This document shows, one piece after another, positions 1 through 47,566 of a stretch of DNA of 47,566 bases. The stretch's first letter is position 1; each line of letters starts with the position of its first letter. Source of the DNA: Desulfarculus sp. (GTDB lineage: Bacteria; Desulfobacterota; Desulfarculia; Desulfarculales; Desulfarculaceae); assembly GCA_016218705.1 (NCBI GenBank), contig JACRDC010000126.1, positions 1 through 47,566 on the forward strand, in the 5' to 3' direction. The notes beneath the pieces were generated by a model. The model saw only the letters and a list, made by a program, of their open reading frames with translations, was not told the origin of the DNA and did no database searches. Made by a program: the position numbers and the translations under genes.

Positions 1-32
1 AGGCCGCCGCATAGGGGGGGCGCACGGCGGCT

Positions 33-83
33 CGCGAGGGGAAATCCCCTCCGGGCTACGCCCTCCGGGGATTCCCCCTCGCG
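33..83. repeat. imperfect inverted repeat
   Basis: Arms of 17 bp (33-49 and 67-83) match at 16 of 17 positions around a G+C-rich centre. A run of A follows on the + strand (85-90), so it is not an obvious + strand terminator. No gene is seen in 1-514; this stretch holds only this structure, the short direct repeats, the 73-bp ACGGG/CCCGT element (172-244), the terminator at 257-295 and the 167-bp hairpin repeat. Confidence 0.5.
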
Positions 84-89
84 CAAAAA

Positions 90-124
90 ACCGGACAGTT
101 TATGTGCTACTACACCGGACAGTT
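90..124. repeat. short direct repeats, possible insertion-sequence end remnant
   Basis: The 10-mer CCGGACAGTT occurs at about 91-100 and again at about 115-124, followed by a TTGTTGACAACA stretch. Closely spaced direct repeats of this kind resemble the multiple transposase-binding sites at the ends of IS21-like elements. No transposase gene is present, so this is at most a scar; it may be only a chance duplication. Confidence 0.2.
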
Positions 125-256
125 CTATTTGTTGACAACAGACCCCTGGGTCGAGTGCCCTGCCATCCATTACGGGGTCGAGTACCTCGACTCCCATTGC
201 GGGCCGGGAGAGGCTCTCCCCCGGCGGACCTCGCCGGCTCCCGTACTGGCCTCGCT

Positions 257-295
257 GAAAAAAACCTGGGGCGGAGGATTACCCCCGCCCCAGGT
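257..295 (-). terminator. Rho-independent terminator of the leftward chemoreceptor gene
   Basis: Read on the minus strand there is an 11-bp perfect stem (arms 264-274 and 285-295) followed directly by a run of T (the A run at 258-264 on the + strand). It lies about 220 bp beyond the stop codon of the chemoreceptor that ends at 515, so the 167-bp hairpin repeat would be inside that gene's 3' untranslated region. Confidence 0.75.
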
Positions 296-320
296 GTCAT
301 GGCTTGCGGAAACGCCAGGG

Positions 321-487
321 GCCTAATACCAATATGCAATCAAAGCCATCCATGGCTTTGATTGCTGACCGGCCGGGCAAAAGCGTGGTTTTGCCCGGCC
401 TCCCGGGCGCTTACGCGCCCGGCGGGCCGTCCATGGCCCGCATGCCAAGTTGCGATCAAACTATTCGTTTGATCGCAACTTGGCATA
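321..487 (+). repeat. 167-bp multi-hairpin repeat, copy 1
   Basis: Five consecutive hairpins: a 14-bp stem (336-349/352-365), a 12-bp stem (371-382/389-400), an 8-bp stem (403-410/415-422), a 6-bp stem (423-428/435-440) and a perfect 20-bp stem (442-461/467-486, loop TATTC). The whole unit recurs in inverted orientation at 47396-47562 with only a few differences, and in shortened form at 28501-28555. There is no coding potential of its own. It is likely a REP/MITE-like element mobilised in trans. It lies in the 3' region of the leftward chemoreceptor gene. Confidence 0.9.
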
Positions 488-514
488 AAATGGCCCGAAC
501 CAACCGCCGGCCGC

Positions 515-2392
515 CTACTCCAAATGGGCCGGGGCGGGCAGGGCCTGCACGGCTGAGCCCCGCTGGCGGCGGCCGGCGGCCTTCTGGGCGCCGCCCACCA
601 GGTTCAGGAGGTCGCCCACCATATTTTGTAGGTGGTGGGCCTGGCTGTCCAGCTCCTCGGCCGCCGAGGCCGACTCCTCGGCCCCCGCGGCGGTTTGCTG
701 GGTCACCTGGTCCATATCACGGGTGCCGTGGTTGACCTGCTCGATGCCCTGGGCCTGCTCGGCACTTGCCGCGGCGATCTCGGACACCAGGGCGGCAACC
801 TGCCGGGCGCTCTGGGCCACCTGGCCGAAGGCCTCGTCGGTGCCCCGCACCAGGGCCGAGCCCTGCTCGATGTTGCGCAGGTTCTGCTCGATGATGGCCT
901 GGGTGTTCTTGGCCGCCTCGGCGGCGCGCATGGCCAGGTTGCGCACCTCGTCGGCCACCACGGCGAAGCCGGCCCCAGCCTCGCCCGCCCTGGCCGCCTC
1001 CACGGCGGCATTGAGGGCCAAGAGGTTGGTCTGGAAGGCGATCTCGTCAATGGTCTTGATGATCTTGCCGGTCTGCTCGCTGGCCTGGGTGATGCGCTCC
1101 ATGGCCTGGCGCAGGGTCTCCATGGACTGAACCGCCTGGCTTACCACCTGGTTGGACTGCTCCATAAGGGTGTTGGCCTGCTGGGCGTTGTCGGCGTTCT
1201 GGCGGATCATGCTGGCCACCTCCTCCAGGGAGGTGGAGGTGTTCTCCAGGGAGGCGGCCTGCTCCGCCGAGCCCTGGGCCAGGCTCTGGCTGGTGGAGGC
1301 CACCTGGCTGGAGGCGGCGGCCACCTGGGAGGCGCCTTCGCTCATCTGGGTGGAGATGCGCCTGAGCGCGCCGCTGATGCCACGGGCGATAAAAAAGGCC
1401 ATGAACAGGCCCACCACCAAGGCCAGGGCACCGGTCAGGGTCACCTTGACCTTGCAGTCCTGGGCCTGGCTCAGCATGGCCTCGTCGGTGAGGATGGCCT
1501 GGCGGGCCGCCGTGCGCATCTGGTGCATGAGCCCCTGGGTGGCCGCCAGGGCGGGCAGGGTTTGGCTGGTGTAGATGGCCTCGGCCTGCTGCTTGCCCTG
1601 CACCGAGAGCCTGGCCTCCTCGATCATCTTCTTGAGCACCCCCCCGGTCTCGGTCAGGGCGGCCTGGGCCTGTTGCTGGTAAATCTCCTGGGCTTTGTCG
1701 AACTGGCCCTCGCTCAGGGCGGCCTGGATGTCCTTGCCCGAGGCGTGCAACCGCTCGTGGGGGTCCTTGATCTGCTCCAGGAGGGCCTTGATCTGGGGGT
1801 TGGCCGCGGCGGCCGCCGCCTGGGGGCTGGCCAGCCACTGGCCCAGGCCGCACTTGGTGGGGTCGGTTTCCACGCCCAGTTGGCGCTCCTGGCTCAGGAT
1901 GGCCTTGGCCACGTTGTTGGACCAGCGCAGGTGGTCGGCCTCGCGGGCCGAGAGGAAGCCGGGCAGCTCCACGTCGCCGGGGCGGAAGACCTTGGCGATG
2001 GCCGCCGCCGTCTGGTGCAGGCGCATGTGGGTGTCCTCGGTCTGCTTGAGCAGGGGCGACAGCGCCGGCACCTGGACCTCGGCCTGCCGGCGGCCGTCGC
2101 CGTAGAGCCAGCGGCCCAGGCCGCATTTGGTGTGGTCGGTCTCCACCGTGACCTTGTCGGCCTTGGGGTCGCTCAGGGTGGCGTTGAGTTTGTTGGCCCA
2201 GGTCAGGTGGTCCACCTCGCGCTGGGCCAAGAGGCCGTCCAGGCGGTTGCCGGCGATCACCTCCTCGGCGTTTTTCACCACGCTGTTGACGCCTATTTGG
2301 GTAAAGAGCACCGAGACCACCATCAGGGCCAGCACCACGCCGAAGCCGGCGAGGATGCGTTGGCCCACGGTCAGGTTGTTTAGCTTTTTCAT
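515..2392 (-). CDS. methyl-accepting chemotaxis protein with tandem zinc-binding-type (CZB) sensor modules
   Basis: A 625-residue chemoreceptor. Membrane segments lie near residues 13-35 and 316-336, with an extracytoplasmic sensor region between them. The C-terminal signalling domain has the conserved tip [20 protein letters not shown] and would signal to CheA/CheW. The sensor region holds two copies of a module with His62, Cys90, His122 and His126, then His154, Cys181, His212 and His216. The spacing is the same, and both have a CGLG(R/Q)W motif around the Cys. This is the ligand pattern of the CZB (chemoreceptor zinc-binding) domain, which is normally cytoplasmic and C-terminal. The start at 2392 is preferred over an upstream in-frame ATG at 2473 because it has AAAGGAAC just upstream and begins with a typical MKKL signal anchor. 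Zinc or a zinc-linked redox signal is the inferred stimulus. Confidence 0.9.
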
Positions 2393-2693
2393 GGCCGTTC
2401 CTTTGGGGCTGGCAAGGAGTGCCTTGGAAACACCTGGGTTGTCGCGGGCTGTCGCCCCCGGCCTCCAGGCCAAGGCCGGCCCCCTTTCGCCCCTTGATCC
2501 TAGGTATTAGTTTTGGCTGTTTTCGCTACCGTCTCGGCCCGCTTGGTGGGCGCGGCCTTATCCGCGCCTGGCTGGCTCCCTCTCCCCACGAGAGGCCCAC
2601 CCGGGGCATGGCCAAGTCTCGCCTTCCAAAATCCGCCGCCACCTGATGGCGGCAGCAAAAGCTAACGGACGTCCGGCAAGATAGTTACAAATA

Positions 2694-2894
2694 TCACAGG
2701 TCGCGGTCAATCAAAATGCAAGAGACCGATTCAGCCAGCGCGGCTGCCATGCTCGGGCGCCACGGACTGGCCAGGGTTGAGCATGATGATGCGATTTGTG
2801 GCATAGCCCTGCCTTGTATCCCACCGGCGAGGCCGCGGCCAATCGCACCAATCAAAAATGCAATTATTGAGCCTAATATGCCTACTATATTCAT
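2694..2894 (-). CDS. possible small hydrophobic protein (doubtful)
   Basis: A 66-codon frame starting MNIVGILGSIIAFLIGAIGR, with one strongly hydrophobic Gly-rich segment in the first 25 residues and no recognisable family. It sits in a locally A+T-richer island inside the 734-bp gap 2393-3126, and its codon use is unlike that of neighbouring genes. No convincing ribosome-binding site precedes it. It could be a decayed gene, a small membrane peptide or chance. The rest of the gap holds no gene I can support. Confidence 0.2.
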   Translation of the reverse strand: MNIVGILGSIIAFLIGAIGRGLAGGIQGRAMPQIASSCSTLASPWRPSMAAALAESVSCILIDRDL

Positions 2895-2983
2895 ATGAAT
2901 TATTTCGTTTTTGTTGCCGTGCTGTTGTCCTGCCGGGGCCAAGGACGCGGCCCCCGCCAAGCCTGGCCCCGGCCGCCGTTGTT

Positions 2984-3000
2984 GTCATGCCGGGCATGAC
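2984..3000. promoter_or_regulatory. perfect palindrome upstream of the FmdE-like gene
   Basis: GTCATGCC-G-GGCATGAC: 8-bp perfect arms around one base, about 130 bp upstream of the FmdE-like start at 3127. The size and symmetry suit a dimeric regulator's operator. No promoter hexamers were convincing next to it, so the role is unproven. Confidence 0.3.
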
Positions 3001-3126
3001 GTTGTCTCGCCGCGCAGTACACCCCGCCGCCAGGGTGGCCGGCCTTGCGCGCCGGCGGGGCCATGGCTATGCTTGAGGTCTGCCCCTGGCATCGTCCAAG
3101 ACTCAACCCCATAAGGGAGCATCGCC

Positions 3127-3678
3127 ATGGACCTGGCCCATCTGCCCCCGGACCTGCAAGAGGTGGCGCGCTTCCACGGCCACCTCTGCCCGGGCCTCTT
3201 GATCGGCTACCGCGCGGCCAAGGCCGCCGCCCGCGCCCTGGACCTGGGCCGCAGCCAGGACGAGGAACTGGTGGCGGTGGTGGAGAACGACTCTTGCAGC
3301 GTGGACGCCTTCCAGGCCCTCTTGGGCACCACCTTCGGCAAGGGCAACCTGAAGTGGCAAGACCACGGCAAGCAGGTCTTCACCGTCACTGACCGCCGCC
3401 AGAACCGGGCCGTGCGCGTGGCCTTCACCGGCGACGCCCTAAGGCCCCGCCGGCCCGATGGCTCGGTGGACCGCCAGGCCTTCATGGAGATACTGCTGGC
3501 CGCCCCTGACGAGCAAATCCTGAAAATCCAGGAGAAGCCGCCGGCCCCGCCGGAGGTGGCCCGCATCGAGCCCTCGCTCACCTGCGCACGCTGCGGCGAG
3601 GCCGTGCAGGCCAGCAAGGCCGTGCAGAAGGACGGCCAGCCTCTGTGCCGCCCTTGCGCCCGGGAGGCCCGCCCATGA
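3127..3678 (+). CDS. FmdE-family zinc protein
   Basis: A 183-residue protein. The N-terminal half carries FHGHLCPGLLIGYRAA, the HGHxCPG signature of the FmdE family, named after subunit E of molybdenum formylmethanofuran dehydrogenase; bacterial members are stand-alone proteins of uncertain function. The C-terminus is a treble-clef-type zinc ribbon (CARCGE...CRPC), as in many FmdE homologues. A GGGAG ribosome-binding site precedes the ATG. The gene overlaps the next one by 4 bp (ATGA), so the two are translationally coupled. Molybdenum or formate/formyl metabolism is only suggested by the family name; nothing else in the window supports that. Confidence 0.85.
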   Translation: MDLAHLPPDLQEVARFHGHLCPGLLIGYRAAKAAARALDLGRSQDEELVAVVENDSCSVDAFQALLGTTFGKGNLKWQDHGKQVFTVTDRRQNRAVRVAFTGDALRPRRPDGSVDRQAFMEILLAAPDEQILKIQEKPPAPPEVARIEPSLTCARCGEAVQASKAVQKDGQPLCRPCAREARP

Positions 3679-4253
3679 AGGGTCTGGCCCGTTTCCTGTT
3701 CGAGGCCGGCATGCTCAAGAAGATGCGCCGCACCGGCTATCCCTTTTTGGGCAGCGGCGGCGAGTCGGTGGCTGACCACTGCTTCCGGGCCTCGCTCCTG
3801 GGCTATCACCTGGCCCTTTTGGACCCGGCCCTGGACGCCCCCCGGGTGGCCCTGATGCTCCTGCACCACGACCTGGCCGAGTCGCGCACCAACGACCTCA
3901 ACTACGTGCACAAGCGCTACGCCAAGGCCGACGAGCACAAGGCACGCCGCGACCAGCTACAGGACCTGCCCGCCCCGGTGGCCGCCCGCGTCCAGGAGTT
4001 GACCGCCGAGTTCGAGGAGGGCGCGAGCCCCGAGGCCCGCCTGGCCCACGACGCCGATCAATTGGATTTGCTTGTGGAATTGAAGGAGCAGAAGGACCTG
4101 GGCAACCCCTACGCCGCCCACTGGATACACTACGCCCTCAAGCGCCTGGCCACCCCGGCCGGCCAGGAACTGGCCCAGGCAATCCTGGCCACCGACTGGA
4201 CCGACTGGTGGTTCGAAAAACGCGACGACTGGTGGGCCCCGCCCCGGGAGTGA
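3675..4253 (+). CDS. HD-domain phosphohydrolase (YfbR/HDDC2-like)
   Basis: A 192-residue HD-domain protein. The metal-binding residues are visible in order: VADHCFR, then LLHHDLAESRTND, then HDADQLDLLVEL. This layout matches the YfbR/HDDC2 branch, whose studied members are 5'-deoxynucleotidases acting on dNMPs. The start at 3675 overlaps the stop of the FmdE-like gene (ATGA) and is preferred to an in-frame ATG 30 bp upstream. The C-terminus is Trp-rich (DWTDWWFEKRDDWW). Substrate identity is inferred from the family only. Confidence 0.85.
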   Translation: MKGLARFLFEAGMLKKMRRTGYPFLGSGGESVADHCFRASLLGYHLALLDPALDAPRVALMLLHHDLAESRTNDLNYVHKRYAKADEHKARRDQLQDLPAPVAARVQELTAEFEEGASPEARLAHDADQLDLLVELKEQKDLGNPYAAHWIHYALKRLATPAGQELAQAILATDWTDWWFEKRDDWWAPPRE

Positions 4254-4458
4254 GCCGGGTGCCCCGGCTGCCATAACGGGTCGGGTGAAGGTGTCTCCCG
4301 TCCGGCCCGCTCGGCTCCCGTCGGAACCGGTAGGACCATGCAAGGGGGCCGGGTGCCCCGGCTGCCATAACGGGTCGAGTAAAGGTGTCTCCCGTCCGGC
4401 CCTCTCGGCTCCCGTCTGAACTGGTAGGACCGTGCACGGGACCCGGTGCCCCGGCCTG
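4254..4458. repeat. 94-bp tandem repeat (two full units plus a partial third)
   Basis: Units start at 4254, 4348 and 4442; the first two differ at only a handful of positions and the third breaks off after about 17 bp. Each full unit contains a 46-bp core bounded by ACGGGTCG and CGGCTCCCGT (4276-4321 and 4370-4415). The same 46-bp core recurs at 45827-45872, so this is a tandemly amplified dispersed repeat. It fills the gap between the HD gene and the higB promoter. Confidence 0.85.
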
Positions 4459-4466
4459 ATATTGCT

Positions 4467-4494
4467 TTGCCTATAACGCTATGCGCTATATAAT
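4467..4494 (+). promoter_or_regulatory. sigma-70 promoter of higBA, with no room for a leader
   Basis: A -35 TTGCCT (4467-4472), 16-bp spacer and perfect -10 TATAAT (4489-4494). The ATG of higB begins at 4501, seven bases after the -10, so the expected transcription start coincides with the start codon and the mRNA would be leaderless or nearly so. Confidence 0.7.
4472..4490. promoter_or_regulatory. HigA operator candidate
   Basis: An imperfect palindrome, TATAACGC-TAT-GCGCTATA (7 of 8 arm positions pair), lies exactly between the -35 and -10 hexamers. HigA-type antitoxins repress their own promoters through such sites. It fits autoregulation by the downstream HigA. Confidence 0.6.
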
Positions 4495-4500
4495 GGGACC

Positions 4501-4785
4501 ATGATAGCCAGCTTCAAGGGTAAACCCGCCGAACAGATATTCCAGCGCGAGGTATGCCGCAAGTTGCCAACAGAAATTCAACCCATCGCCTACAGAAAGC
4601 TTGTACAACTGCACAGCGCCGAGGAGCTTGCGGACTTGCGGAAATTGCCCGGCAACCGCTTGGAGACACTCAAGGGCGACCGTAAAGGGCAGCATAGCAT
4701 CAGGATCAACGACCAGTACCGAATCTGCTTCGTGTGGCGCGGCAACAGCGCCCACGAGGTGGAGATAGTGGACTACCACCATTAG
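4501..4785 (+). CDS. higB: HigB-type mRNA-interferase toxin
   Basis: A 94-residue RelE/ParE-superfamily protein of the HigB branch. The core motifs are visible: the 'LRKLPGNRLETLKGDRKGQHSIRIN' region (split here as LRKLPGNRLE / TLKGDRKGQHSIRIN), then DQYRICFVWRGNSAHEVEIVDYH. HigB toxins cleave mRNA on the ribosome. The gene precedes its antitoxin, the usual HigBA order. There is no good ribosome-binding site and the promoter -10 ends six bases before the ATG, so translation is probably leaderless. Local base composition is lower in G+C than the neighbours, which fits horizontal acquisition. Confidence 0.93.
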   Translation: MIASFKGKPAEQIFQREVCRKLPTEIQPIAYRKLVQLHSAEELADLRKLPGNRLETLKGDRKGQHSIRINDQYRICFVWRGNSAHEVEIVDYHH

Positions 4786-4794
4786 GGGTAAGCC

Positions 4795-5094
4795 ATGCCG
4801 GCCAGGAAGCTAGCGCCCGTGCATCCGGGCGAAGTCCTTTGGGAAGACTTCATGAAGCCGCTGGGTATCACCCAAAACCAGCTCGGCCGCGACCTGGGCA
4901 TCTCGCCCCGGCGCATTAATGAGATCGTGCACGGCAAGCGGCGCATCACGGCCGACACGGCTTTGCGGCTGGCCCGCCACATCGGCACCACGGCCATGTT
5001 TTGGCTCAACCTCCAGGCCCACTACGACCTGTGCCTGGCCCAGGACGAGTTGGCCGGCCGCCTGGAGCAGGAGGTCAAGGTCAGGGCGGCCTAG
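4795..5094 (+). CDS. higA: HigA-type antitoxin
   Basis: A 99-residue XRE-type helix-turn-helix protein of the HigA/VapI family, starting MPARKLAPVHPGEVLWEDFM. The HTH is seen in LGITQNQLGRDLGISPRRIN, and the family's TALRLARHIGTTAMFWLNLQ segment follows. It neutralises HigB and represses the shared promoter, most likely through the palindrome at 4472-4490. It starts nine bases after the higB stop with a GGGGTAAG ribosome-binding site, so its synthesis can exceed that of the toxin. Confidence 0.93.
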   Translation: MPARKLAPVHPGEVLWEDFMKPLGITQNQLGRDLGISPRRINEIVHGKRRITADTALRLARHIGTTAMFWLNLQAHYDLCLAQDELAGRLEQEVKVRAA

Positions 5095-5194
5095 GCAAAG
5101 GAGGGGCAGCCCCGGCCCCGGCCCCGGCCGCGATTTCGGGAAATTTTTCCGCAAGCCCTCAGCGGGAGCCGCCAAGGCCGGCCAGGGCGATAAC

Positions 5195-7732
5195 TTAAAC
5201 CGACCCGTCATTGCCAGCCCGGGCACCGGGCCCCCACAGGGTGGCGTGGGCCTCATTGAGGATGGGCAAATCCAGGCCCTTTTGGCGGGCGGCGGCAAAG
5301 GCCAGGCGCAGCTCCTGGTGGGCGCGCACCTTGCGCCCGGCCTCGGCCTCCTGCTGGCAGAGCTTCTTGGCCAGGGCCGGCAGGTCCTTGGCCTTGCGCG
5401 ACTCCTTACCCAGCTTGCGCCCCAGCTCCTGTACCGGCCCCGACAGGCCCAGGGCGGCGAAGCTGGCCGTCCAGGCGGGGCTGGCGGCGCTGAAGGTCTG
5501 GGCCTGGCCGCCCAGGGCCGTGGCCAGGGCGATGGCCTCGGCCGAGGCCAAAGCCATGTAGTGCCCCACCTGGGCGGCGCCCAGGATGCGCCCCAGGCGC
5601 ATGAGGTAACCCCCCCACAGGCTGTAGACCTGGGCCAGTATCCAGGCCAGTTGCACCCCCACGGGGTCGGGGCTGGTGGTCACCGAGATGGGCGGCCACT
5701 GGAAGAGATCGGCCAATTGGGCCAGGTTCTCGGCTGGGCCGGCCAGCACCCCGGCGGCCTGGCGGGGCTTGACCAGGTCCTCGCAGAACAGCGGGCCGCC
5801 CAGCACGTAGACGGCCACGTCTTGGCGGCCCAGCTCCTGGGCCAGGTCGCGCGCCACCTGAAAGCAGAGCTTGCCGCCCAGGGGCTCGAAGGCGTTGGTG
5901 GCCACCATGAGGTTGAGGCCCTGCTGCGACTCCTCCAGCAGGGTGCGCACCTGGGCCGCGAACTGCTCCGGCGGGGCGGCCAGCACCACCTCGGTGGCCT
6001 TCTTGAAGGCGCTGGGGGGGTCGCTGGTTACGAAGACGTTCTTGGGCAGGCGGTGGTCCTCGAAGCGCCCCGGCGGGTTGCGGTTGATGCCCATGTCGGC
6101 GGCCACCTCGGGCCGGGGGTCGAAGAGGGTCAGGCTGGCGTTGAGGTAGCGCTTCTCCTCCAGGATGCGGCTGCCCACCAGGTGGGCCAGGGCGAAGCCC
6201 CAGTCGCCGGCGCCCACCACCACCAGGTTTTCCTTGGCCTGGGGAGAGTACAGGCGGCGGTCGCCGTGGGTGGCGTAGTAGGCCAGCCCGGCCTCGCTAC
6301 GCACCCGGGGCAGTCCCAGGTCGTCCTTGCCCAGGCTCTTCAATACCGCCCGGCGCCTGAGTGTGGCCAGGCCGTCGGCCACCACCTCCTTGAGCGGCCT
6401 CTCATTGATGAGGTCCTCCAGGTCGGGCGCCTGGCCGAAGGTGGCCTGGTGGTATTCCTTGAGCCCCTCCAATTCCTGGGCCACGGCATCCACCAGGCCG
6501 GGCCGGGGGGCCGGCTGGCCCTCCTGGCCGGAGGACGGGGCGCGCCGCGCGCGCCGGGCGCGCATCAGGCCCCGGGCCACCAATTGGCTGGCCATGACCT
6601 TCTTGGCCCGCGCGATGTCCTTGATTGCGGTGAGCGCCGTGAACTCGTCCAGGCTCAGGCCCCCGGCGTCGTCCTGGGCGTGCAGCTCCCTGAGTTCGCT
6701 GAGCAGGCGGGGCCGCGGCAGGGTGCAGTAGGCCCGGCCGTAGAGCCCCCGGGCGCTGCGCCACAGGCCGCTCTTGGGGTGCAGGAGCGAGTAGGCCAGG
6801 CTGCGCAGTAGCCCCAGGCCCCGGAGCCAGCACATGCCTCCCTGACGGGCGGCCAGGGAGAGGTCCTCTGGCACCGCGGCGTAGGAAATGGCCACCGGCT
6901 GCACCACCACGTCGCCCTCCACGTCCAGGGCGCCCCGCAGGGTGACCAGGCGGCGGGGATAGCGCAGGCTGCCGTCGCGGCTGCGGGCGCCGCCGTGCCA
7001 GGCCTCCAGGAAGATGCCCTGGTGCTGGCCGGTGTCGCTCAGGGCGCGGCAGTAGTTGTACAGGGTGGCCAGGTAGGCCTTGCCCGCCCCCCGGCGCTGC
7101 ACGGTGTAGGCGCCGTTGAGCAGTAGCTTGGCCAGGCTCTTGATGGCCATCATGTTGGTGCCGGCGGCGAACAGCGGCAGGCCCAGGAAGCGCGATTGGA
7201 AGACCACGTCGGCGATGAACTCGTCCACGTGGGAGGAATGGTTGCACAGAAACACCACGCCCAGCCCCTGGCGGCGGTACTGCTGGAGCAGGTCCAGGTG
7301 GGCCAACTCGCGCTGGTCGGCGGAGACGAAGGGCTGGCGGGGATCAGCCTGCTCGAAGAGGTGGGACATCACGGTGCAGATGGCGGCGGCGGCCTCCAGG
7401 TGCGCCTCGGGGTCGTAGCGGCAGGAGATGGCCTCGGCGTGGGCCCGCACCTCCCTGGGGTCGGCATGATCGCCCTGGGCGTCCAGTTGGGCCAGGGTCA
7501 GTTCCACCGCCCGTTCGATTATCTCTTCCTGGCGCGGTCCCTCCAGGGGCGCCTTCGACTGGAACAGGTCCAGCCAGGGCCGGCCGGGGGCGCTACGGTT
7601 GATGCGCTTCAAGAGGGCAATGAAATCCACGCGCTCGGCGATGCCCATGAGCCCCTTTCGCAGCAGGCGTCCGGGGCTCCAGGTCTTTTTGCGCCGGCGG
7701 GAGGGGGGCTGGGCGGGGGTGTCGCTGGTCAT
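5195..7732 (-). CDS. glycerolipid acyltransferase fused to a degenerate GpsA-like domain
   Basis: An 845-residue fusion. Residues 150-300 are a PlsB/PlsC-type acyltransferase: HX4D in NHSSHVDEF (His165, Asp170), then a block with GTNMMAIKSLAK, then GGARSRDGSLRYPRR, then VQPVAISY. Residues 500-845 follow NAD-dependent glycerol-3-phosphate dehydrogenase, with the nucleotide loop VVGAGDWGFALAHL. The catalytic positions do not match, however. The lysine of ATKG is Asn613, the lysine of GALKN aligns with Ala700 (VGVQLAWILAQV), and the GLGDL motif reads PAWTA. So the second domain probably binds nucleotide or substrate but does not catalyse, or is regulatory. The N-terminus is basic. AAAGGT precedes the ATG. 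The last codons overlap a dispersed repeat on the minus strand. Confidence 0.8.
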   Translation of the reverse strand: MTSDTPAQPPSRRRKKTWSPGRLLRKGLMGIAERVDFIALLKRINRSAPGRPWLDLFQSKAPLEGPRQEEIIERAVELTLAQLDAQGDHADPREVRAHAEAISCRYDPEAHLEAAAAICTVMSHLFEQADPRQPFVSADQRELAHLDLLQQYRRQGLGVVFLCNHSSHVDEFIADVVFQSRFLGLPLFAAGTNMMAIKSLAKLLLNGAYTVQRRGAGKAYLATLYNYCRALSDTGQHQGIFLEAWHGGARSRDGSLRYPRRLVTLRGALDVEGDVVVQPVAISYAAVPEDLSLAARQGGMCWLRGLGLLRSLAYSLLHPKSGLWRSARGLYGRAYCTLPRPRLLSELRELHAQDDAGGLSLDEFTALTAIKDIARAKKVMASQLVARGLMRARRARRAPSSGQEGQPAPRPGLVDAVAQELEGLKEYHQATFGQAPDLEDLINERPLKEVVADGLATLRRRAVLKSLGKDDLGLPRVRSEAGLAYYATHGDRRLYSPQAKENLVVVGAGDWGFALAHLVGSRILEEKRYLNASLTLFDPRPEVAADMGINRNPPGRFEDHRLPKNVFVTSDPPSAFKKATEVVLAAPPEQFAAQVRTLLEESQQGLNLMVATNAFEPLGGKLCFQVARDLAQELGRQDVAVYVLGGPLFCEDLVKPRQAAGVLAGPAENLAQLADLFQWPPISVTTSPDPVGVQLAWILAQVYSLWGGYLMRLGRILGAAQVGHYMALASAEAIALATALGGQAQTFSAASPAWTASFAALGLSGPVQELGRKLGKESRKAKDLPALAKKLCQQEAEAGRKVRAHQELRLAFAAARQKGLDLPILNEAHATLWGPGARAGNDGSV

Positions 7733-7883
7733 GGGGACCTTTCGCTGAAGGCACGATGGGGTGCTGATACTAAAGCCCCTGCTGGGCCAGGTTTAACCTG
7801 GGCGTGGCGCCTATGGTACGCGCCCGGGGCGGCGGCCGCAAGAGGTGCTGGCCCCGCTCCCCACGGCTGGGGCACCGGCGGAT

Positions 7884-9404
7884 TTAAAGGCTGAAGCCCT
7901 CCACCCTGGCTTGCAGTTGGGCCGCCAGCTCGGAGAGGCTTTGGGCGGCGGCGGCGGTTTCCTCCACCAGGGCGGCGTTTTGCTGCACGGCCTGATCCAT
8001 CTGGATGACGGCCTTGTTCACCTCCTCGATGCCCGAGGCCTGCTCCTGGGTGGCGGCCCAGATGGCGCCCACGGTCTGGGCCAGTTGCTGGACCTTGGCG
8101 ATGATCTCCTCCAGGAGCTGGGCGCTCTCGGACATGAGCTGGCCGCCCTGGGCCACCTGGGCGGCGCTGTCGGCGATGAGGCCCTGTATCTGCTTGGCCG
8201 CCGCCGAGGCCCGGCCGGCCAGGTTGCGCACCTCGGAGGCCACAACCGCGAACCCCCGGCCCGCCTCGCCGGCCCGGGCGGCCTCCACGGCGGCGTTCAA
8301 GGCCAACAGGTTGGTCTGGAAGGCGATCTCGTTGACCAGCCCGATGATGTCGCTGATCTTCTGGCTGGAATCACGCACCTGGCGCATGGCCTGGGCCGTG
8401 CGGCCCACCACCTGGCCGCCCTGGCGGGCCTGCTGGGCCGCGGCCTTGGCCAGTTCGTCGGCCTGGCGCACGCCCTGGGCGCTGTTGCGCACCGAGGCGG
8501 TGAGCTCCTCCACGGCGGCGGCGGTCTGCTCGATGGCCGCGGCCTGTTGCTGGGTGCGCTCGTTGAGGTCCTGATTGCCCGAGGAGATGTGGCCGGCGCT
8601 CTCGGCCAGGGCCGCGGCGTCGTCGCGGATCAGGCCCACGCTGGCATTCAGGGAGCCACGCAGCGCACCCAAGGAGCGGGCCACGTCGCCGATCTCGTCC
8701 TGGGCCAGGCCCTGGTGGGCATAGGGGCGCAGGTCGCCCTGGCTAAGCAGCCCCACGTCCTCCACCACCCGGCCCAGGGGCCTTATCATGCGCGTGCGCA
8801 CTAGCCACCAGGTGAAGCTGAAGACCGCCATCCCCAGGGCCAGGCCGGCCAGCATCACCGTCTTGAGGGCGCGCACCTTGGCCGCGGCCAGGGCGGCATA
8901 CATCTCGGTGGCCTGGTTCATGCCCTTCAAGAGCTCCAGGTTACCCTGGATGAGGGTCTGGAGCGCCCCCTGAAACTCCCCCGCCCCCGGCTGGCTGGCC
9001 CCCAGCACCGCCAGGGCCGCCTGCATGGGCAGCCACTGGGCGGCCACCCGCTCCAGTTGGGCCAGGACCTCTGGGTCGTGGGTGGGGGGCAGGTTCATCC
9101 GGCGGTCGCCGTCCCTTAGCCCTTGCAGTGATTGCTGGAACAGGCGGCTAGTGGCCTCTAGTTGCTGGCGCAACTGGGCCGCGTCGCCCAGGCCCTGGCC
9201 CAGGAGCAGGGCCTCCTTGGTCATCTTCTGGGAGAGCATGCGCTGGCGGCCGGCGATGTTGACCACCTCGCCGTCGGTTTCCTGCTGGCCCAAGAGCCAC
9301 CAGGCGGCGGCCACCAGCACCGCCAGGCACATGAGCAGCACGCCCATTGCCGATACCAGTTTCAGTAGAATGGAAAAACGCCTGTCCGCCGTTCCAATCG
9401 CCAT
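7884..9404 (-). CDS. methyl-accepting chemotaxis protein with PilJ/NarX-like sensor
   Basis: A 506-residue chemoreceptor. Membrane segments lie near residues 12-38 and 183-207. The extracytoplasmic region begins with [18 protein letters not shown], the P-box-like motif of the PilJ/NarX sensor family, which in NarX-type proteins binds nitrate or nitrite. A HAMP linker follows ([19 protein letters not shown]), then a signalling domain with [20 protein letters not shown]. It would report to CheA/CheW. Nitrate/nitrite as ligand is inference from the motif. The gene has its own promoter in the divergent gap with the aminotransferase gene. Confidence 0.9.
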
Positions 9405-9445
9405 GGTCGCACCCTGCGCTTGACTTTTTTTGATGGCCGCCGGTA

Positions 9446-9473
9446 ATTATCCCTGCAATTCATACTTGCGCAA
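9446..9473 (-). promoter_or_regulatory. sigma-70-type promoter for the PilJ-type chemoreceptor gene
   Basis: On the minus strand: -35 TTGCGC (9473-9468), 16-bp spacer and -10 GATAAT (9451-9446), about 40 bp upstream of the start codon at 9404. It lies in the 138-bp divergent gap before the aminotransferase gene. Confidence 0.5.
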
Positions 9474-9542
9474 TAGATGAATGGCAAGCCGATAATCCAA
9501 AAACCCTTGCCCGTGGCGGGGCCGGGGTGTAGATTCCTGCCC

Positions 9543-10529
9543 ATGTTTGCAGAGCCCCCCACCATAATCAGCGAGAACGAGGCCATCGCCCGCCTCAAGG
9601 CCTTGGAGCGCCCCTGGGCCGGCGATTACCTGGCCATGTACTCCACCTGGCTGGGGGGCATAGTCCAGGAGCCCTGGCTGATGCACGTGCCCCTGGACGA
9701 CCACATGGTGCACCGGGGCGACGGCGTCTTCGAGATGTTCAAGTGCGTGGCCGGGCGCATCTATCAACTGGACCGCCACCTGCTGCGACTGGCCGGCTCG
9801 GCCCAGGCCATCGGCCTGGAACTGCCCGCCGACCTGGGCGCCCTCAAGCGCCTGGTGGTGGCAGTGACCAGGGCCGGCGGCCAGCGGGAATGCGCGGTGC
9901 GCATCTACCTCAGCCGGGGACCGGGCGGCTTCACCACCAACCCCTTCGAGTGCCCCCGGCCCGGCGTCTACATCATGGTCAGCCACCTGCACCATCCCCC
10001 CCAGTCGGCCTACGACAACGGCGTGCGCCTGGGGGTTAGCCAGGTGCCCAGCAAGAGCGGCTTCTACGCCTCGGTCAAGACCTGCAACTACCTGCCCAAC
10101 GTGCTCCTGAAGCGCGAGGCCCTGGGCCGGGGCTGGGACTACGGCCTGGGCCTGGACGAGGAGGGCTACCTGGCCGAGGGCTCCACCGAGAACGTGGGAC
10201 TGGTGGACGCCCAGGGCCATCTGCTGCTGCCCAAGCCCGACCACATCCTGGAGGGCACCACCGTGCGCCGGGCCATTGAGTTGGCCGCCGGCCTGGTGGA
10301 GCGGGGCACCCTGGCCGAGGTTGAGCGCCGGACCCTCTCCCGCCAGGACCTGGAGCAGGCCCGCGAGATCATGCTCTTCGGCACCACCCTGGATGTGCTG
10401 CCGGTCACCCGCCTGGAGGGCCGCCCGGTGGCCGAGGGCCGCCCCGGCCCAGTGGCCAAGGGCCTTTTGGCCCTCATGCGCCAGGACATCCTGCACAACC
10501 CCGAGGTTTCCACCCCCGCCTTTGACTAG
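9543..10529 (+). CDS. class IV (PLP-dependent) aminotransferase or aminodeoxychorismate lyase
   Basis: A 328-residue fold-type IV PLP enzyme. The Schiff-base lysine is Lys179 in YASVKTCNYLPNVLLKREA, and the cofactor-binding AEGSTENVGLV follows. HRGDGVFEMFK and LDRHLLRLAGSAQAIGL are family blocks near the N-terminus. The family contains branched-chain and D-amino-acid aminotransferases and 4-amino-4-deoxychorismate lyase; sequence alone does not decide here. The start at 9543 is chosen because the 22 codons upstream are not family-like. No biosynthetic operon surrounds it, and a 95-residue unknown gene follows. Confidence 0.85.
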   Translation: MFAEPPTIISENEAIARLKALERPWAGDYLAMYSTWLGGIVQEPWLMHVPLDDHMVHRGDGVFEMFKCVAGRIYQLDRHLLRLAGSAQAIGLELPADLGALKRLVVAVTRAGGQRECAVRIYLSRGPGGFTTNPFECPRPGVYIMVSHLHHPPQSAYDNGVRLGVSQVPSKSGFYASVKTCNYLPNVLLKREALGRGWDYGLGLDEEGYLAEGSTENVGLVDAQGHLLLPKPDHILEGTTVRRAIELAAGLVERGTLAEVERRTLSRQDLEQAREIMLFGTTLDVLPVTRLEGRPVAEGRPGPVAKGLLALMRQDILHNPEVSTPAFD

Positions 10530-10726
10530 GCCCCACGGCCACCATGCCATAAGCCATTGCATTTACTTGCCTAGCAAGTAATTACCCCCCGTCCAAAAAG
10601 CCCTCAAGAATACCGCCGGCCCTGCCGAAACATTTATTGAGCCAGCGCGAGAAGGACCTCGTGCCACCCGACCAAGGCCCGAGGGTTTTACTGGCCCCCG
10701 GCCGCCGCCCAAGGAAGGGACCACCC

Positions 10727-11014
10727 GTGAGCCAACGGGGTGAATGGATAGCCAATTGCCGGCCCGAGCGGGTGCAGCGCATCGCCTCGGCCAGCGTCTT
10801 CCTGCTCAGGGTGGGGCCGCCCAGGCCCAACCAGTTGCAGACCATGGAAGGGCTGGAGTCCGAGGGCCTGGTGGGCCTGTACCGGGTGGGCAAGAAGGAC
10901 GATCCCACGACCCGGGCCGACCAGGAGCGCTACCTGGCCCAGTCGGAGTTCCTGCCCAGCCCCGAGGCCCTGCGCGACCTTCTGGGCGACCTGAGTCCCT
11001 CCCGCAGCCGTTAA
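10727..11014 (+). CDS. small protein of unknown function
   Basis: A 95-residue frame starting at GTG, chosen because AAGGAAGG lies at the right distance upstream; an in-frame ATG at 10637 lacks such a site. The protein is hydrophilic, with RPERVQRIASASVFLLRVGP followed by an acidic/basic tail ending SPSRSR. No membrane segment, signal peptide or known motif was recognised. It lies between the aminotransferase and the methyltransferase on the same strand. Coding status rests on frame length, codon pattern and the ribosome-binding site. Confidence 0.5.
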   Translation: MSQRGEWIANCRPERVQRIASASVFLLRVGPPRPNQLQTMEGLESEGLVGLYRVGKKDDPTTRADQERYLAQSEFLPSPEALRDLLGDLSPSRSR

Positions 11015-11116
11015 TCAAACCCCCGCTTTCCGCCGGCCTCAGCCGACTACCGCAAGCCCAACTTGACGCGCCGGCCCCGCCTGGTACACCATGGGCGATC
11101 TTGGAGATGCGCGCCC

Positions 11117-11863
11117 ATGGAACCCCGCGAATTCCGGCTCATGTACGCTGTGGAGAAGGACCATTGGTGGTTCGTGGGCAAGCGCCTGGCCGCCGCCGCC
11201 CTGCTGGAGGGCGTGGAGCCCATCCAGGGGCTGCGCCTGGACCTGGGCGCCGGCACCGGGGCGCTGTTGCAGGAGCACCTGCGCCGGGGGCCGGCCCTGG
11301 GCCTGGAGAACGACCCCCTGGCCCTGGCCCTGGCCCATAAGCGGGTAGGCCCGCGCCTGGCCCGGGGCCTCAGCCACGCCTTGCCTTTTCGGGACAACTG
11401 CGCCGGCCTGGTCACGATGATGGACCTGCTCTATCACCAGGGCGTGGACGTGGCCGCCACCCTGGCCGAGTGCCACCGGGTGCTGCGGCCCGGCGGCTTT
11501 CTACTGGTCTTCGATTCCGCCTACCAGGGCCTCATGGGCCCCCATGACCGCGCCATGCACGGGGCGCGGCGCTTCACCCGCCCGGGCTTGAGCCTGCGCC
11601 TGGAGAGGGCCGGCTTCACGGTGGTGCGCGCCACCTACCGCAATAGCCTTCTGGCCCCGGGGGTCATCGCCCGCCGCCTGGCCGCCAGATGGCGGGAGCG
11701 CCTGCGCGGCCCCGGGGCCGAGGCCCCGGCCTCGGACGTGGCGCGCCCGCCGGAGATGCTGAACCGCCTGCTCTTGGGGGTGATGCGGGCCGAGGCCAGG
11801 TGGCTGCGGAGGCACGATTTGGTGTTGGGGACGAGCGTGTGCGTGTTGGGGAGGAAGGATTAA
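11117..11863 (+). CDS. class I SAM-dependent methyltransferase
   Basis: A 248-residue protein. Motif I is LRLDLGAGTGALL, with the acidic residue after beta-2 in LGLENDPLALALA, and the later motif HRVLRPGGFLLVFDSA. It begins MEPREFRLMYAVEKDHWWFV; the EKDHWWF stretch is common in methyltransferases found in cell-surface or small-molecule clusters. The ATG at 11117 has GGAG about ten bases upstream and is preferred to an ATG 54 bp earlier. The substrate is unknown, and nothing in the immediate neighbourhood points to one. Confidence 0.85.
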   Translation: MEPREFRLMYAVEKDHWWFVGKRLAAAALLEGVEPIQGLRLDLGAGTGALLQEHLRRGPALGLENDPLALALAHKRVGPRLARGLSHALPFRDNCAGLVTMMDLLYHQGVDVAATLAECHRVLRPGGFLLVFDSAYQGLMGPHDRAMHGARRFTRPGLSLRLERAGFTVVRATYRNSLLAPGVIARRLAARWRERLRGPGAEAPASDVARPPEMLNRLLLGVMRAEARWLRRHDLVLGTSVCVLGRKD

Positions 11864-11896
11864 GGCCGTCTGACCTGCCTAGGTTCCTGGGGGAGC

Positions 11897-13609
11897 ATGG
11901 GGAACAACAAGAAAAATGCCGCAATTATAGCCGGTTTCGCCCTGACCGCCCTGGGCATCGTGGGCATGATTATTTGGGGGGTGAAGTCAGTCGCAACCTT
12001 TGCGGTGGCCACAGGTGTCATCACTTCTATCGGGGCGGCTTGGCCCATAATTTTCCCGGCCGCCAGCCGTAAGCAGGCAGAAGACATCAAGGTGGATACG
12101 ACCCAACTACTCGATGATACCTCCCAGATGAATGAGAGGCTGAAACTAATCGAAGGCCTGCTCAAACCCACCGAAGAAGAAGTAAAGTCAGAACTGGAAA
12201 AGGAGCTGTCGGCCGAGATGGGCCGCAAGCAAGAGGAAGCCTTACGGTTATTCCGAGAGGCTGACCAGGACATCGAACACGGGAGGTCACTCCAGGCCAT
12301 TCCCAAGTTGGAACAGGCCTTGACCATTGCTGATATTCCTTCCTTTCACATAACTCTTGGCAATGCTCTATTTTTTACCAGCAAGTATCAAGATGCCTTG
12401 TGGCATTACCAGAAGTCCCTTGATGGCTACCGCAAGGGTAAGGATCGTCGAGGAGAGGCCAGTGCGATCGGCAGCCTGGGCCTAGTCTATCGAAACCGGG
12501 GCGACCTGGCTCGGGCCGAGCGAAACTTTCAGCAGGCGCTGAAGGTTCATAGGGAAATAGCAGACCCCCAGGGAGAGGCCGCCGCACTGGGCGCCCTAGG
12601 CTTGGTATACCAGGCCCAGGGCGACTTGGCGCGGGCCGAGCAGCATCTTCAGCAGACCCTGGAGATTCAACGAGAACTAGGCTACCGCCGTGGACATGCC
12701 GCAACCTTGGGCAACTTGGGTCTGGTCTATAGGGAGCAGGGCGACCTGGCTCGGGCCGAGCAGCACTTTCGGCAGGCCCTGGAGACTCACCAGGAAATAG
12801 GCGACCGCCTGGGCCAGGCCAGACAACTTGGCAACCTGGGTTTAGTTTATAGGGAGCAGGGCGACCTGACGCGGGCCGAGCAGCACCTTCAGGAGCCCCT
12901 TGAGATTCAACGAGAGATAGGCGACCGTTTGGGGCAGGCGACACAACTGGGCAACCTGGGCCTTGTCTATATGGCCCAGGGCGACCTGGCTCGGGCCGAG
13001 CAGCATTATCAGCAGGCCTTGGAGACTCACCAGGAAATAGGCGACCGCCTGGGCCAGGCCAGACAATTGGGCAACCTGGGCATTGTCTTCGCTAAGCAAG
13101 ACGACCTGACGCAGGCCGAGCAGCATCTTCAGCAGGCCCTGGAGATTCAACGAGAGATAGGCGACCGCTTGGGACAGGCCAGACAACTGGGGAACCTGGG
13201 CCTAGTTTACCAAGCCCAGGGAGACTTGGCGCGGGCCGAGCAGCATCTTCAGCAGGCCCTGGAAATTCAACAAGAACTAGGCGATCGCTTGGGGCAGGCC
13301 AGACAACTTGGCAACCTGGGCCTTGTCTACATGGCCCAGGGCTACTTAGCGCGGGCCGAGCAGCACTATCAGCAGGCCCTGGATATTGACCAGGAAATAG
13401 GCGACCGACTGGGCCAGGCCACACAACTGGCCAACCTGGGCGCGGTCTACGCAGCACAAGGCTACCTGTCGAAGGCCTTAGAATGCTATGAGCAGTCCGC
13501 GTCCATGTTCCGCGATATCGGCGCGGCCCGCGAATTGGCCATCACCGAAGAAAAAATCGCCCGCCTCAGGCAGGCCATGGCCCGCCAACCCGCCCCTCCC
13601 GCCAAGTAA
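11897..13609 (+). CDS. membrane-anchored tetratricopeptide-repeat protein
   Basis: A 570-residue protein with two hydrophobic segments near the N-terminus (about residues 8-28 and 33-55), a charged helical stretch, then TPRs of the 40-residue kinesin-light-chain (TPR_12) type. Nine 40-residue units begin at nucleotide 12461 and repeat every 120 bp to about 13540; the consensus contains LGNLGLVYxxQGDLARAEQH. Units 3-8 are nearly identical in DNA. Such arrays are protein-protein scaffolds. Base composition is visibly lower in G+C than in the flanking genes, suggesting transfer or recent repeat expansion. The partner is unknown. Confidence 0.85.
   Translation: MGNNKKNAAIIAGFALTALGIVGMIIWGVKSVATFAVATGVITSIGAAWPIIFPAASRKQAEDIKVDTTQLLDDTSQMNERLKLIEGLLKPTEEEVKSELEKELSAEMGRKQEEALRLFREADQDIEHGRSLQAIPKLEQALTIADIPSFHITLGNALFFTSKYQDALWHYQKSLDGYRKGKDRRGEASAIGSLGLVYRNRGDLARAERNFQQALKVHREIADPQGEAAALGALGLVYQAQGDLARAEQHLQQTLEIQRELGYRRGHAATLGNLGLVYREQGDLARAEQHFRQALETHQEIGDRLGQARQLGNLGLVYREQGDLTRAEQHLQEPLEIQREIGDRLGQATQLGNLGLVYMAQGDLARAEQHYQQALETHQEIGDRLGQARQLGNLGIVFAKQDDLTQAEQHLQQALEIQREIGDRLGQARQLGNLGLVYQAQGDLARAEQHLQQALEIQQELGDRLGQARQLGNLGLVYMAQGYLARAEQHYQQALDIDQEIGDRLGQATQLANLGAVYAAQGYLSKALECYEQSASMFRDIGAARELAITEEKIARLRQAMARQPAPPAK
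12461..13540 (+). repeat. nine 120-bp in-frame tandem repeats
   Basis: The units start at 12461, 12581, 12701, 12821, 12941, 13061, 13181, 13301 and 13421. The central six are near-identical, the outer ones more diverged, which is the pattern of internal unit duplication. They encode the TPR array of the gene at 11897-13609, and copy number could vary by slippage or recombination. Confidence 0.9.
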
Positions 13610-13660
13610 CCCGCTCCTCCTCCCTCCTTACCCCAACCCGCTTCCCCTTCTTACCCAACA

Positions 13661-13688
13661 TTGACATCGCCTGCCTCCCGTGTAATAT
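13661..13688 (+). promoter_or_regulatory. sigma-70 promoter of glyA
   Basis: A perfect -35 TTGACA (13661-13666), 16-bp spacer and -10 TAATAT (13683-13688). The leader to the ATG at 13724 is about 30 nt. Confidence 0.75.
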
Positions 13689-13723
13689 TATCCGTCTGGC
13701 TGTATTGCAAAAAGGACAGAATT

Positions 13724-14968
13724 ATGAGCCATCTACGCCAGTCGGACCCCCAGGTCGCCGAGTTGATCCAGCAGGAATCGCGCCGCCAGGCCTCGGTGCT
13801 GCGGCTCATCCCCAGCGAGAACTACGCCTCGCCGGCGGTGATGGAGGCCACGGGCAGCGTCCTGACCAACAAGTACTCGGAGGGCTATCCCTTCCGCCGT
13901 TATTACCAGGGTCAGGAGTTCATAGACCTGATCGAGGACATCGCGCTCAAGCGGGCTCGGGAGCTCTTTGGGGCCGAGCACGCCAACGTGCAGCCCTATT
14001 CGGGCTCTCCGGCCAACATGGCGGTATATCTGGGGTTGTTGAAGCCCCACGACCGGGTGCTGGGCATGGATCTGGCGGCGGGCGGGCATTTGACCCACGG
14101 GGCCAAGGTGAGCTTCTCGGGCAAGTTCTACGAGGTGCGCCAGTACGGGCTCAGCCGCTCCACCGGCCTGGTGGACTACGAGGCCGCCCGGGCCATGGCC
14201 AGGGAATTCCAGCCCAAGCTGATCTTCACCGGGGCGTCCTCCTATCCGCGCACCATAGATTTCAGCATCTTCCGGCAGATCGCCGACGAGGTGGGGGCCT
14301 ATCTGGTGGCCGACATCAGCCACATCTCGGGGCTGTGCATCTCCGGCGACCATCCCCATCCCCTGCCCCACGCCGACGTGGTGACCACCACCACCCACAA
14401 ACTCCTGCGCGGTCCCCGGGGGGGCATGATCCTGTGCCGGGGCGAGCTGGCGCCCAAGATTGACAAGGCGGTCTTCCCGGGCCTGCAGGGCGGCCCCCAC
14501 AACCACGTCACCGCGGCCATCGCCGTGGCCCTGGGCGAGGCGGCGCGTCCGGACTTCACGGAGTATTGCCACCAGGTGGTGAGGAACGCCCAGGCCCTGG
14601 CCCAGGGCCTCACGGACCAGGGCTGCCAGTTGGTCACCGGCGGCACCGACAATCATCTGGTGCTGATTGACGCCACGCCCCTGGGGCACACGGGCAAGTC
14701 CCTGGCCGTGGCCCTGGAGCGGGCGGGCATCGTGGCCAACGCCAACAAGATACCTTTTGACCCCCGCCCGGCCGAGGAGCCCAGCGGCGTGCGCCTGGGC
14801 ACCCCGGCGCTCACCACCCGGGGCATGCGGGAGGCCCAGATGGCCCAGGTGGCGGCGTTCATCGGCCAAGTGGCCCGGGATGCGGGCAACGCCACCGTCT
14901 TGGAGACGGTGCGGGGCCAGGTGGCCGAGTTGTGCGCGGGCTTCCCGGCCCCCGGGGTGGCCGTCTAG
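13724..14968 (+). CDS. glyA: serine hydroxymethyltransferase
   Basis: A 414-residue PLP enzyme that interconverts serine plus tetrahydrofolate with glycine plus methylene-tetrahydrofolate in the cytoplasm. Family blocks are intact: LRLIPSENYASPAVMEATGS, LTNKYSEGYP, VQPYSGSPANMAVYLGLL, the PLP lysine in TTTTHKLLRGPRGGMIL, and PGLQGGPHNH. Length is normal for the family. The start at 13724 follows AAAAAGGACAG and lies 36 bp after a strong promoter; an ATG at 13661 would fall inside the promoter. It is monocistronic as far as can be seen. The two small-RNA candidates lie directly downstream. Confidence 0.97.
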   Translation: MSHLRQSDPQVAELIQQESRRQASVLRLIPSENYASPAVMEATGSVLTNKYSEGYPFRRYYQGQEFIDLIEDIALKRARELFGAEHANVQPYSGSPANMAVYLGLLKPHDRVLGMDLAAGGHLTHGAKVSFSGKFYEVRQYGLSRSTGLVDYEAARAMAREFQPKLIFTGASSYPRTIDFSIFRQIADEVGAYLVADISHISGLCISGDHPHPLPHADVVTTTTHKLLRGPRGGMILCRGELAPKIDKAVFPGLQGGPHNHVTAAIAVALGEAARPDFTEYCHQVVRNAQALAQGLTDQGCQLVTGGTDNHLVLIDATPLGHTGKSLAVALERAGIVANANKIPFDPRPAEEPSGVRLGTPALTTRGMREAQMAQVAAFIGQVARDAGNATVLETVRGQVAELCAGFPAPGVAV

Positions 14969-15005
14969 GCGGTGGCCGCGATTTTTTGACCCGGGCCTTG
15001 GTGGC

Positions 15006-15023
15006 GGTTCAGTTTTTTGAACC
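15006..15023. promoter_or_regulatory. inverted repeat downstream of glyA
   Basis: GGTTCA-N6-TGAACC, with a T run in the middle. It could be part of a weak terminator for glyA or a second activator site for the sigma-54 promoters further on. The sequence does not decide. Confidence 0.3.
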
Positions 15024-15083
15024 AAGTAATGATAAGGCAAATCAAGACGTTGATCTCTTGACCCCTCGCAGGCTCCGGCAAGA

Positions 15084-15103
15084 CGGTACAAAAATTTGTA
15101 CCG
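15084..15103. promoter_or_regulatory. candidate enhancer (UAS) for a sigma-54 activator
   Basis: A perfect dyad CGGTACAAA-AA-TTTGTACCG (9-bp arms, 2-bp centre). It lies about 110-130 bp upstream of the first -24/-12 promoter, the usual distance for an enhancer-binding protein. No regulator gene for it lies in the window. Confidence 0.6.
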
Positions 15104-15211
15104 CGGTCTCCCAAGTGGGGAAGTGGCCCCCGGGAGCGGCGCCCAGAATCTTCAAGCTAAAGTATTGATTATAAAGGGTATGTTGTGGCGGGCCGCTCGC
15201 GGCCTGGCTGG

Positions 15212-15227
15212 TGGCACCAAAGTTGCT
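15212..15227 (+). promoter_or_regulatory. sigma-54 promoter of small RNA 1
   Basis: TGGCAC-N5-TTGCT fits the -24/-12 consensus (GG at 15213-15214, GC at 15225-15226). The predicted start is G15238, which is the first base of the block conserved between the two RNA candidates. Confidence 0.8.
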
Positions 15228-15237
15228 TGAGCTAGGG

Positions 15238-15311
15238 GCACCAGCTTCTCAAAAAACCCTTTTCTCCTTTTCAGAGCGCGCCGGGTTCCCCAGACCCGGC
15301 GCGCTCTATTT
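15238..15311 (+). ncRNA. sigma-54-dependent small RNA candidate 1
   Basis: A transcript of about 74 nt is predicted from the promoter at 15212-15227. It begins GCACCAGCTTCTCAAAAAAC, continues as an unpaired pyrimidine tract (15258-15272, containing TTTTCTCCTTTT), and ends in a perfect 14-bp G+C-rich hairpin (15273-15286/15294-15307) followed by ATTT. It has no open reading frame with a ribosome-binding site. The TCTCCTTTT stretch is complementary to Shine-Dalgarno sequences, so pairing with ribosome-binding sites of target mRNAs is the likely mode. A homologous copy lies at 15456-15526. The weak T tract is the least convincing part. Confidence 0.75.
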
Positions 15312-15340
15312 GGGCGTGGGCAACGCAGGGCCACTTCAGG

Positions 15341-15355
15341 ATAACTTGCGGTTAT
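15341..15355. promoter_or_regulatory. small inverted repeat between the two small RNAs
   Basis: ATAAC-N5-GTTAT, centred about 80-90 bp upstream of the second sigma-54 promoter. It is a possible activator site for small RNA 2. It shares no sequence with the stronger dyad at 15084-15103, so the assignment is weak. Confidence 0.25.
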
Positions 15356-15429
15356 AGCTTGGGTAAATTGGCAGGGTCCATCCGGGGGGCGGCGGAGAGG
15401 TCCAGGATGCCGGGGCCGCCGGACAATTT

Positions 15430-15445
15430 TGGCACCCGCATTGCA
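15430..15445 (+). promoter_or_regulatory. sigma-54 promoter of small RNA 2
   Basis: TGGCAC-N5-TTGCA is a full match to the -24/-12 consensus. The predicted start, G15456, is the same base of the conserved RNA block as in copy 1. Confidence 0.82.
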
Positions 15446-15455
15446 AGAGTTACGG

Positions 15456-15526
15456 GCACCAGCTTCTCAAACCCCTTTCTCCTCTTCTGGAATGCGCCGG
15501 GCACCCAACCCGGCGTTTTCCTTTTT
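15456..15526 (+). ncRNA. sigma-54-dependent small RNA candidate 2
   Basis: A transcript of about 70 nt homologous to candidate 1. The first 16 bases are identical (GCACCAGCTTCTCAAA), then comes a pyrimidine tract containing CCCCTTTCTCCTCTTCT, then a hairpin with a 7-bp perfect core (15495-15501/15509-15515) that can extend outward, and a strong T tract TTTTCCTTTTT (15516-15526). It is therefore a convincing terminator-ended RNA. It ends about 130 bp before the convergent enoyl-CoA hydratase gene. The pair resembles, in organisation only, other multi-copy sigma-54-dependent regulatory RNAs such as the Vibrio Qrr set. Confidence 0.8.
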
Positions 15527-15658
15527 GGGGCCTCGGCCCCGCCCGCCCAAGCAAAACGGGCGGGGATGGACCCCGCCCGCCGCGGCGAAATACCGGCATG
15601 GCGATTTGGCGCCGGCCCCAGGACCGGGCGTGGGCGGCTACCTGGCCGGCCTGGGCGC

Positions 15659-16456
15659 CTAGTCCTTGAACTGGGGCTTGCGCTTCTCGACGAAGGCCTT
15701 GATGCCCTCCACGAAGTCGGGTTGGTCGGCCAGCTCGATGATCCCCTGGCGCTCGTCCTCCAGGATGCCTTCCAGGTCGCCCAGCACGGCCCGGTTGAGC
15801 AGGGCCTTGGTGGCGGCCAGGGCCTTGGCCGGCCCGGCGGCCAGGGCCTGGGCCAGTTCCAAGGCCTGGGGCAGGAGTTGGCCGTCCTCCACCACCCGGT
15901 TGACCATGCCCCATTCCAGGGCCTCCTGGGCCGTGAGCACCCGGCCTAGCAGGAAGAACTCGCTGGCCCGCTTAAGGCCGATGAGCCGGGTCACCAGGGC
16001 CGAGGCCCCGCCGTCGGGGTTGACGGCGATGCGCACGTAGGCCGGGTCCAGGCGGGCGCTTTGGGCGGCCACCACCAGGTCGCAGGCCAGGCACCAGCCC
16101 AGGCCGCCACCGGCCGCCACGCCGTTGAGGGCGCAGACCACCGGCTTGGACAGGCGGCGCAGGGTGATGATGCTACGGTTAAGAATGGCCGTGATCTCGG
16201 TGAAGAAGGGCTTGGTGGGCCGCCCTCCCAGCACCTTTTCGGCCATCAGGCGCACGTTGCCTCCGGCGGCGAAGGCCTTGCCCGCGCCGGTGAGCACCAG
16301 GGCGCGCACCGCCGGGTCGCGGTCAGCCCCCTCCAGGGCCGCCACCAACTCGGTGCCGCTCACGGCGTCCAGGGGATTGAAGAGTTGGGGCTGGTTGAGG
16401 GTCAGCACCCTCACCGCGCCGTGGTCCTGTAGCAGAATGGTTTGGAAGTCGGCCAT
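15659..16456 (-). CDS. enoyl-CoA hydratase/isomerase family protein
   Basis: A 265-residue crotonase-fold protein. The oxyanion-hole segments are TGAGKAFAAGGNVRLM and ALNGVAAGGGLGWCLACDLV. The usual first catalytic Glu position of hydratases is occupied in VRIAVNPDGGASALVTRLIG by Asn/Pro/Asp residues, so hydratase activity is not assured; isomerase or other crotonase chemistry is possible. The start at 16456 follows CAAGGAGTTTTC and is preferred to one 27 bp upstream. It has its own promoter and is convergent with the small RNAs. Likely role is in fatty- or aromatic-acyl-CoA metabolism. Confidence 0.88.
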   Translation of the reverse strand: MADFQTILLQDHGAVRVLTLNQPQLFNPLDAVSGTELVAALEGADRDPAVRALVLTGAGKAFAAGGNVRLMAEKVLGGRPTKPFFTEITAILNRSIITLRRLSKPVVCALNGVAAGGGLGWCLACDLVVAAQSARLDPAYVRIAVNPDGGASALVTRLIGLKRASEFFLLGRVLTAQEALEWGMVNRVVEDGQLLPQALELAQALAAGPAKALAATKALLNRAVLGDLEGILEDERQGIIELADQPDFVEGIKAFVEKRKPQFKD

Positions 16457-16506
16457 GAAAACTCCTTGGGCTCTGGCGGGCAATGCCTTGCCGTGCGGGC
16501 CTAAAA

Positions 16507-16535
16507 AGGATATGCTTCATTGCCCCACCCGTCAA
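16507..16535 (-). promoter_or_regulatory. sigma-70 promoter for the enoyl-CoA hydratase-family gene
   Basis: Minus strand: -35 TTGACG (16535-16530), 17-bp spacer, -10 TATCCT (16512-16507), about 50 bp upstream of the start codon at 16456. Confidence 0.55.
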
Positions 16536-16611
16536 GTTTGCCGGAGCGGGCCGCCTGGACCGTGCCGGTGGCCCTTGCCAGGGTGTACCAAGGGCTAGGT
16601 CACGAGGAACT

Positions 16612-17811
16612 ATGTCAAAAAATCCAAGCAGCGCAGATTCGCGTCCGGCCCCCGCGGCGGGCCGCCGCAACTTCCGGCTGTCGTCGCTGGAGATACTCAT
16701 CACCGTCCTGATCTTCGTGGGCGTGTTGTATCTGCTGACCATGTGGGCCACCAACATGTTCACCCCCGGCGAGGAAACCGCGGCCGCCACCGCCCCGCCC
16801 GGGGCCATGGTGGAGCGGGCGCTGGCCGCCTCCGAGAAAGTCCTGGCCGAGCAGATTTCCCAGAGCCGCGACATCAACCACCTGCGCAAGCAGGTGGAGA
16901 ACCTGCAGGCCCAGGCCCGCAAGGCCCCCACCGCCGGCGCCAGCGATCCCGTGGACGCCGCCCAGGACCGCCGCCTGGACGAGGTGGACCACGTCCTGGG
17001 CCAGGTCAACCACAAGGTCAGCCAGTTGCCCGACTTCACGAGCATGCTGGGCCGCCTGGACAAGCTGGAGAAGGCCCTGGCCGCGCGGCCGGCCGCCCCC
17101 GCCGGACAGGCTGCCAACCCGGCGCCGGCCTTCGACCCCCAGGTGGTGGCCCGCCTGGACAAGCTAGAGAAGGAATTGACGGCCAAGGCCGCCCCACCGG
17201 CCGATGGCAAGCTTTTGGCCAGGCTGGACAAGCTGGAGAAGGCCCTGGCCGCGCGGCCGGCCGCCCCCGCCGGACAGGCCGCCAACCCGGCGCCGGCCTC
17301 CGACCCCCAGGTGGTGGCCCGCCTGGACAAGCTGGAGAAGGAACTGACGGCCAAGCCAGCCGCCCCCGCCGCGCCCAACCCGGCCGCCGCCGCCCTGGCC
17401 CAGATGGAAGGCCGTCTGCAACGCCTGGAAAGCGGGCTGCGCGAGGCCCGCGAGGGCCTGGTCCAGCCGCGCTCCACCGCCCTTGACCCCCAACTGCTGG
17501 CCCGCCTGGAAAGGCTGGAGAAAGCCTCTTCCGGGGGGCAGGCCGCGCCCTCCGCGGCGCCCCGCGCCGAGGCCAAGCCGGCCCCGGCGGCACCCAAGGC
17601 CGAGCTCCGCCCGGTCAGCCGGCAGGTCAGCCGCGCCGAGAGCGAGGCCCGCAAGGTCTCCCACAAGGTGCGCCCGGGCGAGACCCTGGGCGGCCTGGCC
17701 CGGCGCTACAAGGTCTCGGAGAACGACATCGTGCGCTGGAACTCCCTGGGCACCCGCCGCCTGCTGCTCAAGGGCGAGTCCCTGGTCATCTACCCCGGCC
17801 AGAATTCTTGA
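16612..17811 (+). CDS. membrane-anchored coiled-coil LysM protein
   Basis: A 399-residue protein. A cytoplasmic N-terminus of about 25 residues is followed by a membrane helix (about 26-47, LEILITVLIFVGVLYLLTMW). Next comes a long helical, Ala/Pro-rich region with repeated RLDKLEKxLxAK heptad-like units, then a C-terminal LysM domain (VSHKVRPGETLGGLARRYKV...LVIYPGQ) that binds peptidoglycan. Two adjacent 168-bp DNA repeats (17056-17391) encode the middle part. The start follows GAGGAAC. The stop overlaps the next gene's TTG start (TTGA). A cell-envelope spacer or scaffold role is inferred. Confidence 0.85.
   Translation: MSKNPSSADSRPAPAAGRRNFRLSSLEILITVLIFVGVLYLLTMWATNMFTPGEETAAATAPPGAMVERALAASEKVLAEQISQSRDINHLRKQVENLQAQARKAPTAGASDPVDAAQDRRLDEVDHVLGQVNHKVSQLPDFTSMLGRLDKLEKALAARPAAPAGQAANPAPAFDPQVVARLDKLEKELTAKAAPPADGKLLARLDKLEKALAARPAAPAGQAANPAPASDPQVVARLDKLEKELTAKPAAPAAPNPAAAALAQMEGRLQRLESGLREAREGLVQPRSTALDPQLLARLERLEKASSGGQAAPSAAPRAEAKPAPAAPKAELRPVSRQVSRAESEARKVSHKVRPGETLGGLARRYKVSENDIVRWNSLGTRRLLLKGESLVIYPGQNS
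17056..17391 (+). repeat. two 168-bp in-frame tandem repeats
   Basis: Units 17056-17223 and 17224-17391 are nearly identical through most of their length and encode the RLDKLEKALAARPAAPAGQA segments of the LysM protein. They look like a recent internal duplication. Confidence 0.8.
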
Positions 17812-19268
17812 CCCCAGCACGACCCTGGCCGCTAATCGCCCATGACCCCGCCCTGGTGGCCCTGCAAGGCCTGGCCCGCCGCCAAGGCGCCCGGGTCTGG
17901 CTCACCGGCGGCACCCTGCGCGACCTGCTCCTGGGCCTAGCGCCCCCCGACCTGGATCTATCCACCGACGGCGACGCCCTGGCCCTGGGCCGCGCCCTGG
18001 CCCAGGCCCTGGGCCGGCCCTTCGTGCCCCTCAAGGAGGCCCTGGCCACCTGCCGGGTGGTGCTGGAGCAGGGGCACCTGGACCTGGTGGGCCTGCGCGC
18101 CCCCGGCCTGGAGGCCGACCTGCGGCGGCGCGACTTCACCGTCAACGCCCTGGCCGCCCCCCTGGCGGGGGTGCTGGCCGGCCGGGCGGCCATAAAGGAC
18201 CCCACCGGCGGCCTGGCCGATCTGGGGGCCCGGCGCCTGCGGCTGGCCGGCCCCGGCGTGCTGAGCGACGATCCCTTGAGGGTCTTGCGGGCCTACCGCT
18301 TCCTGGCCAGCCATGGCCTGAGCCTGGCCCCCGGCCTGGAGCAAGACCTGGCCGCCGCCGCCCCGGGGCTGTTCCGGGTGGCCCGGGAGCGCATCGCCCA
18401 GGAGTGGCGCAAGCTCATGGCCGCCCCGGCGGCCGCCCCGGCGGTATGGGCCATGGAGCGCGGCCAAGTGCTCACCCGGCTAATGCCCGAGCTGGCCATG
18501 GGCCGGGGCGTGCTACAGAACCCCTTTCACCACCTGGACGTGCTGGAGCACAACCTGGCAACCCTGGCCCACCTGGAGGAACTGGCCGCCGGAGGGGGGG
18601 TCTACGCGGGCAGCCTGCTGCTGCAAGAGGCCAGCGCCTATCTGGCCGGCCAGAATGCCCGCGCCCAGCTCAAGACGGCGGCCCTCTTGCATGACCTGGG
18701 CAAGCCCGCCACCCGCCGCCCCAAGGCGCCGGGTTGGGCCACCTTCCACCGCCACGACCTGGTGGGCGCCGGCCTGGCAGGGCAGGCGGCGCGGCGTCTG
18801 GGGCTATCCAAGGCCGAGGCCGGCCACATCGCCAGCCTGGTGGCTGGCCACATGCGCCCCTTCCACCTGTTGGGCGCGGCCACTCGGGGAGGCTTGAGCC
18901 GGCGGGCGGTACGCCGCCTGCTGGTGGCCTGCGGCCAGCACCTGCCGGGGGTCTTCCTGCTGGGCCTGGCCGACACCATGGCTGGCCGCGGCCCCATGCG
19001 CCCCGCCGAGGCCGAGGAGCGCCTGCTGGCCCTCTACGGCCAGGTGGCCGAGCTGCGCGACCGCGAGTTGGCCCAGGCCCTGGCCGCCCCGCCCCTGCTG
19101 GACGGCCACCAACTCATGGCCGGCCTGAGTCTCGAACCAGGGCCGGAGGTGGGCAGGCTCCTGGGTCTCTTGCGCGAGGCCCAGTTGGACGGCCTGGTGG
19201 ACACCCCCCAGGCGGCCCTGGCCCTGGCCCGGCGCCTGATCCGGCCCCCCAGGCTGGGCCGCCGTTGA
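17808..19268 (+). CDS. tRNA nucleotidyltransferase / poly(A) polymerase family protein with HD domain
   Basis: A 486-residue class II nucleotidyltransferase. The head domain has VWLTGGTLRDLLLG and DLDLST (metal-binding Asp pair), and RRDFTVNALA is the family signature. A later HD domain shows LLHDLGKPATRR. The family adds CCA (or A) to tRNA 3' ends or poly(A) to RNA; members with HD domains often also have phosphatase activity, and sequence alone does not separate CCA-adding enzyme from PcnB. Translation appears to start at TTG 17808, overlapping the LysM gene's stop by one base pattern (TTGA), with coupling in place of a clear ribosome-binding site. It lies immediately upstream of selC. Confidence 0.85.
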   Translation: MTPARPWPLIAHDPALVALQGLARRQGARVWLTGGTLRDLLLGLAPPDLDLSTDGDALALGRALAQALGRPFVPLKEALATCRVVLEQGHLDLVGLRAPGLEADLRRRDFTVNALAAPLAGVLAGRAAIKDPTGGLADLGARRLRLAGPGVLSDDPLRVLRAYRFLASHGLSLAPGLEQDLAAAAPGLFRVARERIAQEWRKLMAAPAAAPAVWAMERGQVLTRLMPELAMGRGVLQNPFHHLDVLEHNLATLAHLEELAAGGGVYAGSLLLQEASAYLAGQNARAQLKTAALLHDLGKPATRRPKAPGWATFHRHDLVGAGLAGQAARRLGLSKAEAGHIASLVAGHMRPFHLLGAATRGGLSRRAVRRLLVACGQHLPGVFLLGLADTMAGRGPMRPAEAEERLLALYGQVAELRDRELAQALAAPPLLDGHQLMAGLSLEPGPEVGRLLGLLREAQLDGLVDTPQAALALARRLIRPPRLGRR

Positions 19269-19293
19269 CGCCGTCCCAGGCGGGTGCTATTTT
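19265..19293 (+). promoter_or_regulatory. promoter of selC
   Basis: TTGACG (19265-19270), 17-bp spacer, TATTTT (19288-19293). The tRNA begins ten bases after the -10. The -35 overlaps the stop codon of the upstream gene. Confidence 0.6.
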
Positions 19294-19302
19294 TGGTCCC
19301 GT

Positions 19303-19400
19303 GGAAGTGGAAAGGGCACTGGTGGCTCTCCCGGACTTCAAATCCGGTGTACCTTCTGAGTAAGGGGGTAGGTGGGTTCGATTCCCATGCACTTCCGCCA
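19303..19400 (+). tRNA. selC: tRNA-Sec (UCA anticodon)
   Basis: A 98-nt tRNA with encoded CCA. The acceptor arms are GGAAGTG/CACTTCC, and the anticodon arm CCGGACTTCAAATCCGG carries TCA and closely matches the anticodon arm of known bacterial tRNA-Sec. There is a long extra arm and a T arm GGTGGGTTCGATTCCCATGC. It reads UGA as selenocysteine after charging by SerRS and SelA. Its presence means the genome encodes selenoproteins, although none of the genes in this window shows an obvious in-frame UGA. Confidence 0.95.
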
Positions 19401-19411
19401 CAATGAAAACA

Positions 19412-19441
19412 AGGGGTTGCCTCGGAAACGGGGCAACCCCT
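19412..19441 (+). terminator. hairpin downstream of selC
   Basis: A 10-bp perfect stem AGGGGTTGCC/GGCAACCCCT (19412-19421/19432-19441) eleven bases after the tRNA CCA. No T tract follows, so termination may be inefficient or Rho-assisted. Confidence 0.5.
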
Positions 19442-19538
19442 GGCTCGTCGGGGCGCACAAGGGGCGGTCCGGCCAAGGGCGGATCATCCAGCCAGGCCAC
19501 GAGATGCTCACGGCCGGACGGGGGAAAGGCTGGGGGCG

Positions 19539-22223
19539 CTACCTGCCGTCCAGCACCCTTCTGACCGTGATCAGCAGTTCGGCGCGCAGAAAGGGCTTGG
19601 CCACGTAACCCGCGGCACCTTCCTCATGGATGCCCCTGGCCTTGCCGTTGATGGAGTAGCCGCTGGCGATGATCACCTTGGCCTGGGGGTTGATATCCAG
19701 GATGGCCTTCAGGGCCTTGTGGCCGCCCATGCCGGGCATTCCCAGGTCCAGGATGACCAGGTCCAGTTGGCCGCCCTCCCTCTGGTACAGGTCCAGGGCC
19801 TCCTCGCCGCTGTGGGCGGTCCGCACAGAATAGCCCACGCCGCCAAGGGTGCGCGCCCCCAGTTCCCGCAGGTCGGCCTCGTCATCAACCAGCAGGATGC
19901 TCTCGGTCCCCCGCAGGCCCAGGGGCGCCATTGGGCTCATCTCCAGCGGTGCCACCCCGTCCGGTTCCGGCATGGCCGGCAGGTGGATTATGAAGGTGGT
20001 GCCCATGCCCACCTGGCTCTGGCAGGCAACATGCCCGCCATGGTTCTTGATGATGCCATAGGCCGAGGACAGGCCCAGGCCCGTGCCCTTGCCGATGTCC
20101 TTGGTGGTGTAGAAGGGCTCGAAGATGTGCTCGCGGGTCTGCTCATCCATGCCCAGGCCGGTGTCGCTCACCCGTAGCATTGCGTAGGGACCGGGCAGCA
20201 CCTCCAGGTGTTGGCGGCAGTATTCCTGGTCCAGGACCACCCGCCGCGTCTCCAGGGTCAGCCGCCCGCCCTCGGGCATGGCGTCGCGGGCGTTGGAGGC
20301 CAGGTTCAGCAGCACCTGTTCCATCTGGGTGGGATCGGCCAGGATGGGCGGGAGGTCCGTGGCCAGATGGGCCTCGATGCCGATCATCTTGGGCAAGGTG
20401 CGCTCGATTATGACCTGGGCGCGTTGCACGACCTGGTTGAGGTCCAGGGGCGTTAGGTCGGGCTCCTTCTTGCGGCTGAAGGCCAGTATGCGCTGCACCA
20501 GTTCCTTGGCCCGCTGGGCCGAGGCCAGTATGTGCGCCAGGTGCTTGGGGTTGGACTGGCCGGCCTGGGCGTCTTCCTGGGCCAGCTCGGCAAAGCCCAT
20601 GATCGCCGCCAGGATGTTGTTGAAGTCATGGGCTATGCCGCCGGCCAGGGTGCCGATGGCCTCCATCTTCTGGGCCTGATGGAGTTGGGCCTTCAGGTGC
20701 TCCTTTTCCTGCTCAGACTTGATGCGCTCCGATATGTCGCGGGTGATGGACAGGATATGCGGCTCGCCATCCAGGGTGATTATCCTGGCCGACATGAGGG
20801 CGGTGAGCAGGCTGCCGTCCTTGCGGCGGAACTGGGCCTCCAGGTTCTCCACGTAGCCCTCTTGGCGCAGGCCCTCCACCAGCCGCTGGCGGTCGGCGGG
20901 GTCGTGCCAGACATTTATCTCTAGGGACGTCCGTCCGATGACATCGGCCCGGGTGAAGCCGGTCAGGGCGGTGAACCCCTGGTTGATATCCACGTAGAGG
21001 CCGTCAGCCATGCGGTTGATGTTGATGGAGTCGGGGCTGGTGTCAAAGGCCAGCTTGAACCGCTCCTGGCTCTGGCGCGAGGCCTCCTCGGCCCTGTTGC
21101 GGTCGGTGACGTCGAATATGATGCCGTGCAGCAGGGTCTTGCCGCCGGACTTCAGCGGCCCCGAGTAAACCTCCACGTCGCGGACCTCGCCCGAGGCCAG
21201 GCGATGCTGGATGCTGAACTTGGCCGATTGCCGCGCCTGCACCAAGGCCATCCTGGCCTGGACCTCCTGGGTGGGGCTGGCGTTGATGCCGAACACCTTC
21301 ATGGCGGTCAGCTCGGCGCGCGCATAGCCGTAGTATTCGCAGGCCGCCTGGTTGGCGTCCACGATGGAGCCGTCCGAGGGATCAATTATCAGCTTGATGG
21401 CCTGGTTGGTCTCAAACAACTGCCGGTAGCGCTCCTCGCTCTCGGCCAGGGACTCCTGGGCCATCTGCTTGATGGCTATCTCTTGCGAGAGCCGGGAAAT
21501 CAACCTGTGCTTGTCGTCAATGATATTGTCGAACTGCTCGATTACGCCGCCCAATTCCCGCAACAACACCCAGCGCAACAGGCGCTGTAACAGCGACGGC
21601 TGCGTCCAAATTATTTCAAACTCGCAGCAGCCATCTCCTCTAAGCACGCACTTGGTTTCCGTGGCGCTGCCTACCCGGCAGCCGCAGGCCTTGACCATGC
21701 CGATGTAGATGCCCAGGTTCCAGTGGCAGACATCGGCCGTCACCCGGTAGCCCGGGCGATAGTTCAACTGGTAGCGGACCTTGCCCTTTTCCAGCTCGGC
21801 CAAGGTCACCGACTTGGTGTTGTTGAACAGCGAGTTGATCTTGGCGGCCTTCTTGGCCAGAACCATGGGGCCGACTATGCGGCTGACAACCAGTTCCTTG
21901 CTGGAAAGCCGCTCCAGGACCGCGCCCTCGCCGGCCACCCGCAGGGGATCGGCATAGGGCACGACCTTGTTGACGTTGCCCAGCATTTGCAGGGAGAACT
22001 CATTGGACACCCAGTAGGAGGGGTCCTCCAGGTCAGCCAGGGAGACCGGCCTGAGGATGCGGGGGTCATTCTTGTCTTGCACCAGATAGGCGGGGTTGTT
22101 GACCAGCTTTTCGGTAAGGGCCACCACGCTTTCCTGGCCAAAATGCTTGCGCAGATAGGCGAAGAGGCCCTTCCAATTAAGGCAGCAGATATCCAGGGGC
22201 ATGGCGGTTTTTATCTGGCTCAA
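19539..22223 (-). CDS. hybrid sensor histidine kinase with V4R-like and PAS domains
   Basis: An 894-residue cytoplasmic sensor; no membrane helix is seen. The N-terminal ~220 residues resemble V4R/4-vinyl-reductase-type sensor domains, ending CVLRGDGCCEFEIIWTQP with several cysteines. Two PAS domains follow (starting near EERYRQLFETNQA and QERFKLAFDTSPD). Then come HisKA with the phospho-His in GGIAHDFNNILAAIMGFAEL, an ATPase with DTGLGM and GKGTGLGLSSAYGI, and a C-terminal receiver with Asp in LDLVILDLGMPGMGG. The start is TTG at 22223, backed by GAAGAGGG; the ATG at 22202 has no ribosome-binding site. The partner regulator is not adjacent. Cys-rich sensing of a metal, haem or small ligand is inference. 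Confidence 0.88.
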   Translation of the reverse strand: MSQIKTAMPLDICCLNWKGLFAYLRKHFGQESVVALTEKLVNNPAYLVQDKNDPRILRPVSLADLEDPSYWVSNEFSLQMLGNVNKVVPYADPLRVAGEGAVLERLSSKELVVSRIVGPMVLAKKAAKINSLFNNTKSVTLAELEKGKVRYQLNYRPGYRVTADVCHWNLGIYIGMVKACGCRVGSATETKCVLRGDGCCEFEIIWTQPSLLQRLLRWVLLRELGGVIEQFDNIIDDKHRLISRLSQEIAIKQMAQESLAESEERYRQLFETNQAIKLIIDPSDGSIVDANQAACEYYGYARAELTAMKVFGINASPTQEVQARMALVQARQSAKFSIQHRLASGEVRDVEVYSGPLKSGGKTLLHGIIFDVTDRNRAEEASRQSQERFKLAFDTSPDSININRMADGLYVDINQGFTALTGFTRADVIGRTSLEINVWHDPADRQRLVEGLRQEGYVENLEAQFRRKDGSLLTALMSARIITLDGEPHILSITRDISERIKSEQEKEHLKAQLHQAQKMEAIGTLAGGIAHDFNNILAAIMGFAELAQEDAQAGQSNPKHLAHILASAQRAKELVQRILAFSRKKEPDLTPLDLNQVVQRAQVIIERTLPKMIGIEAHLATDLPPILADPTQMEQVLLNLASNARDAMPEGGRLTLETRRVVLDQEYCRQHLEVLPGPYAMLRVSDTGLGMDEQTREHIFEPFYTTKDIGKGTGLGLSSAYGIIKNHGGHVACQSQVGMGTTFIIHLPAMPEPDGVAPLEMSPMAPLGLRGTESILLVDDEADLRELGARTLGGVGYSVRTAHSGEEALDLYQREGGQLDLVILDLGMPGMGGHKALKAILDINPQAKVIIASGYSINGKARGIHEEGAAGYVAKPFLRAELLITVRRVLDGR

Positions 22224-22251
22224 CTAAACCCTCTTCTCGCCCGCAGCCCAC

Positions 22252-22317
22252 CGCGAGCGGTCTCGTATCGTCAAGGTCCGGCGCCAGTCGGGACTTTGAC
22301 GAGCGGGCAGGCTCGCG
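22252..22317. repeat. two-tier long inverted repeat in the histidine-kinase leader
   Basis: The outer arms CGCGAGC/GCTCGCG (22252-22258/22311-22317) enclose inner arms CGTCAAGGTCC/GGACTTTGACG (22269-22279/22291-22301, one G-T). It lies in the 305-bp divergent gap 22224-22528. The rest of that gap holds an A+T-rich stretch (about 22325-22380) suited to promoters, and no gene. Confidence 0.5.
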
Positions 22318-22528
22318 CCATCCATATTTTGTCAGTTATTATTAGCATATTTTGTGCGGTCGAGAAACCAATCCCCATAAGCCCCACTAATGGCAACGCC
22401 AGGGCCGGCCAGGGCTGGCGCGCACCTGGGGCGGGCAGGGGCTTTGACAGCGGCGCCAGCCTGGGCTAGCCTTGGGGCTGTCGAAAACCAAGACCACCAA
22501 CCGCCACCAAAGCCAGTGAGGACCAAGC

Positions 22529-23302
22529 GTGGACCAGCCAACCGTGCTCATGGAAGACCAGGGCGCCGTGCGCCTGTTGACCCTCAACCGTCCCCAGCAG
22601 CTCAACGCCCTCAACGAGACCATGGGCCGGGAGCTCATGGCCGCCTTGGGGCAGGCCCGCCAGGACGACGCCGTGGCCGTGGTGGTCATCACCGGCGCGG
22701 GGCGGGCCTTCAGCGCCGGCGGTGATCTACAGCGTTTCCACGCCATGGCCCAGGCGGGCGACTTTCACCAGCGCCAGCGCTTCACCGACCTGGAACTGCC
22801 CCGGGTCATGGCCAACTTTCCCAAGCCCCTGATCGCGGCCATCAACGGCCCGGCCGTGGGCTGGGGCTTCACCATGCCCCTTTTGTGCGACCTGCGCCTG
22901 GCCAGCCAGGAGGCCGTCTTCTCCTGCGCCTTCGTGCGCGTGGGGCTCACCCCCGAGTTCGGCTCTTCCTACATCCTGCCGCGCATGCTGGGCCTGGGCC
23001 GGGCCATGGAGCTGGTGCTCACGGCCCGGGAGTTTGGCGCCGCCGAGGCCCTGGCCCTGGGTTTCCTCAACCGGGTGACCGCCCCCGGGGACCTTCTGCC
23101 CGCCGCCCTGGATCTGGCCCAGGCCATCGCCCGGCACCCCCAGCCGGCCATACGCATGGCCAAGGCCATCCTGCGCCATGGCGCCGAGAGCACCCTGGAG
23201 CAGACCATGGGCTACGAGATCGAGCTGTTCAGGCAGGCCATGGCCACGCCCGAGCACCTGAGGGCCGTGGAGGCCATGCTGGCCCAGATCAGGGCCAAGT
23301 GA
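22529..23302 (+). CDS. enoyl-CoA hydratase/isomerase family protein
   Basis: A 257-residue crotonase-fold protein starting at GTG with GAGG eight bases upstream. The oxyanion-hole regions are TGAGRAFSAGGDLQRF and AINGPAVGWGFTMPLLCDLR, and the active-site segment VGLTPEFGSSYILPRMLG retains a Glu (PEFGSS) as in delta3-delta2-enoyl-CoA isomerase/hydratase types. It differs clearly from the paralogue at 15659-16456. Probably acts in beta-oxidation-type acyl-CoA metabolism. It precedes a CMD-family gene on the same strand. Confidence 0.9.
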   Translation: MDQPTVLMEDQGAVRLLTLNRPQQLNALNETMGRELMAALGQARQDDAVAVVVITGAGRAFSAGGDLQRFHAMAQAGDFHQRQRFTDLELPRVMANFPKPLIAAINGPAVGWGFTMPLLCDLRLASQEAVFSCAFVRVGLTPEFGSSYILPRMLGLGRAMELVLTAREFGAAEALALGFLNRVTAPGDLLPAALDLAQAIARHPQPAIRMAKAILRHGAESTLEQTMGYEIELFRQAMATPEHLRAVEAMLAQIRAK

Positions 23303-23409
23303 GCGGGGCGCGGCCAGCCTTGACCAAGACGCCGGGCCTGGGGGCATAATCTAACCATGGGCCGCGCGAGACCGCGCGCTGGCCCCCAAGTTACACCGGG
23401 AGGATGAAC

Positions 23410-23718
23410 ATGAGTCTGCCCGCGCCCTACGTGAAGTTCCAAGAGCGCTATCCCGAACTGACCCAGGACTTCGAGGCCCTGGGGCGCAAGTGCCGCGACA
23501 TGGGTCCCCTGAAAGGCCGCGAGGCCCGCCTGGTCAAGCTGGGCATGGCCGTGGCCACGGGCTCGCGGGGGGGCGTCAAGTCCCAGGCCCGCAAGGCCCT
23601 GCAAGACGGCCTGACCCCCGAGGAATTGCGCCACGCCGCCCTCTTGGCCCTGCCCACCATCGGCTTCCCGGCCATGGTGGCGGCCATGGGCTGGATAGAC
23701 GAGACCATTGAGGAGTAA
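23410..23718 (+). CDS. carboxymuconolactone decarboxylase (CMD/AhpD-like) family protein
   Basis: A 102-residue protein of the CMD fold. The family core is seen in KLGMAVATGSRGGVKSQARK and GLTPEELRHAALLALPTIGF. The CxxC redox motif of AhpD is absent, so peroxidase-type chemistry is unlikely; many such stand-alone members have no known role. The ATG at 23410 is preferred over the ATG at 23404 because GGGAGG abuts the latter but lies at a good distance from the former. It follows the enoyl-CoA hydratase gene with a gap of about 107 bp. Confidence 0.8.
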   Translation: MSLPAPYVKFQERYPELTQDFEALGRKCRDMGPLKGREARLVKLGMAVATGSRGGVKSQARKALQDGLTPEELRHAALLALPTIGFPAMVAAMGWIDETIEE

Positions 23719-23794
23719 AGGCCAAAAAGTTGCTGGCATCCGGCGGGGCCTTGTACTAGGATAGCGCCGTCAGAAACCCTAGGGGAGGAGTGCC

Positions 23795-23884
23795 ATGCTG
23801 CAAGTCATCGGCGGGGCCTTGGTGGCGGCCTGCTTCTGGACCATGGTCACCGTCATCGCCTTCGCGGCCACCAAGGGCGAGTAG
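23795..23884 (+). CDS. 29-residue single-span membrane peptide
   Basis: A very short frame: MLQVIGGALVAACFWTMVTV followed by IAFAATKGE. One hydrophobic helix spans residues 4-24, with a short charged tail. It is preceded by AGGGGAGGAG at ideal spacing and by TTGCTG/TACTAG promoter-like hexamers (23730-23735, 23754-23759). It is followed within seven bases by a hairpin with a T run, and then by a second terminator. The complete set of expression signals argues it is a real gene. The length class is that of small regulatory or accessory subunits of membrane complexes; no family was recognised. Confidence 0.6.
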   Translation: MLQVIGGALVAACFWTMVTVIAFAATKGE

Positions 23885-23889
23885 CCCCC

Positions 23890-23962
23890 AGGCCGGTTGG
23901 TCCGGCCTTTATCGTCCGCCAGGCATCGCCCCCGGTCCGCGCTCGGGCCGGGGGTTTGTTTT
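23890..23962 (+). terminator. two consecutive terminator hairpins after the 29-residue gene
   Basis: The first is AGGCCGG/CCGGCCT with a TTT tail (23890-23910). The second is CCCCCGG/CCGGGGG (23929-23935/23948-23954) followed by TTTGTTTT. Confidence 0.65.
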
Positions 23963-23983
23963 GGCTCGGCCCCCTCACCCCGG

Positions 23984-24008
23984 CCCTCTCCCCCGGTGGG
24001 GGAGAGGG
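23984..24008. repeat. perfect 11-bp hairpin
   Basis: CCCTCTCCCCC/GGGGGAGAGGG with a 3-base loop, inside a stretch starting CCCCTCACCCCGGCCC. Hairpins of this wording are found scattered in many G+C-rich bacterial genomes. It is non-coding. Beyond it, up to 24167, I see only a degenerate copy of the ACGGG...CCCGT element (about 24066-24145). Confidence 0.5.
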
Positions 24009-24167
24009 TGCAGAAATGGCTGCCGGGTGGCTGTGGGGTCTATGATTTAGTACGGCGACCTCTCGACGGGAGCCGCCAGCCTTGGTTGGCGCCACGGCCT
24101 CAACCAACCCCTTCGTGCCCACCCGGGCACCGGGTCCGGCCCGTCTCCGCCCGTCCAGTCACTGGGC

Positions 24168-24623
24168 CTAGGCCACCACCCAGACGCAGCAATCGGTGGC
24201 GGTGTGCACCACGGTGCTGCTCACCGAGCCGAAGAGGAACTCCTCGGCCTTGCTCAGGCGGCGGCGTCCCACCACCACGGTGCCGTAGCCTCCTTCAGCC
24301 TGGTAGTCCATGATGACCTGCCCCACGGTGCGGCCGCCGGCCTCCACCAGGTCGGTGGAGAGGTTCTCGCGGGCCAGCCGCGCCTCCACCAGCATGTGGT
24401 AGGCCTGGGCCAGGCGGGCCTCCAGGGCCAGGCGGCGCTCGGCGGCCAGGTCGGCGCGCTGGCCGGGGTCGGGGTGGCTGTCGGGGTCGGGGGGTAGGTA
24501 GACGGCCAGCAGGCGCACCTTGCTGGTGTTGGAGCCGCCCAGCACGCCCGCCAGGTAGCGCAGGGCGTTCAGGCTGGGCTCGGATTCGTCCAGGCCCACC
24601 AGGATGCGGTTCCACAGGATCAT
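24168..24623 (-). CDS. universal stress protein (UspA family)
   Basis: A 151-residue Usp domain starting MILWNRILVGLDESEPSLNA. The C-terminal part reads YGTVVVGRRRLSKAEEFLFGSVSSTVVHTA; the GxxG-9x-G(S/T) nucleotide-binding motif is only partly matched (VVGRRR replaces GxxG), so ATP binding is uncertain. GGGAGGAAG precedes the start. The start codon overlaps the stop of the upstream kinase-like gene by four bases (ATGA), so the pair is translationally coupled. The Usp may be the substrate or effector of the kinase. Confidence 0.88.
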   Translation of the reverse strand: MILWNRILVGLDESEPSLNALRYLAGVLGGSNTSKVRLLAVYLPPDPDSHPDPGQRADLAAERRLALEARLAQAYHMLVEARLARENLSTDLVEAGGRTVGQVIMDYQAEGGYGTVVVGRRRLSKAEEFLFGSVSSTVVHTATDCCVWVVA

Positions 24624-25603
24624 GGCGCTTCCTCCCTGACCGGCTGGGGCAGCTTGGCGATGGCCGGCCGCAGGTCCTCGATCATCTCCTCCACCCGCTC
24701 GTAATAGATGGGGGCGGAGGCGGCGAAGTGCATCAGCACCCGGTTGAGTTCCTCGGGTAGGTAGGGGTAGAGCTTCTTGAGGTTGAAGACGCGGTTGGGG
24801 ATCACCGGCGACAGGTCGCCGGTGTCCAAGAGGTCCAGGGTCTGGGGGCGCTCCTGCTTTATCTGGCGCAGGGTGGGTATGCCCCGGCCCACCACGTAGC
24901 ACAGGACGTTGCCCAGGCCGAAGAGGTCCAAGCCGAAGGGGCTCTGCTTGAAGTCGAAGTTGTAGTCAAAGTCTATCCAGACCCAGCGCTGGTCCTCGTT
25001 GTGCACGAAGATGTGGTCGCGGCGGATGTCGCCGTGGCGCTCGCCCTGGCCGTGCAAAAAGGCGATGGCCTCCAGGGAGCCCAGGAACCTTTCCAACATG
25101 GGGCGCAGCAGGCCGTCGAACCAGGCCCGATGGTCCAGCCGGAGGGCGTCCAGGCGCTTGTCCAGGGACTGGCCGGGCACGCGGTCCAGCACCCGCACCT
25201 GGTTGCCGGAGGGGTCCAGGTGGGTGATGCCCTGCATGAACTGGGGCCGGCCGCGCACCAGCTCCAGAATGCGGGACTCCTTGGCCGGCGAGCGGTAGCA
25301 GCGCACCTTGAGCAGGCCGATGGGCAGATCAAATTCCTCGAAAAAGACCAGCTTGATGAGCTTCTGGGAGCCGTCGGAAAAGTCCAGGGCGCGCTTGACC
25401 CAGTGCTTGGGCTCCTCGTCCAGGCCGAAGCGCCCCTCGTAGGCCACGCCGGTGATGAGATAGCGCCGGCCGTCCAGGCCCAGGACGTCGCCGCGCTCCA
25501 GCTCCATGAACTGGGTGGTGTCGTGGACCAGCCGCACGCGGTCCAGCTTGTTGCCCAGCAGTTCCTCGGCCTGGCGTTTTAGGTCCATGCCCGATGATGG
25601 CAT
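24620..25603 (-). CDS. atypical serine/threonine-kinase-like protein
   Basis: A 327-residue protein with a protein-kinase-like fold. The catalytic loop is HGQGERHGDIRRDHIFV (the catalytic Asp is kept, Lys is replaced by Arg and the Asn by His). The metal loop is WVWIDFDYNFD (DFD in place of DFG). A lysine in QKLIKLVFFEEF suits the ATP-anchoring position. About 90 N-terminal residues precede the kinase lobe. It may be an active atypical kinase or a pseudokinase. The stop overlaps the start of the universal stress protein gene. Two starts are possible, 25603 and 25588. Confidence 0.7.
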   Translation of the reverse strand: MPSSGMDLKRQAEELLGNKLDRVRLVHDTTQFMELERGDVLGLDGRRYLITGVAYEGRFGLDEEPKHWVKRALDFSDGSQKLIKLVFFEEFDLPIGLLKVRCYRSPAKESRILELVRGRPQFMQGITHLDPSGNQVRVLDRVPGQSLDKRLDALRLDHRAWFDGLLRPMLERFLGSLEAIAFLHGQGERHGDIRRDHIFVHNEDQRWVWIDFDYNFDFKQSPFGLDLFGLGNVLCYVVGRGIPTLRQIKQERPQTLDLLDTGDLSPVIPNRVFNLKKLYPYLPEELNRVLMHFAASAPIYYERVEEMIEDLRPAIAKLPQPVREEAP

Positions 25604-25695
25604 GTTTCGGCGATTATTTCCAGGCTGGGGATGGGGCCTGGGGTTGTGGGGAGAGGACCTGCCGGCCTGCCGCCGGCCCCTGGCGCCGCTTGGCC

Positions 25696-27306
25696 TCAGA
25701 CGTGGAACACCGGCACGCTGGGGAAGCGGGTGTGGTCGGTGTGGGGTATGAAGCGCGCCGCCGAGAAGCGGTTCATCAGGGCCTGGTTGACGTTCAGCTC
25801 CAGGTAGGTCAGCCGCTCCACCACGGCCTCCACATCCGGGCGGCTGGCCGGCTCCAGCAGAAGGCGCTGGCAGCCCTTCAAGGACGAGTTGCCCAGGGGC
25901 ACGAAGCGCTCCCGGGGCAGGTCGGGCAGCATGCCCAGGGTGATGGCCGTGGCCGGGTCTATGACGTTGCCAAAGGCCCCGGCCACGAAGAAGGCCGAGA
26001 GGTCCTCGAACTGAAGGCCCACCTCCAGAAGCACCGTGCGCAGGATGGTGTACATGGCCGCCTTGGAGCGCAGCAGGATGTCTATCTCCACCTCGGTGAT
26101 GAGGATGTCGTGGCCGGTGCCGCTCTCAGCCGCTGGCACCACCACGAAGGCCTGGCCCTCGTACTCGGTGGGCACGATGCGCTCGTCGCCGGGGATGAGC
26201 TTGCCGCGCATGTCCATGATGCGCGCCAGGTAGAGCTGGGCCAAAAGCTGCAAGAGCCCCGAGCCGCATAGGCCCTTGGGCCGGGGTGTCTGGCCCTGGG
26301 CATCCGGGATGATCTTGAGCGCCATCTGGCGGGTGGTGGGGTCAATGGCCACGCCCTCCACGGCCCCGGGCTGGGCCAGCATGCCCATCTTGGCCACGCC
26401 GCTCTCCAGGGCCGGGCCGGCGGCGCCGGCGCAGGCCACCAGCCAGTCGCGGTTGCCCAGCACCACCTCGGCGTTGGTGCCCACGTCCACCAGGATGGCC
26501 ACCTTCTCGCGGCGGTGCAGATCGGCGGCCACGATGCCGGCCACCAGGTCGCCGCCGAAGTAGGAACCCACGTTGGGCAACAGCCAGGCCACCGCCCTGG
26601 GCGCCAGGTCCAGGCCCAGATCGCTGGCGAAAAAGGGCGCCGGCCGGTTGACCACCGGGATGTAGGGTTCGCGGCAGATGGATTGGGCGTCCAGGCCCAA
26701 AAAGAAATGGGTCATGGTGGTGTTGCCGGCCCCCACCAGGCCCCGCACCTCCTGGGGCGAGCCGCCGGCCTGGGCGCACATCTGGGCCACCAGTTCGCTG
26801 GTGGCCGCCAGCAGCATGTCCCGCATGCGCTTTAGGCCCGCCGGGGTGGCGGCGGCCAGGATGCGGGTGAGGACGTCGGCGCCCACCTGGGTCTGGGGGT
26901 TCAAGCGGGTGCCCTTGGCCAGCTCGCGGCCATCACGCAGGTCGTGCAGGCTGGCCTGCAAATGGGTGGAGCCGATGTCCAGGGCCACGCCCAGGCCCTC
27001 CTGTCCCCACAGGCGCTCCGGCACCTCGGCGGCGCGGGCCAGGGCCTCGGTGGGGATGGCCTGGCCGCTGGTGTCGCCGGGCTCCACATCCACCAGCACC
27101 GGCCCGGCCGGGCCGGGGGCCAGGCTGGCCGTGACCTGGTGGCCGGCGGCGCGCAAGGTCTGGGCAAAGGGCCACAGCCGCTTGACCGGCGTCTGGGGCC
27201 AGGCGCCGGTCAGCCGGCGCAGGGCCTTGGCCAGGCGGTCCACGGTGGCGGTATTGTCCTTGAGGCTGGGCGGAGTCAGCCGCAGATAGTGCTTGCCAGC
27301 TTCCAT
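25696..27306 (-). CDS. RACo-like ASKHA ATPase (corrinoid-protein reductive activator), no [2Fe-2S] domain
   Basis: A 536-residue protein of the DUF4445/RACo family. The linker and middle domain are followed by an actin-like ATPase region with LGVALDIGSTHLQASLHDL, VGAGNTTMTHFFLGL, VAILVDVGTNAEVVLGN and ACAGAAGPALE. RACo-type proteins use ATP to reduce inactive Co(II) corrinoid proteins, such as CoFeSP of the Wood-Ljungdahl pathway or methyltransferase corrinoids. The usual N-terminal plant-type [2Fe-2S] ferredoxin domain is absent: the gene opens at MEAGKHYLRLTPPSLKDNTA, and no cysteine cluster is seen upstream. A separate electron donor would then be needed. No corrinoid protein gene is adjacent. 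Confidence 0.8.
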   Translation of the reverse strand: MEAGKHYLRLTPPSLKDNTATVDRLAKALRRLTGAWPQTPVKRLWPFAQTLRAAGHQVTASLAPGPAGPVLVDVEPGDTSGQAIPTEALARAAEVPERLWGQEGLGVALDIGSTHLQASLHDLRDGRELAKGTRLNPQTQVGADVLTRILAAATPAGLKRMRDMLLAATSELVAQMCAQAGGSPQEVRGLVGAGNTTMTHFFLGLDAQSICREPYIPVVNRPAPFFASDLGLDLAPRAVAWLLPNVGSYFGGDLVAGIVAADLHRREKVAILVDVGTNAEVVLGNRDWLVACAGAAGPALESGVAKMGMLAQPGAVEGVAIDPTTRQMALKIIPDAQGQTPRPKGLCGSGLLQLLAQLYLARIMDMRGKLIPGDERIVPTEYEGQAFVVVPAAESGTGHDILITEVEIDILLRSKAAMYTILRTVLLEVGLQFEDLSAFFVAGAFGNVIDPATAITLGMLPDLPRERFVPLGNSSLKGCQRLLLEPASRPDVEAVVERLTYLELNVNQALMNRFSAARFIPHTDHTRFPSVPVFHV

Positions 27307-27454
27307 GAGGCGCCCCCAGGGGTGGGATGGTGGCTTGGATGATGGCAGCCGGCGCGCCAAAAGTCAAACCACGGGCCACCGGGCTTGTGTTAACATATTT
27401 TACTCAAACCCAATCCGGCATGTACCCACACCCTGAGGCACGCGGAGGCAGCCC

Positions 27455-28075
27455 ATGAAAAAACCGCAACCAGTACACCGCGTCCCCGCCCTGGCCCTGC
27501 TGTTGGCCCTGGCCCTGATGGCCCTGGCCGGCTGCGTGGCCGATACCTACGACTCCCCCGACTCGCCGGGCCTGGCCCCCTATGGCGACTCGCCCTACGG
27601 CGCCTACCAGAGCTGCCCGCCGGGCATGTACTACGAGCCCACCTCGGGCAACTGCCTGCGCCCAGGGCCGGCCTCCTGCCCGCCGGGCTACCGCTGGGAC
27701 GGCTATCGCAACACCTGCGTGTTCCACGCACCGCCCTCCTGCCCGCCCAACCACCACTGGGACCACCGCCACCGGCGCTGCGTGCACAATCGGCCCGACT
27801 GCCCGCCCGGGCACCGTTGGGACGGCAACCGTTGCGTGCACGCGCGCCCGGACTGTCCGCCCCGCCACCACTGGGATGGCCACCGCTGCGTGGACAACCG
27901 CCGCGACTGCCCGCCCCGCCACCATTGGGACGGCCACCGCTGCGTGGAGGACCGCCGCGACTGCCCGCCTGGCCAGCGCTGGGATGGTGGCCGCTGCGTG
28001 GACGCGCGTCCCCACTGCCCGCCCAATCAGCACTGGGACCACAACCAGCGCCGCTGCCTGCCCAACCCGCGCTAA
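27455..28075 (+). CDS. Cys/His-rich repeat lipoprotein
   Basis: A 206-residue exported lipoprotein with a signal peptide of about 25 residues ending in lipobox LAGC. The mature part consists of eight repeats of 18-21 residues with the pattern CPPxxxWDxxRCV, each with two Cys and several His, Trp and Arg. In an oxidising environment each repeat could close a small disulfide loop; the His/Cys content also suits metal or haem-like ligand binding. The central repeats are nearly identical in DNA. I do not recognise a family with known function. It has its own CACGCGGAGG ribosome-binding site. Confidence 0.75.
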   Translation: MKKPQPVHRVPALALLLALALMALAGCVADTYDSPDSPGLAPYGDSPYGAYQSCPPGMYYEPTSGNCLRPGPASCPPGYRWDGYRNTCVFHAPPSCPPNHHWDHRHRRCVHNRPDCPPGHRWDGNRCVHARPDCPPRHHWDGHRCVDNRRDCPPRHHWDGHRCVEDRRDCPPGQRWDGGRCVDARPHCPPNQHWDHNQRRCLPNPR

Positions 28076-28107
28076 GGGGCCGCTGGGCATCTCCCAAGGC
28101 CAACCAG

Positions 28108-28130
28108 GGGCCGGGCAAACCGCCCGGCCC
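28108..28130 (+). terminator. hairpin downstream of the Cys-rich lipoprotein gene
   Basis: A perfect 9-bp stem GGGCCGGGC/GCCCGGCCC with loop AAACC, followed by TTG only. A possible weak terminator. Confidence 0.45.
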
Positions 28131-28281
28131 TTGCGCTGTGCGGCCGTTTGACTTCAAGATGAAAGAGAAAGCGAGAGCCTAGAAGGCTGTTGAAGAACAG
28201 CCCGGTGGCTGATCCTGGATGCGCCTTTTCAACGTCCCCCTGGAGTGGACTTCGCCATTGGCGGGCAAGGAGGATATGGCT

Positions 28282-28503
28282 ATGACCATGTGGCGATCCG
28301 CGTTGATCCTGGCGCTGGCCTTGCTGCTGTCGGCCTGCGCCAGCCACTACCGCGTGACCACCTACGAGGGCAAGGTCTACGAGACCAAGGGCAAGCCCCA
28401 GTTCGACGAGGACAGCAAGACCTACCGCTTCCAGCCGCGCGGCGAGGGCCAGGTGATCGTCCCCCAAAAGGACGTCAAGGAGATCAAGGAACTGAGTGAC
28501 TAA
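28282..28503 (+). CDS. YgdI/YgdR-family small lipoprotein
   Basis: A 73-residue lipoprotein. A short signal peptide (MTMWRSALILALALLLSAC) is followed by HYRVTTYEGKVYETKGKPQF and GQVIVPQKDVKEIKEL, matching the SH3-like YgdI/YgdR (DUF903) fold. The ATG at 28282 lies eight bases after AAGGAGG and is preferred to the one at 28276. The stop codon TAA is the first three bases of a shortened copy of the window's hairpin repeat. Function of the family is unknown. Confidence 0.8.
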   Translation: MTMWRSALILALALLLSACASHYRVTTYEGKVYETKGKPQFDEDSKTYRFQPRGEGQVIVPQKDVKEIKELSD

Positions 28504-28555
28504 TACCAATACATAGTTGCGACCAACTATTCGTTTGATCGCAACTTTGTAAAAT
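28501..28555 (+). repeat. shortened copy of the 167-bp hairpin repeat
   Basis: It keeps the first 11 bases of copy 1 (TAATACCAATA) and the last hairpin (AGTTGCGA...TATTCGTTTGATCGCAACT) but lacks the four hairpins between. This is what an internal deletion of a terminus-dependent mobile repeat looks like. The stem has two extra mismatches relative to copy 1. Confidence 0.8.
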
Positions 28556-28588
28556 ACCGGGCGCCCGGCCCGGGGGGGGCTAGTGGGC

Positions 28589-28810
28589 TCAGGAGAAGCC
28601 GCCCGAGCCGCACTTGTGGCCGCCGCCGGGGGCCGAGGCCATGCCCAGGCCGCCGCCGCCCTGGCCGGGGCTGGTGGCGAAGCAGGACATGAGCCGGCTG
28701 ATGTCGCCAGACTGGCAGTGGGGGCACTGGATGCCGGAGCCGTCGCCGCCCATCTGCAGGTACTCGAAGTTCTTGCCGCACTTGTTGCATAGGTATTCGT
28801 AGATGGGCAT
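28589..28810 (-). CDS. FmdB-family zinc-ribbon protein
   Basis: A 73-residue protein starting MPIYEYLCNKCGKNFEYLQM, then CPHCQSGDISRLMS, the two CxxC pairs of the FmdB regulatory/zinc-ribbon family (CxxC_CxxC_SSSS type). The tail is Gly-rich with a late Cys (GGGHKCGSGGFS). Function of the family is poorly known; members were named from formamidase gene regulation. GGAGG precedes the start. It stands alone between the lipoprotein and the nitroreductase gene. Confidence 0.9.
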   Translation of the reverse strand: MPIYEYLCNKCGKNFEYLQMGGDGSGIQCPHCQSGDISRLMSCFATSPGQGGGGLGMASAPGGGHKCGSGGFS

Positions 28811-28880
28811 GGCCGCCTCCGTTTGCTATCGGGATTATCGTTAAATCTAGGCCACGCGCCGGTCTTGTCAAGCCCCGGGG

Positions 28881-29789
28881 CTAATCCGGGGGCTCGAACC
28901 AGCGGGGGCTCAGCGGCCAGCGGCCGGCCTGGCGGGCGTAGCGCTCGGCGGGAAAGCCCAGGGCGATGACCGCGTGCACCGTCTCCTGGGGGGCCAGGCC
29001 CAGGTAGGCCCTGATGCCGGGCCGGCGGGCCAGGGCCTCCACGGCGAAACCCACCAGGCAGGTGCCCAGGCCCAGGAGGTGGGCGGCCAGCAGGATGTTC
29101 TGGCTGGCCAGGAGGGCGTCCTCGGCCGGGCAGGAGCCGCCGGGCAGCGAGCCCACCAGGATGGCCGCCGGCGCGCCGTGGAACAGGCGCTCGCGGCCGG
29201 TGGTTCGCCATTCCTCCATGGCCTGGCGCACCGACTGGTGGTGGTCGCGGTAGTAGTTGTCCAGTTGGGGCCGGCCCAGCAGCTTCAGCCCCTGGCGCAG
29301 CCAGGCCTTGGCGGCCAGGCGGTTAAGCTCGGCGAAGAAATCGCCGACGCGCCGGCCCAGGGCCAGCACGGCCTGGCGGCTGGGCAGGATGGTGAAGGTC
29401 CAGAGCTGGCTGTTGGTGCCGCTGGGCGCGGCCTGGCCGGCGGCCACCAGGTCCTCCAGGAGTTCGCGGGGCACGGGGCGCTCCAGATAGTTGCGGCAGG
29501 AGCGGCGGCTGAGCATCAGGCGCAGCAGTTGGGCCGGGTCGCCCTGGCCGGGGGGCAGCCAGGCGCGGTCGGGGGTGAAGCTGTGGAAGGACAGCTCCCG
29601 CAGGCCCTCCACGCGGACCGCTCCCGTGGGGCAGACGGCCTGGCAGTGGCCGCAGCCCAGGGAGCGCTCCCCGGTAACCCGGGCCTTGCCCTCCACCAGG
29701 CTCAGGGTGTCCGAGGGGCAGACCGCCAGGCACAGGCCGCAGCCCGTGCACAGGTCCGGGTCTATGACCGTGGCGACGGGCCGCCTCAC
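28881..29789 (-). CDS. ferredoxin-nitroreductase fusion protein
   Basis: A 302-residue protein. Residues 1-60 form a ferredoxin domain with two [4Fe-4S]-type motifs (CTGCGLCLAVCPSDT and CGHCQAVCPTGA). Residues 80-300 are an FMN-binding nitroreductase domain (SRRSCRNYLERPVPRELLED, AAPSGTNSQLW, LGLGTCLVGF). The fusion lets ferredoxin-level electrons reach the flavin; the substrate is unknown. The start is GTG, overlapping the stop of the upstream cupin gene (GTGA), so both are made together. Such proteins are common in anaerobes. Confidence 0.88.
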   Translation of the reverse strand: MRRPVATVIDPDLCTGCGLCLAVCPSDTLSLVEGKARVTGERSLGCGHCQAVCPTGAVRVEGLRELSFHSFTPDRAWLPPGQGDPAQLLRLMLSRRSCRNYLERPVPRELLEDLVAAGQAAPSGTNSQLWTFTILPSRQAVLALGRRVGDFFAELNRLAAKAWLRQGLKLLGRPQLDNYYRDHHQSVRQAMEEWRTTGRERLFHGAPAAILVGSLPGGSCPAEDALLASQNILLAAHLLGLGTCLVGFAVEALARRPGIRAYLGLAPQETVHAVIALGFPAERYARQAGRWPLSPRWFEPPD

Positions 29790-30151
29790 GGCTGCAAAGT
29801 CAGCTTCTGGGGGCGCTTGACCACGAAGAGCAGCATCTTGAAGCGTTCCTGGGCCTGCAAGGCGTGGGGCACGCCCTCGGGCATGGCCACGGCCTGGCCG
29901 GCCACCGCCCGCACCTCCTGGCCGCCGATGGTGATATGCGCCCGGCCGTCCAGCACCAAGACCAAGGCGTCGGCCAGCACCGAGTGGGCGCTGATGCCCT
30001 CGCCCTGGTCAAAGGCAAACAGCGTCAGGCTAAGGAAGGCGTTCTGGGCCAGGGTGCGGCTGACCACCTGCCCCGGCTGGTACTGCACCAGCTCGGCCAG
30101 CACCTGGGGCTCGGCAAAGGGGATGTTCTTGAGCAGGGCTTCCTTGTCCAT
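29786..30151 (-). CDS. cupin-domain protein
   Basis: A 121-residue single-domain cupin. The first motif contains GISAHSVLADALVLVLDG and the second GQAVAMPEGVPHALQAQ; only part of the usual metal-binding His/Glu set is present. The start has AAGGAGG upstream. It is the first gene of a two-gene operon with the ferredoxin-nitroreductase, overlapping by four bases. A small-molecule binding or stress role is plausible; the sequence does not say which. Confidence 0.82.
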   Translation of the reverse strand: MDKEALLKNIPFAEPQVLAELVQYQPGQVVSRTLAQNAFLSLTLFAFDQGEGISAHSVLADALVLVLDGRAHITIGGQEVRAVAGQAVAMPEGVPHALQAQERFKMLLFVVKRPQKLTLQP

Positions 30152-30244
30152 GGCGGCCTCCTTGGCCGGCGGTGCCGGCGCGCGCGGGGTGTGGTGTTAG
30201 TGTAAGACATGGCGCGCCCCTTGGCCAGGCCCGGCGGCACACCC

Positions 30245-30273
30245 TGGACCTCGGCCCGGCGAGCGCCTATGAT
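30245..30273 (+). promoter_or_regulatory. promoter for the protoglobin histidine kinase gene
   Basis: TGGACC (30245-30250), 17-bp spacer, TATGAT (30268-30273), about 60 bp before the ATG at 30333. Confidence 0.4.
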
Positions 30274-30332
30274 AGGTACTTAGAAGCCGGCGCGCCGCCG
30301 CGCCCCCAGCCAGCCCTCCGGCAGGACAAGCC

Positions 30333-31496
30333 ATGCTCGATTATCCCATGCCCCTGGACCGCCTGCGCTACTTTCAGGACAAGGTGGGGCTCGCCGACCA
30401 GGAACTGGCCCTGGTGGCCCGCCACCGCCAGGTCTTCGTGGTGCGCCACCAGGAGTTCGGGGCCTATTTCCACGGATACTTCATGGGGATACCCCGCACG
30501 CGCCTGATCCTGGAGCAGGGCCACCCCCCGCGCAAGCTGGAGCTGGTGCTGGGGCACTGGTTCGCCCGCCTGTTCAGCGAGGACTTCGGCCAGGGGTTCC
30601 TGCAATACCTGTGGGACAGCGGGCTCAGGCACGTGGAGGTGAACCTGGACCAGCGCTACGTCAACCTGGGCTACACCATCGCCCGCCAGTTCTGCCACCA
30701 GGTGACGGCCCAGGAGGTGCCCCTGGAGGAGCGCCAGCCCCTGTTGGCGGCCATAGACAAGATGCTGGATTTCTGCGTGCTGGTGGCCACCGACTCGCTC
30801 ATCTCGGTCACCGCCCGCTGCGACCGCCAGGTCATCGAGGGCATCGCCCACCAGGTGCGCAACCCGGTGACGGTCATAGGCGGCAACATCAGGCGCTTGC
30901 AAAACCAGGTGGACCGCTCCAGCCCCGCCTACAAGGCCTACCAGATGGTCCTGCAAGAGAACATGCGCCTGGAGCGCATGGTGCAAGACATCGGGGTGTA
31001 CAACGAGCTGTTCCGCGGCGAGCCCCAGCCCCAGGCCGTGGACCTCTCCCTGGCCCTGGGCGCGGCCCTGGAGCGCCTGAAAACCACCTGGGACCTGGGG
31101 CGCTTCCATCTGCGCCTGGCCCTGGACCCCGGGCTGATCCTGGTGCAGTGCGATGCCCGCGACCTGGAGACCATGCTCCGCTACCTCCTGGAGAACTGCC
31201 TGGAGGCCGCCGACCCCAGCGACCCCCGGGTGGAGATCAGCACCCGCCTGGCCGGCCGGGACGACTTCGTGGAGCTGGAGCTGTTCAACACCGGCCGCCC
31301 CCCCAATGAGGAGGAACTGGCCGGCCTGTTCACGCCCTTCAGCTCCACCAAACCCCAGGGCACCGGCTTCGGGCTGCCCATCGCCAGCCTGGCCGCCCGG
31401 CGCAACCTGGGCTTCTTAAGCCTGGCCGGCGGTCTGCACGGCGGCACGGTCAGCCTGGTGCGCCTGCCCCTGGCGCCTGCCCCGACCCGTGACTGA
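30333..31496 (+). CDS. globin-coupled sensor histidine kinase
   Basis: A 387-residue soluble kinase. The first ~170 residues have the protoglobin layout: LADQELALVARHRQVFVVRH, then helices leading to LRHVEVNLDQRYVNLGYTIA, where the His of LRHVEVN is the expected proximal haem ligand. The kinase part has the phospho-His in GIAHQVRNPVTVIGGNIRRL, and the ATP site in LLENCLEAADPSD and GTGFGLPIASLAARR. Globin-coupled sensors respond to O2, NO or CO, a sensible input for an anaerobe. No response regulator is adjacent. A two-span membrane protein and era follow on the same strand. Confidence 0.87.
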   Translation: MLDYPMPLDRLRYFQDKVGLADQELALVARHRQVFVVRHQEFGAYFHGYFMGIPRTRLILEQGHPPRKLELVLGHWFARLFSEDFGQGFLQYLWDSGLRHVEVNLDQRYVNLGYTIARQFCHQVTAQEVPLEERQPLLAAIDKMLDFCVLVATDSLISVTARCDRQVIEGIAHQVRNPVTVIGGNIRRLQNQVDRSSPAYKAYQMVLQENMRLERMVQDIGVYNELFRGEPQPQAVDLSLALGAALERLKTTWDLGRFHLRLALDPGLILVQCDARDLETMLRYLLENCLEAADPSDPRVEISTRLAGRDDFVELELFNTGRPPNEEELAGLFTPFSSTKPQGTGFGLPIASLAARRNLGFLSLAGGLHGGTVSLVRLPLAPAPTRD

Positions 31497-31529
31497 GCCG
31501 GCGGGCGCGCCCCGGGACCGGAGGAGGGC

Positions 31530-31925
31530 ATGACCCACCACCACGACCCCGAAATCTTGCGCATCGAGCGCCGGGCGGCTCGCCACCGCGCCCTGGACCG
31601 CCTGTTGGGCTGCCTTTTATGCGGTCTGGGGGTGCTCTGCCTGGCCCTGGTTATCCCCGTCTGGGGGGGCATACGCTACCTGGTCTACGTGGGCATGGAG
31701 AACTCCCCGGAACTCAGACTGCACACGGGGCTGTTCATGATCCTGACCGGGGTGGTATTGCTGGGCCTGGCCTGGTATTTCTACTATCGGGCCCCCCGCC
31801 TGGAGGACCTGCGGGAATCCTACGCCAAGGCCGAGGCCGCCCGCCGCCAGGCTAGGCAGCGCCTGCGGGCCAAGGTGCTGCGCCAGGGCGGCAAAAACAA
31901 CGGCGGCGGCCAGGCCCGTTACTAG
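31530..31925 (+). CDS. small two-span membrane protein
   Basis: A 131-residue protein with two hydrophobic helices (about residues 24-46 and 66-88) and a basic, Arg/Lys-rich C-terminus (RRQARQRLRAKVLRQ) likely in the cytoplasm. GGAGGAGGG precedes the ATG. It lies 33 bp after the protoglobin kinase and 23 bp before era, probably in one transcript. No family recognised. Confidence 0.7.
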   Translation: MTHHHDPEILRIERRAARHRALDRLLGCLLCGLGVLCLALVIPVWGGIRYLVYVGMENSPELRLHTGLFMILTGVVLLGLAWYFYYRAPRLEDLRESYAKAEAARRQARQRLRAKVLRQGGKNNGGGQARY

Positions 31926-31948
31926 CCCTCACACGAGGCAAGGACCAC

Positions 31949-32833
31949 ATGCATAGTGGATTCGTGGCCATCGTGGGCGCGCCCAACGCGGGCAAGTCCA
32001 CCTTTCTCAACAAGGTGCTGGGCTTCAAGCTGGCCATAACCAGCGACAAGCCCCAGACCACCCGCCACCGCATCCTGGGAGTTTACAACCAGCCCGATTT
32101 GCAGGTGGTGTTTTTGGACACCCCCGGACTGCACCAGCCCCGCCGGGCCTTGAACAAGCTCATGGTGGAGACGGCGCTCTCCACCCTGCAAGAGGTGGAC
32201 GCGGTGCTGTTCGTGGTGGAGGCCGGGGCCAAGGGCCTGGAGGCCGGCTCCAAGGCCGCCGGGGTGCTCACCGCCGCCGGCAAGCCGGTGGTGCTGGCGC
32301 TCAACAAGATAGACCTCCTGCCCGACAAGGCCGCCCTCTTGCCCATGCTGGAGGAGGTGGCCACCTGGGGCGACTGGGCGGCGATGGTGCCCATCAGCGC
32401 CCGCCAGGGCGACGGCACCCGCCAGGTCATCACCGAGCTGGCGGGGCGCCTGCCCGAGGGTGGGCCGCTGTTCCCCGTGGACATGCTCACCGACCTGTCG
32501 GAACGCTTCCTGGCCGCCGAGCTGATTCGCGAGAAGGTCTTCCGCCTGACCGAGCGCGAGGTGCCCTACTCGGTGGCCGTGACCGTGGACCAGTTCCTGG
32601 AGCCGGGCGAGGAGGGCCGCCCCACGGCCATCACCGCCACCATCCACGTGGAGCGCGGCGGCCAGAAGGCCATCGTCATCGGCAGGGGCGGGGCCATGCT
32701 CAAGAAGATCGGCACGGCGGCCCGCCTGGACATGGAGCGCCTTTTGGGCACGCCGGTCTTTCTGGATTTGTTCGTGCGGGTGGAGCCCAAGTGGTCCCAC
32801 CAGGACCGGGGCCTGCGCAAGCTGGGGTATTAA
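31949..32833 (+). CDS. era: GTPase Era
   Basis: A 294-residue essential GTPase that binds 16S rRNA and helps mature the small ribosomal subunit. G motifs: GAPNAGKST (G1), DTPG (G3), NKID (G4), and SARQG (G5). The C-terminal KH domain is seen in VERGGQKAIVIGRGGAMLKK. Length is normal. It is the last gene of the rightward group before two strong hairpins. Confidence 0.96.
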   Translation: MHSGFVAIVGAPNAGKSTFLNKVLGFKLAITSDKPQTTRHRILGVYNQPDLQVVFLDTPGLHQPRRALNKLMVETALSTLQEVDAVLFVVEAGAKGLEAGSKAAGVLTAAGKPVVLALNKIDLLPDKAALLPMLEEVATWGDWAAMVPISARQGDGTRQVITELAGRLPEGGPLFPVDMLTDLSERFLAAELIREKVFRLTEREVPYSVAVTVDQFLEPGEEGRPTAITATIHVERGGQKAIVIGRGGAMLKKIGTAARLDMERLLGTPVFLDLFVRVEPKWSHQDRGLRKLGY

Positions 32834-32835
32834 TG

Positions 32836-32912
32836 CCCCAAGAAAGCCGCGCTTTCTTGGGGACTACGGCTTGAAAAAGCCAGGGGGCGGCCCGGTGTGG
32901 ACCGCCCCCTGG
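32836..32912. terminator. double hairpin between convergent era and the thiolase gene
   Basis: A 12-bp stem CCCCAAGAAAGC/GCTTTCTTGGGG (32836-32847/32851-32862), and an 11-bp stem (32880-32890/32902-32912). The position between convergent genes suits two-way termination. T runs are short on both strands. Confidence 0.65.
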
Positions 32913-32937
32913 CCTTGCGGGTCTTTTGGGAAGGCCG

Positions 32938-34131
32938 CTAGCTGACCTTGAGCACCAGGGCCGCGGCGGTGTCGCCGGCGGCGCAGCCGGCGAACAGGCC
33001 GTAGCCGCCGCCGATCTTCACCAGTTCCTCGATCAATTCCACCACGCAGCGGGCGCCGGTGGGGCCCTGGGGATGGCCGAAGACCAGGGATGAGCCGTAG
33101 TTGTTGAAGATGTGCTCGGGGATGCCCATCAGGCGGCCCATGATGATGTCGTTGACCGTGAACGGGTTGTGCGTCTTGACCGCCTTCAGGTCCTTCATGG
33201 TCACGCCGGCCTTTTCCATGGCCATGCGGGCCGAGGGCGTCACGGCGGCGGCCATGCGGGCTTTTTCGGCGCGGGCGTGGCCGTAGCTAAGGAGCTGGAT
33301 GGTCACGCTCTTGTCGGCGCTCAGCTCCTTGGCCTTCTCCTTGGTGGTGACGATGAGGCCGGCGTTGCCGTCCGCCGGGTGGGTCTGGGCGCCGAAGGAT
33401 ACGCAACCGCCGGGATATACCGGCTTCAGGGGGGCCAGGCTGGCGGCGTTGGTGGGGGTGATGCCCTCGTCGGCCTCCACGGTGACGGTCTTCTTCTTGG
33501 ATATCTGGATGTCCACCGGGATCATGTAGCCCTTCTGGAAGGCGCGGTCATCGGCGGTGGCCATGTCGTACTTTTCGTAGAGCTTAACCGCCCAGGCGTC
33601 GGACTCCTCCTTGGTGACGCCGCCGTTGTCCGCGGCCACGTTCTCGGCCGTCTTCAGCATGGCCTCGCCGGCGTAGGGGTCCTTGTTGAAGTTGTCCATC
33701 ATCCAGTTTTCACTCAAGACCTCGCCGCCGGGGCCGTTGGGGTTGGGCCAGATGGTGTGAGGGCCGTTGCTGCAGCGGTCGGTGGTGGCCGCCAGCACGT
33801 TGCCGTACACGCCGGTCTCCACGCCGCACATGGCGTTGTAGATGGTGGTGGCGCTGGTGGCGCAGGCCTGGCTCAGGGTGGGACCGCTGATCTTGTCGTT
33901 GCCCATCAGGGCGCAGAACCAGGGGTTGGCGTAGAACCAGGAGGGCATGCCGATGGTCATGCCAAAGGCGCAGCCATCGAACATGGCCGGGTTGTAGCCG
34001 CGCAGGGCAAAGAACTTCTGCGCGGTGCTCGCGGCCAGCTTGATGGGGTGCTGGTTCTGGAAGGACATCTGCCAGCGCGAAAACGGCGAGGACCAGTAAC
34101 CTTTGTGGGGGACGTAGGCCTTGTCGAACAT
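32938..34131 (-). CDS. thiolase-family protein
   Basis: A 397-residue thiolase-fold protein. The nucleophilic Cys90 is in SQACATSATTIYNA. The conserved His segment is GHPQGPTGARCVVELI. The C-terminal CxGGGxG motif is replaced by GCAAGDTAAALVLKV, so it is an atypical member; SCP-x-like or acetyl-transfer chemistry is possible. The start at 34131 follows AAGGAGCC; an extension to 34431 would overlap the acyl-CoA synthetase gene. It is the last gene of the leftward four-gene operon and would cleave or form a CoA thioester in that pathway. Confidence 0.85.
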   Translation of the reverse strand: MFDKAYVPHKGYWSSPFSRWQMSFQNQHPIKLAASTAQKFFALRGYNPAMFDGCAFGMTIGMPSWFYANPWFCALMGNDKISGPTLSQACATSATTIYNAMCGVETGVYGNVLAATTDRCSNGPHTIWPNPNGPGGEVLSENWMMDNFNKDPYAGEAMLKTAENVAADNGGVTKEESDAWAVKLYEKYDMATADDRAFQKGYMIPVDIQISKKKTVTVEADEGITPTNAASLAPLKPVYPGGCVSFGAQTHPADGNAGLIVTTKEKAKELSADKSVTIQLLSYGHARAEKARMAAAVTPSARMAMEKAGVTMKDLKAVKTHNPFTVNDIIMGRLMGIPEHIFNNYGSSLVFGHPQGPTGARCVVELIEELVKIGGGYGLFAGCAAGDTAAALVLKVS

Positions 34132-34202
34132 GGTCGGCTCCTTGGGTTGGGCTTGAGGGAGGGCTTGCCAGCCCGTTAATACCCTGACGAATCTATACCA
34201 TT

Positions 34203-35783
34203 CTAACCCTTTTGCTGGGCCCAGTGGCCGTAGCGCTCGCGCAGCACCCGGTGCAGTATCTTGCCGGTGCCGGTGCGGGGCATGTCGGCCTCGGCGATGA
34301 ACTCCAGCACCTTGGGGCGCTTGAAGCCGGCGATCTTGCCCTTGGTGTACTCCTTGATCTCCTCGGCCAGGGCTGGGCTGGGCTCCATGCCCTGATGCAG
34401 GATCACCACGGCGGTGACGCACTCGCCCCACTTGGCGTCGGGCACGCCGATGACGGCCACGTCTTTGACCGCCTGGTGGCCGCCTATGCAGTTCTCCACC
34501 TCCGAGGGGTAGACGTTCTCGCCCCCGGTGATGATCATGTTTTTCTTGCGGTCCACCAGGTAGTAGTAGCCCTGCTCGTCGCGGTAGGCCATGTCGCCGG
34601 CGCTGAAGTGCTGGCCCACGAAGGCGTCCCTGGTCTGCTGGGGGCTCTTCCAGTACTCGTTGAAGACCATGGGGGTGCGCGAGTACAGCTCGCCCACCTG
34701 GTTGACGCCCACCTCGTTGCCGTCCTCGTCCAGGAGCTTGATGAGGTCGGTGCCGGAGATCTCGCGGCCGATGGAGCCCAGCTTGTCGAACTGCTCGTGG
34801 GGCAGGAGCAGGGTGACTAGGCCGGCCTCGGTGGAGCCGTAGGCCTCGTAGAGCTGGCTGTTCTTGAAGTAGCCCATGATGTCCAGCTTGGTGTCGCGGC
34901 GGGCAGGGGCCGAGCTAATCATCAGCTTCTTGACGCAGTCCACGTTGTACTTGGACTTAACTTCCTCGGGCAGGGAGAGCATCATGATGTAGTGGGTGGG
35001 CACCAGGGAGGTGAAGGTGACCTGCTTCTCGGCCAGGGTCTTTATCATGTGCTCGGGGTCGAAGGAGACACTGTTGTAGATAATGGCCGTGGCGCCCACG
35101 TAGGTGAAGACGAAGGAGTAGAACACGCTGTTGATGTGGCACATGGGCATGACCAACAGGCCGCGGTCGTCGCGCCTGTACTCCAGGGCCGCCAGGTTGG
35201 TCAGGTACTGGGCGATGAGCGTCTCGTGGGTGCGCACCACGCCCTTGGGCCGGCCGGTGGTGCCACTGGTGTACATGATGATCCAGGTGTCGTCATGGCT
35301 GACCGTCACCGGGGGTTCCTCCGGCGAGCCCGAGGTGAAGACGTCATCCAGGTGGGTGTAGCCGGCCGGGGCAGCCTTGTCGCCGAAGCAGAAGTAGCGG
35401 CCCGCCGGCACGTCCAGGTCTTCCTTGGCCTCGTCCAGGTCCTTGGTGAAGGGCTTCTCGGCGATGAAGGCCGCGCACTCGGCGTTGTTGACGATGTAGG
35501 TGTACTCGCTGGGGGTCAGCCGGAACATGATGGGCACCGCCACCAGGCCGGCCTTTGCGCAGGCGCCGTAGATCTCCATCCACTCCAAGCAGTTGTAGGC
35601 CAGGATGGCGATGCGGTCGCCCTTTTTGAGCCCCCGGTCCAGAAGCCCGTTGGCCAAACGGTTGCAGCGCTCGTTCCACTGCTTGAAGGTCAGGGAACGG
35701 TAGAGATCGGCCACGCCCTCCTTGTCGGGATATAGCGTGGCGTTGACCCGCAGTACGTCACCGATGTGCAACCAACGACTCAT
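34203..35783 (-). CDS. AMP-forming acyl-CoA synthetase
   Basis: A 526-residue adenylate-forming enzyme that activates a carboxylic acid to its CoA thioester with ATP. Motifs: IIMYTSGTTGRPKGVVRTHE (phosphate loop), YEAYGSTEAG, DRKKNMIITGGENVYPSEVE, and the C-terminal lysine in MPRTGTGKILHRVLRE. Length and order are standard for the medium/long-chain, aryl and CaiC-like groups; the substrate cannot be read from the sequence. GGGAGG sits nine bases before the ATG at 35783 and three before another at 35789. It is the third gene of the operon. Confidence 0.93.
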   Translation of the reverse strand: MSRWLHIGDVLRVNATLYPDKEGVADLYRSLTFKQWNERCNRLANGLLDRGLKKGDRIAILAYNCLEWMEIYGACAKAGLVAVPIMFRLTPSEYTYIVNNAECAAFIAEKPFTKDLDEAKEDLDVPAGRYFCFGDKAAPAGYTHLDDVFTSGSPEEPPVTVSHDDTWIIMYTSGTTGRPKGVVRTHETLIAQYLTNLAALEYRRDDRGLLVMPMCHINSVFYSFVFTYVGATAIIYNSVSFDPEHMIKTLAEKQVTFTSLVPTHYIMMLSLPEEVKSKYNVDCVKKLMISSAPARRDTKLDIMGYFKNSQLYEAYGSTEAGLVTLLLPHEQFDKLGSIGREISGTDLIKLLDEDGNEVGVNQVGELYSRTPMVFNEYWKSPQQTRDAFVGQHFSAGDMAYRDEQGYYYLVDRKKNMIITGGENVYPSEVENCIGGHQAVKDVAVIGVPDAKWGECVTAVVILHQGMEPSPALAEEIKEYTKGKIAGFKRPKVLEFIAEADMPRTGTGKILHRVLRERYGHWAQQKG

Positions 35784-35797
35784 GACCATGGTCCTCC

Positions 35798-36628
35798 CTA
35801 GCCGGTTAAATCATCATCCGGGCGTTGTTGGTCCGCTCCGGGCGCTCGGTTGCCCTGTTGCAAGCTCTTCAAGGCCAGCCAGGCCGCGCCCTCGGCCCCG
35901 GTGAGCTGGGGCCGGGGGGGCACCAGCACCGGTTGGCCCAGGGCCTCCTGCATCATCTCGGCCAGATAGGGGTTGTGGGCCACCACCCCCCCGGTCATGA
36001 CCACCTGGCCCTCCATCACGTCCATCTCCAGGACCCGCTTGACCACCGAGCGGAACAGGCCCTTGATGAGCGCCTCCACGGCCACGCCCTCGCGTATCTT
36101 GCTAAGGACCTCGCTGCCGGTGAAGACCGTGCAGTAGGAGCCCAGGATGGCCTCGTCCTCGGCCCGGCGGGCCAGGGAATCGAAGTGCTTGAGCTCCAGG
36201 TCCAGGCGCAGGGCCATCTCCTCCAAAAAGGCGCCGGTGCCGGCGGCGCACTTGCGGTTCATCTTGAAGGAGGTGCGCCGGCCCGAGGCGTCCACCTTGA
36301 TGATCTTGTTGTCCTGGCCGCCGATGTCTATCACCGTCAGCGCCTGGGGGAAGTGCCGAAAGGCCCCGGTGGCGTGGGCGGCGATCTCGGTGCGGGTCTG
36401 GTGGGCAAAGGGCACGTTGTTGCGGCCATAGCCGCAGGTGAAGATGACCCGCACCTGGTGGGGCTCCAGCCCGGCCTCCTTGAGGGCCTGGTCCAGGCCC
36501 CGCGAGGCGCTCAAGGCGAAGTCCACGCCCGAGCGCAGCACCGCGCTGCCCAAGAGGTCGCCCCGCTCATTTAGCAGGGCCACCTTGGTGGCCGAGGCGC
36601 CGATGTCTATGCCGCCGGCTACGGTCAC
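35798..36628 (-). CDS. BadG/HgdC-family ATPase, activator of the adjacent dehydratase-like protein
   Basis: A 276-residue ASKHA ATPase. It begins VTVAGGIDIGASATKVALLN. Further motifs are FTCGYGRNN, IDIGGQDNKIIKVD, and the two cysteines that in this family hold one [4Fe-4S] cluster between the subunits of the homodimer (NRKCAAGTGAFLEEM and GSYCTVFTGSEVLS). It would drive ATP-dependent transfer of one low-potential electron to its partner. The start is GTG at 36628, overlapping the partner gene's stop (GTGA), so the two are coupled. Only one ATPase gene is present, unlike class I benzoyl-CoA reductase loci that have two. Confidence 0.92.
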   Translation of the reverse strand: MTVAGGIDIGASATKVALLNERGDLLGSAVLRSGVDFALSASRGLDQALKEAGLEPHQVRVIFTCGYGRNNVPFAHQTRTEIAAHATGAFRHFPQALTVIDIGGQDNKIIKVDASGRRTSFKMNRKCAAGTGAFLEEMALRLDLELKHFDSLARRAEDEAILGSYCTVFTGSEVLSKIREGVAVEALIKGLFRSVVKRVLEMDVMEGQVVMTGGVVAHNPYLAEMMQEALGQPVLVPPRPQLTGAEGAAWLALKSLQQGNRAPGADQQRPDDDLTG

Positions 36629-37860
36629 GCGGCCTTTTCCTCCAACTGCTCCACGAAGGCCTCGATGTTGGTCTTGGCCTGCTCGTCGCTGAAGCAGCGC
36701 AGGTCGTTCAAATCGCCGTTGATGGTCAGGGTGGCGATGCCAAGCTTCTTGGCCAGGCGCTGGGGCATGGCGTAGCGGTTGTTGGAGTTGTTGGGGCAGG
36801 TCTTGGCGTCGTGGAAGATGATGCCCTCGATGCCGAAGCGCTCCGCCCAATCGCTGATGTAGCGCTCCTTGTAGTCGTCGTCGCGCACGATAAAGAGCTC
36901 CAGGTAGGCGCGCGCCATGGACTCAAAGGGCGAGGCCGGGTCGAAGGCGTCGAAGATCCAGGAGTTGCAGTAGGTGCTGGCCACCACCGCCGCCCCCAGG
37001 TTGGTCAGGCTCTCGCTGAGCATGCGCAGCCGCCCCCACACCGGCATGCCCTCCCAGTACAGCCGGTGGCGCTCGCCGGGCACAGCGGCCACGCCCTCGG
37101 CCACCCGCTGCTCGAGTTCGGCCAACAAGAGATCGTAGTAGTCCACGGCCTCTTGCTTGCCCCTGAGCACCACCGCCGGGGCCATGTGGATGGTGTGATC
37201 GAAGAAGCTCATGGGCGTGGGCCGCTGGGCGGCTAACTCCAGGACCTGGCGCCAGCGCCGGGTGCACTCCTTGCTCAGCCGCACCACCTCGCGCAGGCGG
37301 TCAATGTCGAACTTGTTGCCGCTGACCTTCTCCAGGGTGGGAATCATGTCCTTGAACTGGGAGACCACGTCGGCGATGTAGTGGGGCTTGACCTCGCCCA
37401 CGCCGCGGTGGGTGCGCACCCCCAGGAGGGGGATGTTCCAGTGGCGGGCGTAGAAGGCGAACCAGTCCTCCACGTCGCGGCACTGGTTGGTGTTGAAGAC
37501 CAGCACGTCGGCCTTGGGCACGGCCTCAATGCCATAGGCCTGGGTGAGCGGGGTGACGCCCTTGAGGAAGGCCCCGATATCGGCGGTGAGGTAGGAGCAG
37601 ATGTCGGGGGAGTAGCCGGCGGCGTTGGCCATGGGTATCATCTCGGTGGCCAGGCGGGTGGCCCCCAAGAGCGCGCCGTGGTTTTCTGGGTAATATACGT
37701 CAAAGCCCATGGCGTGCAGCAGCTCGGCCGGTCCCACCGAGGTGCACCAGGCCACCTTGGGCCTGCCCTCGCGGCTGGCCTGGTCCAGGCCCAGGAAATG
37801 GCCGGCCATCAGTTTCTTCATCTGCTTGGTGGCTTGGATTGGGGGCGGGCTGGGGGGCAT
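36625..37860 (-). CDS. single-subunit 2-hydroxyacyl-CoA dehydratase / benzoyl-CoA reductase family protein, possibly a double-cubane protein
   Basis: A 411-residue protein of the HgdB/BcrC family. Seven cysteines are present: 39, 88, 127, 199, 298, 355 and 389. Cys88, 127 and 355 fit the three cluster ligands of canonical dehydratase subunits; Cys39 (VAWCTSVGPAE), Cys298 (ASTYCNSWIFD) and Cys389 (DLRCFSDE) make up a second trio. Single-gene members with a paired ATPase include the double-cubane cluster protein, which carries an [8Fe-9S] cluster and is reduced by an HgdC-like ATPase. No second dehydratase subunit gene is present. It is the first gene of the leftward operon. The start at 37860 follows AAGGAGG. 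Substrate unknown. Confidence 0.85.
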   Translation of the reverse strand: MPPSPPPIQATKQMKKLMAGHFLGLDQASREGRPKVAWCTSVGPAELLHAMGFDVYYPENHGALLGATRLATEMIPMANAAGYSPDICSYLTADIGAFLKGVTPLTQAYGIEAVPKADVLVFNTNQCRDVEDWFAFYARHWNIPLLGVRTHRGVGEVKPHYIADVVSQFKDMIPTLEKVSGNKFDIDRLREVVRLSKECTRRWRQVLELAAQRPTPMSFFDHTIHMAPAVVLRGKQEAVDYYDLLLAELEQRVAEGVAAVPGERHRLYWEGMPVWGRLRMLSESLTNLGAAVVASTYCNSWIFDAFDPASPFESMARAYLELFIVRDDDYKERYISDWAERFGIEGIIFHDAKTCPNNSNNRYAMPQRLAKKLGIATLTINGDLNDLRCFSDEQAKTNIEAFVEQLEEKAA

Positions 37861-37950
37861 GGGGGCCTCCTTGGGCAGGCATTGTCCACCCCCGCTCCGG
37901 CGCGGCGGCAAGCGGGGCCTAAAATGCCGCGGCGGGACGAAAAATCGGGG

Positions 37951-37980
37951 TGGACAAAATGGTTACATATTAGCTACAAT
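37951..37980 (+). promoter_or_regulatory. promoter of the rightward Hdr/Qmo-like operon
   Basis: TGGACA (37951-37956), 18-bp spacer, TACAAT (37975-37980). The -10 lies inside the palindromic operator at 37969-37989. The leader to the TTG start at 38110 is about 120 nt. Confidence 0.6.
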
Positions 37981-37989
37981 CTAGCTAAT
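37969..37989. promoter_or_regulatory. palindromic operator shared by two divergent operons
   Basis: ATTAGCTA-N5-TAGCTAAT, perfect 8-bp arms. It covers the -10 of the rightward promoter and the predicted start point (about 37986) of the leftward one. A dimeric repressor bound here would block both. The regulator is not encoded in the window. Confidence 0.7.
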
Positions 37990-37992
37990 CGG

Positions 37993-38021
37993 ACTATAGA
38001 CGCGGCCCAATGGCCTGTCAA
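37993..38021 (-). promoter_or_regulatory. promoter of the leftward dehydratase operon
   Basis: Minus strand: perfect -35 TTGACA (38021-38016), 17-bp spacer, -10 TATAGT (37998-37993). It gives a leader of about 126 nt to the ATG at 37860. Confidence 0.72.
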
Positions 38022-38109
38022 GCCCAAAACCAAGCCTACCCCTAGCGGGGCCGCCTTGCACAACCGCGGCCCGCGCCGGGTGGGTGGCTGCCTGGAGGAG
38101 ATCATCTTC

Positions 38110-39180
38110 TTGAGCGCCCTGGACAAGCCCGTACTCATCATCGGCGGCGGGGTGGCCGGCCTGGCGGCGGCCCTGGAACTGGACCGCCGCGGCCTGGCCA
38201 GCCTCGTGGTGGAGAAAGGCCCCAACCTTGGCGGCCAGGCCCGGGGCTTCTGCTGCAAGGCCCTGGAAGTCTGCGCCCGCTGCGGGGCCTGCCGGGTGGG
38301 GGACCTGTTGCAGCAGGCCGCCCAAAGGCCGGCCCTGGGCGCCCTGACCCAGGCCCTGGCCGTGGCCGCCCAGCGCCAGGGCGCGGGCTGGGAGGTGACC
38401 CTCATCCCCCAGGAAGGACCAAAGCCCACCTCGCCCGCCCTGGCCCTGGAGCGCCCCCTGGGCGAGCGCCTGCTGGTGCAAACCGGGGCGGTGATCCTGG
38501 CCGTGGGGCACCAGGTCTTCGATGCCCGCAAGAAGAGCCGTTTGGGTTATGGCCGGGTGCCGGGGGTGATGACCGCCGGCGAACTGGAAGAAACCCTGGC
38601 CAAGGGAGGCCTGCCGGGCCAAGCCCGGCGCCTGGCCTTTGTGCAGTGCGTGGGCTCCCGGGACCAGGCCTTGGGGCGCCTGTACTGCTCGCGGGTGTGC
38701 TGCGGCTTCGCCCTGCGCCTGGCCCGCCTGGCCCGTTACCTGGAGCCTGGCAGCGAGGTGACCTTCTTCCACATGGACGTGCAGGACTACGGCCAGGCCT
38801 GGCGCGCCGAGCTGGCCGAGATGCGCGCCGGCATGCGCTTCATCCGGGCCATCCCCGGCGAGGTGAGGCCGGGGGCCGGCGGGCCGCTGGCGGTCTTCGC
38901 CGGGCCGGACGGCCAGCCCCAGGAGGAGGAATTCGATCTGGTGGTGCTGGCCACCGGCCTGGAGCCGCCGGTGGCGGCGCCGGCGCTCAGCGAGATGTTC
39001 GGCCTGACGCCTGGGGCCGAGGGCTTCCTGACCGGCGGGCAGGGCGTGCTGGTGGCCGGCAGCGCTGGCGGCCCGCGCTCCATCGCCGAGAGCATCGAGA
39101 GCGCGGCCCAGGCGGCGGCGAGCGCGGCGGAACATCTGGTGTCAGGACAGGCGCCCTCCCCGGAGGTGGCCCATGCCTAG
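38110..39180 (+). CDS. QmoA/HdrA-like flavoprotein
   Basis: A 356-residue FAD protein. It has a Rossmann start VLIIGGGVAGLAAALELDRR, a cysteine cluster GFCCKALEVCARCGACRVGD, and the HdrA/QmoA signature FVQCVGSRD...LYCSRVCCGFALRLA. The length is closest to QmoA, shorter than full HdrA. There is no ATG; translation probably begins at TTG 38110, nine bases after GGAGGAG. The frame is open further upstream but runs through the promoter region. It would form a flavin/iron-sulfur complex with the three proteins that follow. The stop overlaps the start of the QmoB-like gene. Confidence 0.85.
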   Translation: MSALDKPVLIIGGGVAGLAAALELDRRGLASLVVEKGPNLGGQARGFCCKALEVCARCGACRVGDLLQQAAQRPALGALTQALAVAAQRQGAGWEVTLIPQEGPKPTSPALALERPLGERLLVQTGAVILAVGHQVFDARKKSRLGYGRVPGVMTAGELEETLAKGGLPGQARRLAFVQCVGSRDQALGRLYCSRVCCGFALRLARLARYLEPGSEVTFFHMDVQDYGQAWRAELAEMRAGMRFIRAIPGEVRPGAGGPLAVFAGPDGQPQEEEFDLVVLATGLEPPVAAPALSEMFGLTPGAEGFLTGGQGVLVAGSAGGPRSIAESIESAAQAAASAAEHLVSGQAPSPEVAHA

Positions 39181-41032
39181 GCCCACGCTATGCTGGGTGG
39201 CGGCCCCTGGCCTGGAGGGACTGGAGCCACCGGCCCTGGCCATGGCCGCCGGCCTGGATCTGGACCAGGGCGGCGCCCTGGAGGCGGCGGTGGTGACGGT
39301 GCCCGAGGTTCAAGCCCCGGACAAGCTGCGCGCGCGGCTCCTGGGCCGGCCGGTGCAGTGGCTGGACCTGGCCGCCGAGCTGGGCGGCGGCGGCGAGGGC
39401 CATCGCGGTCAGCGGGCCGCGGCGGCCCTGTCCAGGGCCGCCGGCCGCGCCAGCCTGGGCACGCTGCCCCCGCTGTATTCTCCCCAGCCCAATCAGCGGG
39501 TGCTGGTGGCCGGCCAGGGCCTAGCGGCCCTGGCCGCGGCCCGCCAGGCGGCGCTGTTGGGGCACCCTGTGCTATGGGCCTTGTCCGGCGACGATCCAGC
39601 CGCCGCCGGGGCCGGCGAGGACGCCTCCCAGGTGGCCGGGCTGGCCGCCGGCCTGCCCGAGGGCATCGAGTTGGCCCCCCAGACCGAGCTTACCAACCTC
39701 ACCGGCGCCGGCGGGTCCTTCACGGCCTGGCTCAAGGGTCCCCAGGGCACGGCGCGCCAGCGCTTCGGGGCGGTGGCGCTGGCCCCGGGCGGGGCCTACC
39801 GGGCCGAGCCCGCGCCACCGGGGCTGGCCCCGGACCTGTCCCGGCCCCTGTCGGCCTGCCAGCCGGCCAGCCTGGCTAGCGCCCAGGGTTGGCGCCAGGT
39901 GGCCATCCTGGCGGGTGTGGGCCAGCCGGCCACGGCCCAGGGCTTTGCCCGCGCCCTGGCCACAGCTTATGCCCTGCAAGCCCAGCCCGGGGTGCAGGTG
40001 ACGCTTCTGTTCCGCGAGGCCCTGGTGGCCGCGCCCCAGGGCGAGCGCCTCTACCGCCAGGCCCGCCAGGCCGGGGTGCTCATGGCCCGCCTGGGTGACG
40101 GCGAGCCGCGCCTGGCCGACCAAGGCCGCACCCTCGTCTGGCAGGACCAGGTGCTGGCCGAAGACCTGGAATTGGCCCCCGACGTGGTCTTCCTGTGTGA
40201 AGAGACCGGCGCCCCCTGGCCGGGGTTCCTGGACAACAACCTGTTGTGGCCGGCCCGCTCCCGGCTCTTGCCCGAGCACGCCCGCCTGGACGGCGGCCGC
40301 ACGGCGCGCGCCGGTTTCTACGTGCTGGGGGCCTTGCGCGGCACCCCGGCTGGAGAGGATCGTCTGGCCGAGGCGGCGGCGGCGGTCCACGATCTGCATG
40401 ATCTCCTGGGCGGCGGGGCCGCGCCCCTGCCGGCGGTGCGCACCCTGACCTGCGCCCGTTGCCTGACCTGCGTGCGCGTCTGCCCCCACGGCGTGCCCGA
40501 GCATGTGGAGGACCACATCCAGCCGGCGCCGGCGGCCTGCCTGGCCTGCGGCATCTGCGCCGCCGAGTGCCCGGCCCACGCCATCGCCCCGCCGGGCTGG
40601 TCCACGGCCGAGCTCATGGAAGGCCTGGCCTGCGGCCTGGCGGCGGCGCCCGCGCCGGCCATGGTGCTGATGGCCTGCGGCCAGTCGGCCATGCCGGCCT
40701 TTGCCGAGCTTAGCCGCTCTGGCCACGTCTGGCCGGCGGGGCTGTTGGTGCTGCCCTTGAAATGCGCCGGCCGCGTGGGCCTGGAGCTTATCCTGCGCGT
40801 CTTGAGCCTGGGGGCCGAGGGAGTGCTGGTGGCCGGCTGCCACGAGGGCATGTGCCGCTCGGTCACCGGCAACCTGCGCGCCCGCCTGGCCACCGGCCAG
40901 GCCGCCGGCACGCTGAGCGACCTGGGCTTGGGGCCGGAGGCGGTGAGCTTCTTGCACATGGCCAACAATCAGCCCCAGGCCTTGGCCAAGGCAGTAGAGG
41001 CCATGTATGCCCGCCTGGGCGCGGTGGAGTAG
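39173..41032 (+). CDS. QmoB/HdrA-like protein with ferredoxin and MvhD-type domains
   Basis: A 619-residue protein. A poorly conserved N-terminal ~100 residues precedes a Rossmann-like nucleotide fold (RVLVAGQGLAALAAARQAAL). It then has two [4Fe-4S] motifs (CARCLTCVRVCPHG and CLACGICAAECPAHA). The last ~130 residues resemble MvhD, with LKCAGRVGLELILRVLSLGA and EGVLVAGCHEGMCRSVTGN; of the first MvhD cysteine pair only one Cys remains (MACGQSAM). The layout matches QmoB, which links HdrA-type flavoproteins to electron donors. It overlaps the previous gene by eight bases. No hydrogenase, formate dehydrogenase or QmoC gene is present here. Confidence 0.83.
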   Translation: MPRPTLCWVAAPGLEGLEPPALAMAAGLDLDQGGALEAAVVTVPEVQAPDKLRARLLGRPVQWLDLAAELGGGGEGHRGQRAAAALSRAAGRASLGTLPPLYSPQPNQRVLVAGQGLAALAAARQAALLGHPVLWALSGDDPAAAGAGEDASQVAGLAAGLPEGIELAPQTELTNLTGAGGSFTAWLKGPQGTARQRFGAVALAPGGAYRAEPAPPGLAPDLSRPLSACQPASLASAQGWRQVAILAGVGQPATAQGFARALATAYALQAQPGVQVTLLFREALVAAPQGERLYRQARQAGVLMARLGDGEPRLADQGRTLVWQDQVLAEDLELAPDVVFLCEETGAPWPGFLDNNLLWPARSRLLPEHARLDGGRTARAGFYVLGALRGTPAGEDRLAEAAAAVHDLHDLLGGGAAPLPAVRTLTCARCLTCVRVCPHGVPEHVEDHIQPAPAACLACGICAAECPAHAIAPPGWSTAELMEGLACGLAAAPAPAMVLMACGQSAMPAFAELSRSGHVWPAGLLVLPLKCAGRVGLELILRVLSLGAEGVLVAGCHEGMCRSVTGNLRARLATGQAAGTLSDLGLGPEAVSFLHMANNQPQALAKAVEAMYARLGAVE

Positions 41033-41036
41033 GGAT

Positions 41037-41534
41037 ATGCGTCTCAACGACTGCGACCCCAGCTTCAAGCACGAGATAGCCCGCCAGCCGGGGGGGGAGG
41101 GCATCAAGACCTGCTTCGCCTGCGCCGCCTGCACGGCCCGCTGCCCGGTGGGCTCCCTCAAGCCCGAGTACGACCCCCGGCGGCTATTGCGCCTGGCCAT
41201 CCTGGGGCGCCGGGAGGAGGTGCTCTCCTCGCCCTTGATCTGGTTGTGCTGCTCCTGCCAGAACTGCTCCGAGGTCTGCCCCCAGGACGTGCGCTGCACC
41301 GACGTGCTCACGGCCATCAAGAACCTGGCCGCCGCCGCCGGGTATGCGCCTCCCTCGGGCCAGGCCATGGCCCGCCAGTTGGCGGCCCACGGGCGCCTGC
41401 TGGAGGTGGGCGAGTTCGAGAACGACAAGCGGGCCGAGCTGGGCCTGCCGCCGGTGAGCGAACAGCCGGGCGACTACCAGGCCCTCCTGGGCCTCAAGCC
41501 CGAGGCGCCGCGGCCGGCGGGGGAGGGGGCCTGA
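41037..41534 (+). CDS. HdrC-like iron-sulfur protein
   Basis: A 165-residue protein with two [4Fe-4S] motifs, CFACAACTARCPVG and CCSCQNCSEVCPQDV, in the spacing of heterodisulfide reductase subunit C. It lacks membrane helices, so it is soluble HdrC rather than a membrane HdrE/QmoC. It starts at ATG 41037, four bases after the QmoB-like stop, and its stop overlaps the HdrB start (TGATG). It would relay electrons between the flavoproteins and HdrB. Confidence 0.9.
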   Translation: MRLNDCDPSFKHEIARQPGGEGIKTCFACAACTARCPVGSLKPEYDPRRLLRLAILGRREEVLSSPLIWLCCSCQNCSEVCPQDVRCTDVLTAIKNLAAAAGYAPPSGQAMARQLAAHGRLLEVGEFENDKRAELGLPPVSEQPGDYQALLGLKPEAPRPAGEGA

Positions 41535-42406
41535 TGGAGGCGCTGTTGTTCCTGGGCTGCACGGTGCCGGTGCGCAACCTCAACTACGAGCTGAGCGCCC
41601 GCAAGGTGGCCGCCCATCTGGGCGTGGAGCTCAAGGACATGGCCGAGCTGGGCTGCTGCGGCTACCCGCTCAAGGCCTTTGACCAGGAGACGGCCCTGCT
41701 CTTGGCCGCCCGCGCCCTGGCCCAGGCGGGTTCCACCGGCCTCACGGTCGTCCCCCTGTGCTCCTCCTGCGCCGGCACCCTTAACGAGGCCGCCCACCAT
41801 CTGGACCACGACCCAGAGACCCGGGCGCGGGTACAGGACAAGCTAAGGCCCCTGGGCCTGGAATACCGCCCCGGGGTGCGGGTGCGCCATCTGGCGCGCT
41901 ATCTGCTGGAGGAAGTGGGCCTGAAGGCCATCGCGCAGAAGATCACCCGCCCCTTGAACGAGTTCACCTTCGCGCCCCACTACGGCTGCCACCTGCTCAA
42001 GCCCAGCCGGGTAATGGTGGGCTTCGACGACCCCGAGGCCCCCACCAGCCTGGCCCGGCTGATCGAGGTGACCGGGGCCCAGGCCCTGGACTACCGCTAC
42101 CTCAAGGAGTGCTGCGGCGGCGGGGTGCTGGGGGCCGACGAGGACCTGGCCGGGCGCATGGCCGGCCGCAAGCTCATGGAGCTCACCCAGGCGGCGGTGA
42201 CGGCCATGGTGGTGATCTGCCCCTTCTGCAACGTGATGTTCGAGGGGCAGCAGAAGACCATCGCCAAGAAACTGGGCAGCGAGATCAAGGTGCCGGTGGT
42301 GTACCTCACCCAGATACTGGGCCTGGCCATGGGGCTATCCCCCGACGAGCTGGGCTTCAGGCTCAACCGGGTCAAGCCCAAGGAACTCTTGGCTGCCTTC
42401 AAGTAG
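41534..42406 (+). CDS. HdrB-like protein with two CCG domains
   Basis: A 290-residue protein with two cysteine-rich CCG domains: CTVPVRNLNYE, ELGCCGYPLKA, LCSSCAGTLNE; then HYGCHLLKPS, KECCGGGVLGA, CPFCNVMFEG. In HdrB these bind the non-cubane [4Fe-4S] clusters that cleave a disulfide or perform related thiol chemistry. Length is normal. It is the terminal catalytic subunit of the presumed complex; its substrate could be a disulfide or the lipoyl protein encoded next. Confidence 0.92.
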   Translation: MEALLFLGCTVPVRNLNYELSARKVAAHLGVELKDMAELGCCGYPLKAFDQETALLLAARALAQAGSTGLTVVPLCSSCAGTLNEAAHHLDHDPETRARVQDKLRPLGLEYRPGVRVRHLARYLLEEVGLKAIAQKITRPLNEFTFAPHYGCHLLKPSRVMVGFDDPEAPTSLARLIEVTGAQALDYRYLKECCGGGVLGADEDLAGRMAGRKLMELTQAAVTAMVVICPFCNVMFEGQQKTIAKKLGSEIKVPVVYLTQILGLAMGLSPDELGFRLNRVKPKELLAAFK

Positions 42407-42479
42407 GAGCCGCCATCGGGGCGCCTGGCGGGAACATGCTGAAGACCGATGGCATTGGGCGGTTGGTTTTCTGTTTTAA

Positions 42480-42550
42480 TGTAGGTGCGGGGTTTATCCC
42501 CGCCCGGTATTGGGAAGAAAAGACGGGCGGGGATAAACCCCGCCCCTACA
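42480..42550. repeat. 27-bp inverted repeat
   Basis: Arms 42480-42506 and 42524-42550 match at 26 of 27 positions around a 17-base loop; the arm reads TGTAGG(G/T)GCGGGGTTTATCC onward. Elements of this wording occur scattered in many bacterial genomes as small mobile-like hairpins. Here it separates hdrB from the lipoyl-protein gene and could form a strong mRNA hairpin. Confidence 0.85.
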
Positions 42551-42620
42551 TAAAAGCCAAGGACATGGCCGGGCATCGGCGCGTGATGGCCAGGCCGGCG
42601 GGGCACAGGAGGAGAGGCTG

Positions 42621-43049
42621 ATGGAGGTCAAGGGCTATCAATTCCCCGACGAGCTGTACTACGACAAGAACCACTTCTGGGCGCGGGTGGAGGGCGGCGT
42701 GGTGGTCATGGGCACCACCGACCTGACCCAGAAGCTGGCCGGCGACATCACCTTCGTGGACGTGCCCGCCGAGGGCGACGAAGTGACCCAGGGCAAGCCC
42801 TTTGGCTCCATCGAGAGCGGCAAGTGGGTGGGCCGGGTCTACGCCGTGGTCAGCGGCGAGGTCAAGGAAGGCAACGAGGCCCTGGAGGACGAGCCCGAGC
42901 TCATCAACCAGGACTGCTACGGCGCGGGCTGGATATGCAAGATCACGCCCTCCGACCTGGAGGCCGAGCTGGCGGGCCTGATGCAGGGCGCCGCCTACCA
43001 GACCTGGGTGGAGGCCGAGATCGCCAAGATGGCCAGCGAGCAGAAGTAG
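42621..43049 (+). CDS. lipoyl-carrier protein, GcvH/LbpA-like
   Basis: A 142-residue H-protein-fold domain. The lipoylation site is the Lys in SIESGKWVGRVYAVVSGEVK, aligned with ESVKA...YxPVSGEV of GcvH. FVDVPAEGDEV and GAGWICKITPSDLEAELAGL complete the fold. No gcvT or gcvP lies nearby, while HdrB, HdrC and Hdr/Qmo flavoproteins do. Lipoate-binding proteins (LbpA) encoded beside sHdr complexes in sulfur oxidisers are the nearest known arrangement. The gene follows AGGAGGAG at good spacing. The swinging dithiol arm could be the substrate or carrier for the neighbouring HdrB. Confidence 0.85.
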   Translation: MEVKGYQFPDELYYDKNHFWARVEGGVVVMGTTDLTQKLAGDITFVDVPAEGDEVTQGKPFGSIESGKWVGRVYAVVSGEVKEGNEALEDEPELINQDCYGAGWICKITPSDLEAELAGLMQGAAYQTWVEAEIAKMASEQK

Positions 43050-43090
43050 GGCCGATGGCGCAAGCTGACTATTATTATCCAGGCGCGGGA

Positions 43091-43168
43091 GGTGTGGGCT
43101 ATATCGCCCGCACCTATAACGCCTGATTTCTTGCGAACAGGGAGGGGCCATCCCCTCCCTGGTTTTTT
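43091..43168 (+). terminator. hairpin plus strong Rho-independent terminator
   Basis: A 9-bp stem GGTGTGGGC/GCCCGCACC (one G-T) at 43091-43099/43106-43114, followed by AGGGAGGGG/CCCCTCCCT (43139-43147/43152-43160) and TTTTTT (43163-43168). It separates the lipoyl-protein gene from the fused dehydrogenase gene, whose ATG is only 47 bp further on with no evident promoter, so it may act as an attenuator. Confidence 0.8.
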
Positions 43169-43214
43169 CAGCGGGCACGGGAGCGGGCGGTTCCCGGGCC
43201 GGGAGGTTGGCAGC

Positions 43215-45803
43215 ATGGAACTAAGCACCCGACTTGCCGAGATCGTGGGCGCCGAGAACGTCATCACCAGCCCGGTGGACTGCCTGGGCTACAGCCGCGA
43301 CATGAGCGTGCACATGGGAGCGCCGGACCTGGTGGTCTTCCCCACCAGCACCGGCCAGGTGGCGGCGGTGATGAAGATATGCCACGAGACAAAGACCCCG
43401 GTCATCCCCCGGGGCGGCGGCACAAGTGTCACCGGCGCGGTGCTGGCCACCCAGGGCGGGGTGCTGTTGAACCTCATCCGCATGAACAAAATCCTGGAAG
43501 TGAACCTGCCCGACCACTACGTGCGGGTTGAGCCGGGCCTGGTCTGCGGGGCCTTGAACGCCGCCCTGGCCAAGGACAAGTACTTCTTCCCCCCCGACCC
43601 CGGCTCGGCGGCCATCGCCACCCTGGGCGGCATGATTAACACCAACGCCAGCGGCATCCGGGCCATCAAGTACGGCACCACCCGCGACTACGTCATGGGG
43701 CTCGTCGTGGTGCTGGCCGACGGCAGGGTGCTGCACACCGGCTCCAAGGCCCCCAAGTTCAGCAACGGCTACGACCTCAACAAGCTCTTCTGCTCATCCG
43801 AGGGCACCCTGGGGGTCATCACCGAGGCCACCCTCAAGGTGCTGCCCCTGCCCGAGTACGCCATCAGCGCCCGCCTGGAGTTCCCGGACATCGACAGCGC
43901 CGGCGCCGCCGTCACCGAGATGCTCACCACCGGCATACCCATCAGCACCTGCGAGATACTGGACAACATGTCCCTGGAGGTGCTGACCAAGGCCATCAAC
44001 CTGCAGGTCACGCCCGGCGTGGGCTGCATGATAATGATGGAGATAGACGGTCACCGGGCGGCGGTGATGGAGTACGTGGACAAGGTCAACCTGGTGGCCG
44101 ACACGCACCGGGCCATCAGCAAGCAGTGGACCGACGACCCGGCGGTAAAGGCCCCGCTGTGGGAGGCCCGTCATAAACTGGTGCCGGCCATGAGCCGGCT
44201 CAAGCCCGGCTACCGCCTGGTGCCCATCATGGAGGACCTGGGCGTGCCCATGACCCGGATCCCCGAGACCATCAAGCAGATACAGGCCATCGGCGGCAAG
44301 TACGGCTTCCCCATCGCCACCTTTGGCCACATCGGCGATGGCAACCTGCACGCCACCTTCATCATGGACGTCAAGAACAAGGACGAGTGGGCGGCGGTCA
44401 AGAGCATCGTCTGGGAGCTGGTGGAGCTGACCGCGGGCATGGACGGCACCATGAGCGCCGAGCACGGCGTGGGCCTGGCCAAGGCCCCCTTCATCAGCCG
44501 CGAGGTGGGCGAGGAGACCCTGGCCGTGATGCAGGCCATCAAGGACGCCCTGGACCCGGCGGGCATCCTTAACCCCGGCAAGCTGGGGCTTCGGGGCTCC
44601 ATCGCCGACATCTACGACCGCTCGGGCTTCGCGCCCTTCTTCGAGGAGGGCGCCGGCCAGGTCAGCTCCTTCGGCGAGGTGGACAACGAGATCGTGGCCT
44701 GCATCCAGTGCGGCTTCTGCCGCCTGGGCTGCCCCACCTACGCCCAGACCGACTTGGAGGGCTTGAACGCCCGCGGCCGCGTGACCTACGCCTTCTCCCT
44801 GCTTACCGGCCAGGCCCAGGCCAGCCCCCAGATGGCCGAGCGCCTGTACCAGTGCATGATGTGCCTCAACTGCAAGTTCACCTGCCCGGCCCAGGTCAAC
44901 GTGGCGGCCATTGTCCAAGCCGCCCGCCAGCGCCTGGTGCGAGAGGGCTACCTGCCCGAGGTCTTCAAGAAGCTGATGAGCGACATGCTGGAGCTGGGCA
45001 ACCCCTACGCCCAGCCCCGGACCACCCGCGTGGACTCCTACCCCTCGGGCTACGCGGCCAAGGAGCAGGCCCCCACGCTCCTGCATCTGGGGTGCAGCGC
45101 CTCCTATCAGGACGTGAAGATCATCCCCAGCGTGATGAAGATTCTCGGCGCCGCCGGCATTGACTTCACCACCCTGGGCCAGGAGGAGAACTGCTGCGGC
45201 TACCTGGCGTACCTGGTGGGCGACCTGGATACCTTCGGCAAGCTGGCGAGCACCAACCTGGCCCAGTTCCAGGCCACCGGCTGCCAGAGCGTGCTGACCA
45301 CCTGCGCCGGCTGCCACAAGACCTTCAGCGACCTCTACCCCCACAAGGGCTTTACCGGCGAATACCAGGCCGAGCACGTGGTGAGCCTCATGGAGCGGCT
45401 TATCGCCGAGGGCAAGCTTAAGTTCAAGGCCGAGGCCGAGCCAACCAAGGTCGTCTACCACGACCCCTGCGACCTGGGCCGCCACCTGGGCATCTACGAG
45501 CCCCCGCGCAACGTCCTCAAGGCCCTGCCCGGGGTGGAGCTTCTGGAGTTCGCCGCCAACCGCGCCCTGGCCAAGTGCTGCGGCGGCGGCGGCGGGGTCA
45601 AGGCCTTTGACAACCAACTGGGCGGCGACATCGCCTTCGAGCGCATCAAGCAGGCCATCGCCCTGGGCGCCGACACGGTGGTCAGCGCCTGCCCCTCCTG
45701 CAAGAACTCGCTGAACCAGGCCGCGGCCCGGGCGCGCAAGGAGAAGGTTGGCAAGGTCAAGGTGCTGGACATCACCGAGCTGGTGGCCGCGCGCCTGGCC
45801 TAG
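43215..45803 (+). CDS. fused FAD-linked 2-hydroxyacid dehydrogenase and CCG iron-sulfur protein (GlcD-GlcF type)
   Basis: An 862-residue fusion. Residues 1-450 are a PCMH-type FAD oxidase (VFPTSTGQVAAVMKI, IPRGGGTSVTGAVLATQGG, FPPDPGSAAIATLGGMINTN, and the C-terminal GHIGDGNLHATFI, LSAEHGVGLAK). Residues 490-570 carry two [4Fe-4S] motifs (CIQCGFCRLGCPTYAQ, CMMCLNCKFTCPAQVN). The C-terminus has two CCG domains (HLGCSASYQDVK, CCGYLAYLVG, CAGCHKTF; then HDPCDLGRHLG, CCGGGGGVKAFD, CPSCKNSL). Related enzymes oxidise glycolate, D-lactate or 2-hydroxyglutarate. GGGAGG precedes the ATG at 43215. It likely feeds electrons to, or takes them from, the Hdr-type complex. Confidence 0.92.
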   Translation: MELSTRLAEIVGAENVITSPVDCLGYSRDMSVHMGAPDLVVFPTSTGQVAAVMKICHETKTPVIPRGGGTSVTGAVLATQGGVLLNLIRMNKILEVNLPDHYVRVEPGLVCGALNAALAKDKYFFPPDPGSAAIATLGGMINTNASGIRAIKYGTTRDYVMGLVVVLADGRVLHTGSKAPKFSNGYDLNKLFCSSEGTLGVITEATLKVLPLPEYAISARLEFPDIDSAGAAVTEMLTTGIPISTCEILDNMSLEVLTKAINLQVTPGVGCMIMMEIDGHRAAVMEYVDKVNLVADTHRAISKQWTDDPAVKAPLWEARHKLVPAMSRLKPGYRLVPIMEDLGVPMTRIPETIKQIQAIGGKYGFPIATFGHIGDGNLHATFIMDVKNKDEWAAVKSIVWELVELTAGMDGTMSAEHGVGLAKAPFISREVGEETLAVMQAIKDALDPAGILNPGKLGLRGSIADIYDRSGFAPFFEEGAGQVSSFGEVDNEIVACIQCGFCRLGCPTYAQTDLEGLNARGRVTYAFSLLTGQAQASPQMAERLYQCMMCLNCKFTCPAQVNVAAIVQAARQRLVREGYLPEVFKKLMSDMLELGNPYAQPRTTRVDSYPSGYAAKEQAPTLLHLGCSASYQDVKIIPSVMKILGAAGIDFTTLGQEENCCGYLAYLVGDLDTFGKLASTNLAQFQATGCQSVLTTCAGCHKTFSDLYPHKGFTGEYQAEHVVSLMERLIAEGKLKFKAEAEPTKVVYHDPCDLGRHLGIYEPPRNVLKALPGVELLEFAANRALAKCCGGGGGVKAFDNQLGGDIAFERIKQAIALGADTVVSACPSCKNSLNQAAARARKEKVGKVKVLDITELVAARLA

Positions 45804-45826
45804 GGCGCGAGCCGCGCCTGGCATAT

Positions 45827-45872
45827 ACGGGTCGAGGGGCGCCTCTCATTGGCGGAGGCCGGCGGCTCCCGT
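45827..45872. repeat. 46-bp dispersed element
   Basis: Bounded by ACGGGTCGAG and CGGCTCCCGT, the same boundaries and the same 46-bp length as the cores of the tandem units at 4276-4321 and 4370-4415. Longer degenerate relatives with the same ends lie at 172-244 and, inverted, at about 24066-24145. Confidence 0.65.
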
Positions 45873-45913
45873 TGAAAACTCGCTCAACAGTTAGAGTCAC
45901 TTTATGGAATTGT

Positions 45914-45946
45914 GCGGGGCGGGGCTGATCCCCGCCCCGCTGTTTT
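45914..45946 (+). terminator. Rho-independent terminator after the fused dehydrogenase gene
   Basis: A perfect 11-bp stem GCGGGGCGGGG/CCCCGCCCCGC with loop CTGAT, followed by TGTTTTG. Confidence 0.7.
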
Positions 45947-45951
45947 GCCCT

Positions 45952-45981
45952 TTGACATAATGGTGCCGCTTCGGGGATGAT
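45952..45981 (+). promoter_or_regulatory. promoter for the HEAT-repeat gene
   Basis: A perfect -35 TTGACA (45952-45957), 18-bp spacer and weak -10 GATGAT (45976-45981), ending 37 bp before the ATG at 46019. Confidence 0.4.
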
Positions 45982-46018
45982 TAAGTGCGGCCCGGACCCG
46001 AGGAAGCAAGGAGGCAGC

Positions 46019-46981
46019 ATGGCCCAGGATTTGGATACCACCATTCTGGAGACCCTGGACAAGGAAGACCCCAACCTGGTGCGGGCGGCCTGCATTCTGG
46101 CGGGATTGCGGGGGTTGAGCCAGGCCGAGCGGGGGCTGCTCAAAGCCCTGGGCAACAAGGCCTGGCAGGTGCAGGCCGAGGCGGCCAAGGCCCTGGGCCT
46201 CATCGGCTCCAAGGGCGCGGTGCCCTATCTGCGCCGGGTGCTCAAGGCCAGCGACGCCGACCTGCGCCAGAAGATGCTCACCGCCGCCGCCGACACGGGC
46301 AAGGCCGCCGCCGAGCCCAGTGGCGACGAGGCCCACCCCGAGGCGCGCCGGGCCGCCGCCGTGGCCTTGAACCGCATCGAGCCCTCCGTCACCCAGGACG
46401 CCCTGCTGGCCGCCCTGGGGGCCGACCAGCCGGCGCTGTTGGGCGCGGCCATGGCCGGCCTGGCCAACCTGGAGGCCCCGGTGGGACGGACACGCATGGT
46501 GGAACTGCTGGCGCATGCCGACCCCGGGGTACGCAAAACCGCCGCCGCTTGCCTGGGCCGCCTGCGCGAAACCAAGGCCCTGGCCGGGCTGTTGGCCCTG
46601 GTGAACGATCCCGACAAGGAAGTGCGCAAGGAAGCGGCCATCGCGCTCAACCACATCAAGGACCGCCAGGGCATCGGGCCTCTGGCCTCGCTCATGGACG
46701 ATGGCGAGTCCGAGGTGCGCCGGGTGGCGGCCATCGCCCTGGGCAACACCAAGAGCCGCGAGCCCATCCTGGTGCAGGCCCTGACGCGTGGCCTGAGCGA
46801 CCACGAGGCGGCGGTGCGCCAGGCCAGCCTCTCGGCCCTGGCCAACCTCAGGGCCGCCGGCGCCCTGGAGCAGGCCGCGGCCCTCTTGGCCGACACCCAC
46901 GAGGCCGTGGCCCGCCAGGCCGCCGTGACCGTCTCGGCCCTGAGCCAGGCCCGCGAACGGCCCGACTACGACAGCGACTAG
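46019..46981 (+). CDS. HEAT/PBS-lyase-like repeat protein
   Basis: A 320-residue all-helical protein made of about 31-residue HEAT repeats: DPGVRKTAAACLGRLRETKA, DKEVRKEAAIALNHIKDRQG, ESEVRRVAAIALGNTKSREP, EAAVRQASLSALANLRAAGA and others from residue 25 on. Such proteins are binding scaffolds; the phycobilisome-lyase name is historical. No membrane or signal segment. AAGGAGG lies just upstream of the ATG at 46019, which is preferred to an in-frame ATG 42 bp earlier. Partner unknown. Confidence 0.88.
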   Translation: MAQDLDTTILETLDKEDPNLVRAACILAGLRGLSQAERGLLKALGNKAWQVQAEAAKALGLIGSKGAVPYLRRVLKASDADLRQKMLTAAADTGKAAAEPSGDEAHPEARRAAAVALNRIEPSVTQDALLAALGADQPALLGAAMAGLANLEAPVGRTRMVELLAHADPGVRKTAAACLGRLRETKALAGLLALVNDPDKEVRKEAAIALNHIKDRQGIGPLASLMDDGESEVRRVAAIALGNTKSREPILVQALTRGLSDHEAAVRQASLSALANLRAAGALEQAAALLADTHEAVARQAAVTVSALSQARERPDYDSD

Positions 46982-47082
46982 CTTCCGCCGTTACCGAAAC
47001 CCACCCCGCCCTTGCCGAAGCTCGGAAGGCGCCGGCCAGGGTCTGCCGTTGATAACGGCCTGACATTATTGCACTGAGCGCG

Positions 47083-47106
47083 AAGGTCCGCCATGGCGGG
47101 CCTTTT
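47083..47106 (+). terminator. terminator after the HEAT-repeat gene
   Basis: AAGGTCCGCC/GGCGGGCCTT (one G-T; 47083-47092/47095-47104) followed by a T run. It lies about 100 bp past the stop. Confidence 0.6.
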
Positions 47107-47150
47107 GCATTTCCAGCGCCAACCCCCCAGACCGGGGGGCTGGAGTGGAT

Positions 47151-47543
47151 ATGCGCGTCCGGCTTTGCGCCATGCTCGGCCTGTCCTTGGCCCTGGGATT
47201 GAGCGCCTGCGCCTTCAGCGGGGCGCCACCGCCGCTCCCGGGCGCGCCCTTTGGGGCGCCGCCGGCCTCGGCCCCAGGGCAGTCATGCGAGGTGCCGTGG
47301 GTGTTCCTGGGAGGCTTAAGCCTGGGGGTGTTGTTGGCCAGCCTGTGGCGGCGCCGGCGCCTGGCCAGTGCCCTGCGCCAGCCCGGCGGGCGGCTTATAC
47401 CGAGTTGCGATCAAACGAATAGTTTGATCGCAACTTGGTATGCGGGCCATGGACGGCCCGCCGGGCGCGTAAGCGCCCGGGAGGCCGGGCAAAATCACGC
47501 TTTTGCCCGGCCGATCAGCAATCAAAGCCATGAATGGCTTTGA
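47151..47543 (+). CDS. small lipoprotein whose 3' end is the hairpin repeat
   Basis: A 130-residue frame. The signal peptide MRVRLCAMLGLSLALGLSAC ends in a lipobox; a Pro/Ala/Gly-rich stretch and a second hydrophobic segment (VFLGGLSLGVLLASLW) ending in RRRRLASALRQ follow. From about residue 82 (RLIPSCDQTNSLIATWYAGH onward) the codons are those of repeat copy 2, so the native C-terminus has been replaced by repeat-derived sequence, or the original gene ended near there. GGAG precedes the ATG. No function recognised. Confidence 0.5.
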   Translation: MRVRLCAMLGLSLALGLSACAFSGAPPPLPGAPFGAPPASAPGQSCEVPWVFLGGLSLGVLLASLWRRRRLASALRQPGGRLIPSCDQTNSLIATWYAGHGRPAGRVSAREAGQNHAFARPISNQSHEWL

Positions 47544-47562
47544 TTGCATATTGGTATTAGGC
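47396..47562 (-). repeat. 167-bp multi-hairpin repeat, copy 2 (inverted relative to copy 1)
   Basis: The reverse complement matches copy 1 (321-487) nearly throughout. The long hairpin is kept as ATACC(G)AGTT...GGTAT where copy 1 has ATGCC...GGCAT: two paired changes that preserve the stem, plus one G-T wobble. It overlaps the 3' part of the preceding small lipoprotein frame. Confidence 0.92.
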
Positions 47563-47566
47563 CCGG

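Follow-up and report, generated by a model that had tools for sequence, protein, structure and literature searches.

A predicted sigma-54-dependent small RNA pair of Desulfarculus with relatives across the Desulfobacterota and a putative porin target

The window analysed here (the whole 47,566-nt stretch of Desulfarculus sp. DNA, contig C101 of genome G000) carries behind glyA a locus that probably encodes two paralogous trans-acting small RNAs (sRNAs), for which expression has not been shown experimentally. The reading that fits best, and in which we place reasonable confidence, is of a module in which a histidine kinase and its sigma-54 activator control an sRNA that represses porin synthesis. 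Judged by sequence comparison, this sRNA belongs to a class of RNA that had no name before and has members across the phylum Desulfobacterota. A tandem pair of homologous sigma-54-driven sRNAs had been proposed in an earlier sequence-only reading of the window; the enhancers, activator, taxonomic breadth and target described below are additions to that observation.

The sRNA genes, approximately 75 nt each, share a 5' block, a CU-rich tract and a terminator hairpin (Table 1). They lie in a 690-bp gap between the stop codon of glyA (14968) and a convergent enoyl-CoA hydratase gene (15659), and no supported gene was found in this gap, which had been described as gene-free. The two proposed promoters are the sole matches to TGGCAYN5TTGCW in the window, where 0.10 would be expected, and no shuffled sequence contained two. 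If the C of GC is taken as -12, both copies have their predicted +1 at the same G of GCACCAGCTTCTCAAA, with a spacer of 10 nt from promoter to 5' block in each, in agreement with the claim that both starts fall on one base of the conserved block. Each RNA is predicted to fold into an open 5' part of about 35 nt followed by a strong terminator hairpin, with hairpin folding far above that of shuffled sequences (z -6.7 for copy 1 and -3.8 for copy 2). The hairpin and T tract that had been assigned to each copy were confirmed in part: both hairpins stand, as does the T tract of copy 2 (TTTTT), and the T run of copy 1 is only weak (CTATTTGGG), so termination there may be leaky. Elsewhere in the window, a 570-aa TPR-repeat protein with very similar repeats is encoded upstream of glyA (11897-13609, plus strand) and has no homologue at other sRNA loci. 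A selenocysteine tRNA gene is also present (19303-19400, plus strand; Rfam tRNA-Sec, 70.4 bits; ARAGORN anticodon tca), and the organism therefore probably makes selenoproteins.

Table 1. Features of the sRNA locus and its upstream neighbour, in window coordinates.
Feature	Position	Strand	Evidence or remark
glyA (serine hydroxymethyltransferase)	13724..14968	+	Pfam SHMT, E 2e-154; kept upstream of the sRNA within the family
Enhancer UASa, GGTTCAGTTTTTTGAACC	15006..15023	+	2 mismatches to GGTWCAAANNTTTGWACC; 0.00 expected
IHF-like site between the two enhancers, AATCAAGACGTTG	15040..15052	+	Consensus match; function inferred
Enhancer UASb, GGTACAAAAATTTGTACC	15085..15102	+	0 mismatches to GGTWCAAANNTTTGWACC; near-exclusive to the sRNA locus in family genomes
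IHF-like site between enhancer and promoter 1, AATCAATACTTTA	15158..15170	-	Consensus match; binding inferred
Sigma-54 promoter of sRNA copy 1, TGGCACCAAAGTTGCT	15212..15227	+	Kept in homologues
sRNA copy 1 (predicted transcript)	15238..15314	+	Covariance model 77.4 bits; fold z -6.66
5' block of copy 1, GCACCAGCTTCTCAAA	15238..15253	+	Most conserved part of alignment; predicted pairing with porin codons 1-5 (duplexes)
CU core of copy 1, CCCTTTTCTCCTTTTC	15257..15272	+	Predicted pairing with porin Shine-Dalgarno region; TTTYCTCC kept phylum-wide
Terminator hairpin of copy 1, weak T run	15273..15307	+	Covariation
Sigma-54 promoter of sRNA copy 2, TGGCACCCGCATTGCA	15430..15445	+	TGGCAYN5TTGCW match
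sRNA copy 2 (predicted transcript)	15456..15528	+	Covariance model 85.2 bits; fold z -3.83
Core of copy 2, CCCCTTTCTCCTCTTC	15472-15487	+	Differs from copy 1 core
Terminator hairpin and T run of copy 2	15489..15526	+	Covariation; fold against shuffles

Homologues were sought in 20 genomes of the family by DNA search, with an exact scan for an 18-base block, and with a covariance model derived from 14 copies. The covariance model, a search that the sequence-only reading had itself suggested, recovered the RNA in 17 of these genomes, and G011 was added through its enhancer (18/20), with a promoter; the two genomes without the sRNA (G001 and G013) are both about 71% complete. A sigma-54 promoter precedes the model start by 26-28 bp at nearly all family loci. 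Promoter, 5' block, CU tract and hairpin are kept together in 17 other family genomes, supporting the proposal of homologous sigma-54 sRNAs; loci retaining the hairpins without the promoters would have refuted it, and the opposite was seen. The hairpin shows covariation, with 96% of alignment cells paired, compared with 34-50% when the alignment was slid, and both sides have changed in seven of thirteen pairs. The sRNA is present as a tandem pair in G000, G003, G004 and G005. In the window and at 15 other family loci the sRNA lies directly behind glyA, about 140-270 bp downstream, and the opposite flanking gene varies. The second copy of G002 and the modules of G006, G011 and every other family do not neighbour glyA. 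The second G002 copy (L105, G002:C116:4013) is a paralogue that does not adjoin the first. It has a separate enhancer pair and a core that differs (CCTCTTCTTCTCCTAATAG), and another porin (AGAAGAGG in L358) may be its special target.

Beyond the family, a sigma-54 promoter followed after 18-47 bases by TTTYCTCC was identified in 68 of 395 genomes of the phylum (reversed control, 4 sites), with a terminator hairpin behind most of the matches checked; only the UUUYCUCC core is conserved at this breadth. Covariance model R1 gave mostly weak terminator-like matches outside the family, those in families f22, f94 and f12 proving real on promoter inspection. The exact 18-base block was found in nine records outside Desulfarculus, most of them from other phyla, and these look like chance matches. 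The f12 loci (L057, L061 and L063) encode a longer variant with an extra 5' hairpin (GTATATGAAC...GTTCATATAC), a C-rich loop (CATCCCCCCCTT) and then a UUUUCUCC core. In family f54, a tandem duplication of the sRNA unit lies at G325:C49:9306 and 9758, 452 bp apart; such duplication seems recurrent, as in Cystobacter pxr. At the gathering threshold Rfam matched nothing in the window except tRNA-Sec (hit at 19303-19396), and hence no sRNA family, while a search of 13 loci at E values up to 0.5 returned just unrelated weak matches. The statement that no known sigma-54 RNA has this sequence thus stands for Rfam. Two published systems are close, namely Pxr and the ncRNA downstream of DVU0653 in Desulfovibrio vulgaris.

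The enhancer palindrome GGTWCAAANNTTTGWACC was recognised by side-by-side reading of upstream regions. Two copies lie approximately 78 bp apart upstream of the sRNA promoters of the window. At up to one mismatch the palindrome occurs in 17 of 20 family genomes (reversed control, 1/20), usually as one site per genome and upstream of the sRNA. In a matrix scan of 41 loci, most showed a distance of 76-79 bp between the enhancers and one of 102-127 bp, typically 113-127 bp, from UASb to the promoter. Spacing departs from this in f43 (64-67 bp, three loci) and in f10 and f94 (90 bp); a convincing second site is missing from a few loci (f55, f85). No position among 228,493 in the flanks reached a matrix score of 12 or above, a specificity high enough for finding carriers. 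Exact matches in G100, G135 and G161 have no sigma-54 promoter near them, one being inside a coding frame, and were taken as chance palindromes. The IHF consensus has two matches in the window, both at the sRNA locus, where 0.12 would be expected. No separate enhancer precedes copy 2, which probably relies on those upstream of copy 1.

A candidate activator is indicated by gene order in other families. In G097 the enhancer, promoter and CU-core RNA are located immediately behind the gene of an NtrC-family response regulator (bEBP), and about 20 genomes from 11 families have enhancers, promoter and RNA directly downstream of the gene for this bEBP. In other families the module thus stands behind a histidine kinase/NtrC-type gene pair; the regulator gene is preceded by that of the kinase and, in several families, also by one for phosphoglucose isomerase. 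One clear orthologue was identified in all 12 carriers searched, with 50-60% identity outside the query genome and well above the next paralogues, and a search of the phylum found orthologues in many families. The orthologue in G000 (C121:72341-73690) is located behind a phosphoglucose isomerase gene. The protein possesses receiver, sigma-54 and Fis-type HTH domains and a GAFTGA motif; with the -24/-12 promoter and upstream enhancers, the general criteria for a sigma-54-dependent sRNA are met. Its assignment as regulator of the sRNA rests on adjacency elsewhere, the shared enhancer and co-occurrence, from which it is inferred that a dedicated sensor/activator pair very probably switches the sRNA on. 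At L170 (G000:C121), two minus-strand genes separate the histidine kinase and regulator genes, which are adjacent in relatives. Identity of the bEBP with PilR, suggested by PilM/PilN neighbours in G307 and G218, was rejected: the kinase is not PilS-like and the neighbours vary.

In families f42, f76 and f95, upstream repeats such as TATGGCGTGATTATGGCG and TGGCGYGATTATGGCG replace the palindromic enhancer. The closest regulator in these families aligns up to about residue 392 only, which indicates that its C-terminal, DNA-binding end differs. Joint replacement of regulator end and enhancer would fit these data, the link between the two being inferred. The RNAs of these families (L275-L288) have a short 5' hairpin (AAGAGAAACCAACUCUU) and a conserved terminator loop (AGCCCC), often with two copies per genome.

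For target prediction, the family genomes were scanned for complements of the CU core near ATG, together with homologues; the search was not a genome-wide scan, and porin pairing was analysed for the window family only. AAAGGAGAAA before ATG gave about 90 sites in the 20 genomes, and the reversed control gave 6. Translation of 39 sites showed an ORF of at least 40 aa beginning at 34 of them, and a single protein family recurs (12 sites in 12 genomes), the rest being singletons. Ten sites had been picked for their extended-looking sequence; among 30 taken without such a choice, nine belong to the recurring family. Predicted structure (pLDDT 83) identifies this family as an outer-membrane porin, the best PDB match being DcaP (6eus, E 3.7e-19), followed by OprP, PorB and OmpF; the Pfam porin assignment is below its cut-off. 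Porin copies number one to seven per genome and are present in 20/20 family genomes.

Contiguous complementarity between the best porin start and the genome's own sRNA amounts to 12-17 nt in 17 of 18 genomes, whereas among 202 other Shine-Dalgarno starts one reaches 12 nt and none 13. Mean duplex energies are -35.8 kcal/mol for porin starts, -26.2 for non-porin starts and -20.2 when the RNAs are shuffled, with some non-porin starts also low (null minimum -50.8). The predicted pairing is bipartite, joining the CU core with the Shine-Dalgarno region and CAGCUUCU of the 5' block with AUGAAGAAGCUG. It tracks lineage: RNAs of genus g4 have UUUCC and its porins GGAAAGG, RNAs of genus g1 have UUUUC and its porins GAAAAGG, and the divergent RNA of G011 (UUUCCUUUCUUAAAA, without CUCC) is accompanied by a porin with matching TTTTAAGAAAGGAAA. 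At 38 of 45 porin starts the own sRNA outscores those of other genera, genus g1 contributing two RNA copies to the "own" score. As the porins were found by scanning for core-like sites, the genomes concerned are selected; those without a pattern match at a porin show 12 (G000), 12 (G003), 13 (G010), 15 (G011) and 9 (G016) contiguous nt. The genomes are related and were treated as independent, making p-values optimistic, and strong purine-rich Shine-Dalgarno sequences and MKKL starts, both common, account for a generic share of the complementarity. On this in silico evidence we think it likely that the sRNA pairs with the ribosome-binding site and first codons of porin mRNAs and so would repress porin synthesis. 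Copy 2, having a different core, may serve other porins or mRNAs. Hfq (PF17209) was detected neither in G000 nor in 12 of 13 other genomes by a search that was positive in 5 of 14 control genomes, and an Hfq-assisted mechanism was dropped, as none was detected in the carriers examined.

The phylum-wide retention of the UUUYCUCC core alone, and the abundance of AAAGGAGAAA before ATG, would also suit a general anti-Shine-Dalgarno regulator which mimics the 3' tail of 16S rRNA and dampens many mRNAs with strong Shine-Dalgarno sequences, porin being one among many. We regard this as unlikely: the long complementarity is found at porins and not at the 202 other starts, it takes in porin codons 1-5, and it follows changes in the RNA, including that of G011 where CUCC is absent. 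The same CU-rich single-stranded tract might instead act as a decoy titrating a pyrimidine-binding protein, as CrcZ titrates Crc/Hfq, and both the sigma-54 and two-component control known for CrcZ and the failure to find Hfq can be cited for it. Each RNA has a single core, however, without repeated motifs, the 5' block is conserved as much as the CU tract, and the complementarity coevolves with one mRNA family, which leaves a decoy function very improbable. That the elements are merely 3'-UTR or attenuation signals of glyA, with no independent RNA gene, is hardly credible; their constant place behind glyA at 16 loci is what speaks for it, but every locus has its own promoter and enhancers, and the module stands apart from glyA in three family genomes and all other families.

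The enterobacterial, Hfq-dependent sRNAs of the MicF, MicC and MicA type pair antisense over the ribosome-binding site of porin mRNA. The predicted pairing over porin ribosome-binding sites is alike (in silico only), whereas the sequence is unrelated, no Hfq was found and control is by sigma-54 and a two-component system. GlmY/GlmZ, Qrr and CrcZ are sigma-54 regulatory RNAs under two-component systems; they gave no Rfam match to the sRNA of the window and differ in targets or mechanism. The Cuckoo/CCUCCUCCC sRNAs of alphaproteobacteria carry an anti-Shine-Dalgarno-like pyrimidine motif and differ from the present sRNA in having it in hairpin loops, in their promoters and in gene context.

Of the two published systems found to be close, Pxr of Myxococcus xanthus is an sRNA driven from a sigma-54 promoter behind pxrR by PxrK/PxrR, without Hfq; it blocks fruiting-body development, its direct targets are unknown, tandem paralogues exist in Cystobacter and it has been reported from myxobacteria only (PMC5568312, PMC5684412). 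A histidine kinase with an NtrC-like regulator, a sigma-54 sRNA, tandem copies and no Hfq found are common to both systems. The pxr gene adjoins its regulator, whereas the sRNA of the window family sits behind glyA with the regulator on another contig, adjacency being met in about 11 other families. From about position 13 to the 3' end, as pieced together from published primers and probe, Pxr lacks UUUYCUCC and CCAGCUU. It does possess a C-rich stem-loop, and the f12 variant, with its C-rich loop, resembles Pxr stem-loop 1; this variant might link Pxr and the Desulfobacterota sRNA. DVU0653 of D. vulgaris is a two-component sigma-54 regulator with a GAFTGA motif, and the target listed for it is an ncRNA encoded directly behind its gene; orthologues have been reported from only a few Desulfovibrio (PMC3333781, PMC4641369). 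The same combination of regulator type, GAFTGA motif and ncRNA just downstream is seen here in other families, and this ncRNA may or may not be related to the Desulfobacterota sRNA. In its predicted workings the sRNA is like Pxr upstream and like MicF downstream, and the tests that could be made place it in neither family.

In the preferred kinase-to-porin module, the histidine kinase would phosphorylate its NtrC-family partner (on C121 in G000), as inferred from domain knowledge. The phosphorylated partner would then bind GGTWCAAANNTTTGWACC at both enhancers (15006 and 15085) and, probably helped by IHF-assisted looping, activate sigma-54 polymerase at 15212 and, probably, 15430. The sRNA would pair antiparallel with mRNAs of the porin family, the CU core over the Shine-Dalgarno sequence and the 5' block over the coding start. 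Inferred from this complementarity, pairing would block ribosome entry without Hfq, and sensing of the signal by the kinase would lower porin synthesis. Promoter, enhancers, RNA conservation, regulator co-occurrence and complementarity are the well-supported parts of this scheme as far as comparative evidence reaches; there are no expression or binding data, and phosphorylation, binding, transcription, repression and the signal rest on inference. A wider interpretation remains tentative and somewhat doubtful: a phylum-wide, Hfq-independent circuit of envelope control, with an ancient kinase/bEBP pair, essentially a single target gene, an sRNA coevolving with porin mRNAs, a jump from the regulator operon to glyA, and regulator end and enhancer swapped together in f42, f76 and f95.

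Post-transcriptional control in the Desulfobacterota is nearly unexplored, and no Hfq is detectable in the carriers examined. A conserved sRNA for which an activator can be named, the enhancer is near-exclusive and a target is predicted makes up a circuit that is complete and open to testing in sulfate reducers and related bacteria. How sRNAs act without Hfq, and whether Pxr of the myxobacteria has a wider or older counterpart, are questions on which this circuit bears.
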